64,000 bases of DNA from Thermoplasmata archaeon (GTDB lineage Archaea; Thermoplasmatota; Thermoplasmata; Methanomassiliicoccales; Methanomethylophilaceae), in assembly GCA_015063225.1 (NCBI GenBank), contig SUSU01000003.1, positions 1-64,000 on the forward strand. Direction: 5' to 3'. Positions 1 through 64,000 of this stretch are shown one piece after another. Position 1 is the first letter of the stretch. Each line of letters starts with the position of its first letter. Below the pieces are notes generated by a model. It was given only the letters and a program-made list of their open reading frames with translations. It was not told the DNA's origin and made no database searches. Both the position numbers and the translations under genes were made by a program.

Positions 1-566
1 AAAGCGATACCGTGGATTCCCGCTGGTGCGCCGATTCCAACACCCGCCCCGGCGATGTGATAATCGTCTCCGGGTACATGGGAGACCACGGTATCGCTTT
101 GCTCTCGTTCAGGGAGGGTTACGGGTTCGACAGCGTCATCGAGTCCGACGTGCAGCCTGTCAACCGCATGATCGAGAAGGGTCTCCGTGTCGGCGGTATC
201 GTCGCCATGAAGGACCCCACCCGCGGAGGTCTCGCCAACACGCTCAACGAGTGGGCCGAGAAATCGAAGTGCCAGCTCGACATCGAGGAGGCCGATATCC
301 CCATCAGGGAGGGCGTCGAGTCCGCCTGCGAGCTGCTCGGCATCGAACCCCTCAACATCGGCAACGAGGGCAAGTGTGTCATCTCAGTCGTCCCCGAGAT
401 GGCTGAGGAGGTCCTCAAGGCCATCCGTGCAACCCCCGAGGGCAAGGACGCCGCCATCATCGGGAAGGCCGTGGAGGGTCCCTCCCGTGTGGTCCTCAAC
501 ACCGAGGTCGGCGGTAGGAGGATCCTCGAGCCCCCATCCGGCGACCCCGTCCCGAGGATCTGCTGA
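1..566 (+). CDS. hypE: Hydrogenase maturation factor HypE, C-terminal part (5' end outside window)
   Basis: HypE dehydrates the carboxamide carried on its C-terminal cysteine to a thiocyanate, which becomes the CN ligand of [NiFe]-hydrogenases. The reading frame runs open from base 3, so the N-terminal half is missing. What remains is the AIR-synthase-like C-terminal domain, with the family pattern VSGYMGDHG near the cut, DPTRGGLANTLNEWA in the middle and GGRRILEPPSGDPVPRIC at the very end. The terminal Cys that is carbamoylated is present. The gene ends in TGA and is followed at once by a strong hairpin terminator, so it is the last gene of its transcript. The assignment is firm and only the start is unknown. 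Confidence 0.95.
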   Translation, partial: SDTVDSRWCADSNTRPGDVIIVSGYMGDHGIALLSFREGYGFDSVIESDVQPVNRMIEKGLRVGGIVAMKDPTRGGLANTLNEWAEKSKCQLDIEEADIPIREGVESACELLGIEPLNIGNEGKCVISVVPEMAEEVLKAIRATPEGKDAAIIGKAVEGPSRVVLNTEVGGRRILEPPSGDPVPRIC

Positions 567-574
567 AACTCCAA

Positions 575-605
575 GGAGAGGACTCCGTCCTCTCCATCCT
601 TTTTA
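575..605 (+). terminator. Hairpin terminator after hypE
   Basis: A perfect 9-bp stem (575-583 with 587-595) with a 3-base loop is followed by ATCCTTTTTA. The T-run also overlaps the TATA box of the next gene, so terminator and promoter are merged. Confidence 0.8.
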
Positions 606-629
606 TACGGGATAGCCGTCTAGCGGAAC

Positions 630-1820
630 ATGGTAACATTCCTTCCGTTCGCGGGATTCCGCCCCGCCATGCGTGCAGGCGAGAGCATCTCCGACCGTGT
701 ATCCCCACCTTACGACGTCATCGGTCCCGAGGAGCTCGCCAGGCTCCAGAGCCTGGACGGCAACGTCACCAACCTCACCCTGAAACCGGACGAGGACAAG
801 CGTTACAAGGGATCCAGGAAACTGCTCGACGACATGGTCGCCTCCGGTACCCTGAAGCAGGATACCCCTTCGTTCTACCTCTACGACCAGACCTTCGAGT
901 CCGGGGGCAAACAGTACCGCCGCCGCGGGCTCGTGGGCATCCTTAAGACGGAGGAGTACTCCCAGACCGGCGTCATCCCCCACGAGGAGACATTCTCCAA
1001 GGTCAAGGCGGACCGCCTCAACCTCCTCAGGGATGTGGAGGCCCACCTCGAGAGCATCTTCGGTATCTTCCCCGGTCTCGGGGAGGAACTTAACAGGAAG
1101 ATCGATGCCGAGGCCCGCCTCCTCTACAGGTACATGGATGCCGACGGCACCGAGCACCGTTACAGCAGGATCGCCGACGAGGAGCTCTGCAAGGCCATCA
1201 GCGAGAAACTGAAGGACCAGAGCATGCTCATCGCCGACGGCCACCACAGGTACGAGACCGCCCTCAACTACGCGAAGGAGAACCCCTCCGCGGAGTCGAA
1301 GCAGTACGTGCTCTGCACCATGGTCGCCTCCGACGACCCCGGGCTCGTGATCAAGCCCACCCACAGGCTCGTCGACGCCGAGGACATCGGCGAGACCACC
1401 GCCATCAAGAAGCTCGGTAAGAACGTCACCCTCACCGAGACCGACGTCAAGGGTCTGGAGGATTCCCTCGGGGACCACATGCTCGGTCTGATGTACAAGA
1501 GCGGGAAGTGCTACTTCGTCGACCCCTGCAGGGAGTACGAGGACGTCATGATGGCCCTCGACACCTACTTCGCCCGTGTCGAGATCCTCAACGGCATCTA
1601 CAAGAACGACGAGGGTAAATCGAACGTCTCGTTCGATGCCGAGTTCTCCTCGGTCAGGAAGGCCATGGAGGAGAAGAAGCATGACGTCGCCGTCATCCTG
1701 AACCCCCCGAGCCTCAAGACCATATGGGACCTCGCGGGTCAGGGCAAGAGGATGCCCAAGAAGACCACCTTCTTCTATCCGAAGATCTGGTCCGGATGGG
1801 TGTTCTACCTCATGCGTTGA
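630..1820 (+). CDS. DUF1015 family protein
   Basis: A 396-residue soluble protein of the DUF1015 family, recognised by the N-terminal FLPFAGFRP block, SPPYDVI (about residues 25-31) and above all the hallmark IADGHHRYET at 201-210. The family is widespread in methanogens and anaerobes and its biochemical function is not settled. The conserved DGHHR cluster looks like a catalytic or metal site, which is inference. The start ATG lies 25 bases after a TATA box (about 602-608), so the message is probably leaderless. It is transcribed alone: hypE terminates upstream and the next gene is convergent. Full length for the family. Confidence 0.85.
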   Translation: MVTFLPFAGFRPAMRAGESISDRVSPPYDVIGPEELARLQSLDGNVTNLTLKPDEDKRYKGSRKLLDDMVASGTLKQDTPSFYLYDQTFESGGKQYRRRGLVGILKTEEYSQTGVIPHEETFSKVKADRLNLLRDVEAHLESIFGIFPGLGEELNRKIDAEARLLYRYMDADGTEHRYSRIADEELCKAISEKLKDQSMLIADGHHRYETALNYAKENPSAESKQYVLCTMVASDDPGLVIKPTHRLVDAEDIGETTAIKKLGKNVTLTETDVKGLEDSLGDHMLGLMYKSGKCYFVDPCREYEDVMMALDTYFARVEILNGIYKNDEGKSNVSFDAEFSSVRKAMEEKKHDVAVILNPPSLKTIWDLAGQGKRMPKKTTFFYPKIWSGWVFYLMR

Positions 1821-1988
1821 TCGGCCCTGTTACGCAAAGTGCGTTTCTGGCTAATTGCTTATTGTACGATAAAGAACTGCGTAGATGTATTGCTGGATTA
1901 TCGTAATGTAGGTTACCGTAATCTCCGTTACGCTATTTTTCAGGACAATGTGCTCCGTCCACGAAATAGCCTAAAGTCAGGTTGGGGG

Positions 1989-2009
1989 TTGCGCCGGATC
2001 CCGGCGCAG
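1989..2009. terminator. Hairpin between convergent genes
   Basis: An 8-bp perfect GC stem (1990-1997 with 2001-2008; loop ATC) sits between the convergent DUF1015 gene and the minus-strand surface-protein gene. There is no T-run on either side, so its role as a bidirectional terminator is tentative. The rest of 1821-2034 is AT-richer, carries several TTACG/CGTAA words and holds no gene I can support. Confidence 0.4.
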
Positions 2010-2034
2010 TTTCCCCGAAAAGGAAATGGGTTTC

Positions 2035-3063
2035 TCAGTCGATGACGATGTGCGAATTCGAGGTTATGTAACCCGCCGCATGGCCGTCGAACATCAGGTA
2101 CGCGGTGTTGCTGATGCTGGTGGCGACCGAGGAGTTCTTCTTCGGTACGAGGAAGGCGACCTTCATGGTCTTGCAGGCGGTGCTGTCGTCCCCGCTCCAG
2201 GCATCGAGGGATACGGGAGCGGTGTCGATGTAGTCGGTAATGGCATCGAAGGTGTGGCCTGCGGTCACGGTGGTCTTCGCATCCGTGTAGGAGAGGATCA
2301 GGTGGACGTCCGCGGGGTTGATCGTGCAGGCCTCGCCGGCGGAGCGTATGCCGATGCTGTAGACGCGGTAGCAGTATCCTGCATCCGCGGTGGCGGTGGA
2401 TCCGTTGGCGAGTTCGATGCTCGGGCTCTCCGTGTAGGTGGAGGAGGTCAGGGAGGGGTTGGTCTTGAACTGGAGTCCGGCACCGTCGGGAACGGAGATC
2501 TTGCTCGATTCCTCCCCGTACTTCTTGATATCCGTGTTGTTGAAGGTCAGCGCGGTGGTGATCTTGCTCTTCTCGGTGGCGAGGGACGAGTGGTCCGCGT
2601 GGGGGAAGGCGACCTGGAAAGTCACCTCGGTCCCCGCATAGACGGAGAGGGACCTGGTAGAGGAGAAGTAGTTGACGATCCCGTTGTCGTTGACCAGTGC
2701 GCGGTCCGCACCGGAGGAGGGGTTGGTGATGGTGGTTGTGAGCTGGACAAGGTTGGTGGTGGAGGTGGAGGATGCGGAGGCGGGGTAGAGGTAGATGCTA
2801 GCGGCGCTGGTGTACTTGTTCTGGAACACCACGGTGTAGACGAGGAGCTTGTCGACTCCCTTCTCCTCCGCGGTCACGGTCTTCCCGTCGTACAGGGTTA
2901 TGCTGTCCTTTTCTTCGTACTTGTAGTTGTAAAGGTATCTGACTTCTGAATCGTCGCCGGAATCGTCGCCGGAACCCATCTGGGTGTAAGCGTATACGGC
3001 TACGGCGGCGATGACTATCACGACGGCGAATACGGCTGCGTATTGCTTCGCGGACCATCTCAT
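2035..3063 (-). CDS. Membrane-anchored extracellular protein of unknown function
   Basis: I do not recognise this gene beyond its topology. From ATG 3063 (MRWSAKQYAAVF) it encodes 342 residues: a short positive N-terminus, one hydrophobic segment (about residues 7-25), an acidic Asp/Ser linker, then a Ser/Thr/Asn-rich beta-type region with no cysteine clusters. This fits a single-pass anchored surface protein, perhaps with a telokin/DUF4352-like fold (inference). The ATG at 3120 is an alternative in-frame start, but TATA-like bases (about 3086-3094) lie only 25-30 bases before ATG 3063, so I prefer a leaderless start there. Monocistronic. Confidence 0.7.
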   Translation of the reverse strand: MRWSAKQYAAVFAVVIVIAAVAVYAYTQMGSGDDSGDDSEVRYLYNYKYEEKDSITLYDGKTVTAEEKGVDKLLVYTVVFQNKYTSAASIYLYPASASSTSTTNLVQLTTTITNPSSGADRALVNDNGIVNYFSSTRSLSVYAGTEVTFQVAFPHADHSSLATEKSKITTALTFNNTDIKKYGEESSKISVPDGAGLQFKTNPSLTSSTYTESPSIELANGSTATADAGYCYRVYSIGIRSAGEACTINPADVHLILSYTDAKTTVTAGHTFDAITDYIDTAPVSLDAWSGDDSTACKTMKVAFLVPKKNSSVATSISNTAYLMFDGHAAGYITSNSHIVID

Positions 3064-3165
3064 AGTGTCCGAGATTGGGATATTCCGTAAATAAGCAACG
3101 CGTGGGGTGGCGGATTCCAATCCAATATCCGATTATGCTATAACCGTCCAGATAATCTCCGTTTC

Positions 3166-3906
3166 ATGGATGAAATCGCAAGATATCTGCGTCTAGAGAC
3201 ACCTGCCGTGGCCGTTTTCAGGACCGACAGCATTCCCGAGGGAGCGTTCGTTCCCAGCAAGGGATGCAGCATTCCCGGTCTTTTCGTCAGGTGTGCCAGA
3301 TTAGGAGATGTCTGCGCCGCCGATAGGGAACACATCTTCTGCCACGGTGCACTCAGCGGTTTCGGTTTCGGCGGGATCCCGGACAGGGAGCATTCATCCT
3401 GGGCCGCCTCCGACGTCCCCGAGGACAGGAAGGGCGAGATGAAGCACGGCGGGAAGAGGCATTTCGCCTCTCCGGAGATCGCCACCCTCCAGCTCAACAA
3501 CATCAAGGATTACGGCGACGGGAGCGGAGCCATAGTCTTCAAGAGGCTCGATGACGCCCTTGCGGCGGGTGACCCGATCGAGGTCGTGGTCTATCTTGCG
3601 GATCCGTCCCGCATCTCCGCGCTCGCACAGCTCGCGGGTTTCTCCAGGGATGCATCCGACCCCGCGGTCGTCATGCCCTACGGGCATGCCTGCCAGCACA
3701 TCTACGCTATCCCCCGTGCGGAGGGCGAGAGCGAACATCCCCGCGCGGTGCTCGGCATGACCGACATGTATGCGAGGAGGTTCGTCAGGCCCGACGAGAT
3801 GACCTTTGCGGTGCCCTTCGGCCTCTACAAGAGGATGGCCGGGGACGCACCCAAGTCCTTCCTCGCGATGGATAAGTGGGAAGAGACGCTCGATAAGTGT
3901 CTCTGA
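3166..3906 (+). CDS. DUF169 family protein
   Basis: A 246-residue cytosolic protein resembling DUF169 (COG2043), a family common in methanogens and other anaerobes and without an established reaction. Supporting features are the N-terminal TPAVAV and GCSIPG segments, a scatter of conserved-looking cysteines (positions about 36-65) and the central HFASPEIAT. Cysteine richness in the N-terminal half suggests a metal or Fe-S site (inference). It stands alone between a convergent/divergent surface gene and a minus-strand tRNA-Thr. No promoter oddities are seen. Confidence 0.7.
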   Translation: MDEIARYLRLETPAVAVFRTDSIPEGAFVPSKGCSIPGLFVRCARLGDVCAADREHIFCHGALSGFGFGGIPDREHSSWAASDVPEDRKGEMKHGGKRHFASPEIATLQLNNIKDYGDGSGAIVFKRLDDALAAGDPIEVVVYLADPSRISALAQLAGFSRDASDPAVVMPYGHACQHIYAIPRAEGESEHPRAVLGMTDMYARRFVRPDEMTFAVPFGLYKRMAGDAPKSFLAMDKWEETLDKCL

Positions 3907-3955
3907 GAACGGACGGCGTATCCGCCGTACCTGAAGAATGCGATGAAGATATGAG

Positions 3956-4027
3956 AGCCGCTGGAGGGAATTGAACCCTCGGCCTACGCCTTACCAAGGC
4001 GTCGCTATACCCCTTAGCCACAGCGGC
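3956..4027 (-). tRNA. tRNA-Thr (anticodon GGT)
   Basis: Read on the minus strand it has a 7-bp acceptor stem GCCGCTG/CAGCGGC, an anticodon stem ACGCC/GGCGT around loop TTGGTAA (anticodon GGT, codon ACC), a T-stem GAGGG/CCCTC around TTCAATT, and a T discriminator. CCA is not encoded. Confidence 0.95.
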
Positions 4028-4125
4028 ACGTAGAGTTGCCCATGCACACCCTGTTAATAAAGATAACTACCGAACGGTTCGCCGCCCGCGTTACCCTTTA
4101 ATCGCTCGCCCGCATATGCGCGCGC

Positions 4126-6069
4126 ATGAAGAAGGAGATGAGTTCGTTCGATGTCGGCGCGGTCGTGCGTGAGATGTCCCGTCTCGTGGAGGGCCACCTC
4201 GACAAGGTGTATCAGACCGGTACCGACGTCCTTTTCCGCATCAACGTGAAGAATGCGGGCAAATCCGAACTCTTCTTCCGCGGGGGGAAGTGGATTTACC
4301 TCGCCCCCGACCGTCCCGAGACAGACGTCACCCCCGGTCCGTTCGCCGCCTTCCTGAGGAAGCATCTCATCAACGCGAGGATAGGGAAGACCTCGCAGTC
4401 CGGCGCTGACCGTATGATCGTCATGGAGGTCTTCAAGTCGGACGGTGCCTACCAGCTCATATTCGAACTGTTCGGAGGCGGGAACATCCTGCTCGTTCAG
4501 GACGGGACCATCGTCAACTGCCTGGTCCAGAAGACATTCCGCGAGAGGACCACCCGTCCCGGACAGCCTTACGTTACACCTGCCCAGAGGTTCAACCCCT
4601 TCACCGCAAGCGAGGGGGAGTTCGCCGCGGAGTTCAGGAAATCCGATGCGGACACCGTCCGCACGCTCGCTACCGTGAACAATCTGGGAGGTCAGTACGC
4701 CGAGGAGGTCTGCGCCCGCGCGGGGATCGCCAAGGACACGCCCTCGTCGGGCATCTCCGATGCGGACATCTCCAAACTCTACGGTGCCCTGCAGACCATC
4801 ATCGCCGACATGAGGGACCGGCCTGCGGCGATGCTCTACCGTAAGGACGGCAGGATCATCGACCTCGCGCCCGCCGACCTCGCCATCCACTCGGGTGACG
4901 AGAAGGAGGAGGTCCCATCGATATCCGAAGCCATCGGGGCGCTCATGTCGGAGAACGCCGCCCTATTCAAGGAGGAGCGGAAGGACCCCGAGATCGAGAA
5001 GCTCAAGAAGAGGATCGCCAAGCAGACGGAGACCGTGGAACTCTACCGCAAGGAAGCCGAGGAATACAAGAGCCAGGGGGACGTCCTGTATATGGAGTAC
5101 CAGAAGGTCTCGGAGCTCCTCACGGTCCTCGCGGAGCAGAGCGCGAAACTCTCCTGGGAGAAACTCGAGGCCGGCGCCCGTAAGATCTCGTGGGTCACCG
5201 ACATCGTCCCCGCCAAGAACCTCGTGACCGCCAGGATCGGCGATTTCGAGGTGAAACTCGATTATACCAAATCCATCGATGCGAACGCATCGGACATCTA
5301 CGCCCTCGGGAAGACCGAGGCCCAGAAGGCCGTGAACGCCGAGGCCGCCCTGAAGGATTCGCAGGACGAACTGGCGAAGAGGGAGCACGAGTTCGGCAAG
5401 AGGAAGGAGGCCGAGGCATCCCGCGCCGCACCCACCAAGAGGTTCTGGTTCGAGGCCTATAAGTGGTTCATCTCGTCCGGAGGGAGACTGGTCCTGGGCG
5501 GAAGGGACGTGAAGTCCAACGACGCCGTGGTCAAGAAGCACATGAAGGAGAAGGACCTCTACGCCCACGCCGACATCCACGGTGCACCCTCAATAGTGGT
5601 GAAGGAAGGTCTGTCCGCATCCCCCGAGGAGATGAGGGAGGCCTGCTGGTTCGCCCTTGCGCATTCCAAGGCCTGGACCGCAGGGTCTCCGGAGGGAGGT
5701 GCCTTCTGGACCTATCCCGATCAGGTCAGCAAGACCCCGGATGCGGGTCAGTTCGTGCCCCGCGGTGCGTTTATCATCCGCGGGAAGAGGAACTGGGAAT
5801 ACCACATCCCCCTGGAGATGGCTGTCGGGGAGATCTTCTACGAGGGTGCACGCAAGGTCATGTGCGCACCGGTCACTGTCATGGAGAAGGCGAGTTCGAA
5901 GTATGTCGTGATCAAACCCTCCAAGGAGAAGAACCCCCATCTCAACGGAGAGCTCGCCAAACTGTTCTCCGTTCCGGAAGAGGAGATCTCGTCCATCGTC
6001 CCCCCGGGCCCTGCGGTTGTGATCCGTAAAGTGGTCCCAGAGGAAGAACCCGCCGAAGAGACCGAATGA
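4126..6069 (+). CDS. rqcH: NEMF/Rqc2/RqcH-family ribosome quality control protein
   Basis: A 647-residue homolog of NEMF/Rqc2/RqcH (older name fibronectin-binding protein). These proteins bind the 50S-peptidyl-tRNA complex after ribosome splitting and can direct C-terminal tailing of stalled chains. Order seen: NFACT-N domain (about 1-190), HhH-containing middle, a long charged coiled coil (about 285-350, starting EKLKKRIAKQ), and the NFACT-R/DUF814 domain (about 435-570), with LVLGGRDVKSND and HADIHGAPS as its signature. The C-terminus is acidic (EEEPAEETE). It lies between two tRNA genes on the opposite strand and is monocistronic. Very likely correct. Whether the archaeal protein adds Ala tails is not shown by sequence. 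Confidence 0.93.
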   Translation: MKKEMSSFDVGAVVREMSRLVEGHLDKVYQTGTDVLFRINVKNAGKSELFFRGGKWIYLAPDRPETDVTPGPFAAFLRKHLINARIGKTSQSGADRMIVMEVFKSDGAYQLIFELFGGGNILLVQDGTIVNCLVQKTFRERTTRPGQPYVTPAQRFNPFTASEGEFAAEFRKSDADTVRTLATVNNLGGQYAEEVCARAGIAKDTPSSGISDADISKLYGALQTIIADMRDRPAAMLYRKDGRIIDLAPADLAIHSGDEKEEVPSISEAIGALMSENAALFKEERKDPEIEKLKKRIAKQTETVELYRKEAEEYKSQGDVLYMEYQKVSELLTVLAEQSAKLSWEKLEAGARKISWVTDIVPAKNLVTARIGDFEVKLDYTKSIDANASDIYALGKTEAQKAVNAEAALKDSQDELAKREHEFGKRKEAEASRAAPTKRFWFEAYKWFISSGGRLVLGGRDVKSNDAVVKKHMKEKDLYAHADIHGAPSIVVKEGLSASPEEMREACWFALAHSKAWTAGSPEGGAFWTYPDQVSKTPDAGQFVPRGAFIIRGKRNWEYHIPLEMAVGEIFYEGARKVMCAPVTVMEKASSKYVVIKPSKEKNPHLNGELAKLFSVPEEEISSIVPPGPAVVIRKVVPEEEPAEETE

Positions 6070-6117
6070 AAAATGAGGAATCGGTGGGAAACCCGACCGT
6101 ATAATGAAGAGATATGG

Positions 6118-6191
6118 CGGGCGTACTGGGATTCGAACCCAAGTCTAAGGCTCCGCAAGCCTCCAGGATATCCAAGCTACCCCATACGCCC
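6118..6191 (-). tRNA. tRNA-Arg (anticodon GCG)
   Basis: Minus-strand cloverleaf: acceptor GGGCGTA/TACGCCC, anticodon stem GAGGC/GCCTT around loop TTGCGGA (anticodon GCG, codon CGC), T-loop TTCGAAT, discriminator G. CCA is not encoded. Confidence 0.95.
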
Positions 6192-6241
6192 GTGTTTTTT
6201 AGTGCGGAATCCGTCTTGAAACGGGAAGTCGTTTGATCCAA

Positions 6242-6433
6242 TCAGGCTTCGGGGTGCTGAAGGTAGCGGGTGATGTAGCCGGCGATCTTGTTCCTCATGG
6301 GGACGTAGGCGACATCGGTGAGCTGAGCAACCATCTGCTTGTTGTTCTCGAAGTCCTGGTTGAAAGCCTGAGGGTATTTGTTCACCAGTTCGATGGACAC
6401 CCTTTTGATGTAGGTCGGTCTGATCCTTCCCAT
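6242..6433 (-). CDS. rps17e: Small-subunit ribosomal protein eS17 (S17e)
   Basis: A 63-residue protein of the archaeal/eukaryal S17e family, starting MGRIRPTYIKR and containing the typical FENNKQMV and RNKIAGYITRY segments. It is an archaeal short form of the 30S protein. The start is fixed by similarity and by AGGTGA four bases upstream of ATG. An upstream in-frame extension exists but crosses the TATA box TTATATAA at 6468-6475 and is not used. It has its own promoter behind thyX. Confidence 0.95.
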   Translation of the reverse strand: MGRIRPTYIKRVSIELVNKYPQAFNQDFENNKQMVAQLTDVAYVPMRNKIAGYITRYLQHPEA

Positions 6434-6497
6434 GCTTTCACCTATTGAAATCGCGCAAGGGTATTCCTTATATAAAGTTGTGCTACGTGCGAAAGAA

Positions 6498-7151
6498 TCA
6501 TCTGCGGGGGTGTCCGCAGCTCTTCTTCCCCTCCGGGCAGGGTCCGCGGACGCACGAGGCGCCGGCATCGGCGAAGATCGCCGGGCACGCCTCCTTGCAG
6601 AGCTCGAGCATCTTGTCCGCCATCTCCCTTATCTCCCACTGGGCGCGGTTGCAGCAGCGGAGGCTGAAGAAATGCCTCAGCTCCCTGGCGTTCATGGTGA
6701 TCGTTATGTTGGTGAAGCACGCGTTCGGCAGGACGTAACGGGCGTCCTCGGCGGGGATGCCGGCATCGGAGAGGGCGTTGTATGTGCTCCACGCCTTGTC
6801 CATGGCCTCCCTGAACAGCTTCTCCTTCTCGGGGTCGGCGGCAATCGTGGGGGGCACGACGTACCCCGGCTCATCGATGGAAACGTACCTCTGGCTCTGT
6901 TGGGAGAACGAGGCGATGCGGTGTCTGACGAGCTGGTGGGTGAGCGACCTCGACACACCTTCGACCGAGAACGTGAACACGGCGTGCTCGATGACGGACT
7001 CGTGCCCCATCTTCACCACGCCGGCGAGGAACTTCTCGGGATCCTTCGCATCCAGCAAGTCGGAGGCCCCGTCGCCCGAATAGCAGGAACGCGCGGCGGC
7101 GGCGCAGATCTTCTCGGGTTCGGGTGTGTGTGCAAGAAGTGTGACTTTCAT
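6498..7151 (-). CDS. thyX: Flavin-dependent thymidylate synthase ThyX
   Basis: ThyX makes dTMP from dUMP with methylene-tetrahydrofolate (or an archaeal pterin) and FAD/NADPH. The signature RHRxxSxxxxSxR is intact at residues 76-88 ([13 protein letters not shown]). At 217 residues it has the usual subunit length. Its ATG overlaps the stop of the upstream traB gene (ATGA, 7148-7151), so the two are translationally coupled. No thyA-type gene is visible in the window. Confidence 0.95.
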
Positions 7152-7900
7152 TCGTTCGTCTCCCAGTATTGCTGTTTGAGTGCCTTCAGGCGTTCGGGGT
7201 CGGTGAGGTCACGTAGCCTTACCGTCCTTTTCTCTATATCGGAGGGAAGCAGCTCGATGAGCCCGTTCATGTGGCCGTCCCCGACCACCGCCACGGTCCT
7301 CTCGTGGGAATAGGCGACCTCGGCGATGCGTTTCGCCATGGCCTCGTTCCTCTCGTCGATGAGCACGCGCGTCATGACGGGGTACTTCTTCCTGAACTCC
7401 TCCAGGTATTTCGCCTCGTCGTCGTAGTAGTCGGCCTGCGTGCGGTCGACCTTCTTTTTCCCGCCGATTCTGTCGGTGATCCCGGAGAAACGGTACCTGA
7501 GCTTCTCCCCCGTACCCATCTCGGCCCACATCCTGTCGAACGTTTCGCGGGCATCGTTGTCCACGCAGAAGACCGGGGAACCGAGGGACTTGGCGACGCC
7601 GATGGCGGCCATCATGTCGGCTCCGGGCTGAGCGCCGTTCTGTTTGGCGATGTCCTCCTGGTAACGTTTGTTCCTCTTATAGATGGACGACTCGTTCCTG
7701 GACTGCTGGCTCTTCACGGTCTCGGGGTCGATGCCCCTCTTTCTCAGGTCCTCCTCGAGGGCCTCCCTGTCGGCGGTGAGGGCGTGGTAGCGCATCTCGT
7801 CCAGCTCCACGCAGACGGCGTCCGGCCAGCAGCAGCGGGCGATCTGTGCGACGGAATCCCCGATGTTGAAGACGTGTCCGGTACCTATCAGCGTGAGCAT
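7148..7900 (-). CDS. TraB-family protein
   Basis: A 250-residue TraB/PrgY-type protein. The TraB fold is shared by pheromone-shutdown proteins and eukaryotic TRABD, and the archaeal role is unclear. Diagnostic blocks are GTGHVF at residues 6-11, the following CVELDEMRY, and the C-terminal [10 protein letters not shown]. Start ATG 7900 is chosen because a TATA-like element (7924-7931) sits about 27 bases before it, giving a leaderless message. Frame extensions further upstream run through the divergent gene. It heads a two-gene operon with thyX. Confidence 0.85.
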
Positions 7901-7923
7901 GATGGTACCCAATCCGCTACCGG

Positions 7924-7969
7924 ATTTATTACCTCTATGTCGGCGGGCCGGCGTCACGGACCTTATATG
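7924..7969. promoter_or_regulatory. Divergent promoters of traB and the HAD gene
   Basis: Two TATA boxes point outward from one 84-base gap: 7924-7931 (minus, for traB) and 7962-7969 (plus, CTTATATG, for the HAD gene). Each lies about 26 bases before its start codon, and no Shine-Dalgarno is needed. Confidence 0.6.
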
Positions 7970-7990
7970 CGGGAAACCATACGGATGGGC

Positions 7991-8665
7991 ATGCGCAGGG
8001 ACTACGACCTCGTCTGTTTCGACATGGACGGCACGCTCACGAACATCCGCAGCTCGTGGCGTTGGGTCCACGACTGCCTCGGGGTGGACAGCGAACCCAA
8101 CTACCGCGCCTACCTCAACCAGGAGATAGACATCGACGAGTTCATGCGCAGGGACATCGCCCTCTGGACTGGCGTCAAGCCGGATTTCTCCGAGAAGGAC
8201 CTCATCCGCTGCTTCCAGACCATGCCATTGGTCGGGGGGATACAGGAGACCGTCGCAGCCCTCGAGGACTGCGGCATGCACTGCGTCATCATATCCGGAG
8301 GCATAGATATCGCCGCGGAGATGCTCACCAAGGAGTTCGGTTTCGAGGATTTCGTCGCCGACCATGTGAACACCAACCCCGACGGCATCCTGACCGGCGA
8401 GGGGACGAACAAGGTGAACCTCGAGGACAAGAGCGTCTGGGTGAGGGAGTACCAGAGGAGGTACGGGGTCACGGTGGAGAGGACGGTATCCGTCGGGAAC
8501 TCCTTCACGGACATACCTATGTTCAAGGCGTCCGGGATGTCCATAGCGTTCAACCCGACCGACCCCTACACCGAGGAGGCCGCCACCCACACGGTGAGGT
8601 CCGACAACATCGCCGACATCCTGGATTATCTGATCCCCGGCGAGGCGGATGGCCCCGGCAGGTGA
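7991..8665 (+). CDS. HAD-superfamily phosphatase, SerB-like
   Basis: A 224-residue HAD hydrolase. Motif I is CFDMDGTLT, with nucleophile D11 and acid D13. Motif II is IISGG, and motif IV lies in SVGNSFTDIPMF, which fits phosphoserine phosphatase-like members (subclass I cap). The substrate could be phosphoserine or another small phosphoester and cannot be told from sequence. ATG 7991 lies about 26 bases after TATA box 7962-7969. ATG 7985 is an alternative two codons upstream. It is divergent from traB and followed by the surface-protein operon, which has its own promoter. Confidence 0.85.
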   Translation: MRRDYDLVCFDMDGTLTNIRSSWRWVHDCLGVDSEPNYRAYLNQEIDIDEFMRRDIALWTGVKPDFSEKDLIRCFQTMPLVGGIQETVAALEDCGMHCVIISGGIDIAAEMLTKEFGFEDFVADHVNTNPDGILTGEGTNKVNLEDKSVWVREYQRRYGVTVERTVSVGNSFTDIPMFKASGMSIAFNPTDPYTEEAATHTVRSDNIADILDYLIPGEADGPGR

Positions 8666-8704
8666 CAGGTCCCCTTTTTTATAACTCAAAAGAGATTGAA
8701 TGGT

Positions 8705-10288
8705 GTGAGGTCCCTCATTCTCCTGCCCGTCCTGATGGCGATGGCACTCATCGTCCTCGTCCCCTCCTCGTCCGCGGAAGACGATCCGTCCGAGGATTCC
8801 GATGCCGGCATCGCGTTCGACGTGGACGGGGTCACCTATTACGTCGAGGACGGCGAGGCCTACGTCTCATCGTACTACGACGACGACCCCGTCAAGGACC
8901 TCGTCATCCCGGAATCGGTCGAACATCTCGGGAAGACCTATCCCGTCGTGGGCCTGTACATGCTGTCCATAATGGCGGACGGCCTCGAGACCGTGACCCT
9001 CCCGTCGACCATAGTGGATTACAACATCGGGGCCGTCTCCTCGTCGACGGTCACGGCCATCAACATCGATTCCCCGCGGTACGTGTCGGTGGACGGGGCG
9101 GTCTACACCAAGGACAAGTCCGTGCTCATCCAGTATCCGCGTGGGAAGGCGGACGCCGTGTTCAACGTGGAACCGGACGTCAAGATCGTGGAGGACAGCG
9201 CCGTCAGCAGCAACGAGCATCTGGTGACGCTCAACCTCCCCTCGACGGTCTACTGCATCAACAACGCTGCGTTCTACGGGTGCACCGCCCTGGAACACGT
9301 GAACAGCCAGGCGCCGGATTCCCTGCCCGAGATGCTGGTCATCGTCGGGGACAGTGCGTTCGACGAATGTCCCAAACTCAAGAGCCTCGCCCTCCCGTTC
9401 AAACTGAAATCCATAGGGGAGTACGCCTTCGCGAGCACTGGTCTGGAGACGGTGGACATCCCCTATTCCGTGGCCACGTTGGGTGTGGGGGCCTTCAGCA
9501 ACTGCACGAGCCTGAAGGCGTTCACTAGTAGCAATTCGGTTTTCATGGAGGACGGGGGCGTCCTGTACGAGTGCCGCGAGAACTACAAGGCGGTAGCATG
9601 TTACCCCGCCGGGCGCGACGGGGAATCGTTCATCATCCCCTCCGACGTCGTGTCCATATCGCACATGGCCTTCCGCGGATGCGTCAACCTCAAGCACGTG
9701 GAACTCCCGGCCAAGATGACCGAGGTCCCGGAACTGGCATTCACGGACTGTACATCCCTCGAGACCGTGAAATTCCCCGATTCCATCGTCTCGATAGGCA
9801 TGTTGGCCTTCCAGGGCTGCAGCAATTTGAGGGACGTCGTGATCCCGGCGAGGGTCGGGGTCCTCGGCGTCAACGCGTTCTCCGGGACCGCGATCACGTC
9901 GGTGACCGTCCCGGCATCCGTATACTACATGGAGTACGGGGTGTTCTCCAACTGCAAATCCCTGAAGAGCGTGCTGGTTGAGGAGGGGAGCCTGGAGATG
10001 GAGACCATGGTGTTCTTCGGTTGCCTGGCTCTCGAGACAGTGGAGTTCGCGGGGACGGACGTCACGTTCGGGGAGAGCAGCCTCTCGGCGGGCACAGAGG
10101 ACAACAAGGTCACCCTGAGGGTGATCGTCCCCAAGGGGCTGTCCGTCCCGTCCACGGCGGCGGACCAGAACACGACCCTCAACGTCGAGGTCAAGGGCGA
10201 ACGCCCGTACCCGTACGAGAACTTCATCGGCGTGGCGATATGCATCGCCGTGATCCTCCTGATCGTATACGCAGTGAGGGAGGTGTGA
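8705..10288 (+). CDS. BspA-type leucine-rich-repeat surface protein
   Basis: A 527-residue secreted protein with an N-terminal signal sequence (VRSLILLPVLMAMALIVL), an acidic linker, then many LRR_5/BspA (Treponema-type) repeats from about 60 to 480, recognisable as IPESVEHLG, AFSNCTSLK, FRGCVNLKHVELP and LAFQGCSNLRDVVIP. It ends in a membrane anchor (VAICIAVILLIVYAV). Such proteins mediate adhesion and are expanded in gut microbes. Start: GTG 8705 is 25 bases after TATA 8677-8683, and TTG 8696 is an alternative. It is the first gene of an operon, with the ABC permease ATG one base after its TGA, so export or surface assembly may be linked (inference). Confidence 0.85.
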   Translation: MRSLILLPVLMAMALIVLVPSSSAEDDPSEDSDAGIAFDVDGVTYYVEDGEAYVSSYYDDDPVKDLVIPESVEHLGKTYPVVGLYMLSIMADGLETVTLPSTIVDYNIGAVSSSTVTAINIDSPRYVSVDGAVYTKDKSVLIQYPRGKADAVFNVEPDVKIVEDSAVSSNEHLVTLNLPSTVYCINNAAFYGCTALEHVNSQAPDSLPEMLVIVGDSAFDECPKLKSLALPFKLKSIGEYAFASTGLETVDIPYSVATLGVGAFSNCTSLKAFTSSNSVFMEDGGVLYECRENYKAVACYPAGRDGESFIIPSDVVSISHMAFRGCVNLKHVELPAKMTEVPELAFTDCTSLETVKFPDSIVSIGMLAFQGCSNLRDVVIPARVGVLGVNAFSGTAITSVTVPASVYYMEYGVFSNCKSLKSVLVEEGSLEMETMVFFGCLALETVEFAGTDVTFGESSLSAGTEDNKVTLRVIVPKGLSVPSTAADQNTTLNVEVKGERPYPYENFIGVAICIAVILLIVYAVREV

Positions 10289-10289
10289 C

Positions 10290-11081
10290 ATGAATCTGAT
10301 AAAACGCATGGCCAAGAGCGCGAGGGATGTGTACGACAACCGTACCATCCTGATGGCGATGGTCCGCAGGAACACCGCCGGACGCTACAAGAGCAGTTAC
10401 ATCGGGTTCGCCTGGCACCTCATCCTGCCCGTGCTGATGATCATCGTGCTCTACATCACGTTCACCTCCATCAAGCCCCGTCTGGAGCCCGATTTCTGGA
10501 TTTACCTGTCATCGGGTATGTTCCCTATCATGTTCATATCCTCGAGTCTGAGGGGGAGGGCGGTGCTGTCCAATGCGAAGTATATCACCAAGATGAAGTT
10601 CCCGAGGGAGATTGTCGTTATAGCATCCGTGCTCACCGATTTCCTCGCCGTGGTGTTCGCATACGTGTTCATCATCATGGTCATCCTCCTCTCCGGACAG
10701 TACGTCAACTGGTTCGGTATGGCGATGATCCCCGTGGGTCTCCTGCTGATGTTCGTGTTCTGCGTGGGATGCTCCATGCTGGTCTCCACGGTCACCGTGT
10801 TCGTGAAGGACATAGGTTACTTCATGAGCGTCGCCATGAGGCTGGTGTTCTGGATCACCCCCACCTTCTTCTTCGTCAACGAGGCCAAGGGCCTGCTGAA
10901 AGCAATAGTCTGGTACAATCCCTTCACCTACTACGTGGAGATATTCCACGACGTCCTCTACTACGGTATATTCCCCCATGTGGAGTACATCGCGGTGGCG
11001 GTGCTGCTCACCGTCGCGTTCACGTTTATCGGTTCGGCCGTGTTCTTCCGCTATGAGAAGAAATTCCCGGAGATGCTGTGA
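10290..11081 (+). CDS. ABC-2 type permease of a polysaccharide/teichoic-acid-like exporter
   Basis: A 263-residue integral membrane protein with six predicted helices, of the TagG/Wzm/RfbA-like ABC-2 family. The N-terminal amphipathic stretch (VRRNTAGRYKSSYIGFAWHLILP) and the late YNPFTYYVEIFHDVLYYG are typical of O-antigen and wall-polymer exporters. Substrates in relatives are lipid-linked glycans, and here the substrate is unknown. It sits between the leucine-rich surface protein and its ATPase. Its TGA overlaps the ATPase ATG by one base, so the pair is tightly coupled. Confidence 0.88.
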   Translation: MNLIKRMAKSARDVYDNRTILMAMVRRNTAGRYKSSYIGFAWHLILPVLMIIVLYITFTSIKPRLEPDFWIYLSSGMFPIMFISSSLRGRAVLSNAKYITKMKFPREIVVIASVLTDFLAVVFAYVFIIMVILLSGQYVNWFGMAMIPVGLLLMFVFCVGCSMLVSTVTVFVKDIGYFMSVAMRLVFWITPTFFFVNEAKGLLKAIVWYNPFTYYVEIFHDVLYYGIFPHVEYIAVAVLLTVAFTFIGSAVFFRYEKKFPEML

Positions 11082-13072
11082 TGGAAGAGGACGTCGTCAT
11101 CAGGATCAGGGGTCTGAAGAAGGCCTATAGGATCACCGACCCCTCGCTGCCCGGTGGCCGGTTCTCCAAGAAGTATGCCGAGTACCCGATATTCGACGGT
11201 ATCGACCTGGATGTGAGGAAGGGCGACATCGTCGGGATCCTGGGGAAGAACGGCTGCGGGAAATCGACGTTCCTCAAACTCGTATCCGGGATCCTCGAGC
11301 CGGATTCCGGTACGATCGAGGTCGAAGGCAAGGTCGCCAGCATCCTCGAGCTGAGCATGGGTTTCCACGGGGATCTGTCCGGGAGGGACAACATCGTCCT
11401 CCGCAGCGAGCTCTACGGCATCCCCCGTTCCGAGGCGTACGCGAACCTCGACAGGATCATCGAGTATTCCGACCTCGGCGTGTTCATCGACAACCCCGTG
11501 AGGACGTACTCCTCCGGTATGAGGTCCCGTCTCGCGTTCTCCGTCATGGTCAACGTGGATGCTGACATATTCCTCGTCGATGAGGCGCTCAGTACCGGCG
11601 ACATGGCGTTCGCCGCAAAGGCGTCCGAGCATCTCAGGGATCTGGTCCGCAAGGGCAAGACAGTACTGTTCACGTCCCACAGCCTCGGCACCATCAAACG
11701 TACATGCACCAGGGCCATCTGGCTCGATGATCACAAGATAGCCATGGACGGCCCCGCAGAGGACGTGTGCGACGCCTATTCCCACGCCATCATGGATTCC
11801 TTCGAGGACACCCTTTCCATGGCGGAGGGCGGGGCATCCTCCGCACAGTACCGCCTCTCCACGTTCTACCGCGACGGCAACGGCACCGAGAGGGATCCCG
11901 AGGCCAGGATGAAATGGCTGAACGAGGCCGCCGTGAGGGAGCATCCCATGGCCATGTCCGAGCTCGCCGACATCCTCATGGCGTCCGATGACGAGGAGGA
12001 CAGGGCCAGGGCCCTCGACCTCTACCAGGGTGCCGCCGAACAGGGCAACTTCGAGGCCCGCCGCAAGTACTCCACCATGTTCGGTGACACCCACGGCGAC
12101 ATCGAGGATCTCCGTACCCTCCTCAGGGAACTTGCGGAGACGGGTTATCCTTACGACCTCTACAACTGCGGGAACATGCTCTACCGTTCCGCCCTCAGCA
12201 TCGAGGATTACCGCGAGGCGTTCCGTTATGTGAAACAGGCATCCGACCTCGGATGGGCGGACGCCGATTATCTCCTCGGCGTGATGTACCGCGAGGGGAC
12301 CGGTGTCGACAGGGACATCGACGAATCCGTGAGGCTGATGGAACGTGCCGCGGATACGGGTCACTCGAGGGCCATGACGGTCCTCGCGGAGCAGTATCTC
12401 CAGGGTAAGTACGTCCCGCGCGACCCCGAGAAGGCCTTCAGGTTCTACATGATGTCCGCATCCTCCGGGAACGCCCGTTCCCAGTATCAGGTGGCGACTA
12501 TGTACTCCTCCGGGCTGGGGTGCGAGAAGGACCCCGAGAAGGCCAAGGAGTGGTTCGCACGCTATTCGAGCACCACCGTGAACGAGTTCCGTAAGGAAGC
12601 CTTGGATACGATCCGCACCCGCCGCCTGGAGTCCGACAGTTATCCGGACCTGATGAAGGCGGCATCTCTCACATGCAATCCCCAGTCCATGGTGACCCTA
12701 GCCTCCCGTTACCTGTCCGGGAAGGGCGGTTTCAAGAAGAACCCCGGTGCCGCCGCGCGCCTCCTCGAAAGGGCCTCCGTCGCCGGAGGTTCTCCGAGGA
12801 CCCGTTTGGCGATGCTGTACCTCGAAGGGGACGGCGTGCCCAAGGACGAGGCCCGCGCCTTCGAGCTCCTGCAGTCGGCCGCGGCGTTCGGTGACGCCGA
12901 GGGTATGTTCCGTTTATCATTACTCTATAAGGAAGGTAAGGGATGCGAAGCGGATCCCGAGATGTACCGCGTGCTCGTGAAGATGGCGGCCGAACGCGGG
13001 AACCGCGATGCGAAGGACCTGATTATGCGTTGGGATGAGCGTAATCAGCGCAGAAAAGCCAAAAAACATTGA
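11081..13072 (+). CDS. ABC exporter ATPase fused to Sel1-like repeats
   Basis: A 663-residue fusion. Residues 1-235 form a Wzt/TagH-type ATPase: Walker A GKNGCGKST (55-63), signature YSSGMRSRL (143-151), Walker B ADIFLVDEA (161-169), switch His TSHS (198-201). Residues 250-650 are Sel1-like (TPR-like) repeats, for example LGVMYREGTGVDRDIDESVR and LAMLYLEGDGVPKDEARAF. Relatives usually carry a carbohydrate-binding domain or nothing at this position, so a protein-binding helical solenoid is unusual. It could tether a regulator or a partner glycosyltransferase (inference). The start ATG overlaps the permease stop (TGATG). It ends in TGA followed by a T-run and a short hairpin. A lone GTG one codon upstream is an alternative. 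Confidence 0.9.
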   Translation: MEEDVVIRIRGLKKAYRITDPSLPGGRFSKKYAEYPIFDGIDLDVRKGDIVGILGKNGCGKSTFLKLVSGILEPDSGTIEVEGKVASILELSMGFHGDLSGRDNIVLRSELYGIPRSEAYANLDRIIEYSDLGVFIDNPVRTYSSGMRSRLAFSVMVNVDADIFLVDEALSTGDMAFAAKASEHLRDLVRKGKTVLFTSHSLGTIKRTCTRAIWLDDHKIAMDGPAEDVCDAYSHAIMDSFEDTLSMAEGGASSAQYRLSTFYRDGNGTERDPEARMKWLNEAAVREHPMAMSELADILMASDDEEDRARALDLYQGAAEQGNFEARRKYSTMFGDTHGDIEDLRTLLRELAETGYPYDLYNCGNMLYRSALSIEDYREAFRYVKQASDLGWADADYLLGVMYREGTGVDRDIDESVRLMERAADTGHSRAMTVLAEQYLQGKYVPRDPEKAFRFYMMSASSGNARSQYQVATMYSSGLGCEKDPEKAKEWFARYSSTTVNEFRKEALDTIRTRRLESDSYPDLMKAASLTCNPQSMVTLASRYLSGKGGFKKNPGAAARLLERASVAGGSPRTRLAMLYLEGDGVPKDEARAFELLQSAAAFGDAEGMFRLSLLYKEGKGCEADPEMYRVLVKMAAERGNRDAKDLIMRWDERNQRRKAKKH

Positions 13073-13100
13073 TTTTTTTGTGTTGACTACTCAACATTTA
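13073..13100 (+). terminator. Probable terminator of the surface/ABC operon
   Basis: A run of seven T residues directly follows the stop codon. Next comes a small GTTGA-CTAC-TCAAC hairpin. It separates the operon from the RNA locus downstream. Confidence 0.45.
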
Positions 13101-13116
13101 TTACAAATACCGAAAA

Positions 13117-13128
13117 ATGTAAATACTT
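13117..13128 (+). promoter_or_regulatory. TATA-like promoter of the 1.2-kb RNA locus
   Basis: An AT-rich block preceding the GC-rich RNA region contains ATGTAAATACTT. Archaeal spacing would start transcription near 13145-13152. A second candidate, TTTATTAC, lies at about 13097-13104. Confidence 0.45.
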
Positions 13129-13898
13129 AGCACGCTAATGTTTACTTTCGCCAAGCATCAACGTGATTCCCAACAAGGAGTTGTGTCGACCGTTGGCCTG
13201 AAAAGGCCTTTGGAGACTTGGGGCGTGGGATCAGACCGGTTCCGCGTCAAAACGCAACACATCCTGCCCCCACAGCCTTCGGGTTGTGGCGCACGTAGCC
13301 GAGGCCCCTAGGCCCGGTGCGTGGGGTGCTGATGGCGTGAGTCGTCAGCCACGTAGTGTCCCTCTGTAAAAGTAGGACAGGTCGCGGGTCGCATGGTTCG
13401 CGGTCGATTGTGTTACCATCACCTGTGCAGATCGGGTCGCCCCCTCTCGGGGAATCCGGAATCTGTGCGCCAGCAGCGTGCTCGCCGCGATGGCAGTCCG
13501 GCAAGCATGAGCGCCAAAGCGATTGCACCCTGGGGTGCAGTCGCGCCGTAGCGTGTCCTGAAAAGGACGTACGGGCTCCGTCCGTACGTTGGTCAGCAGC
13601 TCCGCAAGGAGAAGAGATCAGCCCGCCCCGCTGGTCGGGTCGTATGCGTCTCGCATACGGCCTTTGAGGTGCAGGAAGCCAAAGCTTCCTGGAGCAGTGT
13701 CGCAGCGTCGTTCGCAGTCAGTCGTTGACCGGGTCTCCGGCTTCGGCTGTCCGACGAGATCCGTAAGCGGTCGGAAGAACCGCCCGAAAGGGTCCGGTGT
13801 CCGTCCGAGCGGGTCCGCCCGCGGTGGTTCGCCTGAGGCGGCCGGGAAACTGGTCGACTGACGGGAACTGCCAGGGTGGTCGCAGAGGTGGTCGTGAG

Positions 13899-14044
13899 CT
13901 CCCCTCCTAATGGGGAGAACTCTCCATCAAGTGGAGAACAGCCTTCCTCCAATGGGGGAAAAGATCCGGCCGTCCGAAGAGACCTCCCGGGTGTCCGCCA
14001 GCAAAGGTCGCGGAAGCTCCCCTCCTAATGGGGGAAAAGATCCG
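13899..14044 (+). repeat. Repeated C-rich/G-rich hairpin module inside the RNA locus
   Basis: Four consecutive small hairpins lie at 13899-13917, 13921-13937, 13944-13960 and 14017-14035. The first and last share the 17 bases CTCCCCTCCTAATGGGG. The third and fourth share the 18 bases AATGGGGGAAAAGATCCG, exact copies at 13951-13968 and 14027-14044. Confidence 0.75.
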
Positions 14045-14342
14045 CCCGGCCCGGTGGAGGGTCCTCGGTTCATCCGGGGACGTCGACGCTGTAGTAGCGT
14101 CAGAGCGTCAAGCTCAAGCGCCGCGTGCAGCCACTGAGTAATCAGTCCTGCAGACGAAGACAGCGCGGAAGTCCGTGTGAGTGTCGGCCAAAAGCCGTCT
14201 CAATCGCCGGAGCGCGCGACAAGATTGCCCCAAACCGACCCTCCCCTCGGGGAGCGGTCTGGCGAGAGCGGAATCCTGTCAGAATGTCCTGCCGTGGTGG
14301 TGGGGGTCATCCCCGTCGCGTTCGTACCCCACATCGGGGGTT

Positions 14343-14375
14343 CCCCGGCATCCGCCGGGGACAACACCTTTTTTT
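14343..14375 (+). terminator. Terminator of the 1.2-kb RNA locus
   Basis: A perfect 7-bp stem CCCCGGC/GCCGGGG with loop ATCC is followed by ACAACACC and seven T residues. It faces the convergent cobN gene. Confidence 0.7.
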
Positions 14376-14402
14376 CCAGCTTTGATTATCTTACGGTACG
14401 CT

Positions 14403-17400
14403 TCAGTCCGTCCTCGCGGTCTTCCCGTCCATCATGGTCCTGACGGATTCCATGACCTTCCCGTTGGATTCCTTCCAGGCCTCGACGTCCGCGTATGATG
14501 CGATCTCCGTGGAGCTCCCCTGGTATTCGCCGTCGCCGGCTATGCCCTCAAGGTCGCCCTCGAACATGAGGTAGTTGTTCTTGAGCTTCTCCAGCACCTC
14601 GGGGTCCGCTTTCCAGAATCCCCTCTCGGCGGCCTCGAGCAGCCTGCGGGCGAGTTCCTCTCCGGCGAACGGGTTGTTCTGCCTGAAGAACTCCCTCATC
14701 TCCGGATCGTTGACGAAGGTCCTGGCTATATCGTCGAAGATACGGTCGTCGACGGCATCCGTGGTGGCACCGTACCCGTAGACCCTTCCGGAACGTTTCA
14801 TGATCTCGGCGGCCCCCTGGTATCCCGCGGCCTTCATGCCCTCGATCCACTGCGGGTTGAGGAGCCTGCCCTTGGTGACCCTGCGGATCTCGTCCTTGAG
14901 GGTGTGGACACCGGCGGCTCCCGAGACGCGGGTGTCGCCGAAGTAGGATTTGACGTTCTTCCCGGTGATTATCTTGGAGGCGATGGCCATGCCGCCGATG
15001 TTCCCGAAGAACCCGGGGCTTCCGAGGATGTCGTACTCGTCGGTCCCAATCTTGGTGTATGACAGGGAGGTCGTGGAGAGGGAGTTCATGAACTGCCTGT
15101 GCAGCGGTTTCCCGTTGCGGTTGTTCCCGTACGCGTATCCGTTGGTCGCCACGTAGATGTCGGCGAGGTCGCGTTCGGTCTTCCAGGCGTTGGCGTAGAT
15201 TGCCAGCGGAACCCCTGATGTGGCGGACCCGGGAGCGGAACAGAAGATCCTCGCGGTGGCGTCGTCCGAGGGTATCCCGTCGGCCATGGATGCGAGGGTG
15301 TGCTTCTTCACGAAGTTGGACTCGGGGGGTTCGTCGAGGGCCGAGACGGCGATGACGGCGTTGTCCAGGAGGTCGAGGCATGCGGGGAACGTCTCCATCA
15401 GTATCCCCGAGCTGCGGACGGTCACGTCGATCCTCGGTCTTCCGAGCTCCTCCAGGGGGATTATCTCGAAGGATTCCACCTGCCCTCCCTTGCCCCAGAC
15501 GGGTTTCGTGCCGAGGAGGTACATCATCTGGGACATCATCTCTCCGCCGTCGTTCATGAGGTCGGAGGACATCCAGAAGAGGGATATGGTCTCGGGCATC
15601 TCGCCCGTGTCCTGCCTGTATCTCTCGATGGTCTTGTCGGCGAGTATCACACCGGTGCGCCACGAGGTCTTGGTGGGTATCCCGCGGGGGTCGATGCTGA
15701 ACGTGTTCCTCCCGGTGGGGAGGACGTCCTCGCGTCCCTGGGTGAGGAGTCCGCAGGGCCCGGGAGGGGTGAAACCCCCGCCGAGCGCGTGGATGAACGC
15801 CCCGATCTCATCGGATGCGTCTATCTTCTGGGAGATGGAGAGTATGCGCTCCTCCACCAGCGGGCCCAGGAGGCAGCTCCCGCCGGAGAGGACGGATTCG
15901 ACCATGGCGAGGCATCCGTCGTAGATGTCCGAGACCACCATTGGGTTTGGCCTTCCGGTGACTGGCTCAATGCCGTCGGGCTCGGTCAGGCACTTGGTGT
16001 AATCGATGCCCTTGGAGGAGGCGTAGGCCTTGCAGACCGACTTCTCGCCAGCGGCGATAATCGACGTGACGAGGGTGGCCTTCTTGCGGAGGTCTGGGGT
16101 CTCGCCCATGATGTGCAGTCCGATCTGGACGTGGGTGTTGGTAAGGCGGGAGTATTCCTCGGTGCAGAGCTTCAGGGTCTCCTGGAGGGTCTTCCCCTCG
16201 AGGTCGGAGGCGTCCATGCCCACCGCGATACCCGCTTCCCTGAGGATCTTGTGGAACTCCTCGGCGCGGAGGGGGTCGTTCTTCGCGGAATCGTACTGCT
16301 CGAGGGCGACGCGGAGATCCTCTATCGGACCGTAGGCCTTGACCCTCTCGATGGCCGGGGGCATGTGGTCTATGAGCGTGGCGTAACCCCTCCTCTTCGC
16401 CAGGGTGGCCGCGGGGGGTCCGCCGGCGTCGAAGATGTAGAGGTGGGGCATGGTGCCGATGCAGATGTCGGGGTAGCAGTCGGCGGTGAGTCCGGTCCCC
16501 TTCCCCGGGAGGTACTCCATGTTGCCGTGCATGCCCGTGTGGACTATCGCGTCCACCTTGAATATCGAATCGAGCCAGTGGTAGGTCGCGAGGTACTGGT
16601 GGGTGGGTGGGCAGACGGGGTCGTGCAGGATCCTGCAGACCGTTCCGTCACACTTCGGGCCGTAGCATCCGCGTTTCGGCTGGACGAGCATGAGGACGTT
16701 GCCGAACCTCACGCCGGAGATGAGTATCTGTCCGTCGCGGACCATGGATTCGCCCGGAGGCTCCCCCCATACGCGGATGACGTCCTCCCTGACCTTGTCC
16801 GAGAGGGTGTCGAACCATCCCCTGTACTCGGCGTTGCTCATATGGTAGAGCACTCCGCCGCACCTCTCGATCTCGGAGGAGTCGGTCCACCTGAAATCGG
16901 ACATGGCCTTGTGGGAGAGGATGTAGTCCATTATGCCCTTCCCTGTATCGGGGGCGTCGACGGTGTATCCCTCCTCCTTCAACCTCCTCAGGATGTTGGC
17001 GAGGCTGTCCATGACGTTCAGGTTGTGGGCCTCCCCGACGTTGGCGTCGGCGTTGGCGCACGGGTAGTTGTTGAGGATGAACGCGACCTTCTTGTCGCGG
17101 TTGGGCTTGTTCCTGAGCTCGATCCTCCTGATGACGCGGTCCACCAGGTGGTCAGCCCTCTCGGGGATGAGCGTGCGGTGGGCGTCGGACTCGTTCTCCT
17201 GTCTGGCGAAACCGATGAGGATGGGCTCGATGGTACCCTCGAACTCCTGGAAGGTGATCGCGAAGGAGATGTCCCTCTTGAGGCCGGGGGACTCCTCGAA
17301 GGTCTTCCTCGACATGGACGAGGGGACCACGGGCTGGAAGACGGGGACGTCGAGGCTGCGCAGGAAATCGGTGTCCTTTCCGTACTCGGAGGGGGTCCCG

Positions 17401-18149
17401 AACCCGAGCACGGTGCATTTCACCAGTGCGGAAGGGAGGAACTTCCCGTCCTTGAACATGTACTTCCCGACCGTGTCGGCGATGCCGAGCATCCCCTGTT
17501 CCTTGTCGGTGTGGCCGTCGCCGTAGACGAGGATGACGTTGTACCCCCTCTTCTCGAAACGTTCGAAGAGTCCGTACTCCACATCGGTGTTGTCGTTGTT
17601 CCACTGGGCGCGGGATGCGATGATCCCTATCCACGGGGCATCCTTCACCTTGTAATCCCGGAGGTAATCCTCTATGGAATCGTACCTCTCCCCGCTGGGG
17701 TGGATGATGCCGTGCCAAGGCAGAGATATGGGGGCGGGGACCTCGACGTCGCGTCCGAGGAAGGTCCTCATGAGATACAGGAGGCACCCTTTGCAGTTCG
17801 CCCTCCCATTCAGTCCCAGGTACTCCTGGCACCTAATGGCGGCCTCCTTCGGGCCGGTGGTGTAGATGTAGTTGATGGCATCATGTCCCATGGAGAGGAC
17901 GGGGACGCTGTCGGGCAGTCTCTTCACGATCCTCTCGACGGGTTCGAGGAGGTCGGTGCCCATCATGTGCAGGAGGACGACCGCGGATTCCCGCATGTCC
18001 TTCTCGATCCTGTCGATGAGGGAGGGGTCTTCGAAGATCATCATGCGGGTGAACGGCACGACCTCGATGTCGAGCTCTTTGGCCGCGTCCCTCAGCGATT
18101 TGGCGTAGCTGTCCCACACGAGAGCGGTTATCTTAGGTATTGATTCCAT
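14403..18149 (-). CDS. cobN: CobN/BchH-type metal chelatase large subunit (divergent copy)
   Basis: A 1248-residue cytosolic CobN/magnesium-chelatase subunit H family protein, normal full length. The family inserts Co into corrinoid rings (or Mg into porphyrin). Corrinoids are essential to methylotrophic methanogens. The central motif, around residue 535, reads HTGMHGNMEYLPGK, where canonical CobN has H-x-G-T-H-G-x-x-E-W-L-P-G-K, so this copy is the divergent one. It follows the second cobN by 10 bases in the same operon, and its stop faces the RNA locus. It may serve another metal or tetrapyrrole (inference). No ChlI/ChlD or CobST gene is in the window. Confidence 0.9.
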   Translation of the reverse strand: MESIPKITALVWDSYAKSLRDAAKELDIEVVPFTRMMIFEDPSLIDRIEKDMRESAVVLLHMMGTDLLEPVERIVKRLPDSVPVLSMGHDAINYIYTTGPKEAAIRCQEYLGLNGRANCKGCLLYLMRTFLGRDVEVPAPISLPWHGIIHPSGERYDSIEDYLRDYKVKDAPWIGIIASRAQWNNDNTDVEYGLFERFEKRGYNVILVYGDGHTDKEQGMLGIADTVGKYMFKDGKFLPSALVKCTVLGFGTPSEYGKDTDFLRSLDVPVFQPVVPSSMSRKTFEESPGLKRDISFAITFQEFEGTIEPILIGFARQENESDAHRTLIPERADHLVDRVIRRIELRNKPNRDKKVAFILNNYPCANADANVGEAHNLNVMDSLANILRRLKEEGYTVDAPDTGKGIMDYILSHKAMSDFRWTDSSEIERCGGVLYHMSNAEYRGWFDTLSDKVREDVIRVWGEPPGESMVRDGQILISGVRFGNVLMLVQPKRGCYGPKCDGTVCRILHDPVCPPTHQYLATYHWLDSIFKVDAIVHTGMHGNMEYLPGKGTGLTADCYPDICIGTMPHLYIFDAGGPPAATLAKRRGYATLIDHMPPAIERVKAYGPIEDLRVALEQYDSAKNDPLRAEEFHKILREAGIAVGMDASDLEGKTLQETLKLCTEEYSRLTNTHVQIGLHIMGETPDLRKKATLVTSIIAAGEKSVCKAYASSKGIDYTKCLTEPDGIEPVTGRPNPMVVSDIYDGCLAMVESVLSGGSCLLGPLVEERILSISQKIDASDEIGAFIHALGGGFTPPGPCGLLTQGREDVLPTGRNTFSIDPRGIPTKTSWRTGVILADKTIERYRQDTGEMPETISLFWMSSDLMNDGGEMMSQMMYLLGTKPVWGKGGQVESFEIIPLEELGRPRIDVTVRSSGILMETFPACLDLLDNAVIAVSALDEPPESNFVKKHTLASMADGIPSDDATARIFCSAPGSATSGVPLAIYANAWKTERDLADIYVATNGYAYGNNRNGKPLHRQFMNSLSTTSLSYTKIGTDEYDILGSPGFFGNIGGMAIASKIITGKNVKSYFGDTRVSGAAGVHTLKDEIRRVTKGRLLNPQWIEGMKAAGYQGAAEIMKRSGRVYGYGATTDAVDDRIFDDIARTFVNDPEMREFFRQNNPFAGEELARRLLEAAERGFWKADPEVLEKLKNNYLMFEGDLEGIAGDGEYQGSSTEIASYADVEAWKESNGKVMESVRTMMDGKTARTD

Positions 18150-18159
18150 GAGAATTGCC

Positions 18160-21100
18160 TCAGCGGTCGGTAATCTCCTCGATCCTTGCTTCCGTTTCGA
18201 TGTACAGTTCTTTCAGTTTATCTTTATAATCGTCGGTGGCGTCCCACAGGCCCCTCTCGATGGCTTCCTGCAAGCGGTTGAGGATGTTCATCATGGCGTA
18301 GGGGTTCACGTTCTTCATCCATTCCTGCGTGTCCTTGTCGAAGAGGTACTTGTCCGCGAGCCCCTCGTACATCCAATCCTCTCCGATGCCCGAGGTGGCA
18401 TCCCACGCCATGGTGAACTCCACCACGTTGGCGAGTTCGGCGGCGCCGCGGTAGCCGTGCTCCTTCAGGCCGTTGATGAACTTGGGGTTGAGCGCCTTGC
18501 TGCGCACGGTGAAGCGCAGTTCCTCCTGGGTGGAACGGATCTTGCTCTTCTTGGGGTCGGAATCGTCGCCCATGTAGGTGACGGCGTCCTTCCTCCCGTA
18601 GGTCCTGACGAAGGAGTTCATCCCTCCCAGGAACTCGTAGTAGTCGTCGCAGTCCAGGATGTCTATCTCCCTGTCCGCGATGTTCTTCACGGTGACGGCG
18701 ACCTTGGAGAACCTGCGGCAGAACTCCTCGGTCATCTTGGTCCCGTATTCCCCCTTGGCGTATCCGTTGGAGCACCAGTCGCGGTAGATGTTCGCGAGGT
18801 CCTCCACGGTCTCCCACGCGCTGGAGGATATCGCATGGTTCACCCCGGCGCCGTACGCACCGGGCGGTGCGCCGAAGAGTCTGACGGAGTTCCTCCTGCG
18901 CGCCTCGTCGGGGGTGAGGCCTGCCGCTATCCCCTCGACTATGTCCTTCCTGAGGTTGGCGGCGATGGCGTTGTCCTCGTCGTCCTCGTCCAGGTCCATG
19001 ACCATCTTGACTGCGTCGTCGATGAGGTCGATGAGGTTCGGGAAGGTGTCCCTGAACAGTCCGGTGATGTTGACGGTGACGTCCACGCGGGGTCTCCCGA
19101 GCTCCTTGACGGGGATGACTTCGAGCCCGAGGACCTGTCCGCCGGTCCTGCTCCAGATGGGTCTGAGGCCCATGAGCCAGAGGATGTATGCGACGTCATC
19201 CCCGCCGGTCTTCATGGTGTCGGTGGCCCATATCACGAACCCTATCTCGCGGGGGAATCCGCCGTGCTCGTTGGCGTATTTCTCGATCATCTGGTCGGCC
19301 ATGCGCTTCCCGATCTCCCACGAGGACTTCGAGGGCACGAGCGAGGGGTCGAGGGAGTACATGTTCCTCCCAGTGGGCAGGATGTCGGCGTTCCCTCTGG
19401 TGGGTGCGCCGGAGGGTCCGGGGAGCACGAACTCCCCGTTGATGCCGTCGAAGAGGTGGTCCATCTCGTCGGCCATCCTTTTGATTTTCACGGAAACGCT
19501 GTTGCAGGTGTACTCCACGGATTCGCGAAGCTCGTCGGAGACCTTCCCGTAATCTTTCCTTATCTTCTCCACCGAACGTTCCGCGTCGAAACCGTCCTCC
19601 CTCATCCACTGGATGAAGGCCATGAGCTCCCTGTCGATGCGGTCGATCTCCTCGGAGTTCAGTTTCCCGTCGGCGGTGGTCCCGGAGACGTCGTCCACCG
19701 CGTGCACCATGTCGAATCCCTGGTTGGCGGCGAAGGCGTCCCTGAGGGATCTCACGTCGCCGTTGTCCAGTCTCGTCAGTGAGTACACCATCTCGTCGAA
19801 GTGAAGTCTCTCGGGCACCTTCCCGAGGATGTGGAGGTTGGCCCTGATGAGTGCATCCTTCATTTCCTCGATGTACTCGTGCAGTTCCACGATGTAGGGG
19901 CCGAACCCTTCCGGCCCGGGGTCGTTCTCGGGGGTTATCCCGAGGTCGTTGAGCATATCGTTCTTCCTGGCGGCCTCGTAGATCTGCCTGGTCATCTCTG
20001 CAAGCCTCTCCTCGGATGCGCCGCCCTTGTTCTTCAGGTAGTTCTGTATCTGGACGTTGACCTCGTCTAGTTCGTCATAGGAGTCCGCTCTCGCCATCGA
20101 GGGCGTCATGTGGCCGATGACCACGCTCTCGATGCGCCTCTTGGTCTGCATGGCCTCGCCGGGGTCGTCGATGATGTAGGGGTAGAGGTTCGGGATCCCG
20201 TCGAGCACGACGCAGGGCTCGCACTTCCTGGACATACCGACGTTCTTACCGGGCAGCCACTCGATGGTCCCGTGTGTCCCGGTGTGGATGATCATGTCCG
20301 CCTTGAACACATCCCTGAGCCATCTGTAGAAGCCGAGGTACTGGTGCTGGGGGAACAGGAGGGGGTCGTGGATGTTCTGCGCGAACTTCTCCGCCCTCCC
20401 GCGAAGGGGCTGGTAACCGACGTAGATGTTCCCTTTGACCAATCCCGGGATGACCATATCGTCGCCGTCGGTGCACAGTGTGCCAGGAGGTTCTCCCCAG
20501 TCCTTTATCTTCATCTCCTGGTTCCATTCCGGGATGGATTCGAAGTGTCCGACGTAGTCCTTCTTGGACATCATGTCGGCGGCGTGCTCCCTCATGTATT
20601 CCGCGGGGAGGTTGTCGAGGTCGTTGGTGACGTTGTCGAGGATCTCCTTCACCAGTGCCTCGCCGTTCTCGGGCACGTTGGTGACGGTGTAGCCTTCGTC
20701 CCTGAACCTCTTCAGCTCGTTGGCGATGGTCTCCATGGTGTCGAGTCCCGCCGCGCCTCCGATGTTCCCGGAGTTGGCCACGGACTGCCACATGAGAATG
20801 GCCACCTTCCTGTCCTTCTTGGGGGTGGACCTGAGCTTTCCCCATCCGTAGGCCACGCGGCAGAGGTGCTCGATCCTGTCGGGGATGGGTAAGGACCTCC
20901 TGTTGCCCTTGGTGCGGGGGCGGTACGCGATGGGGACGGTGATGATGTCGCCATTCAGTTCAGGGTACGTGACATTGGCCTCCATGTCGTTCTTCGAGAG
21001 GCCGATCCTGTCGTCCTCGAAATCGTGGTAGTCGCCGGCGACGGTGAGGCCGAAGACGATGGGGACGTTCAGGCAGTCGCGGAAGTAGTTGGTCTCCTCC

Positions 21101-21894
21101 ACTCCGGTGAAGCTGTAGGTGGATGAACGCGAGAAGGACACGAGGGACACTGCGACATCGATTATCGGTACGCCCTCAGGACGGAAGTATTGGTCGAGGA
21201 TCCTCTTCAGCCCCTCGTACCCGTCGTCGCTGAAGTTGGAGAAGAACACGGGGATGGTGCTCATCCCGTGGGCTTCCAAAGCACGGATGACTGCGGCCAC
21301 GTGGTCGGTGTCCTTGTAGACGTCTATGTATCCCGGTATCACGACCCCCGCACGCACCCTCCTCTGCGGGAGGGTCTTCATGTACTCCTCGACGGTGATG
21401 TCGTCGGGGAAATCGGGGTGGAAGATGCCGTGCTCCCTCCTCGGGACGGGCGCAGGGGGGAGGGTGTCGGTGAGCTTCAGCATGTGGGCGGCGTACCATA
21501 ACGTGGAGATGTCGTTCTCTGTTCCCTTGGCGTCGGAGTAGCTGAAGAGGGTCTTGAAGTCCTCGTTGCTCCCCTTGTAGAGGTCCTTGACGAGTGACAT
21601 CACCTCTGGTGTCCCGGCGTGGATGTAGACGAGTGCGGAGGATTTCCTCAGGGTGTCGATGTACTTGTCGAACTTCAGGAAGCGGTACGGGTCCCCCATG
21701 ATGCGGACATATACGAAATTCGCATCCGCGGTCTTGCGGACCAGGTTACCGTACAGGAGGACGTCGTCGTTGACGTCCTCGCAGTTGACGCCGAAGACAT
21801 CTACATCAATCCCTATGCGTTTGCTCAGTTCGGCGCCTGCCTTCTCCAACAACTGAGCATCCACATGCCTTATCGAAACATAGACTACTTTCAT
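18160..21894 (-). CDS. cobN: CobN-type cobaltochelatase large subunit (canonical copy)
   Basis: A 1244-residue CobN with the canonical core HTGTHGTIEWLPGK near residue 535, followed by YPYIIDDPGEAMQTKRR and the late SYAWE-region equivalents. It is the likely cobaltochelatase large subunit for corrinoid synthesis. ATG 21894 (MKVVYVSIRHVD) is preferred over the ATG 33 bases upstream because a TATA box (21918-21926) lies about 28 bases before it, so the message is leaderless. It is the first gene of the two-gene cobN operon, and both products are full length and intact. Tandem paralogs suggest division of labour between metals or ring substrates (inference). Confidence 0.92.
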   Translation of the reverse strand: MKVVYVSIRHVDAQLLEKAGAELSKRIGIDVDVFGVNCEDVNDDVLLYGNLVRKTADANFVYVRIMGDPYRFLKFDKYIDTLRKSSALVYIHAGTPEVMSLVKDLYKGSNEDFKTLFSYSDAKGTENDISTLWYAAHMLKLTDTLPPAPVPRREHGIFHPDFPDDITVEEYMKTLPQRRVRAGVVIPGYIDVYKDTDHVAAVIRALEAHGMSTIPVFFSNFSDDGYEGLKRILDQYFRPEGVPIIDVAVSLVSFSRSSTYSFTGVEETNYFRDCLNVPIVFGLTVAGDYHDFEDDRIGLSKNDMEANVTYPELNGDIITVPIAYRPRTKGNRRSLPIPDRIEHLCRVAYGWGKLRSTPKKDRKVAILMWQSVANSGNIGGAAGLDTMETIANELKRFRDEGYTVTNVPENGEALVKEILDNVTNDLDNLPAEYMREHAADMMSKKDYVGHFESIPEWNQEMKIKDWGEPPGTLCTDGDDMVIPGLVKGNIYVGYQPLRGRAEKFAQNIHDPLLFPQHQYLGFYRWLRDVFKADMIIHTGTHGTIEWLPGKNVGMSRKCEPCVVLDGIPNLYPYIIDDPGEAMQTKRRIESVVIGHMTPSMARADSYDELDEVNVQIQNYLKNKGGASEERLAEMTRQIYEAARKNDMLNDLGITPENDPGPEGFGPYIVELHEYIEEMKDALIRANLHILGKVPERLHFDEMVYSLTRLDNGDVRSLRDAFAANQGFDMVHAVDDVSGTTADGKLNSEEIDRIDRELMAFIQWMREDGFDAERSVEKIRKDYGKVSDELRESVEYTCNSVSVKIKRMADEMDHLFDGINGEFVLPGPSGAPTRGNADILPTGRNMYSLDPSLVPSKSSWEIGKRMADQMIEKYANEHGGFPREIGFVIWATDTMKTGGDDVAYILWLMGLRPIWSRTGGQVLGLEVIPVKELGRPRVDVTVNITGLFRDTFPNLIDLIDDAVKMVMDLDEDDEDNAIAANLRKDIVEGIAAGLTPDEARRRNSVRLFGAPPGAYGAGVNHAISSSAWETVEDLANIYRDWCSNGYAKGEYGTKMTEEFCRRFSKVAVTVKNIADREIDILDCDDYYEFLGGMNSFVRTYGRKDAVTYMGDDSDPKKSKIRSTQEELRFTVRSKALNPKFINGLKEHGYRGAAELANVVEFTMAWDATSGIGEDWMYEGLADKYLFDKDTQEWMKNVNPYAMMNILNRLQEAIERGLWDATDDYKDKLKELYIETEARIEEITDR

Positions 21895-22023
21895 CCCGAC
21901 CGCCCCGATGTCTATCGGATAATACATCCAAATGTAATACGACTAATAATTGTTGTCGTGGGGGTCTGAGAAATAATGGTCTGAAAACACATTTATCGCG
22001 CGGTTCGATGGCGTACCGATAAG

Positions 22024-23172
22024 ATGATCGCCAAGGTCGCGGACAGCATCGCAATGGTCACGGTAGAGGACCCCACCGACGAGCCCTTCGAGGGAAGATA
22101 CCCCATCCCGGAGGGTGTGACGTACAACTCCTATGTCATCAGGGATGAGAAGACCGCCGTGCTCGACACGATGGATGCGAAGGTCACCGACCTGTGGAAG
22201 GAGGAGCTCCTCGAGGTCCTCGGAGACACCACTCCAGACTATCTCGTGGTGCACCACATGGAGCCCGACCACGCCGCGAACATCATCACGTTCCTGGAGA
22301 TGTTCCCGTCCGCGAGGATCGTCACCTCCGCCAAGGCGCAGAAGATGATGGACCAGTTCTTCAACCGCGACATGTCGTCCCATTGCGACATCGTTTCCGA
22401 GGGTTCCGTACTGGAATTGGGGAAGCACAGCCTCAGGTTCATCGAAGCCCCCTTCGTGCATTGGCCCGAGGTCCTCATGTCCTACGAGCAGTCCGAGGGG
22501 ATCCTGTTCTCGGCGGACGGGTTCGGGCGCTTCGGTCCGGCCAGCCGCGAGTTCGATTGGGTGGAAGGAGCCAGAAGGTATTATTTCAACATCGTGGGGA
22601 AGTTCGGGGCGAACGTCCAGAAGGTACTCAAGAAGGTCGCGGACCTCGATATCAGGAAGATTTGCCCCCTGCACGGGCCCGTTCTCGATTCGGATTTGGG
22701 GAAGTACGTCGCACTCTACGACACCTGGAGTTCCTACCGTCCGGAGGAGGATGGTATCGCAGTCGTCCATGCGGGATTCTACGGGAACACCGCCCGTGCC
22801 GCGGAATTCGCCGCGGAATGTCTCAGGGAATCTGGGAAAAAGGTCGATGTTGTGGACCTCGTCCATCAAGATGTTTCTTATGCCGTCGAGGCCGCATACC
22901 GTTATTCCGAGATGATTGTCGCTGCCACCACCTATGAGGGCGGGCTCAATCCCGCCATGGAGATGTTCCTCAGGGAGTTGTCTGCGAAGAAATTCCAGTC
23001 CAGGAAGGTCGGGGTCATCGAGAACGGTTCGTTCGGTCCCACTGCGGGGAAGTACATGCTCGCGATTCTGGGGGAGATGTCCGTGGAGATCGTCGGCGAG
23101 AAGGTGACTATCCTCTCCTCCATGAGCGAGGAAAACAAAGCCGAAATAAGGAATCTCTGCGGAATGTTCTGA
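22024..23172 (+). CDS. fprA: Flavodiiron protein (FprA-type oxidase)
   Basis: A 382-residue A-type flavoprotein that reduces O2 to water. In methanogens the electron donor is usually F420H2. The metallo-beta-lactamase domain (1-245) carries the diiron ligands H78-x-E80-x-D82-H83, then HWPE, SADGFG and LHGP. The C-terminal flavodoxin domain begins about residue 248 (FYGNTARAAEF binds the FMN phosphate). All expected metal ligands are present. A TATA box (about 21990-21997) lies some 30 bases before the ATG, divergent from the cobN operon. It is an oxygen-defence function of a strict anaerobe. Confidence 0.93.
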   Translation: MIAKVADSIAMVTVEDPTDEPFEGRYPIPEGVTYNSYVIRDEKTAVLDTMDAKVTDLWKEELLEVLGDTTPDYLVVHHMEPDHAANIITFLEMFPSARIVTSAKAQKMMDQFFNRDMSSHCDIVSEGSVLELGKHSLRFIEAPFVHWPEVLMSYEQSEGILFSADGFGRFGPASREFDWVEGARRYYFNIVGKFGANVQKVLKKVADLDIRKICPLHGPVLDSDLGKYVALYDTWSSYRPEEDGIAVVHAGFYGNTARAAEFAAECLRESGKKVDVVDLVHQDVSYAVEAAYRYSEMIVAATTYEGGLNPAMEMFLRELSAKKFQSRKVGVIENGSFGPTAGKYMLAILGEMSVEIVGEKVTILSSMSEENKAEIRNLCGMF

Positions 23173-23225
23173 GTTCCGTTTCACGAAACTCTTCGTTAGT
23201 CACTCAGTAGATCTTTGTAGATCAC

Positions 23226-23261
23226 CCTACAAGTAATCCTACAAGTTACCCCACAAGTAAA
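23226..23261 (+). repeat. Three tandem 12-bp repeats before the first Fic gene
   Basis: CCTACAAGTAAT, CCTACAAGTTAC and CCCACAAGTAAA follow head to tail, with an inverted half-copy (TTTGTAG, 23214-23220) just upstream. They precede TATA-like TATTTTATAATT (about 23285-23296) and probably bind a regulator. Confidence 0.65.
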
Positions 23262-23315
23262 AATGTAAAATAGTTATTGCTGGCTATTTTATAATTGAAA
23301 GGAATTATTATTTTT

Positions 23316-24290
23316 GTGTCTTTAACAATTAGCGAAATTCCTAAATTTGTTTTTTCCAAAAAAATCGCATCAGCGGATGAAGCAATTAGGGCCATAATTA
23401 ACGAACTAAAGGGCCGTACCTGCGGTGACATTAGGCCTATTTTGAGAAAGACCGCACGCATTAGTTCAATTCATTCAACGATAGCTATCGAGGGTAATTC
23501 CCTCGGCCCTCTGAAAGTAAAAGACGTAATCAATGGTAAACCGATAGATGGGCCGTTCGATGAGATAACAGAGGCAAAGAATGCAATCGAAGCATATCGT
23601 CTGATTGATAAAACGGACATAATGTCCGTTGATTGTTTTCTTAAGATTGAGTCCATCATGATGTGGGGTCTTGTGGAAGAAAACGGTTTCAGAGACGGAA
23701 AAGTGGTCATCGCCGAGGGTGAGAAGATAATCTACGAACCTCCGGAAGCGGGCGAGGTCGCATCGATGATCGAAAAGATGTTCGAATGGTGTTCCTCATC
23801 CGGATATCCGTTGCACATCACATCTGCCGTGATGCACTACTACATCGAGGCAATCCATCCTTTCCGTGACGGAAACGGCAGGATGGGGCGTTTTTGGCAT
23901 AGTGCGATGTTGCGTAAAGAGAGCAAACTGTTCAGATTGCTGTCGATAGAGAACGCCATACGTAACCGTCAGCAGGATTATTATCAGGTCCTCGAACGCT
24001 GTCAGACGGTCTCCGATTGCACGGAATTCATTGAATTCATGCTGGATATCGTATTGTCCTCTCTGAGGACACTGACACACATCATGGAACCGAAGATGGC
24101 CGCAATCCTCATGGCGATAGGCAGCAAGACGATGTCTTCATCCGAGATTATGTCTCAATTAGGTCTCAGGGACAGGGGACATTTCCAGAAGGAGTATCTG
24201 CGTCCCGCTTTGGATTACGGGTTCATCGAGATGACCGATCCGGAAAGTCCCCGCAGCCCTACGCAGAAGTACAGAAGAATCATCCTGTGA
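23316..24290 (+). CDS. Fic-domain protein 1 (AMP-transferase type)
   Basis: Fic enzymes transfer AMP or another phosphate-bearing group to target proteins. From GTG 23316 this is 324 residues. The active-site motif HPFRDGNGR is complete at 181-189, and an N-terminal inhibitory-helix motif is present (TIAIEGN, S/TxxxE(G/N) type), so activity is probably self-restrained. The C-terminus looks like a winged-helix domain (about 250-324), typical of the longer Fic family. I prefer GTG 23316, with AAAGGA upstream and a TATA box about 27 bases before it. TTG 23295 is the alternative. Base composition is clearly AT-richer than its neighbours, a sign of transfer. It ends 43 bases before tRNA-Val. Confidence 0.88.
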   Translation: MSLTISEIPKFVFSKKIASADEAIRAIINELKGRTCGDIRPILRKTARISSIHSTIAIEGNSLGPLKVKDVINGKPIDGPFDEITEAKNAIEAYRLIDKTDIMSVDCFLKIESIMMWGLVEENGFRDGKVVIAEGEKIIYEPPEAGEVASMIEKMFEWCSSSGYPLHITSAVMHYYIEAIHPFRDGNGRMGRFWHSAMLRKESKLFRLLSIENAIRNRQQDYYQVLERCQTVSDCTEFIEFMLDIVLSSLRTLTHIMEPKMAAILMAIGSKTMSSSEIMSQLGLRDRGHFQKEYLRPALDYGFIEMTDPESPRSPTQKYRRIIL

Positions 24291-24332
24291 GGGCGACAGA
24301 GTCCCCCACGAATCAACGATGTTAGAAGTTAG

Positions 24333-24405
24333 TGGGCCCGGCCAGATTTGAACTGGCGACCTTCACAATGTCAATGTGACGTCATAACCCCTAGACCACG
24401 GGCCC
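24333..24405 (-). tRNA. tRNA-Val (anticodon GAC)
   Basis: Minus-strand cloverleaf: acceptor GGGCCCG/CGGGCCC, anticodon stem TCACA/TGTGA around loop TTGACAT (anticodon GAC, codon GTC), T-stem GCCAG/CTGGC around TTCAAAT, discriminator A. Confidence 0.95.
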
Positions 24406-24500
24406 AACGATTCTCTCGTATCTGGTTGCTATAAATATAGTTTTGGGCAACGCCGGAAATCTGGGAACTCCTTTATAGGAGGGATTCGCTGGTATCGGCG

Positions 24501-25484
24501 ATGATAACGCTGGGTATCGAAGGGACCGCCCACACCATGGGTGTGGGGATCGTGGATTCCGAGAAAGGTGTCCTGGCGAACGTCATCGACATGTACCGTC
24601 CTCCCCAGGGAGGTCTCCACCCCCGCGAGGCCGCCAACCATCACGCCGATGCGGTGGCCCCCGCCATCGAGAAGGCCCTTTCCGAAGCGGGTATTTCCGT
24701 GAAGGAGGTGGATCATGTAGCATTCTCCATGGGTCCCGGACTCGGCCCCTGTCTTCGTGTCGCAGGTACATCCGCACGTGCTCTGGCTTATTCCCTCGGC
24801 GTACCTATCACGGGAGTCAACCACTGTATCGCCCACATCGAGATCGGGAACCTCCTGACGGGGTGCGACGACCCCGCATTGCTCTATGCATCGGGGGGCA
24901 ACACGCAGGTCATCGCGTATGCGGACCAGCGTTACCGCATCTTCGGGGAGACCGAGGATGTCGGCATAGGGAACATGCTCGACAAGCTCGGGCGCGAATT
25001 GGGACTGGGGTATTATGCGGGCCCGAAGATCGAGGAACTCGCCCGTTCCGGCGACGTCCTCCTCGACATCCCGTACTCCGTGAAGGGCATGGACGTCTCC
25101 TTTTCGGGGATACTCACCGCCGCCGTCGCCCACAGGAAGAAGGGCAGGCGTCTGGAGGACATCTGTTTCTCCGTACAGGAGACCGCCTTCGCCATGCTCA
25201 CCGAGGTCACCGAGAGGGCCATGGCCCACATCGGGAAGGACCAGGTGCTCCTGGGAGGAGGGGTGGCGCAGAACGGACGCCTCCGCGAGATGGTGGACGA
25301 GATGGCCCGCGAGAGAGGAGCCAGGATGTTCGTTCCCGACCGCCAGTTCTGCCGGGACAACGGCGCGATGATCGCTTGGCTCGGGTCGCTGATGTACCGT
25401 TCCGGAGTGCGTATGGAGATAAGCGACACCGAGGTCAGGCAGAGGTTCAGGACCGACGAGGTGCCGGTCACCTGGCGCAGCTGA
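24501..25484 (+). CDS. kae1: KEOPS subunit Kae1 (tRNA threonylcarbamoyladenosine synthase)
   Basis: Kae1/TsaD transfers threonylcarbamoyl onto A37 of ANN-decoding tRNAs in the KEOPS complex. The 327-residue ASKHA-fold protein shows the N-terminal LGIEGTAHT nucleotide loop, the metal-binding [10 protein letters not shown] (about residues 110-120), ASGGNTQV and [11 protein letters not shown]. It ends VPVTWRS, where some archaea continue directly into the Bud32 kinase. Here the protein stops, so Bud32 must be encoded elsewhere. It is convergent with the GAN nuclease gene, with only one base between the stops. Confidence 0.95.
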
Positions 25485-25485
25485 A

Positions 25486-26838
25486 TCAGTTCTTTTTTTG
25501 CGAACCGACTATCTCGTCGACCTTCTTGAGGAAGTCGTCGCGGCGCTCGCGGGGTATGGAACCTCCAGCGGCGATCTTGTGTCCTCCGCCGTTTCCTCCG
25601 ACGGATTCGCAGGCCTGCTTCATCGCGACGGCCATGTCGACGCCCTTGTCGAGAAGAGGGAACGTGGCCCTCGAGGAGAGCATCGCCGTCGGTTCGGCAC
25701 CGTTGTATCCTATCGTGGGTTTGGAGGGGTCGCCGATGTAACTCATCACCGCGCCGCAGATGATCCCGGTGGATCCGGAGAGGGTGCTGTCGAACCATTG
25801 GATGTTCTCCATCTGGGTGAGGTTCTCCTCCGCGTTCCTGATGCCGGCGAGGATGTTCTTGCGGGCTTCGGCATCTATCTCCGCGCCCATCTTCAGGCAT
25901 TCGGGGTCGCCCATGCCCGCGGCGATGCCGATGGAGGGCATGTCGTTGCGTCCGCAGGCATCGAGGATGCCGGCGAGGACGCGGGCATCCGTATTCCTGG
26001 TGGGGAGCATGTAACGGGTGACCACGCACTCCTCGAGCTTGTCCCTGGAGACGCCCTGCTTGATCAGGCGGGCGGCGATTATCGACGAGAGCTTCTGACG
26101 CTCCTCGTCGGTGAGGGAATCGTATGTGGAGCTGATCTTGAGGTCCAGTTCCTCGAGGAGGCCCATGACCCCGTCGGGGTTCCCTGTGATCCCGCAGATG
26201 TAGGGGTCGGTGCAGTTGAAGAGCTCGGTGGAGAGGTCCCCGTAGGGTATGAAGGAGCCGGGGACATCCTGTACGAGCCCCCTTTTCTTCGCGCCCTCGA
26301 ACACGAATTCGTTCAGTCCGAGCATTCCCTTGAGGTGCTGCCTGTCCCCGATCATTCCCGCGAATGCGATGGGTGCCAGATCCCAGTTCCTCTCGTCGAA
26401 TGTAATGGCGAAGAGGAAGGACATGGTCGCTCCGCATCCGGAGGTCATGCCGTCGATGCCGTAGAGGTGGGGGTTGGCGTAGACCGCTTTCCTGGTCTCG
26501 GTGACGCCGAGGGTGTGGTGGTCGAGGATGACCGCCTCGCCCCTGAGGGCGTCGATCTGGTCGACGTAGGAAGCACCGAGGTCGGTGATTATGATGCAGT
26601 CCTCGTTGTCCTGGCGGATGGTATCCATCTGAGGGGGGTCGAGGACGGGGAAGATGGTGGTCCTGAATCCGATCCCCGCTCTCGCAAGTGTCTTGCAGAT
26701 GATCGCCGCGGAGGATATGCCATCGGCATCGTAGTGGGAATAGACATGGACAAAGGGTTGGCCGCGGATTTTCTCCGCGGCCACAGAAAGTGTGGTAAGA
26801 AGTTTGGAAGGAAGGCCTGAGCCGTCCATCTCACTCAC
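25486..26838 (-). CDS. RecJ-like DHH nuclease (GINS-associated nuclease, GAN type)
   Basis: A 450-residue DHH-DHHA1 phosphoesterase of the archaeal RecJ/GAN group, which degrades single-stranded DNA or RNA and can associate with the CMG replisome. Catalytic motifs are YSHYDADG (33-40), ITDLG, D106-H-H in ILDHHTLG, and the DHHA1 motif GGNGGGHKIAAGG near residue 425. The start overlaps the S15 stop (GTG 26836-26838; ATG 26829 is an alternative). The rps15-recJ pairing is conserved in many archaea, which supports the call and indicates one operon. Confidence 0.9.
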   Translation of the reverse strand: MSEMDGSGLPSKLLTTLSVAAEKIRGQPFVHVYSHYDADGISSAAIICKTLARAGIGFRTTIFPVLDPPQMDTIRQDNEDCIIITDLGASYVDQIDALRGEAVILDHHTLGVTETRKAVYANPHLYGIDGMTSGCGATMSFLFAITFDERNWDLAPIAFAGMIGDRQHLKGMLGLNEFVFEGAKKRGLVQDVPGSFIPYGDLSTELFNCTDPYICGITGNPDGVMGLLEELDLKISSTYDSLTDEERQKLSSIIAARLIKQGVSRDKLEECVVTRYMLPTRNTDARVLAGILDACGRNDMPSIGIAAGMGDPECLKMGAEIDAEARKNILAGIRNAEENLTQMENIQWFDSTLSGSTGIICGAVMSYIGDPSKPTIGYNGAEPTAMLSSRATFPLLDKGVDMAVAMKQACESVGGNGGGHKIAAGGSIPRERRDDFLKKVDEIVGSQKKN

Positions 26839-27290
26839 TTAAGCATCAGTTCAGCGTTGGCGAGAGAGTACTTCCAGGTCGCGGGCAGGACGCCGTTGCG
26901 CTTGTAGTAGCGCTCGAGCCTGCGGATCTTGGCCTCAATCAGGGCGAGGCCCCTCTTGTTGGCGACGTCGTTGGGGTTGGCCTTGACGTGGACGTTGAGG
27001 TTGATGGCGCGGACCATGAGCCTGGAGAGGTCCTCGGGAAGGTCTCCTTTGAAGCCTTTCTCGTCGAGGATCTGGGTGACGGTCTTGCCGGTAGCGAGCT
27101 TGACGTTGGGAACGGCGTACTGGTCCCTGAGGATCATTCCGATCATGGCGCCGGAGATACCCTCCTTAGCGAGCTCCTCGATCTTGGACTCAATCTCGGT
27201 GGCAGAGAGAGGTACCCAAGACGGGTTCTCGGTAACCATGGGGCGCTCGGAAGAGGCCTTTCCCTTTCTTCTAGTGTGCATTTTTGCCAT
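26835..27290 (-). CDS. rps15: Small-subunit ribosomal protein uS15
   Basis: A 151-residue archaeal S15 with the archaeal/eukaryal N-terminal extension (MHTRRKGKASSERP) and the core LSRLMVRAINLNVHVKANPND followed by RRLERYYKR. A Shine-Dalgarno AAGGAGAT lies 6-13 bases before ATG 27290, and ATG 27281 is an alternative. Its transcript starts about 32 bases upstream from a TATA box shared with the divergent radical-SAM gene. The stop overlaps the start of the downstream nuclease gene. Confidence 0.96.
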   Translation of the reverse strand: MAKMHTRRKGKASSERPMVTENPSWVPLSATEIESKIEELAKEGISGAMIGMILRDQYAVPNVKLATGKTVTQILDEKGFKGDLPEDLSRLMVRAINLNVHVKANPNDVANKRGLALIEAKIRRLERYYKRNGVLPATWKYSLANAELMLK

Positions 27291-27344
27291 ATTGATCTCC
27301 TTGAAATCTATAGGCGGCGAGGCTTAGGTGTCCATCTGCTTACC

Positions 27345-27352
27345 TTATATAA
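27345..27352. promoter_or_regulatory. Symmetric TATA box serving rps15 and the radical-SAM gene
   Basis: TTATATAA is a perfect palindrome. It lies 28 bases before the plus-strand ATG (leaderless) and about 58 bases before the rps15 ATG, whose leader contains AAGGAGAT. One box may drive both directions. Confidence 0.55.
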
Positions 27353-27376
27353 AGATGCGTGCGATAGAGGAGCAAA

Positions 27377-27973
27377 ATGAGCAGTATCCTGTACCGTTAC
27401 GGCCGCAACTTCTACATCAACCTGACCAACAGGTGCCCTTGTAACTGTACGTTCTGCTACCGTTTCATCCACGATTCCATCGGGGATTCGGATTCCCTTT
27501 GGCTTAAGGAGGAGCCCACCGCCGACGAGGTCATGGCCGCCATCGCGGAAGCGGGCGTCACGGCATCCGACAGCGTCGTCTTCTGCGGTTTCGGCGAGCC
27601 CACCGAGAGGATGGATGTGCTCGTAGAGGTGGCCCGCAGGGTGAGGTCCGAGGTGGGTTCCAAACTGAGGCTGGACACCAACGGTCTCGGGAACCTCGTT
27701 AACGGGAGGGACATCCTGCCCGAGCTGGCGGAGGTCCTCGACGCGATCTCCATCAGCCTCAACGCCTCGGATGCGGAGGAATACGGAAGGGTCACCCGCT
27801 GCAGGTTCGACCCCGAAACGGCTTACGCCGGACTGCTTGATTTCATAAAACGCTCGAAGGAGCTCATCGGCGACGTGACCGTGTCGGTCGTCGGCGGTTC
27901 GATATCGGAAGAAAGCGAGGAAAGGTGCAGGGCCATCGCCGATCAGATGCAGGTCCGCTTCCGTGTGAGGTAA
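27377..27973 (+). CDS. Radical SAM protein (TatD-associated type)
   Basis: A 198-residue compact radical SAM protein. The 4Fe-4S motif CxxxCxxC is C20, C24 and C27 in RCPCNCTFCYRF, and GFGEPTER is the SAM-contact GGEP-like motif. Length and the opening YGRNFYINLTNRCPC match the TatD-linked radical SAM group, often encoded beside a TatD DNase. No TatD gene is visible here and the substrate is unknown. The start lies 28 bases after the shared TATA box. Its 3' end overlaps the convergent NUDIX gene by 31 bases, and it uses TAA, one of few genes here that does. Confidence 0.82.
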   Translation: MSSILYRYGRNFYINLTNRCPCNCTFCYRFIHDSIGDSDSLWLKEEPTADEVMAAIAEAGVTASDSVVFCGFGEPTERMDVLVEVARRVRSEVGSKLRLDTNGLGNLVNGRDILPELAEVLDAISISLNASDAEEYGRVTRCRFDPETAYAGLLDFIKRSKELIGDVTVSVVGGSISEESEERCRAIADQMQVRFRVR

Positions 27974-28335
27974 CCCATCTCGATGAGGGCTGATTCCGCC
28001 CAGGGGACGACGTCCTCGTATTCCTCGCGTGAGAACGCGAGCTCCTCCGGGATTTCCCTGAAGAACCTCACCTCCATCTCGCAAGGTCTTTTCTCCCCGG
28101 TATCCACGATGCCCGCGCAGACCCTGCAGTAGCCGAGGTCGCGGACGGCCGCGATCCTCATCTTGTATCCGGATTCCTCCAGGAACTCCCTGACGGCCGC
28201 ATCTTCCCGGTCCTCTCCCTCGCGGACATGCCCTCCGGGCATCTCCCATCCCTTCCTCTTAGGGTTGTAGACCATGAGGAAACCCTCATCGGAGAAACCC
28301 ACGGTGTAGATGGTATCATCGGTATCCTGGCTCAT
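27943..28335 (-). CDS. NUDIX hydrolase
   Basis: A 130-residue NUDIX hydrolase with a complete box GX5EX7REUXEEXGU at about 35-57 (GHVREGEDREDAAVREFLEESGY). Substrates are nucleoside diphosphates linked to another group, and size alone suggests a house-cleaning or ADP-ribose/dNTP enzyme. The C-terminal RKRTCI lies in a 31-base overlap with the radical-SAM gene on the other strand. Its ATG overlaps the stop of the upstream fibrillarin gene (28332-28335), so the two are co-translated. Confidence 0.9.
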   Translation of the reverse strand: MSQDTDDTIYTVGFSDEGFLMVYNPKRKGWEMPGGHVREGEDREDAAVREFLEESGYKMRIAAVRDLGYCRVCAGIVDTGEKRPCEMEVRFFREIPEELAFSREEYEDVVPWAESALIEMGYLTRKRTCI

Positions 28336-28985
28336 CTCCTCACCACTATCATCTGATGGGAGTCCTCGAAGGGTTCGAGACTCCTGGAATCGAGGATCTT
28401 CAGACCCCTCTCCCTGAGTCTCTCCTCCGCCTTCTTGAAAACGACTTTCGGGGATTCGGCGACGTCCTCCGAACGAGCCTTCACGGCGACCATCCCGTAT
28501 TCCGCGCCGAAGGCATCCATGTTATCCGCGAGGATGTCCGCCTGCCCCTTCTGCGCCACGTCCTCGTAGACGATGTCGGCGTGCTCGAGGGCGAAACGGT
28601 AGTCGGTGGGTTTGGTGGCGTCGGCGAGGAGGGGCATCATGTTGGTCCTCGGGCCGCAGTTGTTCACCAGTTCCCTGAACATGCGGGGCGCGAACTCTAT
28701 GCAGTAGACCATCCCGTCGGTGACGATGTCGGAGACGTGGGACGGAGTCGTACCGCTCGAGGCCCCGAGGTACAGCACCCTGCTGTCGGAACGGATGGGC
28801 ACCTCGCGTCCCCCGTTGGCGAGGTATGCGGCGAGCTTGCTGCGTGCGGGGTTCCATTCCCTGTACTCCGTTCCCTTGGATTCCACGAGCCTCTCGCCGT
28901 AGATGCGGGTTCCGGGTACGCGGGATGCGGTGTACAGGCGTCTCATCTCGGTGAAGACGCCGTCCACTCCTTCGAGGGGCTGCAT
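28332..28985 (-). CDS. flpA: Fibrillarin-like rRNA/tRNA 2'-O-methyltransferase
   Basis: The archaeal fibrillarin is the catalytic subunit of box C/D sRNPs, using guide RNAs to direct 2'-O-methylation of rRNA and tRNA. The 217-residue protein shows the SAM-binding VLYLGASSGTTPSHVSDIV (about 70-88), VYCIEFAPR and VYEDVAQKGQADIL, all typical. The usual partner gene nop5 is not adjacent. Upstream, AT-rich TATA-like bases lie about 25 bases before ATG. The NUDIX gene follows with a 4-base overlap. Confidence 0.95.
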   Translation of the reverse strand: MQPLEGVDGVFTEMRRLYTASRVPGTRIYGERLVESKGTEYREWNPARSKLAAYLANGGREVPIRSDSRVLYLGASSGTTPSHVSDIVTDGMVYCIEFAPRMFRELVNNCGPRTNMMPLLADATKPTDYRFALEHADIVYEDVAQKGQADILADNMDAFGAEYGMVAVKARSEDVAESPKVVFKKAEERLRERGLKILDSRSLEPFEDSHQMIVVRR

Positions 28986-29055
28986 GCTGCCCTTATGGGC
29001 ATGCGGTTATGAATATGCGCGCCCAAGTTTTATTACCGCGAACCGATGCAAGTGC

Positions 29056-30669
29056 ATGGAAGACCTCCTGAAGACCCTCGCCGATATCGCGGATGCCGTG
29101 ACCTCCGCCGTCAGGCTCATCCCCACCCTCGAGGAGAGGGGGAAGGATATCGAGATGGGTGCCGACGGGACGCCCACCTCGGAGATCGACAAGGTAGCCG
29201 AGAACACCGTTCTGGATTTCATTGTGCGCAACGGGGTGCCCCTGAACGTCCTCTCCGAGGAGATCGGGTTTGTGGATTACGGGTTTGACGAGGTCCTCGT
29301 CCTCGACCCCATAGACGGTTCCAGCAACGCCGCCGCAGGGGTGCCCGTCTTCACCATATCGATGGGTGTCGGCAAGGATACCCTGTCGGGGATACACACC
29401 GCGTACCTGCGCAACATAACCACCGGGGAGTCCGTGTGGGCGCAGAAGGGGAAGGGAGCCTTCAAGGACGGCAGGAGGCTGCACGTCAGGAAGCCCGACA
29501 TGGACCGCCTGTTCATGATGATCTACCTCGGATCCGCTTCGACCCAGCGTGCGTTCAACCTCGCCCACAGGGTCAAATCCTGCCGCGAGTACGGCTGTGC
29601 CAGCATCGAGATGTCGCTGGTGGCTGAAGGTCAGGCGGACGGCTACTTCTACGAGCCGCAGCACTCCAAGCGCGGGATACGCGTGATCGATATCGCCGCA
29701 TCCTACCTCATACTCCTGGAGGCCGGGGGGATGATTACCGACCTCGACGGGAAACCCTTCGACATGAGGCTCGACCTCTCTGAACGCTCCGCATTCATCG
29801 CTGCGTCGTGCCCCGAGGTCCTCGCCTACATCCTCGGCCCCTCGGTCGAGCCCGGGAAGTCCCCGGTCTACGCCCTCACCCTCAACCCCAACTCCCCCGG
29901 CGTGGAGGAGCTCGCCCGCCGCGTGGTCAAGGCCATGGAGGGGGAGACGCTCCTGTTCGACACCTCCGCCGCCTCCGTTCTGGGGGAGGAGGGGAAGCCC
30001 CTCTCCGAGATATCCCCTGACATCGTCATCACCATCGGCGGCGACGGTACCATCCTCAGGGCCGCCCGCTCCTGCGACGCCGCCATCGTCGGCATCAACA
30101 ACGGCGGTGTGGGTTTCCTCGCCGATATCCCCACCGACCGCATCGAGGAGGACCTCGCGCGCATCCGCAAGGGGGATTACACCATCACCGAGAGGTTCAA
30201 GCTCGACACCTATCTCAACGGGAAGAGGCTCGAGCCTGCGGTCAACGAGACCGTCATCCATTCCGATTCCGTCGCGAAGATCCGTTCCTTCCGCGTCAAG
30301 GTCGACGGGCACATCGCCACCGAGGTGAGGGCTGACGGCCTCATCATCTCCACCCCCGTGGGTTCCACGAGCTACGCGATGTCCCTCGGCGCCCCGATGC
30401 TCGACCCTTCCGTGGATTCCCTCGTCATCGTCCCGATCGCCGCATACAAGTTCGCATCCAGGCCGTTCATCGTCCCCGCGGACTCCCGCGTCTCGGTGGA
30501 GATCATGACCGACAGGGGCTGCATAGTCGTGGTGGACGGGCAGTCTGAGCACCCGGCCCCCGGCGGTTCCCTCATCGAATGCGTCAAATCCGCCTCGAAG
30601 TTCAGGTACATCGACCTCGGCAAGGACTTCTACTCCCGCGTCCGCGAGAAACTGGTGAACAACATATGA
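29056..30669 (+). CDS. Bifunctional NADP phosphatase (IMPase-like) / NAD kinase fusion
   Basis: A 537-residue two-domain enzyme of the type characterised in Methanocaldococcus jannaschii (MJ0917). Residues 1-260 are an inositol-monophosphatase domain with metal ligands in SEE (67-69) and VLDPIDGSS (82-90). Residues 265-537 are a NAD kinase with the diacylglycerol-kinase-type GGDGT (328-332) and STPVGSTSYA. The fusion can set the NAD/NADP balance in both directions. ATG 29056 lies about 24 bases after TATA-like TTTATTACC (29028-29036). Upstream in-frame extension exists but has no promoter. The stop overlaps the downstream JAMM gene. Confidence 0.93.
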   Translation: MEDLLKTLADIADAVTSAVRLIPTLEERGKDIEMGADGTPTSEIDKVAENTVLDFIVRNGVPLNVLSEEIGFVDYGFDEVLVLDPIDGSSNAAAGVPVFTISMGVGKDTLSGIHTAYLRNITTGESVWAQKGKGAFKDGRRLHVRKPDMDRLFMMIYLGSASTQRAFNLAHRVKSCREYGCASIEMSLVAEGQADGYFYEPQHSKRGIRVIDIAASYLILLEAGGMITDLDGKPFDMRLDLSERSAFIAASCPEVLAYILGPSVEPGKSPVYALTLNPNSPGVEELARRVVKAMEGETLLFDTSAASVLGEEGKPLSEISPDIVITIGGDGTILRAARSCDAAIVGINNGGVGFLADIPTDRIEEDLARIRKGDYTITERFKLDTYLNGKRLEPAVNETVIHSDSVAKIRSFRVKVDGHIATEVRADGLIISTPVGSTSYAMSLGAPMLDPSVDSLVIVPIAAYKFASRPFIVPADSRVSVEIMTDRGCIVVVDGQSEHPAPGGSLIECVKSASKFRYIDLGKDFYSRVREKLVNNI

Positions 30670-31070
30670 GTGGCGTCTGGGCGGTCTGCGTTGATTTCAT
30701 AGACGCCCTGAACGAGGCGGCACGCTCGACGTATCCCGACGAGTTCATCTGCCTGCACCGCGCCCACAACGGCATCATCGACGAGTTCGTGATGCTCCCC
30801 GGGTCGGTGTTCGGGGAGACCCACAGCTTCATCAACTACTGGATGGACCCCATCGATTACGAGCGTACCGGGAGCGCGCACTCCCATCCGGGCTATTCGG
30901 CGGAGGCGTCGGAGGACGACCTCCAGGTGTTCCGCAGCACGGGAGGGGTACATTTCATAACCTGCCTCCCCTACGACCGCACCAGCTGGAGGGTGTACAA
31001 CTCCGCGGGCGAGAGGATAAGCCTGGACCTCGTCTACGAGGACGGCACCAAGGTGGAGCCAGAGGAGTGA
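30666..31070 (+). CDS. JAB/MPN (JAMM) metalloprotease-like protein
   Basis: A 134-residue single-domain JAMM protein. The zinc motif HxH-x7-S-x2-D is intact (H72, H74, S82, D85), and an upstream Glu (E26) can act as general base. Archaeal JAMM proteins remove ubiquitin-like SAMP modifiers or release sulfur carriers, and which applies here is not shown. It overlaps the NAD kinase stop (ATGA) and is convergent with the mutase-like gene, which ends one base away. Confidence 0.87.
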   Translation: MSGVWAVCVDFIDALNEAARSTYPDEFICLHRAHNGIIDEFVMLPGSVFGETHSFINYWMDPIDYERTGSAHSHPGYSAEASEDDLQVFRSTGGVHFITCLPYDRTSWRVYNSAGERISLDLVYEDGTKVEPEE

Positions 31071-31071
31071 T

Positions 31072-32394
31072 TCAGAGGCAGGCGCGGACGATTTCCTGCG
31101 CCAGTTCGCCCATGGTGACGAGGTACGTCTGGTCGGTGGATTCCGCGGTGATGACCAATTCTCCCTCGGCGTAGACGATGGCGAACTGACCGTGCTTCAT
31201 GAGGACCTTCCAGGCGCCGCCGTCGGAGACGAGCTCCTTGATGTCGTAGCGCGAGGTGACCTTCTTCAGCTGTTCGTCGAAACGGCGGAGGTTGCCGGTG
31301 AACGGGATGCGGATCTCCTTCGAGATGTAGTTGGGGAGGTCCTCGAGCAGGTTGCGGAGGGAGCGTTTCCCGGAGAGCTCGGCGATGATGGCCGAGGCGT
31401 AGACCGCATCGGGGCAGAAGCTCATCTCGGGGAAGACGAACTTGCCGCCGTCGAGCGCGACGAAATCCGCGTCTTTCTCCTTGGCAATCTCGAGGATGTC
31501 GTCCACGCCCGTGCCCCTGTAGATCTCGTGGTCCGTGGAATGGGCGTCGGGGCGAAGGTGGAGACCGTTCTCGAAGGCGTTCTCCACGATGGCGGAGGAG
31601 TTGAAGGGGACTACAGCGCAGCGGGGCTCGATGTACATGAGCATGAGCGCGAGGAGCCTCTCGGGAGGGATGGTCTTGCCGTTCTCGTCCATGACGGCGA
31701 GGGCGGTGCCGTCCCCGTTGTACGCGATGCCGATACTTCCGGTGGATGCGTCGACGAAGTTGGAGAGGTAGAGGAGCTCGGATTTGTTCAGCCCGGGGTT
31801 CCTGGGCTTGCGCCTTCTGTAATCTGAATCGAGGGAGGAAACGTCGCCGCCCATACCGGAGAGGGCGTGGGGGGCGATGTCGGCGGTGCATCCGCAGCCG
31901 CAGTCCATGATGATGTATCCCGAGATCTTCATCCCGGATTTGGTGATGTACTCCTCGTAGGCCTTGTCGGAATTGGCGATCTCCGTGAATCCCCCGACCC
32001 CGTCCCATTCCGGGAGGTCCTCCTTGGGGACCTTGGTCTCTAGGACGCGTTCGTCCACAGAGTTGAACACGGTCCCGTCGGGACGGTAGAACGTGAGGCA
32101 GGTCATGCTCGAGATGTCGGGGCTGCCCACGGTGATGATGACCTTGCACCTGTTCCTGAGGGTGAGGCAGGCAGCGACGGTGGGGCAGATCCCCACGGAG
32201 ACGACGTCCGCGCCGGCAGCGTTGAGCCCGGCGACGAGGGCGTAGAAGATGGGTGTGGTGGCCGGGTCCGAGTCCATGGCGACGCCTACCTGCTTGTAGA
32301 TGTTGCCTATGCGGAGACCGGTCTCGAGGGCATCCTCGGGGGTCATGCGGATGTTGTTGCTGGAGACGACCCTAGGGACGTTCACCTCTTCCAT
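31072..32394 (-). CDS. Phosphohexomutase-superfamily protein lacking catalytic motifs
   Basis: A 440-residue protein with the overall fold of archaeal phosphoglucosamine/phosphomannomutase (AGLNAAGADVVSVGICPTVA is the typical helix-strand). However, all four active-site loops are altered. TASHNP is replaced by TVGSPD, the metal loop DGDGDR by NGDGTA, the sugar loop GExSGH by DGGKFVFP, and no RPSGTE phosphate loop is seen near the C-terminus. Enzymatic mutase activity is therefore unlikely. It may bind a sugar phosphate or regulate a true mutase (inference). It is leaderless, with TATA about 32416-32424, and intact, so not a decaying gene. Confidence 0.75.
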   Translation of the reverse strand: MEEVNVPRVVSSNNIRMTPEDALETGLRIGNIYKQVGVAMDSDPATTPIFYALVAGLNAAGADVVSVGICPTVAACLTLRNRCKVIITVGSPDISSMTCLTFYRPDGTVFNSVDERVLETKVPKEDLPEWDGVGGFTEIANSDKAYEEYITKSGMKISGYIIMDCGCGCTADIAPHALSGMGGDVSSLDSDYRRRKPRNPGLNKSELLYLSNFVDASTGSIGIAYNGDGTALAVMDENGKTIPPERLLALMLMYIEPRCAVVPFNSSAIVENAFENGLHLRPDAHSTDHEIYRGTGVDDILEIAKEKDADFVALDGGKFVFPEMSFCPDAVYASAIIAELSGKRSLRNLLEDLPNYISKEIRIPFTGNLRRFDEQLKKVTSRYDIKELVSDGGAWKVLMKHGQFAIVYAEGELVITAESTDQTYLVTMGELAQEIVRACL

Positions 32395-32549
32395 GGACCG
32401 CTGATTGGCCTATTCGGATAATTATTCTTCGGGGTTCGGAAGGGCCAGTTGGATGGGTTTGTACTGGCTGTAGGGGGATGATACATCCCACTCCCCCTTC
32501 GGGAAAATATCCCGGAAAAAACGGCCAGATGTTGGTTTTTTTTGGACAA

Positions 32550-32596
32550 TTTATAAATACTGATGTTTGAGATAATTGACTGGCTTGAAAAAGCCA
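32550..32596 (+). promoter_or_regulatory. Strong promoter and leader hairpin of the 75-residue protein
   Basis: TATA box TTTATAAATAC (32549-32559) is preceded by T8. Predicted transcription starts near 32582, at a hairpin TGGCTT-GAAA-AAGCCA (32581-32596) with a GNRA loop, 14 bases before the start codon. A separate pair of hairpins lies upstream at 32475-32489 and 32500-32514. Confidence 0.55.
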
Positions 32597-32609
32597 ATGG
32601 GGCACTCAA

Positions 32610-32837
32610 ATGTCAATGGAAGTTATTACTATCGCAAGAGCTCAGCAGATCGCCAAGAACCAGGGTATCGTCCCCGGCAGGGTCAAGGGCACCGAGGGTG
32701 TTCAGTTCACCAAGGGAAACAACCCCCGCATCGAGCCCATCTCCTGGGAGGAGTTCATCGCCGCCCTCGAGAAGAGGAACCTCGCCATCTTCGCCACCGG
32801 TTCGTGGATGAAGATCATGAACAAGCCTTCCGAGTGA
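32610..32837 (+). CDS. Conserved-looking 75-residue protein of unknown function
   Basis: I do not recognise this family. The 75 residues contain a basic N-terminal half (ITIARAQQIAKNQGIVPGR) and an acidic/aromatic C-terminal half (ISWEEFIAALEKRNLAIFATGSWMKIM) with no membrane segment or cysteines. It looks like a small cytosolic binding protein. The codon choice is strongly biased towards the set used by ribosomal and gdhA genes, and it sits between a near-consensus TATA box and a very strong terminator, so it is probably abundant. The start could be ATG 32610 or ATG 32616. The N-terminal leader hairpin may control translation. Confidence 0.75.
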   Translation: MSMEVITIARAQQIAKNQGIVPGRVKGTEGVQFTKGNNPRIEPISWEEFIAALEKRNLAIFATGSWMKIMNKPSE

Positions 32838-32854
32838 GTTCATCACAATCCTTC

Positions 32855-32885
32855 GGGGCGGGTCCTCCCGCCCCGTTTTTTTTTT
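32855..32885 (+). terminator. Strong terminator after the 75-residue gene
   Basis: Perfect 8-bp stem GGGGCGGG/CCCGCCCC with loop TCCT, then G and ten T residues. It is one of the best terminators in the window. Confidence 0.9.
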
Positions 32886-33035
32886 CGAACCCGCGTCCGG
32901 CAGACGGGACGATATAACGATTATTCGTCGATGGGGTAACAAACTCGGCGGAAGCGGGGCAATTATCTGTAAAAAGTGCCGAACGCGGGCCCAAACATTC
33001 GCGTTTTTATAATAGGAAACTATTGGTGGGTTTAA

Positions 33036-33122
33036 GCAGGAGTAGTCAAGCCTGGCCAACGACGCTAGATTCAGGGTCTAGTCCCTAGCGGTCCATGGGT
33101 CCAAATCCCACCTCCTGCACCA
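33036..33122 (+). tRNA. tRNA-Leu (anticodon CAG), CCA encoded
   Basis: Class II tRNA: acceptor GCAGGAG/CTCCTGC, anticodon stem CTAGA/TCTAG around TTCAGGG (anticodon CAG), long variable arm, discriminator A followed by genomic CCA (33120-33122). The T-arm is odd: loop TCCAAAT has C at position 55 instead of the near-universal T, and the outer T-stem pair is A-C. The promoter TATA-like TTTTATAATAGG is at about 33004-33014. Confidence 0.9.
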
Positions 33123-33188
33123 CTTCTCATCCTTCTTCGCTGCCCTCGGGCACGAGATACATTTATCGTTCCGTGTCCATGGCCGTTC

Positions 33189-34547
33189 ATGGTTCAGACA
33201 TCCCTCTACGACGACGAGCCCCCGTCCCCGAAGAACGAGGACGTCAGGGGGATGCCGCTCGCGGGACGCATGCGTCCGCTCAGTCTCGACGATTTCGCTG
33301 GGCAGGAGCATCTTGTCGGTCCCGGATGCGTCCTCCGCAACATGATCGAGAGGGACACCGTCACATCCATGATCTTCTGGGGGCCTCCGGGCGTGGGGAA
33401 GACCACCCTCGCAGGGATCATCGCGGAGAGCACGGATGCAGAGTTCGTCCGCTACAGCGCGGTCACCGGCGGGATAAAGGAGGTCAAGGAGATCATGGCC
33501 GCCGCCGAGAACAGGCGCAGCAGGGGGAAGAGGACCGTCCTCTTCGTGGACGAGATCCACCGTTTCAACAAGGCCCAGCAGGACGCCTTCCTCCCATACG
33601 TGGAGAAGGGGAGCATCATACTCATCGGCGCGACCACCGAGAACCCCTCGTTCGAGGTGAATTCCGCCCTCCTCTCGAGGTGCAGGGTGTTCGTTCTCAA
33701 GCCACTCGGGGAGGAGAGGATCATGGGATTGCTCCGTAAGGCCCTCACCGATCCCCGCGGGTTCCCCGGCCTGAGCGTGGAGGCCGATGATGATGTGCTC
33801 AGGGCGATAGCGGTCTACTGCGACGGCGATGCCCGTACCGCATACAACGTGCTCGAGGCCGCGGTCAACGACTGCGCCTCAGAGGACGGGAAGGTGACCC
33901 TCTCCGTGAAATCGGTGGCGGACATCGCCGGCCGCAAGAACCTCATGTATGACAGGGACGGCGAGTTCCACTACGACCTCATCTCCGCCCTGCACAAATC
34001 TATGAGGAACAGCGACCCCGACGCTGCCGTCTACTGGTTGGCGCGCATGCTCGCCGGAGGGGAGGACCCGCTGTACATCGCGAGGAGGCTCATCGAGTTC
34101 GCCGGAGATGATGTGGGGATGGCGGACCCGCAGGCGCAGATGATGGCCGTCTCGTGTTTCGAGGCCTGTCATTACATGGGCATGCCCGACTGCCGTTTCG
34201 CCCTTGCGGAGACCGTGATTTATCTCAGTCTGGCACCCCGTTCCAATTCCGTTGCGGTCGCCATCGATTCGGCCCTCAAGGACGCCTCCGAGATGCTCGC
34301 CGAACAGGTCCCTCTCCATCTCAGGAATGCCCCCACGAAGATGATGAAGGACCTCGGTTACGCCAAGGACTACCAGTATGCCGAGGATGCGGACGAGAAG
34401 GTCACGAAGATGCAGTGCCTCCCCGACTCCTTGAAGGACAAGCGTTATTTCGAGCCCGGGAGCCTCGGTTCGGAGCAATACTACAGGAAACGTCTCGATG
34501 CCATCCGCGACTGGAAGGCCGGAAGGCGTTCCGAACCCCCGTTCTGA
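33189..34547 (+). CDS. rarA: Replication-associated AAA+ ATPase RarA (MgsA family)
   Basis: A 452-residue clamp-loader-like AAA+ ATPase that acts at stalled forks. Order: N-terminal MRPLSLDDFAGQEHLVGPG, Walker A GPPGVGKTT (65-73), Walker B VLFVDEIHRFNK (about 117-128), sensor ATTENPSFEVNSALLSRC, then the C-terminal tetramerisation region with SLAPRSNSVAVAIDSA. The family is mainly bacterial/eukaryal (Mgs1), so its presence in an archaeon suggests old transfer (inference). TATA-like ACATTTATCG is at about 33159-33168. It is convergent with DUF1634, with the stops directly abutting. Confidence 0.93.
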   Translation: MVQTSLYDDEPPSPKNEDVRGMPLAGRMRPLSLDDFAGQEHLVGPGCVLRNMIERDTVTSMIFWGPPGVGKTTLAGIIAESTDAEFVRYSAVTGGIKEVKEIMAAAENRRSRGKRTVLFVDEIHRFNKAQQDAFLPYVEKGSIILIGATTENPSFEVNSALLSRCRVFVLKPLGEERIMGLLRKALTDPRGFPGLSVEADDDVLRAIAVYCDGDARTAYNVLEAAVNDCASEDGKVTLSVKSVADIAGRKNLMYDRDGEFHYDLISALHKSMRNSDPDAAVYWLARMLAGGEDPLYIARRLIEFAGDDVGMADPQAQMMAVSCFEACHYMGMPDCRFALAETVIYLSLAPRSNSVAVAIDSALKDASEMLAEQVPLHLRNAPTKMMKDLGYAKDYQYAEDADEKVTKMQCLPDSLKDKRYFEPGSLGSEQYYRKRLDAIRDWKAGRRSEPPF

Positions 34548-34823
34548 TCATTTGAGAAGGGTGATGGCGAGTCCGAGGGCCACGACCGCGATCAGGATCA
34601 CCGCGACGGCCGCCCACTTCCTGTCCCCTGCCTTCAGGAGGCATGCGAGGGAAGTCAGTATCCCCGCGAGAGGGGTGAATACGAGGACGACCGCGCCGGC
34701 GAGTAGCACGTCCTCCCCGTAATCGGTACCGGACAGTAAAAGGCCCAGAGCCAGTATGGCGATCCCGATGATCGTCCCGGTCTGGATTACCCTCACTGTG
34801 GATGCGTTGAGGTCCCAGTTCAC
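34548..34823 (-). CDS. DUF1634 small membrane protein
   Basis: A 91-residue protein with three hydrophobic segments. It belongs to the DUF1634 type that commonly accompanies TauE/SafE permeases and may be an accessory subunit. The start is GTG 34821-34823 (VNWDLNASTVRV), overlapping the TauE stop (GTGA), which fixes the start and shows translational coupling. Longer upstream extensions run through TauE in another frame and are not real. Confidence 0.8.
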   Translation of the reverse strand: MNWDLNASTVRVIQTGTIIGIAILALGLLLSGTDYGEDVLLAGAVVLVFTPLAGILTSLACLLKAGDRKWAAVAVILIAVVALGLAITLLK

Positions 34824-35647
34824 AGGTATCCCCCCGCTTTGAGGATCATGGTGAAACAGACGAAGAAGAACACGGCGGAGAGGTACCTCTTGAACGTCGC
34901 GGTCTGAACCCTCTCGGCGATCTTCGCACCGGTGAGCGCGCCGACGTACGTTCCTATGGATACGGCGGCAGCTACGTCTAGGAGGACCTGCCCGGCCGCG
35001 AGATAGATTACCGCACCGGAGAACGCGGTGATTCCGATCATATAACTGCTGGTGGCGCTGGCGACCTTCACGGGGATGTGCATGTGGATGTTCATCAGGG
35101 GGACCTTTACGGACCCACCGCCCACGCCGGTCATGGATGAGATCATCCCCGCGGCTACGCACATGCCGAGGCCGGATCTGACGTTCTGCACCTCGTACCT
35201 CTTGGTCCTGTCGCCGTCCGCGGCATCGCGGTATTCGAAGGTCATCATCCCGTCCGGTGCGTCCTCGGGGATCTCGCTCCTCTCGGGGGCGAGGGCCATC
35301 TTGACACCGCTGTACAGCATTATGCCGGCAAAGATAAGGAAGAGCGCCCAGTCCGCAAGATAAACCGCGATGGCGGCTCCAACAATCGCACCTATGGATG
35401 TCGTTATCTCGAGCATCAGGCCGAGGCGGATGTTCGCGGTGCTCTTCCTCAGTCCCCTGGACGCCGCCCCCGCCGAGGTGGCGACGATGCCAATCAGGCT
35501 TGCGGCCGCGGCCTCAGTGGCGCCGAGCCCGAAAAGAATGGTCATCACCGGGATCAGGATGATACCTCCACCCAGTCCGAAAACGGCACCGAACGCACCG
35601 GCGAAGATGCCGATCAGTAGCAATGCCATGAGAAGAAGGGGCTCCAC
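34820..35647 (-). CDS. TauE/SafE-family sulfite/sulfonate-type permease
   Basis: A 275-residue permease with about eight helices in two repeats, each opening with the family pattern: GAVFGLGGGIILIP near the N-terminus and GMISSMTGVGGGSVKVPL past the middle. A hydrophilic loop (ERSEIPEDAPDG to DRTKRYEVQ) splits the halves. Family members move sulfite, sulfoacetate or other small anions; the substrate here is unknown. Its promoter is probably the AT-rich TTAATATAGAATATATATG (about 35655-35675), divergent from the uptake operon. It is coupled to DUF1634. Confidence 0.88.
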   Translation of the reverse strand: MEPLLLMALLLIGIFAGAFGAVFGLGGGIILIPVMTILFGLGATEAAAASLIGIVATSAGAASRGLRKSTANIRLGLMLEITTSIGAIVGAAIAVYLADWALFLIFAGIMLYSGVKMALAPERSEIPEDAPDGMMTFEYRDAADGDRTKRYEVQNVRSGLGMCVAAGMISSMTGVGGGSVKVPLMNIHMHIPVKVASATSSYMIGITAFSGAVIYLAAGQVLLDVAAAVSIGTYVGALTGAKIAERVQTATFKRYLSAVFFFVCFTMILKAGGYL

Positions 35648-35726
35648 GGTTTCTCATATATATTCTATATTAAACAGGTTCGTAACGGTCTGGCGGGGGC
35701 ATTGTAAAATTTAGTAATATGAATAT

Positions 35727-35753
35727 TATGCTAGTATGCTATGCGTAATACTA
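35727..35753 (+). promoter_or_regulatory. Operator-like inverted repeat before the uptake operon
   Basis: TAGTAT (35732-35737) and ATACTA (35748-35753) are perfect arms 10 bases apart, overlapped by a direct repeat of TATGCTA. The TATA region GTTATTAATATG (about 35765-35776) follows immediately, so a bound repressor would block it. Confidence 0.5.
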
Positions 35754-35796
35754 TTTCTAAAAAAGTTATTAATATGCTGCTAGGGATGGAGGCTGC

Positions 35797-37188
35797 ATGA
35801 ATTGCAAGGGATTCATGACAGGGGGACTGGCCATCCTCCTAGTCTTTATCATGGTCGTATCGGCTTTCGCGGTGACGGTCACCGACGATTCCGATGCCGC
35901 GATTTCGAAAGCCACCAAGGACGCCGCGGACAACGATCTCGAATCGTCATACGATGCGAGCAGTATAATGACCATCGGCGTGGGCACGCTCCGCTGGGTG
36001 TCCTACTTCGGCCACTCCTCCGATGTCGTCTGCATCGACGCGGGCGATGCGAACAAAGCCTCCTGGAACGGAAAGGCGTACCGCTCGCTCTTCTCCTTCG
36101 ACCAGGATGGTCTTGTCTCCCAGATGTCCGGAGCGAACATCAATCCCACGGAGAGCCACATCGCCACCTACGGTATGGCCTGCCACGACCACAACGGCTT
36201 CTCCACCGCCAACCTCGAGGCGCTCCAGACCTGGACCTCGAAACCCACCGTCACCATCGTTTCCAAGACCGTCTACGACGGATTCTCCCCCGAACTCCTG
36301 TCCGGACTCTCCAACCAGACCGATGTCGTCGTCATCGAGGAGGTCGACACCTTCCTCACCTCCGACGGCAAGCTGTCCGACGGGTTCAACAAGAACCTCT
36401 CCATACTCGCCGCGGTCTTCAACGACACCGCCCGCGCCAACACCCTCGCCAACAGCATCACCGCCATCATCGATGACATAAACGGAATGATCTCCGGGAA
36501 GACCTGCAAGTTCGAGGACGCCTACGTCGGTTCCGCCTCCAACGCCGGCGCCAAGACCCTCAACTGGTCCGTGGGCAAATACGTCCCCTTCGACCTCGCC
36601 GGGGTGAAGAACGGCTACTCCAATGCCGGGACCACCGCCACCGACGCAGGTTCCGAGGCGATGTCCAAGGCCACCCCCTCGGTGCTGTTCCTGGACCTCT
36701 CCGGTACCGCGAAGTACTCTGATGCCGCGAGCGAGAGCACCCTCACCTACGCGAGCCTCAACGGCACGCCCATCTACACCCTTCTCCCCTACTTCTGGTT
36801 CGGGTTCAACTTCGACAACGCCCTCGCCGATGCGTATATCCTCGTCTACGCATGCTACGACGGGGTGATGGACTTCGACGAGTGCCTCAGCAAGGTGAAG
36901 GCCGTCTTCCAGGCGTTCTACCCCGAGATGTCCGACGGGAAGACTGCGCTTGACGGATTCTCCTCCTACTATGCGAAGACCGGCAGCAAGCTCACCCTCG
37001 ACGGACAGGCGTACAACTACAAGGACTCCAAGTTCACCGCCGTCGACCGCCCCGCCGGCGATGTCGTCATCCCCGATGACGATAAGGGCGACGATGGCAA
37101 GGACAACACGGTCCTCTACATCGGTGCGGCCGCCGCCATCATCGCAGTCGCAGCCATCGCCCTGCTGCTGTTCATCAGGAGGAACTGA
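35797..37188 (+). CDS. Membrane-anchored substrate-binding protein of a BtuF/FepB-type importer
   Basis: A 463-residue exported protein: an N-terminal hydrophobic signal (GLAILLVFIMVVSAFAVTV), a periplasmic-binding fold of the helical-backbone (cluster A) type, a long Asp/Lys linker and a C-terminal membrane anchor (VLYIGAAAAIIAVAAIALLLFIRRN). Being first in an operon with a FecCD-type permease and FecE-type ATPase identifies its role. Ligands of such systems are corrinoids, heme, siderophores or molybdate. Corrinoid or a metal chelate fits a methanogen, but this is inference. GGAGG precedes ATG by about five bases. Confidence 0.82.
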   Translation: MNCKGFMTGGLAILLVFIMVVSAFAVTVTDDSDAAISKATKDAADNDLESSYDASSIMTIGVGTLRWVSYFGHSSDVVCIDAGDANKASWNGKAYRSLFSFDQDGLVSQMSGANINPTESHIATYGMACHDHNGFSTANLEALQTWTSKPTVTIVSKTVYDGFSPELLSGLSNQTDVVVIEEVDTFLTSDGKLSDGFNKNLSILAAVFNDTARANTLANSITAIIDDINGMISGKTCKFEDAYVGSASNAGAKTLNWSVGKYVPFDLAGVKNGYSNAGTTATDAGSEAMSKATPSVLFLDLSGTAKYSDAASESTLTYASLNGTPIYTLLPYFWFGFNFDNALADAYILVYACYDGVMDFDECLSKVKAVFQAFYPEMSDGKTALDGFSSYYAKTGSKLTLDGQAYNYKDSKFTAVDRPAGDVVIPDDDKGDDGKDNTVLYIGAAAAIIAVAAIALLLFIRRN

Positions 37189-37193
37189 AACCT

Positions 37194-38303
37194 TTGGGCA
37201 GCGGATCGGGACCGAGCGACGGGGTGAGGGATTACATCCGCTCATCCCGCGGCAGCATCGCAGTGCTTATCATAGCCGCGGTGCTGTTGGTCCTGGTCTT
37301 CCTGCTGTCCCTTTACCTCGGCCCCACGAGGGTTTCGCTCTCGAAGATCATCGGGAGCCTTTTCTCGTACGATGACTGGGAAGGGTACGTCATCCACGAC
37401 ATCCGTCTGAAGAGGTCCGTAGCCGCCATACTCGCTGGGTGCGGGCTCGGTGTGGCTGGAGCCGTCATGCAATGCGTGCTCAAGAACCCTCTGGGGTCCC
37501 CGTACACCCTCGGTCTCTCCAATGCGGCGGCCTTCGGTGCCGCGCTCGGCATAATGGTCCTCGGCGGGGGCACCGTGCTCGGAGGGGCGGTGGCGAGTTA
37601 CGGGATAGACAACCCCTACATCATCACGGTTAGCGCGTTCGCCTTCAGCATGCTCGCCACCGGGGCAATCGTCCTGGCGATGAGGAAGTTCGGGGCGAGC
37701 CCCGAGACCATGATCCTCGCGGGTATGGCCCTCAGCGCGATATTCGCCGCGGGCATCGCGTTCCTCCAGTACAGGGCCGACGAGATGGCCCTCAGCGCGA
37801 TAGTCTTCTGGCAGTTCGGAGATCTGGAGAAGATTTCCTGGGGCAACATGCCACTGGTGGCGGTCGCCGTCATCATACCCGTGGTGTACCTGTTCCTCAG
37901 GAGATGGGATCTCAATGCGATGGACCACGGCGACGACATCGCCCACAGCCTTGGCGTCAAGGTCGGATTCACCCGCGTCTCCGTCCTCGTGATATCCGCG
38001 GTGATGACCTCGGTGGTCGTATCGTTCGTCGGAATCATCGGGTTCATCGGCCTCCTGGCACCTCACGTGGCGAGGAGGCTGGTGGGCGAGGACAAGAACT
38101 ACCTTATCCCCGCATCCGCTATCATCGGCGCTGCGGTACTGCTCATCGCCATGGTGATCTCTCAGAACGCGTTCTCGTTCGTCATCCCGGTCGGCATAAT
38201 CACATCGCTCGTCGGCGGACCCATGTTCCTGTGGATCCTGTTCTCCAGGAACGGGGAGCGTCGCCGCACCCTGAAGGGTTTCGTGGAGGCGAGGCAGAAA
38301 TGA
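37194..38303 (+). CDS. FecCD/BtuC-type ABC importer permease
   Basis: A 369-residue permease with about ten helices. Family signatures are GAVMQCVLKNPLGSPYTLG (about 95-115), the repeated MALSAIFAAGIAFLQY/MALSAIVFWQFGDL, and the coupling loop GFIGLLAPHVARRLVG. A good Shine-Dalgarno AGGAGGAA (37177-37184) ten bases before TTG 37194 supports that unusual start, which lies five bases after the binding-protein stop. It overlaps the ATPase gene (ATGA). Confidence 0.92.
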   Translation: MGSGSGPSDGVRDYIRSSRGSIAVLIIAAVLLVLVFLLSLYLGPTRVSLSKIIGSLFSYDDWEGYVIHDIRLKRSVAAILAGCGLGVAGAVMQCVLKNPLGSPYTLGLSNAAAFGAALGIMVLGGGTVLGGAVASYGIDNPYIITVSAFAFSMLATGAIVLAMRKFGASPETMILAGMALSAIFAAGIAFLQYRADEMALSAIVFWQFGDLEKISWGNMPLVAVAVIIPVVYLFLRRWDLNAMDHGDDIAHSLGVKVGFTRVSVLVISAVMTSVVVSFVGIIGFIGLLAPHVARRLVGEDKNYLIPASAIIGAAVLLIAMVISQNAFSFVIPVGIITSLVGGPMFLWILFSRNGERRRTLKGFVEARQK

Positions 38304-39073
38304 CGCTTCTCGAAGTCGAGGACCTCGGTTTCTCCTACGGCGAGAAGGACGTCCTCGACGGCATCTCGTTCTCCGCCGACGAGAACACGATCGTCTCCGT
38401 CCTGGGCCCCAACGGCGTCGGCAAGACCACGCTGCTGAAGTGCATCTGCCGCATCAACCGTCCCCAGAGGGGGTCGGTCAGGATCGACGGGGAGGACGTC
38501 CTCAGCCTCCAGCCCCGTGATTTCGCCCGCAAGGTCGCATACGTGCCCCAGAGCGCATCGAGGTCCAAGACCACCGTGTTCGACACCGTCCTCATCGGCC
38601 GCAAGCCCCACATGGGCTGGTCCATGGGCGAGAGCGACATGGAGGCCGCGTGGGAGGCGATAGAGTCCCTGGGGCTGGAGGACATCGCACTCAAGGACAC
38701 CGACGAGATCAGCGGCGGCGAGTTCCAGAAGGTGCACATCGCCCGCGCGTTGGTCCAGGATCCGCGCCTGCTCGTCCTCGACGAGCCCTCCAGCAGCCTC
38801 GACATCTCCAACCAGCCCCGCATAATGAGGACCATCTCGTCGGCCGTCAGAGAGAGGGGGCTGTGCACGGTCATGACCATGCACGACATCAATCTCGCGT
38901 CCCGCTACTCCGACATCCTCGTGTTCGTGAAGGACGGGCGGATCCACTCGTGGGGAGGGCAGGAGGCTATCACCCCCGAGACCATACGCGAGGTCTATGG
39001 CATGGACGTGGACGTCATCGAGCACAGGGGGTACCGCATGGTGCTGCCGGGGGAGGATGAGGATGGGTTCTGA
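38300..39073 (+). CDS. FecE/BtuD-type ABC importer ATPase
   Basis: A 257-residue ATPase: Walker A GPNGVGKTT (36-44), Q-loop YVPQSA, signature ISGGEFQKV, Walker B LLVLDEPSSSLD, switch His MTMHDINLA. It powers the adjacent permease to import a metal chelate or corrinoid. It overlaps the permease stop by 4 bases and the methyltransferase start by about 11 bases, so the four genes form one coupled operon. Confidence 0.93.
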   Translation: MTLLEVEDLGFSYGEKDVLDGISFSADENTIVSVLGPNGVGKTTLLKCICRINRPQRGSVRIDGEDVLSLQPRDFARKVAYVPQSASRSKTTVFDTVLIGRKPHMGWSMGESDMEAAWEAIESLGLEDIALKDTDEISGGEFQKVHIARALVQDPRLLVLDEPSSSLDISNQPRIMRTISSAVRERGLCTVMTMHDINLASRYSDILVFVKDGRIHSWGGQEAITPETIREVYGMDVDVIEHRGYRMVLPGEDEDGF

Positions 39074-40193
39074 CGCCGTGCTTACCGAGTGGATGGCGGA
39101 GAAATCGCGCCACCCGATGTACAACGAACCCGGCGGAGCCGACATGGACTCCCTGTGGGACAGGAGTGCCGCCATGTACAGTGCCAGGGGGTACGAGGAG
39201 ATATGCGGGAACATGGTCTCCTACATGCTCGACAGGGGGTATGTATCCCCGGAGAGGTCCATGATCGACATCGGGTGCGGCCCCGGGACGTTCGCGCAGC
39301 CACTCTCCCCCCATTGCTCATCGATCCTGTGTACGGACATCTCTCCGTGCATGCTCTCACGTGTGGAGGCCCTGAACCTCCCCAACGTCTCCACCATGCT
39401 CTGCGACTGCAGGGACCTCCCCGCGGGGACGGTCCGTGACGTGGCCTTCAGTTCCCTCTGTCCGCCGATGAACGGTCCGGACGGCCTGAGGATCCTGGAG
39501 GGATCCGCGAGGGACCTTTGCATCTACGTCTCGTCGTCCAATCCCTGTCCGGGTCTCGAGACCGAGGTCTGGAGGGCGCTCGGCCGCGATTATTCGTATG
39601 CCGGGTACGACATCTCATATCCCGCGCGCTACCTCGAATCCCTCGGGGTATCCCCCGATATGAGGTATTTCACGCAGAGGAACGAGTCGGTGGAACCCGC
39701 ATCCGACGTAGCAGACCGTCTGGTCAGGAAGGTGTCGTCCTACCGTGTCCTGGACGAGGGTGACGTGGATGTCATCCGCGGCGTGGTCAGCGACCGTTCC
39801 GAGGACGGGATGGTGTATTCCGACAGGAGATTCACCATGGGGATGCTCGTCTGGTCCCCAGTCGGTTTTATAGGTAAGTTCCGATGGCGGCGCCATGGAG
39901 ATCCTGCTGATCCGCTACGCCGAGATCGGACTGAAGACGTCCCGTGTGAGGTCGCGTTTCGAGAACCGCATGAAGGACAACCTCATCCAGATGTTCGCGG
40001 CGGACGGCGTCGAGGCGCTGGTAGAGAAGGGCGAGGCCCGTTTCTACGTCACCGCCTCGGATCTGGATGCGGCGATCGCCAGCGCGCGCAAGGTATTCGG
40101 CGTCGCCTCCATTTCCGTCGCGGAGACCTGCGACCCCGACATGGAGAGCATCTGCGCATGCGCCGCCGAGTACTCCAAGAGCAGGATGGTTAA
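39063..40193 (+). CDS. Class I SAM methyltransferase; reading frame runs on into thiI
   Basis: A SAM-dependent methyltransferase with motif I MIDIGCGPGTF (67-77) and a short acidic/aromatic motif II (CTDISPCML). It is preceded by GGGAGG six bases before ATG 39063 and overlaps the ATPase gene, so it belongs to the uptake operon and may modify the imported compound (inference). Oddly, no in-frame stop occurs before thiI starts at 39895. The frame stays open to TAA 40193, and the last ~100 residues (Arg-rich, FRWRRHGDPADPLRRDR onward) look like an out-of-frame reading of thiI. The native C-terminus is therefore probably near 39880, with a lost stop or a frameshift. Confidence 0.7.
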   Translation: MGSDAVLTEWMAEKSRHPMYNEPGGADMDSLWDRSAAMYSARGYEEICGNMVSYMLDRGYVSPERSMIDIGCGPGTFAQPLSPHCSSILCTDISPCMLSRVEALNLPNVSTMLCDCRDLPAGTVRDVAFSSLCPPMNGPDGLRILEGSARDLCIYVSSSNPCPGLETEVWRALGRDYSYAGYDISYPARYLESLGVSPDMRYFTQRNESVEPASDVADRLVRKVSSYRVLDEGDVDVIRGVVSDRSEDGMVYSDRRFTMGMLVWSPVGFIGKFRWRRHGDPADPLRRDRTEDVPCEVAFREPHEGQPHPDVRGGRRRGAGREGRGPFLRHRLGSGCGDRQRAQGIRRRLHFRRGDLRPRHGEHLRMRRRVLQEQDG

Positions 40194-40743
40194 AGGCAAG
40201 AGTTATGCCGTCAAGGCCCGCCGTGCCGGGAACCAGAACTTCACCAGTATGGAGGTCGGCCGTTCGGTCGGGGACGCCATATGGAACGCGAACCTCGACA
40301 AGGACCCCAAGGTGGACCTCACCAATCCCGACATCCTGTTCTACGTGGAGGTCCGCCCCAGGCAGGCCTACATCTTCCAGAGCTACATCGAATGCCATGC
40401 CGGGCTCCCGCTCGGAACCCAGGGCCGTGTCCTCGCTTATGTGGACGACGACCGCGGGATACTCAGTGCCTGGCTCATGATGAAGAGGGGGTGCAGGGTC
40501 TACGTCCGCGGGAGCGCGGACGTCTCTGTTCTGAAGGCTTACGACCCCTTCCTGAAGGTCCTCTCCGAGGGCGACAAGGCATACAAGAACCTCGGGTACG
40601 TCCTCGGCCTTTCCGTCGACGACATCCCCGGTTTCGACCAGTCCGCATACGACCTCCCGGTCTTCTTCCCGACCGTGGGCATGACCGACGAGGAGGTCGC
40701 GGAGAAGATGGCCGAGATCCGTTCCGAGGCTGGACTCAGCTGA
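39895..40743 (+). CDS. ThiI-like THUMP protein without a PP-loop
   Basis: A 282-residue protein with the N-terminal ferredoxin-like and THUMP domains of ThiI (ILLIRYAEIGLKTSRVRSRFE; the THUMP core up to about 165). ThiI makes 4-thiouridine in tRNA. At the position of its ATP-binding SGGIDS loop the sequence reads YVDDDRGILSAWLMMKRGC, keeping the flanking AWLMMKRGC but losing the PP-loop. The C-terminal half of the AANH domain is also shortened. Sulfur transfer is therefore doubtful; tRNA binding may remain. TATA GTTTTATAGG (39864-39873), about 26 bases before ATG, lies inside the methyltransferase frame. Confidence 0.8.
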   Translation: MEILLIRYAEIGLKTSRVRSRFENRMKDNLIQMFAADGVEALVEKGEARFYVTASDLDAAIASARKVFGVASISVAETCDPDMESICACAAEYSKSRMVKGKSYAVKARRAGNQNFTSMEVGRSVGDAIWNANLDKDPKVDLTNPDILFYVEVRPRQAYIFQSYIECHAGLPLGTQGRVLAYVDDDRGILSAWLMMKRGCRVYVRGSADVSVLKAYDPFLKVLSEGDKAYKNLGYVLGLSVDDIPGFDQSAYDLPVFFPTVGMTDEEVAEKMAEIRSEAGLS

Positions 40744-42097
40744 GCTGTCTGTGGGCTTTCCTCATCATCCTCGTTCCCCTCACCGCGAGTCCCACCATCA
40801 GCGCCGCGCCGATGTATTCGCAGACCACCAGCGACCAGTAGATCGCATCGAGGGATACGGTGCACGCCCATACGAGGGCGATGACGATCAGGAAGTTCCT
40901 GATGAACGAGCTCATCATCGACTGCTGCGCGCGCCTCATGGACTGCAGCATGGAGGATGCGACGTCGATAGCACCCATGCAGGGTACGATGAGCATGTAG
41001 ATGCGCATGACGTGGACGAACTCCTCCCTGTACTCCGACATCCCGCTGGAGTAGGTGAAGGGGAGCATCGCCACGTCAGCGAAGACGAACAGCACGGCGG
41101 CCAGGGCGGTCATGGACACCAGCGTCCATTTCATCGCCATCCCGAACGCGGATTCCGATTTCGAGGTCAGCCCCATGGCTATGGCGGCTGCGCTGATGGG
41201 TACGAGTGCGGAACCGAGGGACATCGAGATGCTCTGGGCGAGGGTGACGAAGTTCCAGGGGATGTTGTAGAACATGGCCGCCTCGGTGCCCCCGCACTCC
41301 ACCACGAATATCCTCTGGACCATGGACATTATCGAGACGATGAAGATCTCGAACGCGCGGGGTATCCCGACGCCGAGGATGTAAGATATCTCGTCGCGCT
41401 TGGGGCGGTATCCTCCGAAGGAGAGGCCTACCACGGTTCTCCCGGCGAAGTACCAATATAATCCGAGGGCGGCACCCGTCCCCATCCCGATGACGGTCGC
41501 AATCGCAGCGCCGGTGAGGCCCATGTCCAGTCCGTAGATGAACAGGGGGTCGAGGGCCATGTGGGTCAGGGCGGCGACGATGAGGACGTAGGTGGACCTT
41601 TTCGCGGCGCCCTCGCCGCGGAGCATCCCCGCGACGGTCCCGTTCAGGACGACGAGCACGGCGCCGAGGATCATCGGGGTGATGTACTCGTGGCATTCCT
41701 CGCGGATGTCGGTGACGCCCATCATGTCGACGATGGGGTCGATAAGGAGCAGGAGGATCACTGTGGTAACAAGAGCCAGCACCACGGAAATCACGATGGT
41801 CTGAGAGGCGAGGCTGTCCGCCTTGTCCTTGTCGCCGGTGCCGAGCCTCGTGGCTATGGCGGCGGCCGCACCCACGCCGATGCCGGTGCCGAGACCGGAC
41901 GCTATCCAGGCCATGGGGGAGATGGACGCCACCGCGGAGGTGCAGGCCGAACCCAGTCCGGAGCACCAGGAAAGGTCCATGAACGTGTTGAGCTGGATTA
42001 TGAGATAGCTGACGATCAGCGGTCCCGCCATCGATAGGAGGGCCTTGCGGGGGTCCCCGAGCATCGTTTCGAGATCCTTACCGGATGACGACGACAA
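40736..42097 (-). CDS. MATE-family multidrug/metabolite exporter
   Basis: A 453-residue transporter with twelve predicted helices in two six-helix halves, opening with the usual pattern DPRKALLSMAGPLIVSYLIIQLNTFMDLSW and with GLGTGIGVGAAAAIATRLG. It exports cationic compounds in exchange for Na+ or H+, substrate unknown. A TATA-like TAATAATAAT run (about 42117-42126) lies 25 bases before the ATG and overlaps the T-rich tail of the rpl15e terminator. The 3' end overlaps the ThiI-like gene by 8 bases, tail to tail. Confidence 0.92.
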   Translation of the reverse strand: MSSSSGKDLETMLGDPRKALLSMAGPLIVSYLIIQLNTFMDLSWCSGLGSACTSAVASISPMAWIASGLGTGIGVGAAAAIATRLGTGDKDKADSLASQTIVISVVLALVTTVILLLLIDPIVDMMGVTDIREECHEYITPMILGAVLVVLNGTVAGMLRGEGAAKRSTYVLIVAALTHMALDPLFIYGLDMGLTGAAIATVIGMGTGAALGLYWYFAGRTVVGLSFGGYRPKRDEISYILGVGIPRAFEIFIVSIMSMVQRIFVVECGGTEAAMFYNIPWNFVTLAQSISMSLGSALVPISAAAIAMGLTSKSESAFGMAMKWTLVSMTALAAVLFVFADVAMLPFTYSSGMSEYREEFVHVMRIYMLIVPCMGAIDVASSMLQSMRRAQQSMMSSFIRNFLIVIALVWACTVSLDAIYWSLVVCEYIGAALMVGLAVRGTRMMRKAHRQLS

Positions 42098-42123
42098 TGT
42101 TCCCTCCCCCTCGACTTAATAAT

Positions 42124-42155
42124 AATAAAAAAGGACCGGCACCCGGAGGTGCCGG
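42124..42155 (-). terminator. Terminator of rpl15e, overlapping the MATE promoter
   Basis: Minus-strand stem CCGGCACC/GGTGCCGG (42136-42155) with a 4-base loop is followed by TCCTTTTTTATTATTATT. The same AT tract acts as the MATE TATA region. Confidence 0.75.
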
Positions 42156-42175
42156 AAGTTGTTTGGTTACTGCGA

Positions 42176-42799
42176 TCACTTGGACCTGTTGCCGTTGGCG
42201 GCAGCGGAGGGCCTGGCCTTCTCGGCTCCGTGTCCCTTCACGTTGAGGCCGCGTCCCTTCTTTCCGGCAGCGGTCTTTCCGCGGTAGACGCGGTTCTTCT
42301 GGTTGCCCTGGGCAATCCAGGAGATCTTGGGGTCAGCAAGGATGACGGGGCTTGCGGGGTCGACGAGGATGACCTCGTACCACTCGTTCTGACCGTCTGC
42401 TCCGACCCAATAGGAGTTCAGGACCTCGAGGTTCTGGAAGCGCTTCTGGGTCCTCTCCTCGGCCATGCGCTGGAGGCTCTTGCCGACGATCATCTGCTCC
42501 TCGGCCTTCCTCTTGGCGCGGCGGCCGGCGTTGATCCTTCTCTTGCGGAAGGAACCGCGGCGGACCTTAGCCCTGACGACGACGTATCCCTGTTTGGCCT
42601 TGTAGCCGACGGCGCGGGCGCGGTCGAGCCTGGTGGGGTGCTCGACGCGGAGGAAGTTCTCCTCCTTGCGCCACTGGATGCGGCGTTCGTAGTTCAGCGC
42701 TTTGACGTAAGTGTTGTCGGCGTCTGCCCAGGCCTCGGCGATGTACTTGTACATGCTCTTGCCCTGAGGCGCCTTCTTTTCGGTAGATTCATCTGCCAT
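42176..42799 (-). CDS. rpl15e: Large-subunit ribosomal protein eL15 (L15e)
   Basis: A 207-residue archaeal L15e: MYKYIAEAW, RAVGYKAKQGYVVVRAKVRRGSFRKRR, and LNSYWVGADGQNEWYEVILVDP are diagnostic. Start ATG 42799 has AAGGTGAT upstream; an in-frame ATG three codons earlier has none. TATA-like CGTTATAGG (about 42852-42860) predicts a ~30-base leader. It is monocistronic with its own terminator. Confidence 0.96.
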   Translation of the reverse strand: MADESTEKKAPQGKSMYKYIAEAWADADNTYVKALNYERRIQWRKEENFLRVEHPTRLDRARAVGYKAKQGYVVVRAKVRRGSFRKRRINAGRRAKRKAEEQMIVGKSLQRMAEERTQKRFQNLEVLNSYWVGADGQNEWYEVILVDPASPVILADPKISWIAQGNQKNRVYRGKTAAGKKGRGLNVKGHGAEKARPSAAANGNRSK

Positions 42800-42916
42800 T
42801 GTAATCACCTTCGGATTCGCCCTTACGGGTACAGCTCCGTCTGCTACCTATAACGGGTATCAGCGGAGTTGCGATATTCTCCCCCTATAAATAATATGTC
42901 GGGGGACCCCCTGTTT

Positions 42917-45331
42917 TCAGAAGAAGTCGTCCAGGGAGACGTTCTTCGCGGAGGTGTCGGAGGCGCCGGGCTTCTGCTTGCCCTTCTTCTTTCCTTTGGA
43001 GGAGTATGCGCCGCCGAAGAGGGTCTGCTGCTGCGATCCCTTGAGCAGGTCGTCCTCGGACCATCCGTAGACCTCGGTCACCCTCGCGGCCATCTGTGCC
43101 AGGCGTTTGGCGTAGTAGTACCAGTCGGGGGTGTGTTCGAACTTCGTCCCGCTGATGAACGGCTCCACCACCTGGGGGGCGGTGGACGCGTCGGTGACGA
43201 TCCACGACACCTTCATGCCGGGGATGAAATCGTATCCCATGGCGATGAGCTTCTTGGCGCACTGCACGTTGGCCATGCGGTCGGGGTTCTCGTAGGCGTC
43301 GAGTCCGGCGCAGGAACGGGAGATGACGAGGTCCGCGGGGTCCACCTCGGCGTTGAGCACGCTGCGGATGGTGGTCCTCACGAGGTCCAGGGCACCCTCC
43401 TCGTCCTCGTCTAGGATCTTCTCGAAGAGCTCCATGAGGAGGCGGGACTGGAGATCGAAGGAATCCGACCTGCGGATCTCGTACCCCCTCACCAGTAGCT
43501 CCTCCTGGGGTTCGGGCCATACGATGCGGCCGACGTACCTCTTCTTCACCCCGTGGGAGAACAGGGGTTCGAGGAGCTTCTCGAACTCCAGGACCTTAGC
43601 GCCGCGGGAGAACCTCGCGGCCTGTTCCTTCCCGAACTTCACGGCGCTGTCGATGTCGTGGTACGGGGAGAGGACGAAGACGGAATCGGTGTCGCCGTAG
43701 ATGACGGGGAACCCGTCGTCCTCCAGCTGGGAGATGATGCCCTTGATGTTGTTGCGGGCGAAGGCGGTGATCGATGCGCCTATGCTCTTGTCGGTGAAAC
43801 GGTAGAAGGAGGAGGCGAACACGCCGTAGAAGGTGTTCATGACCACCTTCACGGCCGCCTGGAGGCCGTCGTAGTAGGCGTGCTCCTCGGGGGTCTTCGC
43901 GGCTTTCATCTTCTTCTTGATATCGTCTCTCTGCTCCATCAGGTTGGTGAGGATGGTGGGGAGGAGCCCCTTCTTCCTCTCGGGGGACATGTACCTCGCC
44001 CCGGAGGGCGCCACGATCTCACCGTCGTCGCAGAGTGTGGTGAAGCAGACGTTGTTGGCGATCATCATCGAGGGGTACATGGACTTGAAGTCGAGGACGG
44101 CTACCCAATGGTAGAGACCGGGTTTCATCACGTGGACGTAACCCCCCTCGATCTGGTCGTCGCGCGCTCCCCTCCTCCCATTCATGGGGACGGCCGCGCC
44201 GCTGCGGTCGGCGGCCCTGATGAGCAGGGAATCCGCCAGCGTGGAGGTGCCGGACACGAGGACGTCCTCGGTCGGGAGCTTCGATACGGCCGCCAGGTCG
44301 AGGCCCTTGCGGACGGTGCCGATGGACAGCAGGATCCTAAGAGCCAGACTGGCGTCCTGAGTACAATATTTGAGGACCTTGTCGCGGTCCTCGAGCCACG
44401 CCTCGTCGATGTGCCTCGAGTCCACGTCGAGCTTCTGTTCCCCGAGCACGAGGGTGGACACGGCGTTGAGGGTCTCCTGTTTCGGGCGGAGCTCCCTCTT
44501 GGCGGCCCACCACGCGTCGGTGATGAGCCTGCCCTTGATTCTCCAGAAACGTTCGGAGAACAGCTTCGGTTCCCCTCCGTCGCGTCCCCACGACATGGCG
44601 CCCTTGACCCTGAGGAACTCGGCCCTCTCGCGGATCTTGCGGATGTCGTAGTTGTCGATGTTGTATCCCGTGATGACGTCTGGGTCCTCTTCGCGGATGA
44701 CCTCGGCGAAACGGGTGAGGATGTTGGCCTCCTCCCCCCAGATGGGGGTCTGTTCGGTGATGACTCCCGCTTCCTCGGTGACCGTGCAGATGCAGTAGAT
44801 GTGCTGGTCCTCTATGCTGTTCTCGATGTCGAACGAGAGGTATTTCAGACCGGGGTCGAAGGGCTCGATGTTCTCGAAGGACTCCATCCTCACGGTGAGG
44901 GCGGTACGGTAGCCCATGTCCTCCTCCTGTCCGGTGACGCGGATGCAGGAACCCATGTCGGTGTCGTAGATGTAGCGGTCGGGGTACTGTATGTCGCCGG
45001 CGAGGATCTTGTACCTCTCGCCGTACCTGCGGCGGTAGGTGGACATCTCCCACGGGTTCTTCAGCTCCACCTTGATGGTGTCGTGGTCGCTGCCGCGGTA
45101 GAACAGCGTCCTGTGCTCGACGGAGGTGATATGGCCGTCCTTCGCCAGGAAATCGTCCGTCCCGGGTTTGGGGTCGAGGATGTAGAAGTATGTGCGGAAC
45201 CCGAAGACGGTGACGACTATGGACTTCCTGTCGCGGGTCTTCCCGAACAGCTCGATGTACGCCTCGTCGTCCTTGGTGGCCCATGAGGCGCTGAGTATCC
45301 TGACGTCCCAAGTCCCCATCTGTACCCTCAC
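42917..45331 (-). CDS. polB: Family-B DNA polymerase (PolB)
   Basis: An 804-residue replicative/repair polymerase. The 3'-5' exonuclease motifs are intact: Exo I FDIEN (D168, E170), Exo II YNIDNYD (223-229), Exo III YCTQD (322-326). Polymerase motifs are DFKSMYPSMM and YGDTDSVFV. The C-terminus carries two PCNA-interaction-like peptides, QQQTLFGG and the terminal VSLDDFF, joined by a Lys-rich linker. The length is normal. It begins with GTG overlapping the ychF stop (GTGA; ATG 45319 is an alternative), so it is transcribed with the GTPase. Confidence 0.95.
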   Translation of the reverse strand: MRVQMGTWDVRILSASWATKDDEAYIELFGKTRDRKSIVVTVFGFRTYFYILDPKPGTDDFLAKDGHITSVEHRTLFYRGSDHDTIKVELKNPWEMSTYRRRYGERYKILAGDIQYPDRYIYDTDMGSCIRVTGQEEDMGYRTALTVRMESFENIEPFDPGLKYLSFDIENSIEDQHIYCICTVTEEAGVITEQTPIWGEEANILTRFAEVIREEDPDVITGYNIDNYDIRKIRERAEFLRVKGAMSWGRDGGEPKLFSERFWRIKGRLITDAWWAAKRELRPKQETLNAVSTLVLGEQKLDVDSRHIDEAWLEDRDKVLKYCTQDASLALRILLSIGTVRKGLDLAAVSKLPTEDVLVSGTSTLADSLLIRAADRSGAAVPMNGRRGARDDQIEGGYVHVMKPGLYHWVAVLDFKSMYPSMMIANNVCFTTLCDDGEIVAPSGARYMSPERKKGLLPTILTNLMEQRDDIKKKMKAAKTPEEHAYYDGLQAAVKVVMNTFYGVFASSFYRFTDKSIGASITAFARNNIKGIISQLEDDGFPVIYGDTDSVFVLSPYHDIDSAVKFGKEQAARFSRGAKVLEFEKLLEPLFSHGVKKRYVGRIVWPEPQEELLVRGYEIRRSDSFDLQSRLLMELFEKILDEDEEGALDLVRTTIRSVLNAEVDPADLVISRSCAGLDAYENPDRMANVQCAKKLIAMGYDFIPGMKVSWIVTDASTAPQVVEPFISGTKFEHTPDWYYYAKRLAQMAARVTEVYGWSEDDLLKGSQQQTLFGGAYSSKGKKKGKQKPGASDTSAKNVSLDDFF

Positions 45332-46515
45332 TTGTTGGCGACGATGCGGATGATGTCCCCCGGCTCGAGGACGTAATCGGCCCCGACGGTGCGGTGGGTG
45401 CGGCAGTTGACCGCTCTGATGAACTTGTCACCGAGGTCGGTATGGATGCGGTACGCGAGGTCCTTGGCGGTGCTGCCCCTGGGGACCAGGTGGCAGTCGG
45501 GGAGCACGCGGCCGAAGTGGTCGCAGAGCTTGTTCTCGTCCTCGACGGGGTAGACGGGGATGTAGTCGAGGGTCTTGTACACGGCATCCTCGAGGCATTT
45601 CTGTATGCCGGTGCCGCCGAACTTCTTCATGTTCGCGGCCATGTAATCCATGGCCTTCTGCTGGGCGGCGTTGAGCTTGCCGGGGTCGTTGAGCGTGAAG
45701 TGGTCGTCCCCGGGGACGTAGGCGATGAGTCCCGCCTTCTCCGCCTTGCGGAGGGCGAGCTCGGTCTCGGCCATGGTGGGGACGGCGACCTCACCCTGTT
45801 CGGAGAGCTTTTTGAGATTCTCCTCGGAGGCGATGTCGGCCTTGTTCATGGCGATGATCATGGGTTTCGCGATCTTCCTGATCTCGGTCATCAGGGCGAG
45901 GAGGGAGTCGTCGTCCCACTGGGTGGGGTCGGCGGGCAGGGGGGCCTTCTCGAGGGCCGCCTTGATCTGTCCCTCGGTGACCTTCAGTCCGGCAAGCCTC
46001 TCGGCGAGCACGGTCTCGGGTTTGCTCCCGTTCATGCGGGCCTGCCTGGCGATCTTGCCGAGGCCGTCCTTGACTATCTCGCGCATCCACATGTCGATCT
46101 CGCGGCGGAGGAAGACGACGTCCTCGAGGGGGTCGAACTCCCCGGTCTTCCCGGGGATGCCCTCGATGTTAGTCCCTCCGGAGGCATCGACGACGTTGAC
46201 GAGCGCGTCGGCCTGCCTGAGGTCGTCCAGGAACTTGTTCCCCAATCCTTTTCCCTGCCAAGCGTCGGGCACAAGGCCGGCGACGTCGAGGAGCTCGACG
46301 GGAATCATGCGCGTGCCGTCGATGCACAGGGAGTTGTGGGGGTTGCATGTGACACCGAGCTGTTTGCAGGGGCAGGGGAAACGGACGTATCCCACTCCCT
46401 TGTTCGGTTCGATGGTGGTGAAGGGATAGTTCGCTATCTCGACAGGGGCCATGGTGGCCGCTCCGAACATCGTCGATTTCCCTACGTTTGGTTTTCCCAC
46501 GATACCAATCTGCAT
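45328..46515 (-). CDS. ychF: Obg/YchF-type translation-associated GTPase with TGS domain
   Basis: A 395-residue GTPase of the archaeal YchF/Obg-like branch: G1 GKPNVGKST (7-15), G3 DVAGL, G4 MNKAD, and a C-terminal TGS domain (about 320-395, DCHLVPRGSTAKDLAYRIH to VLEPGDIIRIV). The YFRFPCPCKQLGVTCNPH-like Cys-rich insert is archaeal. The family binds ribosomes. ATG 46515 is chosen since TATA-like CCTATAATTCC (about 46545-46555) lies about 34 bases before it. A TTG at 46542 sits too close to that box. It heads the ychF-polB operon. Confidence 0.93.
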   Translation of the reverse strand: MQIGIVGKPNVGKSTMFGAATMAPVEIANYPFTTIEPNKGVGYVRFPCPCKQLGVTCNPHNSLCIDGTRMIPVELLDVAGLVPDAWQGKGLGNKFLDDLRQADALVNVVDASGGTNIEGIPGKTGEFDPLEDVVFLRREIDMWMREIVKDGLGKIARQARMNGSKPETVLAERLAGLKVTEGQIKAALEKAPLPADPTQWDDDSLLALMTEIRKIAKPMIIAMNKADIASEENLKKLSEQGEVAVPTMAETELALRKAEKAGLIAYVPGDDHFTLNDPGKLNAAQQKAMDYMAANMKKFGGTGIQKCLEDAVYKTLDYIPVYPVEDENKLCDHFGRVLPDCHLVPRGSTAKDLAYRIHTDLGDKFIRAVNCRTHRTVGADYVLEPGDIIRIVANK

Positions 46516-46546
46516 TCCAATCGATTCGGGGAAGCCCTTCAAGGAA

Positions 46547-47350
46547 TTATAGGTTGGCTCGGAGGGAGCGGAGGCGGAAGACGGCGTCGGCGATTTCGGC
46601 TATCTCCACGGGCCTCAGATGCTCGATCCTCTCGTCCCCGTAGGGGATATCCGTACCCTTCGGGATCATCCCCGCGTTCTTCAGCGCGGTGGAGATCTTC
46701 TTCCTGCGCTGACTGAAACAGACCTCCACCACCTTGAAGAAGGTGGGCTCGTCCTCGACGGTGAACGGGGCGGGCCGGGGGGTGATGGAAACGAGGCAGG
46801 AATCCACCTTCGGTTGGGGCTTGAACGCGGATGCTGGCACGTGCTCGAGGATCTCGCATTCGGCACGGTAGAACAGGTTGACGGTGAGGCGGGAGTAGTC
46901 GGGGCTGCCGACGTCCGCGACCATGCGGTCGCCGAACTCCTGCTGCACCATCACGACCCCTTTCTTGAAGGGGTACTCGAGGAGTTTGAAGATGATGGGG
47001 GTGGAGACGCTGTACGGGAGGTTGCTCACGAACCTGTCGAACTCCGGGAACGGGACCTTGACGGCATCGCCGCGGATGAGGGTGAGACGGTCCCCGTACT
47101 CCCCCTCGATGTAATCGGCGAGGGTCTCGTCGAGCTCGATGCAGGTGAGGGTGCCCTCGGTCTCCAGAAGGCGCTTCGTGAGGACGCCGAGCCCGGGGCC
47201 GACCTCGAGGACGCGGTCTCCCTTCTCGATCTCAGCGTACTTTATGTGGCGGTCCGCGACCCTGCCGTCGGTGAGGAAGTTTTGACCGCGGCTCTTGCGG
47301 GGCACTATTCCGGTCTCGGCCATCAGACGGCCGGTCTCGCCTTTGCTCAT
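46547..47350 (-). CDS. ksgA: 16S rRNA dimethyladenosine transferase KsgA/Dim1
   Basis: KsgA dimethylates two adjacent adenosines near the 3' end of 16S rRNA during 30S maturation. The 267-residue enzyme has GQNFLTD, motif I LEVGPGLGVLT (about 49-59), the catalytic NLPYSVSTPI (motif IV), and the FSQRRKK segment. It is the last gene of the eif1A operon. Its ATG overlaps the DUF655 stop by one base, and it ends in TAA, uncommon here. Confidence 0.96.
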   Translation of the reverse strand: MSKGETGRLMAETGIVPRKSRGQNFLTDGRVADRHIKYAEIEKGDRVLEVGPGLGVLTKRLLETEGTLTCIELDETLADYIEGEYGDRLTLIRGDAVKVPFPEFDRFVSNLPYSVSTPIIFKLLEYPFKKGVVMVQQEFGDRMVADVGSPDYSRLTVNLFYRAECEILEHVPASAFKPQPKVDSCLVSITPRPAPFTVEDEPTFFKVVEVCFSQRRKKISTALKNAGMIPKGTDIPYGDERIEHLRPVEIAEIADAVFRLRSLRANL

Positions 47351-47916
47351 CAGGATCTGCGCGGGGCTTCCCTGGGGACGAACAGGAAGTGCTTGTGGTC
47401 GCTGCTGGAGATTTCGTCGATGATGCGCTTGACGATGTAGGACTCGGGCTGCTTGAGGGCGGGGACGCGCTCGGCGAGGTCCTGGAAGGAGGTGAAGAAT
47501 CCCTTCTTCCTCTCGTCGAGGATGGCGAGCATGGTCTTCTTGCCCAGTCCGGGAAGCTCCTCGAGGGCATGCTTCTTGAGGCTGAGGGCCTCGGACTCGT
47601 TGTAGAACCTGAGGTACTTCTGCTCGTTGGCCTTGACGATGGTGGCGATGGCGTACTCGAGTTCGCCCTGCGCGGTGGCGGAGAGCTCCTCGAACTTGAT
47701 CCTGCGCTTCACGTGGTCGATGACCGTCCTCCTGGAGGTCTCGGCACCGATGTAGATGCGGTCTTCGAATTGGATGACGGCCTTGGGCTTGGCGACGAGC
47801 TCGAAAAGCCTGAACTCGGATTCGCCGATGGCGTAGACGATGGGTTCCACCCTCGGGCCCCTCGCTCCGGCGGGGCCGTTCGGCAGATAATCTAGAACGT
47901 AAACGTACTCTTCCAT
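47350..47916 (-). CDS. DUF655 RNA-binding protein
   Basis: A 188-residue protein of the archaeal DUF655 family (COG1491): an N-terminal OB-like beta region (MEEYVYVLDYLPNG, EDRIYIGAE) and a C-terminal helix-hairpin-helix (LEELPGLGKKTMLAILDERK, about 115-135). Its place between rpo4 and ksgA is conserved across archaea and points to RNA handling in ribosome assembly, but no activity is proven. Confidence 0.9.
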   Translation of the reverse strand: MEEYVYVLDYLPNGPAGARGPRVEPIVYAIGESEFRLFELVAKPKAVIQFEDRIYIGAETSRRTVIDHVKRRIKFEELSATAQGELEYAIATIVKANEQKYLRFYNESEALSLKKHALEELPGLGKKTMLAILDERKKGFFTSFQDLAERVPALKQPESYIVKRIIDEISSSDHKHFLFVPREAPRRS

Positions 47917-47929
47917 GGGGAAAGCCTCC

Positions 47930-48247
47930 TCAGTAGCTGCTGACTATGTCGAGGACGCTCTGTATCATGTCGCCGTCCAGGGTGATCCTCTCCTTGGAGA
48001 AGATGGCGCGGACGTCGTTGGAGTACTTGGGGCGGAGGTCGGCGATCTTGTACGCGATCGCGGGGGTGACGAAGTCGAGCTCCTGGAGCTTCGCGACCAT
48101 CTCGTCGACCTGTTCCTTGGACAGGGGGCAGACGGCACCGGCGTGGGTCATCGCGCTCTTCTGGGAGGGAAGGAGTTCCCTCTTAGCGTTCTCTGCGGTA
48201 AGCAAGTCCCTAACCTCTGCAAGCGATACATACTGCGGTTCTGCCAT
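47930..48247 (-). CDS. rpo4: RNA polymerase subunit Rpo4 (RpoF)
   Basis: A 105-residue archaeal Rpb4/RpoF homolog, which forms the polymerase stalk with Rpo7. It is recognised by the Rpb4 core (YVSLAEVRDLLTAE, PLSKEQVDEMVAKLQELDFVTPAIAYKIADL) and by its place in the conserved rpl21e-rpo4-DUF655-ksgA order. ATG 48247 was chosen; an in-frame ATG three codons upstream is possible. Confidence 0.92.
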   Translation of the reverse strand: MAEPQYVSLAEVRDLLTAENAKRELLPSQKSAMTHAGAVCPLSKEQVDEMVAKLQELDFVTPAIAYKIADLRPKYSNDVRAIFSKERITLDGDMIQSVLDIVSSY

Positions 48248-48287
48248 TATCTGCACCCCTGGTCAATGAATGTTATGGGAAACGGTT

Positions 48288-48581
48288 TCACTCGACGGCC
48301 TTGACAAGGTGCTCGGGGCGGGAGACAACAGTCTTGGGCTTGTTGCCGACCATGACCCTGACCTCGTAGGCGGTTCCCCTGGGGGCGATGACGACGCCGG
48401 TCAGTCCCTGGAAGCGGGAGTGAGGCATGCCCTTGTGAATGGAGGGGTCGATCTTGATGTTGACCTTTTCGCCGCTCTCGAAAGTCTGGAAGCCGCGGGT
48501 GATGGGGGAGAGTCCCCTGGCCCTGGGTTTCTTCTTGAGAACCTGGCGGGTTTTCGTCCTGAATCCTCTGGATCTCTGCAT
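48288..48581 (-). CDS. rpl21e: Large-subunit ribosomal protein eL21 (L21e)
   Basis: A 97-residue L21e: MQRSRGFRTKTRQVLKKKPRARG at the N-terminus and GKVNIKIDPSIHKGMPH-like core (here EKVNIKIDPSIHKGMPHSRFQG). The start is fixed by similarity. Six bases separate it from the pus10 stop, so it is read from the same message. Confidence 0.96.
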   Translation of the reverse strand: MQRSRGFRTKTRQVLKKKPRARGLSPITRGFQTFESGEKVNIKIDPSIHKGMPHSRFQGLTGVVIAPRGTAYEVRVMVGNKPKTVVSRPEHLVKAVE

Positions 48582-48586
48582 TGTTA

Positions 48587-49816
48587 TCAGTCCTCGTGAT
48601 AGTCGATCTCCAAGACGTCCAGCAGGTACACGCGGCACTGGATTCCCAGCCGCTCGGAGAAGTTCGGGGTCGTGCGCCCCTCATCCCCTGAGACGAACTC
48701 CTTCACATATGTTCCGGATTGCGTCCTCAGTATGAGGTCGAACGAGTCCTCACCGATGTTCTCCGCCTCTACCTTGTAGATTACGCGGTCCCTCACGAGG
48801 TCTGCACGACGGTGCTCCACACGTTCGGGCGTCCGCTGGGCAAGGTGGACGTTCTCGAATGATAAGGCCGCTTCAACCACTCCTTCTTTATTAACCTTCC
48901 CTTCCGCTATTACGTGCGCGCGATAGGTCTTATCGGGGTCGGATTCCTTGTATTTCGCCACCGCGGCGCGTGGTACGAAATGGAGTCCGTGGAACTGTGC
49001 CAGGATGGATTCGTTTGCCCTCCTTTCCAGTTCGTCGAGGTTGATGTCCCTGACCTTGGGATGGCTGATCTCCATGACGAATGGCCTGCCGGAGCCGAGC
49101 ATGCGGGCATCGATGTCCTCGCGCCCCATCCCGTGGAAGAATTCGGCGTCCCCGCCGGACATCTCGAGGGCAATGTCCCCGATGACTCCCTGGACCGAGG
49201 CCTGGTACATCATGCCGGTGTTGTGGCATCTCCTGCAGCCCTTCCCCCTGCATATGCGGCAGGGCCAGCGGGTCTGCGGGATCTCGCGGCTGAGCTTGTT
49301 GTAACGCCCGGCGATGAACACGGGCGCGATGTCGAGGGTGACCTCGGCGAAACGGGTGTCGATGCATGCGACCACCTGGGGTTCCTTGAACTCGACCTTC
49401 CTGCATATGCGGGGGAGCGCGACCTTCCCGATCTCGCGGTTAAGCTCGGTCTTGAGGGGTTCCGCGGTCTCTCCCAGGCCGAGTTCGGCGATCATGTCCT
49501 TCTCGTTCTTCGCCTGGGTGGGGTCGAGCTTGCATCCGACGAGGAAGTTGTCGAACTCCACCTCCTCTAGCTTCTCGGCGACGGCGTCGGCGAAACGGGG
49601 GACCATGTCGAAGATGTCCTCGCATATGGGGCACATCTCGGCGAGCTCGTATTCCCTGCCGGTCTCCTTTAGCCCGGCGCGGAGCATCCTGCCCCTCTCC
49701 AGGTCGGTCAGGGCATCGCCGCATTTGGCGAACATGCGTCCGAGGCAGTGGTCGCAGACCCCCCTCTCCGCCACGAGGGCGGCCTTGTCGAGGTTCTGCG
49801 ACACCCATTCTTCCAT
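48587..49816 (-). CDS. pus10: tRNA pseudouridine synthase Pus10
   Basis: Pus10 makes pseudouridine at tRNA positions 54 and 55 in archaea. The 409-residue protein has an N-terminal zinc-binding THUMP-containing region (CxxC at 21-24 and 62-65), an unusual second Cys cluster CRICRGKGCRRC (186-197), and the catalytic segment GREDIDARMLGSGRPF (231-246) with the nucleophilic Asp in EDID. Full length. It is embedded in the ribosome-assembly operon. Confidence 0.95.
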   Translation of the reverse strand: MEEWVSQNLDKAALVAERGVCDHCLGRMFAKCGDALTDLERGRMLRAGLKETGREYELAEMCPICEDIFDMVPRFADAVAEKLEEVEFDNFLVGCKLDPTQAKNEKDMIAELGLGETAEPLKTELNREIGKVALPRICRKVEFKEPQVVACIDTRFAEVTLDIAPVFIAGRYNKLSREIPQTRWPCRICRGKGCRRCHNTGMMYQASVQGVIGDIALEMSGGDAEFFHGMGREDIDARMLGSGRPFVMEISHPKVRDINLDELERRANESILAQFHGLHFVPRAAVAKYKESDPDKTYRAHVIAEGKVNKEGVVEAALSFENVHLAQRTPERVEHRRADLVRDRVIYKVEAENIGEDSFDLILRTQSGTYVKEFVSGDEGRTTPNFSERLGIQCRVYLLDVLEIDYHED

Positions 49817-49825
49817 GGTCCGGCC

Positions 49826-50374
49826 TCAGAGGTCGAATCCCATCTCCGCGATGCGGAGGCGGGGGCGCTGCGATTCGAGGTAGTGGTAGACGGTGGAGTG
49901 CTCGCTGCCGTGCAGGAGCATCACGCAGGCCTGCTTGGCGATGGGGAGCGAGACGCTGTTCCCGATGAGGGAGACGGTGTTGCCGTAGACGACCATGCTG
50001 ACGTCCGCGAGGTCCTCAATGAGCTTGCGGGTCTTGCCGTCGCGGCCGATGAGGCGGCCCCTGGCTCTCTGCACCTGGGACTGCCTGTCGCCCACCGCGT
50101 CCTTGATGTCGATCATCTCGACGTACATGTCGTCGTCATCGAGGATCTTGATCGCCTTCTCGGGGTTGAACCCCCTTCCGATGGCTTTGATGACGTCCAT
50201 GATCTTGAGGCACATGAGGGGGTCGGCGGTCTCGGCCTCGTCGTCGTAGGTGACCTCGCCGTCCTTGGTGATGTTGAGCGGTATTCCGGAGCGCTCCTCG
50301 AGCATCTTCTTGGACGCTCCTTCCTTTCCAATGAGAACCCCTACCCTGTCCTCGGGTATCCTGACGGATTTCAT
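49826..50374 (-). CDS. KH-domain protein, Pno1/Dim2-like ribosome assembly factor
   Basis: A 182-residue protein with two KH domains: first IPEDRVGVLIGKEGASKKMLEE (about 6-27), second QRARGRLIGRDGKTRKLIEDL (about 100-120). It matches archaeal Dim2/Pno1, which binds the 3' end of 16S rRNA and assists Nob1, Rio1 and KsgA/Dim1. The overlap with rio1 (ATGA, 50371-50374) and the presence of ksgA in the same operon strongly support that role. Confidence 0.93.
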   Translation of the reverse strand: MKSVRIPEDRVGVLIGKEGASKKMLEERSGIPLNITKDGEVTYDDEAETADPLMCLKIMDVIKAIGRGFNPEKAIKILDDDDMYVEMIDIKDAVGDRQSQVQRARGRLIGRDGKTRKLIEDLADVSMVVYGNTVSLIGNSVSLPIAKQACVMLLHGSEHSTVYHYLESQRPRLRIAEMGFDL

Positions 50375-51216
50375 TCCTCTTCCTCCTCGTCCTCTTCTTC
50401 GTCGTATTCGTCTTCTTCCTCGGCGTCCTCATCATCATCCTCTGGTGCGAAGCACTCCTCCTTGATGGTCTCGGGATCGATGATCTCGGCGCCGCGGTTC
50501 TTGAAGAACCTGTTGATGTTCCTAATGTCCCTGTCGAGGAGGTCCTTCGCGTTGAAGGAATCCGCGGTCATGGCCTGACCGACGTCGATGATGACGGGTT
50601 CGCCCTCCTCCATGAGTATGTTGTATTCGCTGAGGTCGCCGTGCACGAGGTGCGCGTCCCTCCAGCCGTCGATGATGAACGACACCACCTCGTCGTAGGT
50701 GTCGGTCGGGTCCTCCAGGATGGTGTCCTTGAGCTGGGGGCAGGGTCCCGTCTCGTCCCCCACGTATTCCATGAGCAGACAGTTCTGGTCCACCGCCACG
50801 GGTTCGGGTACGGGGAGCTCGGAGTCGTAGTACCTGTCGAGGTTGCTGAACTCCTTCGATGCCCAGGCGTAGATGAACTTCCAGCGGTTGCCGGTGATCC
50901 CCCTGAAGCGGGGGTCACCCTCGATGTACGTCGCCACCCTCTTGAAGGTGGATGTGGAGGTGCGGAAGATCTTCAGGGCGAGCGGGTCGCCGTCCGGGTC
51001 GGTGGCGTAGAAGACGTTCCCCTCCTTCCCGGTGGAGACGGGGTAGTGGACGCGGTCGATGAGCCCCTTCTTCATGAACCCGTAGATGGTCATGAGGGTC
51101 TTCCTGTCGAAGACCTCGCCCTCGGTCTGCCTCTCGTCGCCCGTCTTGTTGGTCTTCAGGGCGTCGATGCGCTTCTCGACGTAGGCGTACTTTTCCTCGT
51201 ATGAGGGTGCAGGCAA
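50371..51216 (-). CDS. rio1: Atypical serine kinase Rio1
   Basis: A 281-residue RIO1 kinase/ATPase acting late in small-subunit maturation. Motifs: flexible P-loop STGKEGNV (61-68), catalytic VHGDLSEYNIL (191-201, D194), metal-binding IIDVGQ (209-214), and a poly-acidic tail (about 253-281, nearly all Asp/Glu) as in many Rio1 proteins. It is followed by the Dim2-like KH gene with a 4-base overlap. Confidence 0.95.
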   Translation of the reverse strand: MPAPSYEEKYAYVEKRIDALKTNKTGDERQTEGEVFDRKTLMTIYGFMKKGLIDRVHYPVSTGKEGNVFYATDPDGDPLALKIFRTSTSTFKRVATYIEGDPRFRGITGNRWKFIYAWASKEFSNLDRYYDSELPVPEPVAVDQNCLLMEYVGDETGPCPQLKDTILEDPTDTYDEVVSFIIDGWRDAHLVHGDLSEYNILMEEGEPVIIDVGQAMTADSFNAKDLLDRDIRNINRFFKNRGAEIIDPETIKEECFAPEDDDEDAEEEDEYDEEEDEEEEE

Positions 51217-51225
51217 GTGTCGGCC

Positions 51226-51555
51226 TCAGTTGAAAATGTCGAGGTTCTTGGGGATCTTGCCCTTGCGGCTGAGGTTGCCGGCTTGGGTGCGGGTGTAGCG
51301 GAACCTCACGTCGCACTTGGAGGGCTCGAAGTCCCAGATGCTGACGATGAGGAGGTCCCCCTCGCGGATCCACATGCGTTTCTTGATCTTCCCGGGGATG
51401 CGGCCGACGCGGGACTGACCGTCCTCGCACATGACCTTGATCTTGGAAGCCCCGAGGAGCTGGTCTGCGATGCCGAACATCTCGGCCTCTTTGATGTTGG
51501 GGAGGCGTATACGGGATACGTCTTCCTCTGTGCTCTCGAACTGTTCGTCTACCAT
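51226..51555 (-). CDS. eif1A: Translation initiation factor aIF1A
   Basis: A 109-residue archaeal eIF1A (OB fold) from ATG 51555: RIRLPNIKEAEMFGIADQLLGASKIKVMCEDG and GRIPGKIKKRMWIREGDLLIV are diagnostic. It promotes scanning/P-site start selection on 30S. ATG 51582 lies only about 8 bases after the TATA box (about 51585-51596) and cannot be the start of a leader-bearing message, so ATG 51555 is preferred. It is the first gene of the eif1A-to-ksgA operon. Confidence 0.95.
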   Translation of the reverse strand: MVDEQFESTEEDVSRIRLPNIKEAEMFGIADQLLGASKIKVMCEDGQSRVGRIPGKIKKRMWIREGDLLIVSIWDFEPSKCDVRFRYTRTQAGNLSRKGKIPKNLDIFN

Positions 51556-51637
51556 GGTATCTGTCGCGCCATTCCGCTTCATAGTTTATATAGTTGTGCG
51601 CGTGCGATATAAAGCGGCCGTACGTCTGGACGTGTAA

Positions 51638-51682
51638 ATTAGACATTTGTCTAATAATTGATGCTCATTATTAGATATTTGT
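51638..51682 (+). promoter_or_regulatory. Paired operator-like sites before gdhA
   Basis: A near-perfect palindrome ATTAGACATTTGTCTAAT (51638-51655) is followed 32 bases on by a related site ATTAGATATTTGT (51670-51682). Three helical turns separate them. The gdhA TATA box (GTTTATATTATAG, about 51711-51723) is downstream. Confidence 0.55.
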
Positions 51683-51772
51683 ACAGTAGTTTAAAGCTCA
51701 TAAAAGAATAGTTTATATTATAGATGTATCATTGTGGACAATCAGTCAGGTTCTACAACCTGCAGCTGAGGC

Positions 51773-53161
51773 ATGAATATGGCTATCACCAACAAGTACG
51801 TCAAGAGCGTCTACAACGACCTCAAGAAGCGCTACAAGACCCAGCCCGAGTTCCTCGAGGCCGCCGGCGTCGTCCTCGAGACCATCGAGCCCATCGTCGC
51901 CGCCAACGAGGAGCTCTACAAGAAGAACGCCATCCTCGAGCGCATCGTCGAGCCCGAGAGGACCATCATGTTCCGTGTCACCTGGATGGACGACAAGGGC
52001 AAGGTCCGCGTCAACCGCGGATACCGCGTCCAGTACAACTCCGCCATCGGTCCCTACAAGGGCGGACTCAGGCTCCACCCCTCCGTCAACCTCTCCATCC
52101 TCAAGTTCCTCGGATTCGAGCAGGTCTTCAAGAACTCCCTCACCACCCTCCCCATGGGCGGAGGCAAGGGAGGATCCGACTTCGACCCCAAGGGCAAGTC
52201 CGACGCGGAGGTCATGCGCTTCTGCCAGTCCTTCATGACCGAGCTCGTTAAGCACGTCGGCCCCGACACCGACGTCCCCGCCGGTGACATCGGAACAGGT
52301 GCCAGGGAGATCGGATACATGTACGGACAGTACAAGAGGCTCATGAACGAGCACACCGGTGTCCTCACCGGCAAGAACCTCCTCGTCGGCGGATCCCTCG
52401 CCAGGAAGGAGGCCACCGGATACGGACTCTGCTACTGCGTCGACGCCATGCTCAGGGACAACAAGAAGTCCTTCAAGGGCAAGACCGTTGTCGTCTCCGG
52501 TTCCGGGAACGTCGCCATCTACGCCACCGAGAAGGCCACCGAGCTCGGAGCCAAGGTCGTCGCCCTGTCCGACTCCAACGGTTACATCTACGACCCCGAG
52601 GGAATCGACCTCGACCTCGTTAAGCAGATCAAGGAGCAGGAGCGCGGACGCATCAAGGAGTACGCCGACCGCTGCAAGCACAAGGGAGTCAAGTACCACC
52701 CCTCCACCGAGAAGGACTACTCCATCTGGAGCGTCAAGTGCGACATCGCCCTCCCCTGCGCCACCCAGAACGAGATCAAGGCCAGCGACGCCGAGCTCCT
52801 CGCCAAGAACGGATGCTTCGCCGTCGGAGAGGGCGCCAACATGCCCTCCGTCCCCGAGGCTATCGAGATCTACCACAACAAGGGTATCCTGTTCATCCCC
52901 GGCAAGGCTTCCAACGCCGGTGGTGTGGCAGTCTCCGGTCTGGAGATGTCCCAGAACAGCGAGCGTCTGAGCTGGTCCTTCGAGGAGGTCGACGCCAAGC
53001 TGAAGGGCATCATGGAGAACATCTACGCCAACGTGGCCTCCTACGCCAAGAAGTACGACGTCAAGACCCCCGCCGGCAAGTACAACCTCGTCGCCGGCGC
53101 CAACATGGCCGGATTCGACAAGGTCGCCCAGGCCATGATCTGGGAAGGCGTCGCCTACTGA
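51773..53161 (+). CDS. gdhA: Hexameric glutamate dehydrogenase
   Basis: A 462-residue glutamate dehydrogenase of the bacterial-type hexameric (probably NADP-dependent) class, assimilating ammonia onto 2-oxoglutarate. Seen: GPYKGGLRLHPSVN with the substrate-binding Lys, LPMGGGKGGSDFDPKGKSD with the catalytic Lys (about 126-128), PAGDIGTGAREIGYM and the Rossmann motif VVVSGSGNVAIYA. Codon choice is extremely biased, so expression should be high. GCTGAGG lies just upstream of ATG 51773; ATG 51779 is an alternative. A strong terminator follows. Regulation probably acts through the paired palindromic sites upstream. Confidence 0.96.
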   Translation: MNMAITNKYVKSVYNDLKKRYKTQPEFLEAAGVVLETIEPIVAANEELYKKNAILERIVEPERTIMFRVTWMDDKGKVRVNRGYRVQYNSAIGPYKGGLRLHPSVNLSILKFLGFEQVFKNSLTTLPMGGGKGGSDFDPKGKSDAEVMRFCQSFMTELVKHVGPDTDVPAGDIGTGAREIGYMYGQYKRLMNEHTGVLTGKNLLVGGSLARKEATGYGLCYCVDAMLRDNKKSFKGKTVVVSGSGNVAIYATEKATELGAKVVALSDSNGYIYDPEGIDLDLVKQIKEQERGRIKEYADRCKHKGVKYHPSTEKDYSIWSVKCDIALPCATQNEIKASDAELLAKNGCFAVGEGANMPSVPEAIEIYHNKGILFIPGKASNAGGVAVSGLEMSQNSERLSWSFEEVDAKLKGIMENIYANVASYAKKYDVKTPAGKYNLVAGANMAGFDKVAQAMIWEGVAY

Positions 53162-53170
53162 TCAAACCCT

Positions 53171-53201
53171 GCCCGGGCGGGATACCGTCCGGGCTCTTTT
53201 T
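53171..53201 (+). terminator. Terminator of gdhA
   Basis: Ten-pair stem GCCCGGGCGG/CCGTCCGGGC (one G-U pair) with loop GATA, followed by TCTTTTTAT. Confidence 0.85.
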
Positions 53202-53250
53202 ATCTCCCGTTGGAATTCTTTTTATATAGAGGACCGATGGGTGGAACTGC

Positions 53251-53323
53251 GCTCCCGTAGTGTAGCGGCCAATCATTCGGCCCTTTCGAGGCCAAGACAC
53301 GGGTTCGAATCCCGTCGGGAGCA
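53251..53323 (+). tRNA. tRNA-Glu (anticodon TTC), with a duplicated 3' end downstream
   Basis: Acceptor GCTCCCG/CGGGAGC, anticodon loop CTTTCGA (anticodon TTC) on stem GGCC/GGCC, T-loop TTCGAAT, discriminator A. A TATA box TTTTTATATAG (about 53217-53227) precedes it. Its 3' end is repeated at 55097-55115. Confidence 0.95.
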
Positions 53324-53327
53324 CTCA
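53309..53327 (+). repeat. Left 19-bp direct repeat (attachment-site-like)
   Basis: ATCCCGTCGGGAGCACTCA spans the tRNA-Glu 3' end plus four flanking bases. It is identical to 55097-55115 and the identity stops on both sides. Confidence 0.85.
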
Positions 53328-53521
53328 TTTATTACATTAAAATTGAGCGTGTAGAGCTCGTAATTCTATTTTCGTTACTGCTTTCGCGTGGTATCTGCTG
53401 TCTGTGAAGGCCGATTCTTGTGCCGATTTCTCGAAAAATCGGTGTTTGAACGTTATTCTGCCAATAATCCCTCGAACCCGAAGAATAACCCGCACGTACA
53501 CTCAAGGTTATATACAGGTAT

Positions 53522-53544
53522 TTACCTACCATTTTGGTAGGTGA
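53522..53544 (+). promoter_or_regulatory. Operator-like inverted repeat before pdxS
   Basis: ACCTACC-ATTTT-GGTAGGT (53524-53542; two weaker outer pairs) lies between TATA GGTTATATACAG (about 53504-53515) and the start codon, over the predicted transcription start. It is either a repressor site or a leader hairpin. The remaining 53328-53500 shows a CCGATTT/AAATCGG hairpin and no gene. Confidence 0.6.
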
Positions 53545-53548
53545 ATAA

Positions 53549-54424
53549 TTGACCGATGACCGGTATAAACTGAACAAAGAACTGGCACAGATGCTGAAAG
53601 GCGGTGTTATCATGGATGTGACAACTCCCGAACAGGCGCGCATAGCCGAAAAGGCCGGTGCCGCTGCAGTCATGGCGCTGGAACGCATCCCCGCGGATAT
53701 CCGTGCAGCCGGAGGCGTATCGCGCATGAGCGATCCCAAGATGATCAAAGGGATTCAGGACGCGGTATCTATACCCGTGATGGCCAAAGTCCGTATCGGA
53801 CACTTTGTTGAAGCCCAGATACTTGAGGCACTGGAGATCGATTACATCGACGAAAGCGAGGTCCTCACTCCGGCAGACGATGTATATCACATTGATAAGA
53901 CACAATTCAAGGTGCCTTTCGTATGCGGTGCCAGGAATCTAGGCGAGGCCCTCAGGAGGATTGCCGAGGGCGCATCCATGATAAGGACGAAAGGAGAACC
54001 CGGAACCGGGGACATCGTCCAGGCTGTAAGCCATATGCGTGCCATGAACTCCGCAATCCGCGACATTGCGAACAAACGCGACGACGAACTATTCGAGGCA
54101 GCCAAACAGCTCCAGGTACCTGTCGATCTCGTAAGGTACGTCCATGATAACGGGAGACTCCCTGTCGTTAACTTCGCCGCAGGAGGTGTAGCCACTCCTG
54201 CCGATGCCGCATTGATGATGCATCTGGGAGCCGAAGGGGTGTTCGTGGGTTCCGGCATATTCGCTTCCGGCAATCCCGAAAAGAGGGCGGCCGCCATCGT
54301 ACAGGCAGTCACCAATTACAACGATCCCGCCAAACTAGCGGAACTCTCTTATGATTTGGGCAGGGCGATGGTCGGCATCAACGCCGAGGAGATCAAAACA
54401 ATAATGGCGGAGCGCGGTCAATGA
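53549..54424 (+). CDS. pdxS: Pyridoxal 5'-phosphate synthase, synthase subunit PdxS
   Basis: PdxS condenses ribose 5-phosphate, glyceraldehyde 3-phosphate and PdxT-supplied ammonia into PLP. The 291-residue (beta/alpha)8 protein has [11 protein letters not shown] with D23, the Schiff-base K80 in [36 protein letters not shown] with the second Lys, and the [17 protein letters not shown] phosphate site. TTG 53549 is preferred because it gives the full N-terminal helix seen in the family. Base composition and codon choice are less biased than in neighbouring genes. It is coupled to pdxT by ATGA. Confidence 0.96.
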
Positions 54425-54999
54425 TAGGGGTGCTGGCACTGCAGGGTGCGTTCGCGGAGCATGAGGCAGTCCTGACAGGCTTGGGATATTCCTACACCGA
54501 GGTCCGTCAGAGGTCCCACCTGACGGGAGATCTCGATGCTATGATCCTCCCGGGCGGCGAGAGCACGGTAATGAACAAACTCCTGAATGACCTCGGCATG
54601 TTCGATGAACTCAAGGCCATGATCGAAGAGGGACTCCCGGTCTTCGGCACCTGTGCCGGACTCATACTCCTGTCGAAGCGTGTCGAGGGAGGATCACCCT
54701 CCCTCGCCACCATGGACATCGATACTGTACGTAATGCCTACGGCAGGCAGCTGGGGAGTTTCAGTTGTAACGGTTCCTTCGCAGGCAAGGAGATACCGAT
54801 GAGATTCATACGTGCACCGTTCGTGGAGACTGCCGGTCCCGAAGTCCAGGTCCTTTCGGAAACTGGCGGGAGGATAGTTGCTGTACGCGAGGACAAACAG
54901 CTCGCCACCGCATTCCATCCCGAATTGACCGAAGATACGACCGTTCACAGATACTTCCTGGAGGAAATTGCGGGCTTATCTCCCGACAGAAATAGATAA
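54421..54999 (+). CDS. pdxT: Pyridoxal 5'-phosphate synthase, glutaminase subunit PdxT
   Basis: The class I glutaminase that feeds ammonia to PdxS. The 192-residue protein has [15 protein letters not shown] (43-48), the nucleophile C78 in [10 protein letters not shown], and the His-x-Glu dyad in AFHPELTED. It overlaps pdxS by four bases and ends in TAA. After it come about 100 bases without a gene, then the second copy of the tRNA-Glu end. Confidence 0.96.
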
Positions 55000-55096
55000 T
55001 TCCATTCTCCTGCTGATTATCGACCTCGGGGATTTGTACCCCAGGAGTTTTCGGATATTTGACGCATAAACAGATATACTGGCTAGGTATTGGTAC

Positions 55097-55115
55097 ATCC
55101 CGTCGGGAGCACTCA
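55097..55115 (+). repeat. Right 19-bp direct repeat (attachment-site-like)
   Basis: Exact copy of 53309-53327. Its last three bases are the stop codon of the second Fic gene (TCA on plus), so this junction is the old chromosomal flank of tRNA-Glu. Confidence 0.85.
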
Positions 55116-56105
55116 CTTCCTCAGCCTGTACCTCTGACTTCTGGCGCGTGGGCTGTCCGGATACTCCATCTCCACTGTCCGTCTAGTCAGCGCGGGCCTG
55201 AGATAATTCATCTGGAACGTGGAGCGTGATGAGATGTTCACGAGGTCCATCAGTTCCTTAGACGTGTACCATTTGTTATCTTCCATAGTCTCGGCCAGTT
55301 TCAGGACGGACGGGGGTATTTCCTCGGAATCTTCCTTCAGCATCCCTTCCGTATCCTCGAGTGCGTTGAGGATCGCCTGCAGCATGAACTCGATGAACGC
55401 ATCGGAGTTCCCCGCCTTGTTGCATCTGTCAATGACATCGTAATACTCCTTCTGCGCCATCTCGATCCTGTTCTCTATCGGAATCCAGTGGAAGATCGTC
55501 CTCCAGTCCCCGAGAATCGCCGTCTGCCAGAGCCTCGCCATCCTTCCGTTCCCGTCGGTGAAGGGGTGGATGAATACGAATTCGTAATGGAAGACGCATG
55601 AGGATATCAGCGGACTTATCTGACCCCTGGTCTCCTTCAGCCAGCCGAACAGGTTCTCCATGTTACCGGGGACCTGTTCCGGCGGGGGAGCCACGAAGAT
55701 GCAGGTGTTCCCCGAGAAAACACCCTCGCCGCGTGTGCGGAACATCCCCGCCTCATCCGCAACACCGTCGGTCATGATCGAATGGATGCGCAGCAGATCC
55801 CCCATGTCATATGCATCGAACGAGCCCAGCATCGAATATGCATTGAGGGCGTTTTTGACCTCTTTCACATCCTTTTCGGGACCTATCACTCTGTGTCCGT
55901 CGATGATGTCGGACACCTGTCCGAGCGTCAGGGAGTTCGCTTCTATCGCACAGGAGGAATGGACCGAACGTATCCTGTTCTGTTTCCTGAGATGGGGGCT
56001 GGGGTCGAGAGCCTCGTACCCCTCGATGCTGCTGACCTTCTCTCCTATCCGGAATACCAGGTCTAGCATCCTGGGGCTGATTGTGAACGGCGGTGCATCG
56101 TACAT
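55113..56105 (-). CDS. Fic-domain protein 2
   Basis: A 330-residue Fic protein, paralogous in layout to the one at 23.3 kb. The active motif HPFTDGNGR is at 180-188, the N-terminal inhibitory motif is SCAIEANS (51-58; Glu present but Ala where Gly/Asn is usual), and a C-terminal winged-helix-like end has MEYPDSPRARSQRYRLRK. It probably AMPylates a cellular or phage target, unknown. Start ATG 56105 lies about 30 bases after GTTTTATCC (56132-56140, minus). The stop codon falls inside the right 19-bp repeat, so tRNA-Glu and this gene were immediate convergent neighbours before pdxST arrived. Confidence 0.9.
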   Translation of the reverse strand: MYDAPPFTISPRMLDLVFRIGEKVSSIEGYEALDPSPHLRKQNRIRSVHSSCAIEANSLTLGQVSDIIDGHRVIGPEKDVKEVKNALNAYSMLGSFDAYDMGDLLRIHSIMTDGVADEAGMFRTRGEGVFSGNTCIFVAPPPEQVPGNMENLFGWLKETRGQISPLISSCVFHYEFVFIHPFTDGNGRMARLWQTAILGDWRTIFHWIPIENRIEMAQKEYYDVIDRCNKAGNSDAFIEFMLQAILNALEDTEGMLKEDSEEIPPSVLKLAETMEDNKWYTSKELMDLVNISSRSTFQMNYLRPALTRRTVEMEYPDSPRARSQRYRLRK

Positions 56106-56130
56106 GTATCGAACATGTATCGAACATGTG
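56102..56130 (-). repeat. Tandem 11-bp repeats in the promoter of Fic gene 2
   Basis: ACATGTATCGA occurs at 56102-56112 and 56113-56123, then a partial copy ACATGTG to 56130. The array fills the space between the TATA box and the start codon, as an operator for a repressor would. Confidence 0.65.
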
Positions 56131-56172
56131 GGATAAAACAGTATCAGCGGGCTGAACGGCGTCTTTGGCGAA

Positions 56173-57306
56173 TCAGGTGGTCTTCGCGGCCTTCAGTTTC
56201 GCCCTTTTCATGAGCTTGTTCCTGAAGGCTTCGCTGCGGGTCGAGATCTGGTCCTTGTTTCCGTCGTCGATGCGGTAGACCTCGGGCAGTTTCCTGGGAT
56301 ACATCCTCAGGATCTCGTCCGCGAGGTTCTGGTCGGGGAACTCGGTGTTCTCGAGGTACTTCCTGCTCCACTGGGCAGCGAGGTCGATGACACCCTGCAC
56401 CCCCGTGTCGAAGAACACGGAGCCGAGGAAGGTGAGCACCGTGGTGTCGTCCGATATGACCGCCACGTCGGAACCGTGGACGGCCGCCTCGGTGCCGTTG
56501 AAAGAAAGAGCCAGACCTCCGCCCTCGCGTACAAGGTCGAGGACCTGGTAGTCGCTCGACTCGCTTCCGGCGTACATGACGCCGTCGAGGTCGATCTGGG
56601 TGGATTTGCGGATGTCGAGCAGCGCGTAGGCCTTCTCGCTGAGTCCCACGGACGAGGTCTCCTGCATCATCTCGAACGCGCTCCCGCTCCTCAGGCGGTT
56701 CTGGAATACGTCGTCGAGCACGTTGACGAGCCTAACCTCGTCGGCATCGAGCTCCAGGGGGGAGTCCTCGTCGTACAGGTCGCTGGGGAGGCGGAGCTTG
56801 GCGATTTCCGCGGCGATCTTGCGGATTTCGCGGGCCTCATTCACGGGCATGTGGAAATCGTCGAGTGTGAGGGCACAGGAGCCGGTGACGTCGATGGGGA
56901 CGCCGGTCTTCTCGCAGATGGCGTCCGCGGCGTGCTCGTAGACCATGCTGTCCATGAAGACGGGCATGATGTCTAGGAGGTACCTCATGGTGTCCGCCGC
57001 ATGGTCGGTGAGGGGGATGTTGTCGGTGAAGAAACGGGATACGGTGTAATCCGTGGCCCCGTAGGCCTTGAGCAGGGGGGCGAGGTAGCTCAGCGTGCCG
57101 TTGTCGGTCCCGTTGTTGTTCAGGACGAGGGTGGTGATCATGTCGTACCTCTCGATGAGGTCGAAGATCTTCCCGCCGTTGGGGATGAAATGCTCGCAGA
57201 GGTCGCGCGTGGTGTTCGCGGGGGTGAGGATCCCCTGGGGTTCCAGGACCAGTTCGCGGTCGTCGACGAACCCCATCTCCCTCATCGGGTCGTACTCGTC
57301 CGGCAT
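56173..57306 (-). CDS. Conserved archaeal protein of unknown function, possibly HAD-like
   Basis: I do not recognise this with confidence. The 377 residues are soluble and acidic, without cysteine motifs or membrane segments. The arrangement resembles the methanogen HAD-like group of COG4030: a late DLDGVMYAGSESSDYQVLDLVREGGGLALSFNGTE, where an Asp-bearing loop is followed by phosphate-site-like Ser residues and SDDTTVLTFL. No classical DxDGT start motif is seen at the N-terminus. It overlaps the formyltransferase by 25 bases and is co-transcribed with it, suggesting a shared pathway. Confidence 0.6.
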   Translation of the reverse strand: MPDEYDPMREMGFVDDRELVLEPQGILTPANTTRDLCEHFIPNGGKIFDLIERYDMITTLVLNNNGTDNGTLSYLAPLLKAYGATDYTVSRFFTDNIPLTDHAADTMRYLLDIMPVFMDSMVYEHAADAICEKTGVPIDVTGSCALTLDDFHMPVNEAREIRKIAAEIAKLRLPSDLYDEDSPLELDADEVRLVNVLDDVFQNRLRSGSAFEMMQETSSVGLSEKAYALLDIRKSTQIDLDGVMYAGSESSDYQVLDLVREGGGLALSFNGTEAAVHGSDVAVISDDTTVLTFLGSVFFDTGVQGVIDLAAQWSRKYLENTEFPDQNLADEILRMYPRKLPEVYRIDDGNKDQISTRSEAFRNKLMKRAKLKAAKTT

Positions 57307-58124
57307 CGGAGCGCACCGTCCACTTCGGCGGACAGGTCGTAGGGGCCTCCCAGCTCCTTGCCGCCGCAGATGAGCTTCTTGTTCTGTATCGAGGCCTTGC
57401 CGTCGGCGAACAGCTTGATGGTGGCGACCACCAGGGGCAGTTCGCGCTCAGCCCCGTCCTTCCTGATCCTGGCGAAGAGGGGCTCGTTCTCCCCCTCCTC
57501 GGCCTTGATCTGTTCCAGGGATTTCTTCTCGAGTTTGGCGTACATCTGCTCCCACAGGGCGTCGTAGTCCCCGCCGCGGATGGGGAACCCGCAGTATGTG
57601 ATCGCGTCCCCGCGGTCGTGTTCGCTGGTGCAGATGTGCATCATCGCCCCCTGCCTCTCGGCATCCTCGGCGATGAGCTGCCAGATGACCTCCTGCCATG
57701 TGCCCTTGGGTCCGTCGGGCAGGGCGGGGTGGAGGTTGAGCATGTCGTACTCGTCGCAGGTGGTGTCGTCCATCCAGAGCATGTACCCGGCGAGTATCCC
57801 GAGGTCCATGTTGTACTTCGACGTCTTCTCCCTGAGGACCTTCCCGTAGGCCTCTCCCCAGGCCTCCTTGTCCTTGTCCCTGAGCTCGGGCTCGAAGTTC
57901 TTGAAGGATGCGGTCTCGAGGGGGATGCCGTATCCCTTCACCATGTCGAAGAAGATCTCCCTCTGTTCCCTGCGGGAGTTGGGGGACTCGGTGTTGTCCC
58001 AGTTGCAGAACACGAACGGGATCTCGATGTCGAGGGTGCCGTCCGCTTTGCGGTCCATGACGGTCTTCAGGAGGTTGCGGGAGCCCGGGCCCCTGCCCGT
58101 GGAGAACCAACCGAGTCTGAGCAT
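57282..58124 (-). CDS. PurN-like formyltransferase-fold protein
   Basis: A 280-residue protein of the phosphoribosylglycinamide-formyltransferase superfamily. Fold signatures: LGWFSTGRGPGSRNLL at the N-terminus, FVFCNWDN, LNLHPALPDGPKGTW (about 130-144; the catalytic His-containing loop), and GAMMHICTSEHDRGDAI. It is longer than PurN (~200 residues), with a C-terminal extension, so the substrate may not be GAR. TATA on the minus strand (GTATTTTTATG, about 58144-58154) lies 25 bases before ATG. It heads an operon with the unknown gene. Confidence 0.82.
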   Translation of the reverse strand: MLRLGWFSTGRGPGSRNLLKTVMDRKADGTLDIEIPFVFCNWDNTESPNSRREQREIFFDMVKGYGIPLETASFKNFEPELRDKDKEAWGEAYGKVLREKTSKYNMDLGILAGYMLWMDDTTCDEYDMLNLHPALPDGPKGTWQEVIWQLIAEDAERQGAMMHICTSEHDRGDAITYCGFPIRGGDYDALWEQMYAKLEKKSLEQIKAEEGENEPLFARIRKDGAERELPLVVATIKLFADGKASIQNKKLICGGKELGGPYDLSAEVDGALRCRTSTTR

Positions 58125-58169
58125 GAGTTCCTCATTGGCGCGCGCATAAAAATACTGTTAGGTGTCCGC

Positions 58170-58370
58170 CGTGCCGACGGGGGCCTGCCGCCCGTTGCAC
58201 CTGGAACGGCCCAGGAAGCCGTATTCTCATCGCAGGGACTAACCTCCCTTCGGCATGCCGTTTTTGCCCCTGGGCCGCGCTGGGGGCAATACCGGGCATT
58301 TCACCTCCGGAAAAACCGTGTACGGAGGCTCTAAGACCAATCCCATCAACACGGTGGTAACCTATCCCGG
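58170..58370. ncRNA. Candidate small structured RNA (strand unresolved)
   Basis: This 246-base gap is GC-rich and packed with short stems: ACGGG/CCCGT (58177-58195), CGGC/GCCG (58207-58221), AGGGA/TCCCT (58234-58249), palindrome CGGCATGCCG (58251-58260), TGCCCC/GGGGCA (58265-58288), CCTCCG/CGGAGG (58304-58328). It contains no plausible protein. The TATA at about 58144-58154 serves the minus-strand formyltransferase but is also AT-symmetric enough to fire rightward. I find no SRP, RNase P or cobalamin-riboswitch core. Confidence 0.45.
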
Positions 58371-58775
58371 TCAGACGTCGAAGAGGACGGTCACCTGAGG
58401 GACGGAGGGGTCGATGTCCATCTCGTGGAAGGTGACCGCCTTGATCTCCCCGTGTATGCGCATCCTCTCCTTGTCGAGGAGCTCGCCGGAACAGTCGCAG
58501 GTTATGTGCAATCCGTCTATGTGTACGGAGAACTGGCACATGATGAGGTTGTCGTAGTTCTCGATGAAGAGGAGTTCCGAGAGAAGGGAGTAGAGCGCAT
58601 CCTCCTCGTCCATCCCGTCCACCTCGACGTGGCGGGATTCGACGGGCTTCACGTCCCTGAGGTCCACGGTCTGGTCGAACATCCCGTAGGCGACCGCGGC
58701 GTAGCATTCCTCCAGATCCTTGCCGTAGCCTCTGATCATAAGGTCAGCCGTGTGGTCGAGAACCTCGTACCTCAT
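58371..58775 (-). CDS. Archease
   Basis: Archease activates the RNA ligase RtcB in tRNA splicing and repair. The 134-residue protein shows YEVLDHTADLMIRGYGKDLEECYAAVAYGMF at the N-terminus and KAVTFHEMDI at the C-terminus, including the Asp/His residues used for metal binding. rtcB is not adjacent. TATA-like AATCTTTAACG (about 58797-58807) lies before the ATG, divergent from nadX. Confidence 0.93.
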   Translation of the reverse strand: MRYEVLDHTADLMIRGYGKDLEECYAAVAYGMFDQTVDLRDVKPVESRHVEVDGMDEEDALYSLLSELLFIENYDNLIMCQFSVHIDGLHITCDCSGELLDKERMRIHGEIKAVTFHEMDIDPSVPQVTVLFDV

Positions 58776-58829
58776 GCCCCTCGTATCGGGGCCTTCGCGT
58801 TAAAGATTGCGGATTTCGAAAGCATCTCT

Positions 58830-58920
58830 ACGATTATCGTGAGAATCGCGGGATTTTTCTGAAATTCGGAGGGTTCGGCTGGATTTTCTACGAATATCGT
58901 AGAATACCAACGATTATCGT
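58830..58920 (+). promoter_or_regulatory. Three palindromic operators between archease and nadX
   Basis: The core ACGAWTATCGT occurs three times: 58830-58840, 58890-58900 (within the perfect palindrome TTCTACGAATATCGTAGAA, 58886-58904), and 58910-58920. Spacings of 60 and 20 bases put all on one helix face. The nadX TATA (about 58939-58947) follows 19 bases later. Confidence 0.75.
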
Positions 58921-58968
58921 ATTCGACAAGGGAAATGGATTAATAAGTAGTCTCTGTAACCCGTCCTT

Positions 58969-59775
58969 ATGAGGATTACTATCGTTGGCTGCGGGGCCAT
59001 CGGCTCCAGGCTGGCCGCCGCCGCCGATGCCATGAGCGAGGTCAAGCGCATCTACCTGGTCGACATCGTGAAGGAGATCGCCGACAAGCTCGCCAACTCA
59101 CTCACCAAGGCCATCGTCGTCGACTCCGTCGAGGACGAGCTCTATCACACCGACCTCGTTGTGGAGGCCGCCAACCAGGAGACCGCCAAGGAGATCGTCC
59201 CCAAGGTCGTCTCCCGCGGAGTGGACATGATGGTCATGTCCGTCGGTTCCTTCGTGGACGACGACTACCGCAGGATGGTCTTCCAGAGCGCCGTCGAGCA
59301 CGAGGCCAAGATCTTCATCCCCTCCGGAGCGCTATGCGGCGTGGACGGACTCAGGGGAGCGTCCATGGAGCACCTCGATTCCGTCGAGCTCATCACCACC
59401 AAGGGTCCCAAGTCCCTCGCCGGCGTCAAGTACCTGCAGGACAAGGGCATCGACACCATGGCCATCAAGGAGAAGACCGTCGTGTTCTCCGGAAGCGCCA
59501 GGGATGCGGTCAGGTTCTTCCCCAAGAACGTCAACGTCGCCGCAACGGTGTCCCTCGTCGGTGTCGGTTTCGACCAGACCAAGGTGACCATCGTCCTCGA
59601 CCCCGCCGCCACCAGCAACTCGCACGAGCTGCGCTACAAGGGCGTGTTCGGCGAGGCCGTCGCCCACACCTACAACGTGCCGGAGCCTAACAACCCGAAG
59701 ACCTCGGAGCTCGCCGGGCTCTCCGCCACCGCCGCACTCAGGCGCATCTGCCGCAACGAGTGGTTCGGTATCTGA
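58969..59775 (+). CDS. nadX: L-aspartate dehydrogenase NadX
   Basis: NadX oxidises aspartate to iminoaspartate, the first step of NAD synthesis (with NadA). The 268-residue enzyme has the Rossmann GCGAIGS (7-13), the conserved PSGALCGVDGLRGA and the catalytic-His region TSNSHEL, and GLSATAALRRICRNE at the end. Leaderless: TATA about 26 bases before ATG. Three palindromic sites upstream imply tight regulation. nadA and nadC are not in the window. Confidence 0.93.
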   Translation: MRITIVGCGAIGSRLAAAADAMSEVKRIYLVDIVKEIADKLANSLTKAIVVDSVEDELYHTDLVVEAANQETAKEIVPKVVSRGVDMMVMSVGSFVDDDYRRMVFQSAVEHEAKIFIPSGALCGVDGLRGASMEHLDSVELITTKGPKSLAGVKYLQDKGIDTMAIKEKTVVFSGSARDAVRFFPKNVNVAATVSLVGVGFDQTKVTIVLDPAATSNSHELRYKGVFGEAVAHTYNVPEPNNPKTSELAGLSATAALRRICRNEWFGI

Positions 59776-59782
59776 AACTCCA

Positions 59783-59801
59783 AAGGGGGCTCCGCCCCCT
59801 T
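59783..59801 (+). terminator. Hairpin after nadX
   Basis: Perfect 8-bp stem AAGGGGGC/GCCCCCTT with loop TCC, eight bases after the nadX stop. No T-run follows directly. Confidence 0.6.
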
Positions 59802-59851
59802 CCGCCTGTTGCATGACAGGTTTTTTACACACTTCCGCGGATTGCGTCCGC

Positions 59852-60943
59852 ATGTCCATGAGCAGAGCCGAACGGCTGATGCAGAACGCTGAAGGGTTTG
59901 ATGCGATAGTCATCGCGAACGACGGGGAGCCCTTCCTCGACTCCACCTTCTGGTATATCACCGAGCAGAACTCCGGATGCTTCGAGGGTTGCTATGCCGT
60001 CGTCAAGAAGGACGGTTCCATGGACGTGATCGTCAACATTCTCGAGGAGGAGACCGCCCGTACGGGAAAGGGGGACATCAAGGTCTACCGTTCCCGCGAC
60101 GATCTGAAGTCGTTTTTCACCGATGCCCTGAAGGGATGTTCGAAGGTCGGATTCAACGTCCACTCCGCCTCCTACGCGAGCGTCATGGGGATCAAAAAAC
60201 TGACGGAGATGGAGTTCGAGATCGCCGATGCCAGCGACCCCCTGGCACGTACGTATGCGATTAAGGACGAGAGGGAGATCGCAGCCACCCGCAAGGCGTG
60301 CGAGATCTCCTCCACTGTCGCCAAAGAGCTCCCCGGTTACCTCTCGGAGGGTGTGAGCGAGAAGGAGGTAGCCGCCCGCATGGACGCCCGGATGAGGGAG
60401 CTCGGCGGGACCGGGAATGCGTTCGACACCATCGCCGCCTTCGGACCCAACTCCTCGCAGCCCCACTACATGCCCGGGGATTACCGTCTCAGACAGCACG
60501 ATGCCGCCCTGTTCGATTTCGGCACCAAGTACGACCGCTACTGTTCGGACATGACCCGCACGGTGTTTCTCGGCGAGCCTTCCGACATTATGAGGAGGGC
60601 GTACGAGGTCGTCCTCGAGGCGCAGGATGCCGGAATCGCGACCTACCGCGCCGGGGCGAAGGCCTGTGAAGCGGACCTCGCCGCACGCGCCGTGATCGAC
60701 GCTACCGAGTTCAAGGGCAAGTTCATCCATTCCTTCGGCCACGGCATCGGGCAGGACGTGCACCAGCCGATCCACGTGTCCCCCAAGTCGGAGCAGATCC
60801 TGGAAGCGGGGAACATAGTCTCCGCCGAACCCGGCATCTACATCCCCGGAGTGGGCGGGATAAGGATCGAGGACACCATTCTCATCAAGGAGGACGGTTG
60901 CGAGAGATTGACCTCTTTCCCCCATGAGCTCACAATCATCTGA
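59852..60943 (+). CDS. pepQ: Xaa-Pro dipeptidase / M24 aminopeptidase
   Basis: A 363-residue creatinase-fold (M24B) peptidase that cleaves Xaa-Pro peptides. The N-terminal creatinase domain (1-125) and the C-terminal pita-bread domain are both present. All five metal ligands are seen: FDFGTKYDRYCSDMTRT (two Asp), SFGHGIGQDVH (His), AEPGIYI (Glu), RIEDTIL (Glu). ATG 59852 lies about 28 bases after GGTTTTTTACAC. An ATG 39 bases upstream would overlap that box. It is convergent with the cyclophilin-like gene. Confidence 0.93.
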   Translation: MSMSRAERLMQNAEGFDAIVIANDGEPFLDSTFWYITEQNSGCFEGCYAVVKKDGSMDVIVNILEEETARTGKGDIKVYRSRDDLKSFFTDALKGCSKVGFNVHSASYASVMGIKKLTEMEFEIADASDPLARTYAIKDEREIAATRKACEISSTVAKELPGYLSEGVSEKEVAARMDARMRELGGTGNAFDTIAAFGPNSSQPHYMPGDYRLRQHDAALFDFGTKYDRYCSDMTRTVFLGEPSDIMRRAYEVVLEAQDAGIATYRAGAKACEADLAARAVIDATEFKGKFIHSFGHGIGQDVHQPIHVSPKSEQILEAGNIVSAEPGIYIPGVGGIRIEDTILIKEDGCERLTSFPHELTII

Positions 60944-60951
60944 ACTCGTTA

Positions 60952-60992
60952 TTTCTCCAGTAAGTATCGTATTGTGATACTTATTGGAGAAA
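60952..60992. terminator. Long bidirectional hairpin between convergent genes
   Basis: A 17-base arm (60952-60968, TTTCTCCAGTAAGTATC) pairs with 60976-60992 with one G-U wobble; the loop is GTATTGT. T- and A-rich ends suit termination in both directions. Confidence 0.75.
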
Positions 60993-61013
60993 ACAAATAA
61001 TTCTTTCCCGGTT

Positions 61014-61403
61014 TCAAACATCCAGATTCTGAACGAACGTGACCTTCTGGCGGTCGCCCGCTTCGGACAGGCCGTCGAACTCTCCGGTCAGATGGCCTAT
61101 CTTGATCAGGCCGTAGCTCCAGACGGGCCTGCCGTCCTCGCCGCTGAGAGGGGTGGGGCCGAACATGACCACCAGCGCGTGGACGCCGGGCCAATAGGCG
61201 ATGTCGCCCTTCTCGAAGGTCTTCTCGCGCTCGCCCTCGACGGTGAGCGTCATGGGCGGGAGTTCGAAGAAGAAGGAATCCCCCAGCATGTTTATGGGAC
61301 TGCCGAGGGGGAGGGCGAACCAGAGTGCCAGCGCAAGGTCGTTATGGTCATCGAGCACCGCGTCGAAATCCGCGTTCCTCGTGATCAGCCTGACGTTAAG
61401 CAT
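61014..61403 (-). CDS. Cyclophilin-like fold protein (DUF369/TM1367 type)
   Basis: A 129-residue single-domain protein resembling the cyclophilin-like DUF369 group: all-beta with GSPINMLGDSFFFELPP, the buried EGEREKTFEKGDIAYWPGVHALVVMFGPTP and an SYGLIKIGHLTG end. Members lack proven isomerase activity. It follows ilvC by 21 bases on the same strand and so probably shares its message. Function in the isoleucine/valine context is unknown. Confidence 0.72.
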   Translation of the reverse strand: MLNVRLITRNADFDAVLDDHNDLALALWFALPLGSPINMLGDSFFFELPPMTLTVEGEREKTFEKGDIAYWPGVHALVVMFGPTPLSGEDGRPVWSYGLIKIGHLTGEFDGLSEAGDRQKVTFVQNLDV

Positions 61404-61424
61404 CCGGTCCGCCCCATGAAGGTT

Positions 61425-62432
61425 TCACTGTTTGGGGTCCTTGAACTGGAAGAGCGAGCGCACCTCGGCGCCGGTCTTCTCGAGCAGGAGCTTGTCCTCC
61501 TCGTCCATCATGCCGTGGAGCTTCTTCAGTCCGTTGGCCCACTCGGCGCGCCACTCGGTCTTGAACTCCCCGGACTCGATCATGCGGAGGATCTCCTTCA
61601 TGTTCTCGACTCCCTGCTGGGTGACGACGAGGTCTCTGCGGGTCAGACCGCCGTACTTGGCGGTATTGGAGCAGGCTCTCCACATGCCGCCCATTCCGCG
61701 GGTGACGATGAGGTCGATGATGAGCTTGCACTCGTGGCAGGTCTCGAAGTAGGCGACCTCCGGGGGATAGCCGGCGTCGACGAGGGTCTTGAATCCGGCC
61801 TCGATGAGCTTGGAGAGGCCTCCGCACTCCACGGCCTGCTCGCCGAAGAGGTCGGTCTTGGTCTCGATGTCGAAGTTGTCGATCTCGAAGATGCCGGCGC
61901 GGGTGGCACCGAGTCCCTTGCAGAGGGCCATGGCGATGTCGCGGGCCTTGCCGGAGGCATCCTGGTGGACGCAGAAGAGAGCGGGGACTCCGAAGCCCTC
62001 CTCGAAGGCCTTCCTCTCGGAGGCGCCGGGGGACTTGGGGGCCATCATGATGACGTCGATGTCCTTGGGGGGCACGATCAGGCCGTAGGTGATGGCGAAT
62101 CCGTGGGCGAACTCGAGGGCCGCTCCGGACTTGATGTTGGGAGCGACGATGTCCTTGTAGACATCGGGCTGGACCTCGTCGGGGAGGAGCATCATGACGA
62201 CGTCTCCCTCCCTGACGGCCTCGGCCATCTCCATGACCTTCATGCCGCCGTCCTCTTTCGCCTGTTTCCAGGATTTGCCGTCCTTGCGGACGCCGACGAT
62301 GACGTCGAGACCGGAGTCGCGGAAACAGAGGGCCTGGGCGCGGCCCTGGGAGCCGTATCCGAGGATGGTGACTTTCTTTCCTTTCATGACGTCGAAGCTG
62401 GCGTCCTCATCATGGTAGATCTTCATGGACAT
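61425..62432 (-). CDS. ilvC: Ketol-acid reductoisomerase
   Basis: IlvC converts acetolactate or acetohydroxybutyrate to the dihydroxy acid with NAD(P)H and Mg, the second common step to valine, leucine and isoleucine. The 335-residue class I enzyme shows KVTILGYGSQGRAQ (nucleotide loop), FAHGFAITYG, DLFGEQAVECGG (metal-binding Asp/Glu) and FETCHECKLIID. Start ATG 62432 (MSMKIYHDED) fits the family and lies about 35 bases after the TATA (TTTATAGG, minus, about 62463-62470). The ATG at 62456 is too close to that box. Confidence 0.95.
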   Translation of the reverse strand: MSMKIYHDEDASFDVMKGKKVTILGYGSQGRAQALCFRDSGLDVIVGVRKDGKSWKQAKEDGGMKVMEMAEAVREGDVVMMLLPDEVQPDVYKDIVAPNIKSGAALEFAHGFAITYGLIVPPKDIDVIMMAPKSPGASERKAFEEGFGVPALFCVHQDASGKARDIAMALCKGLGATRAGIFEIDNFDIETKTDLFGEQAVECGGLSKLIEAGFKTLVDAGYPPEVAYFETCHECKLIIDLIVTRGMGGMWRACSNTAKYGGLTRRDLVVTQQGVENMKEILRMIESGEFKTEWRAEWANGLKKLHGMMDEEDKLLLEKTGAEVRSLFQFKDPKQ

Positions 62433-62556
62433 GATAATCCTCTGAATGGTGGACATACCCCGTCCTATAAAGGTTCTTGCGCGTGCGCGCGCGAACCGCC
62501 ACGCGCGGCGCTGGAGCTGGAACCATGCATTGGGATCCTGAGCTGGCTCTTACTGG

Positions 62557-64000
62557 TCAGTACTTGCAGCGGCCCCTGACCAGCGGGAGAGCGGGGTTCG
62601 GGGGGAGCATGGGGAGGGCGTCCTCCTCGGGATCGACGTGGATGTCGACGATGCAGGTCTCGCCGCAACCGAAGGCCTCGGCGAGGGCGTCGTGCACCTC
62701 CCCGGCCCTCTCCACGGTGACGCACCTGGCGCCGTACGCCTTGGCGATGAGGGAGAAGTCGGGGTTATCGTTGAGCTTGGTGGCGCTGTAGTTCTTGTCC
62801 CAGAACAGCTTCTGCCACTGCCTGACCATGCCGAGCCATCCGTTGTTGAGTAGGACGATCACGACGGGCAGGTCCTCGGAAACGGCGGTGGCAAGCTCCT
62901 GGATGACCATCTGGAGGCCTCCGTCGCCGACGACGGCGGCGACCTTGCAGTCGGGGCGGGCGGCCTTGGCGCCGATGGCGGCGGGGAGTCCGAACCCCAT
63001 GGTCCCGAAAGAACCCGAGGAGAGGAGCTGGCGGGGGCGGCTGAAGTCCAGGCAGTGCATCGCCCACATCTGGTTCTGTCCGACGTCGGTGGTGATGATC
63101 GTCTCGTCGTCGATGAAGGTGTTCAGCTCCTTCATGACCTTCTGGGGGATGATGGGGTGGGTGTAGTAGTTGAAGTCGCAGGCGCAGCGGGCCTTGGCCT
63201 CGCGGACGGTGCGGTCCCACGCCTGGTGCTCGGGGGACTTCCCGAGGGCCTCGATGAGAAGCTTCAATCCCTTCTTCGCATCGCCGAGGAGATTCACGCT
63301 GGCTCTTCCGGAGCGGCCGAGCTGGGCGGAGTCGATGTCGAACTGTATGACCTTGCATTTCTCGGCGGGTTTGGTGTGCGGGCTGTAGGTGCGGTCGGAG
63401 AACTTGGTGCCGACCGCGATGACGAGGTCCGCGTTGGAGAATATTTCGGTGGCGCACATGCGTCCGTGCATGCCGAGCGCGCCCATGCAGAGAGGATGGG
63501 TGCTGGGGATGCATCCGATGCCCATGAGGGGGGTGACGACGGGTGCGTTCATCATCTCCGCCAGCCTCACGAGCTCCTCGGAGGCCTCGGCGGAGATCAC
63601 GCCGCCGCCGGCCATGATGACCGGCCTCTCGGAGTCCTTGATGAGTTTCACGGCATCGGGGATGGCGGAGAAGTTCTCGGGCATGGGCTTGATGCCGTAA
63701 TCGACGTTGAGCAGGGACTCGTCGAGTTCGGCGTTGAACTTGTCTGTGGGGAGGTCGATGTGGACGGGTCCGGGTCTTCCGGCGCGGGCGATCTTCCAGG
63801 CCTCGTCCACGGCGTGGGGGAGTCTGTCGATGTTGGTGACCCTGAAGTTGTGCTTAGTGATGGGCATCATCAGGGAGTAGGCGTCCACTTCCTGGAACGC
63901 GTCGGAACCGAGGAGGCCGGTCCCCACCTGTCCGGTGAGGGCGAGCATGGGGACGGAATCCGCATATGCGGTGGCGACCCCTGTGACCATGTTCGTGGTC
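62557..64000 (-). CDS. ilvB: Acetolactate synthase large subunit, C-terminal part (5' end outside window)
   Basis: IlvB joins two pyruvates (or pyruvate and 2-oxobutyrate) with ThDP. About 480 residues are present, and the N-terminal ~80-90 with the catalytic Glu are cut off by the window edge. Seen: GPVHIDLPTD, the FAD-domain VIMAGGGVISAEASEELVRLAE, and the ThDP/Mg motif VVGDGGLQMVIQEL to LLNNGWLG. The C-terminus is GRCKY. ilvC follows after a 100-base gap with its own TATA. No ilvN small subunit lies between them. The gap holds an alternating GC tract (about 62477-62492). Confidence 0.95.
   Translation of the reverse strand, partial: TTNMVTGVATAYADSVPMLALTGQVGTGLLGSDAFQEVDAYSLMMPITKHNFRVTNIDRLPHAVDEAWKIARAGRPGPVHIDLPTDKFNAELDESLLNVDYGIKPMPENFSAIPDAVKLIKDSERPVIMAGGGVISAEASEELVRLAEMMNAPVVTPLMGIGCIPSTHPLCMGALGMHGRMCATEIFSNADLVIAVGTKFSDRTYSPHTKPAEKCKVIQFDIDSAQLGRSGRASVNLLGDAKKGLKLLIEALGKSPEHQAWDRTVREAKARCACDFNYYTHPIIPQKVMKELNTFIDDETIITTDVGQNQMWAMHCLDFSRPRQLLSSGSFGTMGFGLPAAIGAKAARPDCKVAAVVGDGGLQMVIQELATAVSEDLPVVIVLLNNGWLGMVRQWQKLFWDKNYSATKLNDNPDFSLIAKAYGARCVTVERAGEVHDALAEAFGCGETCIVDIHVDPEEDALPMLPPNPALPLVRGRCKY

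Follow-up and report, generated by a model that had tools for sequence, protein, structure and literature searches.

A gene-free locus between an export operon and cobN

The window, that is the whole stretch of DNA analysed here (64,000 nucleotides, from the genome labelled G000, of a methanogenic archaeon of gut or rumen), contains one long interval, positions 13149–14376, in which no gene could be recognised. GC content hardly varies with codon phase in this interval (a spread of 0.05, versus 0.39–0.47 in the flanking genes), a Pfam search of the ORFs within it gave no match, and it is the longest stretch of the 64 kb without coding signal. The original prediction had placed a giant structured RNA at 13148–14376, in more than 1 kb devoid of a credible gene, and its bounds are right within a few bases, the conserved 5′ end starting at 13149 and a terminal T run ending at 14375. 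That the interval is a degenerate gene or unassembled junk rests only on this absence of a gene; it is already contradicted by the lack of codon periodicity and of Pfam matches, and by the covarying homologs found in other species (see below), and can for practical purposes be set aside.

Upstream lies an ABC-transporter ATPase fused to Sel1 repeats (11078–13072, + strand; PF00005, PF08238), itself preceded by an ABC-2 exporter membrane protein. Downstream, a gene for a CobN/Mg-chelatase family protein (14403–18149, − strand; PF02514) converges on the interval; neither flanking gene is part of the RNA. The Pfam assignments back the export operon and the cobN gene that were originally named as neighbours. 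Some features of this neighbourhood can be recorded independently of the RNA. The joining of an ABC ATPase to an extended array of Sel1 repeats is an unusual combination, with relatives at ∼40% identity in seven other genomes of the genus, and a BspA-type leucine-rich repeat protein is encoded immediately upstream of the ABC-2 exporter (8696–10288). Two full-length CobN/Mg-chelatase genes stand side by side (14403–21927, − strand), and at least four CobN-like matches are present in the window genome.

Predicted fold of the window RNA

Hairpins of at least seven pairs number 14 on the + strand of 13149–14376 and eight on the − strand, for an expectation of 3.3 ± 1.7 (maximum 9) derived from 200 dinucleotide shuffles, and no other 1.2-kb stretch of the window exceeds this count. 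The series of more than a dozen hairpins noticed by eye in the original prediction therefore stands well above chance, and the loops listed there are present in the sequence: the RNA contains TTCG, GTGA, GTAA and GAAA loops, as well as two stems closed by a TGAAAA loop, at 13195 and 13553. Folding z-scores in 200-nt segments reach −6.3 on the + strand, and the Stouffer z for the whole RNA is −5.9 on the + strand versus −3.1 on the − strand; these whole-RNA values were built from the segments, not from shuffles of the entire RNA, whose minimum free energy is ∼ −601 kcal/mol.

Most of this RNA consists of a variable body (13226–14341, + strand) made of a series of hairpins, for example at 13270, 13328, 13519, 13553, 13566, 13637, 13672 and 14061. 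It includes an internal 67-nt duplication, 73% identical, and two blocks that share the direct repeats D1 and D2: block A (13897–13975, + strand) carries hairpins with UCCUAAU, AUCAA and CCAAU loops, and block B (14015–14051, + strand) is a second copy of block A elements. The fold of 13226–14341 is a prediction resting on thermodynamics only, since the body has no alignable homolog and is thus without covariation support.

A dispersed family with a narrow distribution

A blastn search of 102 genomes of the same taxonomic family retrieved a single real relative, in the genome G088, through 41 bases of the 5′ end; this copy lies within ∼1 kb devoid of genes, 5′ of a tRNA-Lys. A covariance model of the 5′ end built from these two sequences (model R1) matched in G027 (RGIG3602), a goat-rumen Methanomethylophilaceae MAG, in G090 (SIG4; two matches) and in G097. 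Scanning the genomes of 84,980 species for the exact pattern gave two more G027 contigs, with the motif credible only in Methanomethylophilaceae. Model R2 brought the total to 16 copies, all of which were confirmed by model R3, whose single extra match, in G103, falls in coding sequence. The copies are found in 6 of the 147 genomes of the order (E-values down to 1e-15), all Methanomethylophilaceae: seven in G027, four in G090, two in G097, and one each in G088, G120 and G000, the last being that of the window. Among 400 genomes sampled from the class, no further credible copy was identified, and the one other weak match, in G110, reads as coding. This makes for a narrow, patchy distribution.

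A number of candidates were rejected. Covariance-model or pattern matches in G099, G103, G110, an Elusimicrobia contig, a Planctomycetia contig and one IMG/VR contig are weak, and lie in ORFs where this was checked. Within the taxonomic family, blastn also gave many short matches; those inspected (G001, G081, L009, L010, L012, L023, L027 and L029) fall inside coding sequence or next to it and are attributable to chance, the exception being a terminator-like look-alike at L005.

The next gene is convergent to the RNA in about half of the copies (the window, G027a, G027b, G027d, G097a, G097b and G090d) and co-oriented in the others. Since the orientation varies, and many copies are convergent, the RNA is not a cis-acting leader or riboswitch. 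Copies G027b, G090d and G097b adjoin PAPS-reductase genes, and G027e and G090b lie in one neighbourhood. As a separate observation, at four loci (L081, L077, L078 and L074) a copy stands beside genes for PUA-domain and/or PAPS-reductase-domain proteins, the products of which carry a zinc-ribbon-like, Cys-rich segment at the N-terminus. At three of these four loci, the RNA is convergent to a PAPS-reductase gene.

Such a scattered distribution, with one to seven copies at different loci in only 6 of 147 genomes, is what a selfish or satellite RNA element might produce, its head and promoter being duplicated in trans to other genomic sites, for example by a reverse transcriptase, and its tails consisting of captured or duplicated host sequence. 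Copies G027d and G027g share both promoter and head, and the RNA is absent at the 3′ side of cobN in G006. In addition, each of the multi-copy carriers (G027, G090, G097) has three reverse-transcriptase matches, and the single-copy carriers (G000, G088, G120) have none. However, this correlation is loose: reverse transcriptases are common, and the non-carrier G110 has four matches. Several copies occupy shared loci (the PAPS-reductase genes, and the neighbourhood of G027e and G090b), which suggests that those were inherited, and the bodies keep their folds (see below), unlike dead cargo. No match to the window RNA was obtained by blastn against phages and plasmids, and strict-pattern scans of viral contigs found none. 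I consider this origin rather unlikely, without dismissing it.

Promoter and probable transcript end

Upstream of the window RNA, a putative TATA box, TGTAAATA (13118–13125, + strand), lies 33 nt 5′ of the first stem of the head, P1. In all 16 copies, TATA-like 8-mers cluster between −29 and −33 relative to P1, in upstream sequences that are mostly unrelated. This fixed distance is the strongest evidence in the present analysis that each copy is an independent transcription unit, and supports the originally proposed promoter far better than one sequence could. Archaeal promoters have a usual spacing between TATA box and transcription start, and from this spacing the RNA is inferred to begin 2–5 nt before P1. 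Transcription of the window RNA is nonetheless an inference, for which there is promoter evidence only and no expression data.

At the other end, a hairpin formed by UCCCCGGC and GCCGGGGA around an AUCC loop is followed by CAACACC and seven T (14342–14375, + strand), and probably marks the transcript end, as judged from its sequence and the hairpin listing. The stem and the T7 originally described are present, but a strict terminator scan did not report this hairpin; the T run begins 7 nt past the stem. One terminator-like look-alike of this hairpin was identified at locus L005, where it is located after a gene.

The conserved head is a three-way junction

The only conserved part of the family is its first ∼75 nt, which in the window correspond to 13149–13225 (+ strand) and form a three-way junction, as defined by models R1–R3 and by an alignment of 16 sequences (hereafter referred to as A6). 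Its first stem, P1, pairs CCAA with UUGG (13151–13154/13218–13221, + strand). The second, P2 (13165–13170/13177–13182, + strand), can be extended by an AC/GU pairing. The third, P3, starts with GUC/GAC (13185–13187/13215–13217, + strand), continues with CC/GG, and ends in an inner stem (13195–13199/13204–13208). All 16 copies conform to the same consensus, in which CCAA, a short linker, P2, GUCGACC, the P3 hairpin, GGAGAC and UUGG follow each other. Compensated changes in P1 occur in two copies; the outer part of P3 is invariant and includes a GA/A internal loop, and its inner stem changes freely.

In A6, 92.9% of the 311 cells pair, and in 14 pairs both partners have changed. Doubly changed cells number 44, for 16 ± 3.4 in shuffles (0/500 reaching the observed value); all other measures also gave 0/500, except pair types (4/500). 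The covariation score is 0.366, and does not exceed 0.092 when partners are slid by 1–3 columns. A6 was fitted to the structure, whereas two other analyses were not. Firstly, 3′ halves of stems were swapped between copies and refolded without aligning the stems, and the swapped versions were as stable in 0/1000 trials for P2, and 0/1000 for P3. Secondly, P3 was recovered without guidance by MAFFT and RNAalifold. The covariation proposed in the original prediction as a check is accordingly found for the head under several kinds of control (column slides, shuffles and half-swaps).

The P2 result depends on the GU of the GUCGACC segment: with it included, the swap test gives the 0/1000 above, and without it the test is not significant (102/1000). 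This GU (columns 41–42 of A6) is able to pair, in most copies, either into P2 (AC..GU) or into P3 (GU..AC). Because P2 is significant only when the GU is included, P2 and P3 may compete for it, and the junction could then switch or branch-migrate. This is an observation, and no switch has been demonstrated.

Variable bodies that keep their folds

Beyond the head, the bodies range from ∼170 nt (G027d) to more than 1.2 kb, and mostly cannot be aligned between copies. Several grow by internal repetition, as that of the window does: a 215-nt repeat in G088, a 38-nt element in four copies in G090a, and repeats of ∼150 nt in G090c. Those pairs of bodies that can be aligned keep their fold. The consensus energy z-score is −8.4 for G027b and G027c, and −7.5 for G090d and G097b; the latter pair has six compensatory pairs, for 2.6 expected (5/200). 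For G027d and G027g there are five, for 1.4 expected (0/200), in an alignment that includes the head. Pairwise covariation of the body was not significant between G090a and G027b/c, nor among internal repeats. Bodies that are not otherwise related have certain loops in common: ACCAC is found in five copies, and a UUCGACU T-loop in four.

Internal repeats and palindromes could also be explained without any RNA function, as a DNA-level palindrome array (REP/BIME-like, or a recombination site), and in several copies the − strand folds nearly as stably. However, a promoter at a fixed distance argues against such an array, as does the conservation of single-stranded junction nucleotides (the GA/A of P3). 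A bias towards the + strand, measured above for the window in both hairpin count and folding z, is also found in G090c, G090d and G097b. An array of this kind is accordingly very improbable.

Some bodies contain tRNA-like modules

A tRNA is called inside the RNAs of G027a and G090c, by both Aragorn and Rfam, and of G120, by Rfam only. T-arm-like ends are visible in a further four copies, G097a, G027e, G090a and G090b. The window copy has no tRNA-like module, and most other copies are likewise without a program-called unit. The most elaborate case is G090c (L076, ∼3404–3948, − strand), where three tRNA-Cys(GCA)-like units occur in one RNA, in the same body as the ∼150-nt repeats. These units are nearly identical in their D and T arms and in the anticodon (GCA) arm. 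Their acceptor stems are three different ones, each internally complementary, AU-rich and imperfect, and the units lack a 3′ CCA.

One explanation is that the RNA gives rise to small RNAs or odd tRNAs, being cut by RNase P and tRNase Z into tRNA-like products, in agreement with the calls in G027a, G090c and G120. I regard this as improbable: most copies, including that of the window, have no program-called unit to release, the acceptor stems of G090c are mismatched and AU-rich without 3′ CCA, the unit of G120 has an apparent 5-nt anticodon loop, and the G090 genome possesses an ordinary GC-rich tRNA-Cys elsewhere. The simplest reading, which remains an inference, is that the tRNA fold serves here as a building block or a mimic, and not for translation.

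Relation to known RNAs

A cmscan search against Rfam gave no match apart from chance, either in the window at the gathering threshold or in 13060–14400 at E ≤ 10. The models for OLE, RNase P, SRP and group I and II introns are unmatched in the window, and those for GOLLD and ROOL are unmatched both there and in the homolog loci (at the gathering threshold for the latter), in agreement with the original prediction, which saw no specific similarity to OLE, GOLLD or ROOL and no RNase P, SRP or intron core. The family is also not described in the literature on structured or large RNAs of this clade, as far as open-licence papers are concerned. The window RNA is a member of a new, undescribed family of structured archaeal RNAs, and I place high confidence in this conclusion. 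An undescribed large archaeal RNA was originally inferred from the one sequence, and the proposal is borne out by the 16 copies in six genomes that a search for homologs yielded, by the covarying head, and by the absence of an Rfam match and of a protein frame, with the transcript itself still undemonstrated. What could not be seen from that sequence is that the family is dispersed, that only its first ∼75 nt are conserved, and that the tails of other copies hold tRNA-like modules.

GOLLD, ROOL and OLE are giant ornate RNAs from bacteria and phages, whose functions are poorly understood (PMC12286853). ROOL is large, highly structured, found in rumen communities and often near tRNAs, and its function is unknown; the linker of GOLLD is reported to contain tRNAs in some cases (PMC12286853). 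These two are the nearest analogues in kind, although neither model matches and the arrangement is not the same. Like the new family, GOLLD is very large, ornate and stand-alone, with one conserved and one variable region able to hold tRNAs (PMC12286853); it is however bacterial or phage-borne with a conserved 3′ region and a variable 5′ one, whereas the archaeal RNA has a ∼75-nt 5′ three-way junction, in 1–7 copies per genome. ROOL is borne by phages or prophages, while in the new family the copies have different bodies and were not seen in a phage context. OLE, too, is a large structured RNA that stands on its own and has a conserved junctional architecture, but it belongs to extremophilic bacteria, and its model gave no match. 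The new family thus works like these ornate large RNAs at most, and is a member of none of them.

Two further comparisons concern the tRNA-like modules. YrlA and Y RNAs combine a protein-binding end with tRNA-like modules that are not tRNAs, and are bound by Ro. The junction of the new family is different, many copies are far longer, and no Ro protein (TROVE, PF05731) was found in any of 15 genomes, which include all six carriers, so that Ro is rejected as a partner. Tandem arrays of tRNA genes resemble those copies with several tRNA-like folds in a row, but here the units have divergent, imperfect acceptor stems, and are enclosed in one promoter-head-terminator unit, and most copies are without them.

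The analogy with GOLLD and ROOL raises the possibility of an assembly of RNA alone, namely self-association through the head or the loops into a homo-oligomer or cage like those of ROOL and GOLLD, with the variable body inside. The gross plan is that of GOLLD, one conserved domain and a fast-changing region that possibly holds tRNAs (PMC12286853), and the abundance of closed hairpins, with GNRA loops and repeated ones, would suit such an assembly. The GOLLD and ROOL models are nonetheless unmatched, and the conserved part, only ∼75 nt, is far below the size of their conserved domains. I see this as a possibility, albeit an unlikely one.

A proposed scaffold mechanism

The reading I favour, with a probability of about 0.5, is that of a stand-alone family of modular structured RNAs, in which the head is a handle and the body a scaffold or sponge. 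The structure, the promoter at a fixed distance, the common head and the modular bodies with their duplications are established by the analysis; transcription, partner and function are all inferred. RNA polymerase would start 2–5 nt before P1 at the RNA's own TATA promoter. The constant head would then be a common handle that binds one shared partner, either a protein or another copy of itself, and the body would be a scaffold or sponge, displaying many modules at once. Such a body grows by internal duplication of self-folding modules, namely hairpins and, in several copies, tRNA-like folds; stems would drift with compensation, allowing each module to fold alone, while some loops and tRNA-like shapes recur. 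The tRNA-like modules would hold tRNA-binding factors as mimics, and not take part in translation. No partner protein was found, and Ro/TROVE is absent. Taken alone, the scaffold or sponge mechanism is inferred and remains tentative, and the present data do not separate it from an assembly of RNA alone or from a selfish element.

A broader proposal, and a speculative one that I would not rely on at present, is that the family represents the first archaeal class of giant RNAs with a head and an evolvable tail, the constant head recruiting a dedicated partner and the self-folding modules of a tail that diversifies rapidly, some of them tRNA mimics, giving each copy its own binding repertoire. 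If true, no RNA family described so far would resemble such a modular scaffold system.

The family also illustrates that large RNA genes can escape sequence search, a blastn of more than one hundred related genomes having retrieved one real relative through a few tens of bases. Structure determination and pull-downs are feasible for a head of this size, and the several copies of one genome are natural variants. With its very small constant domain and widely differing bodies, some of which contain tRNA mimics, this multi-copy family of archaea provides an independent system for asking what giant RNAs do.
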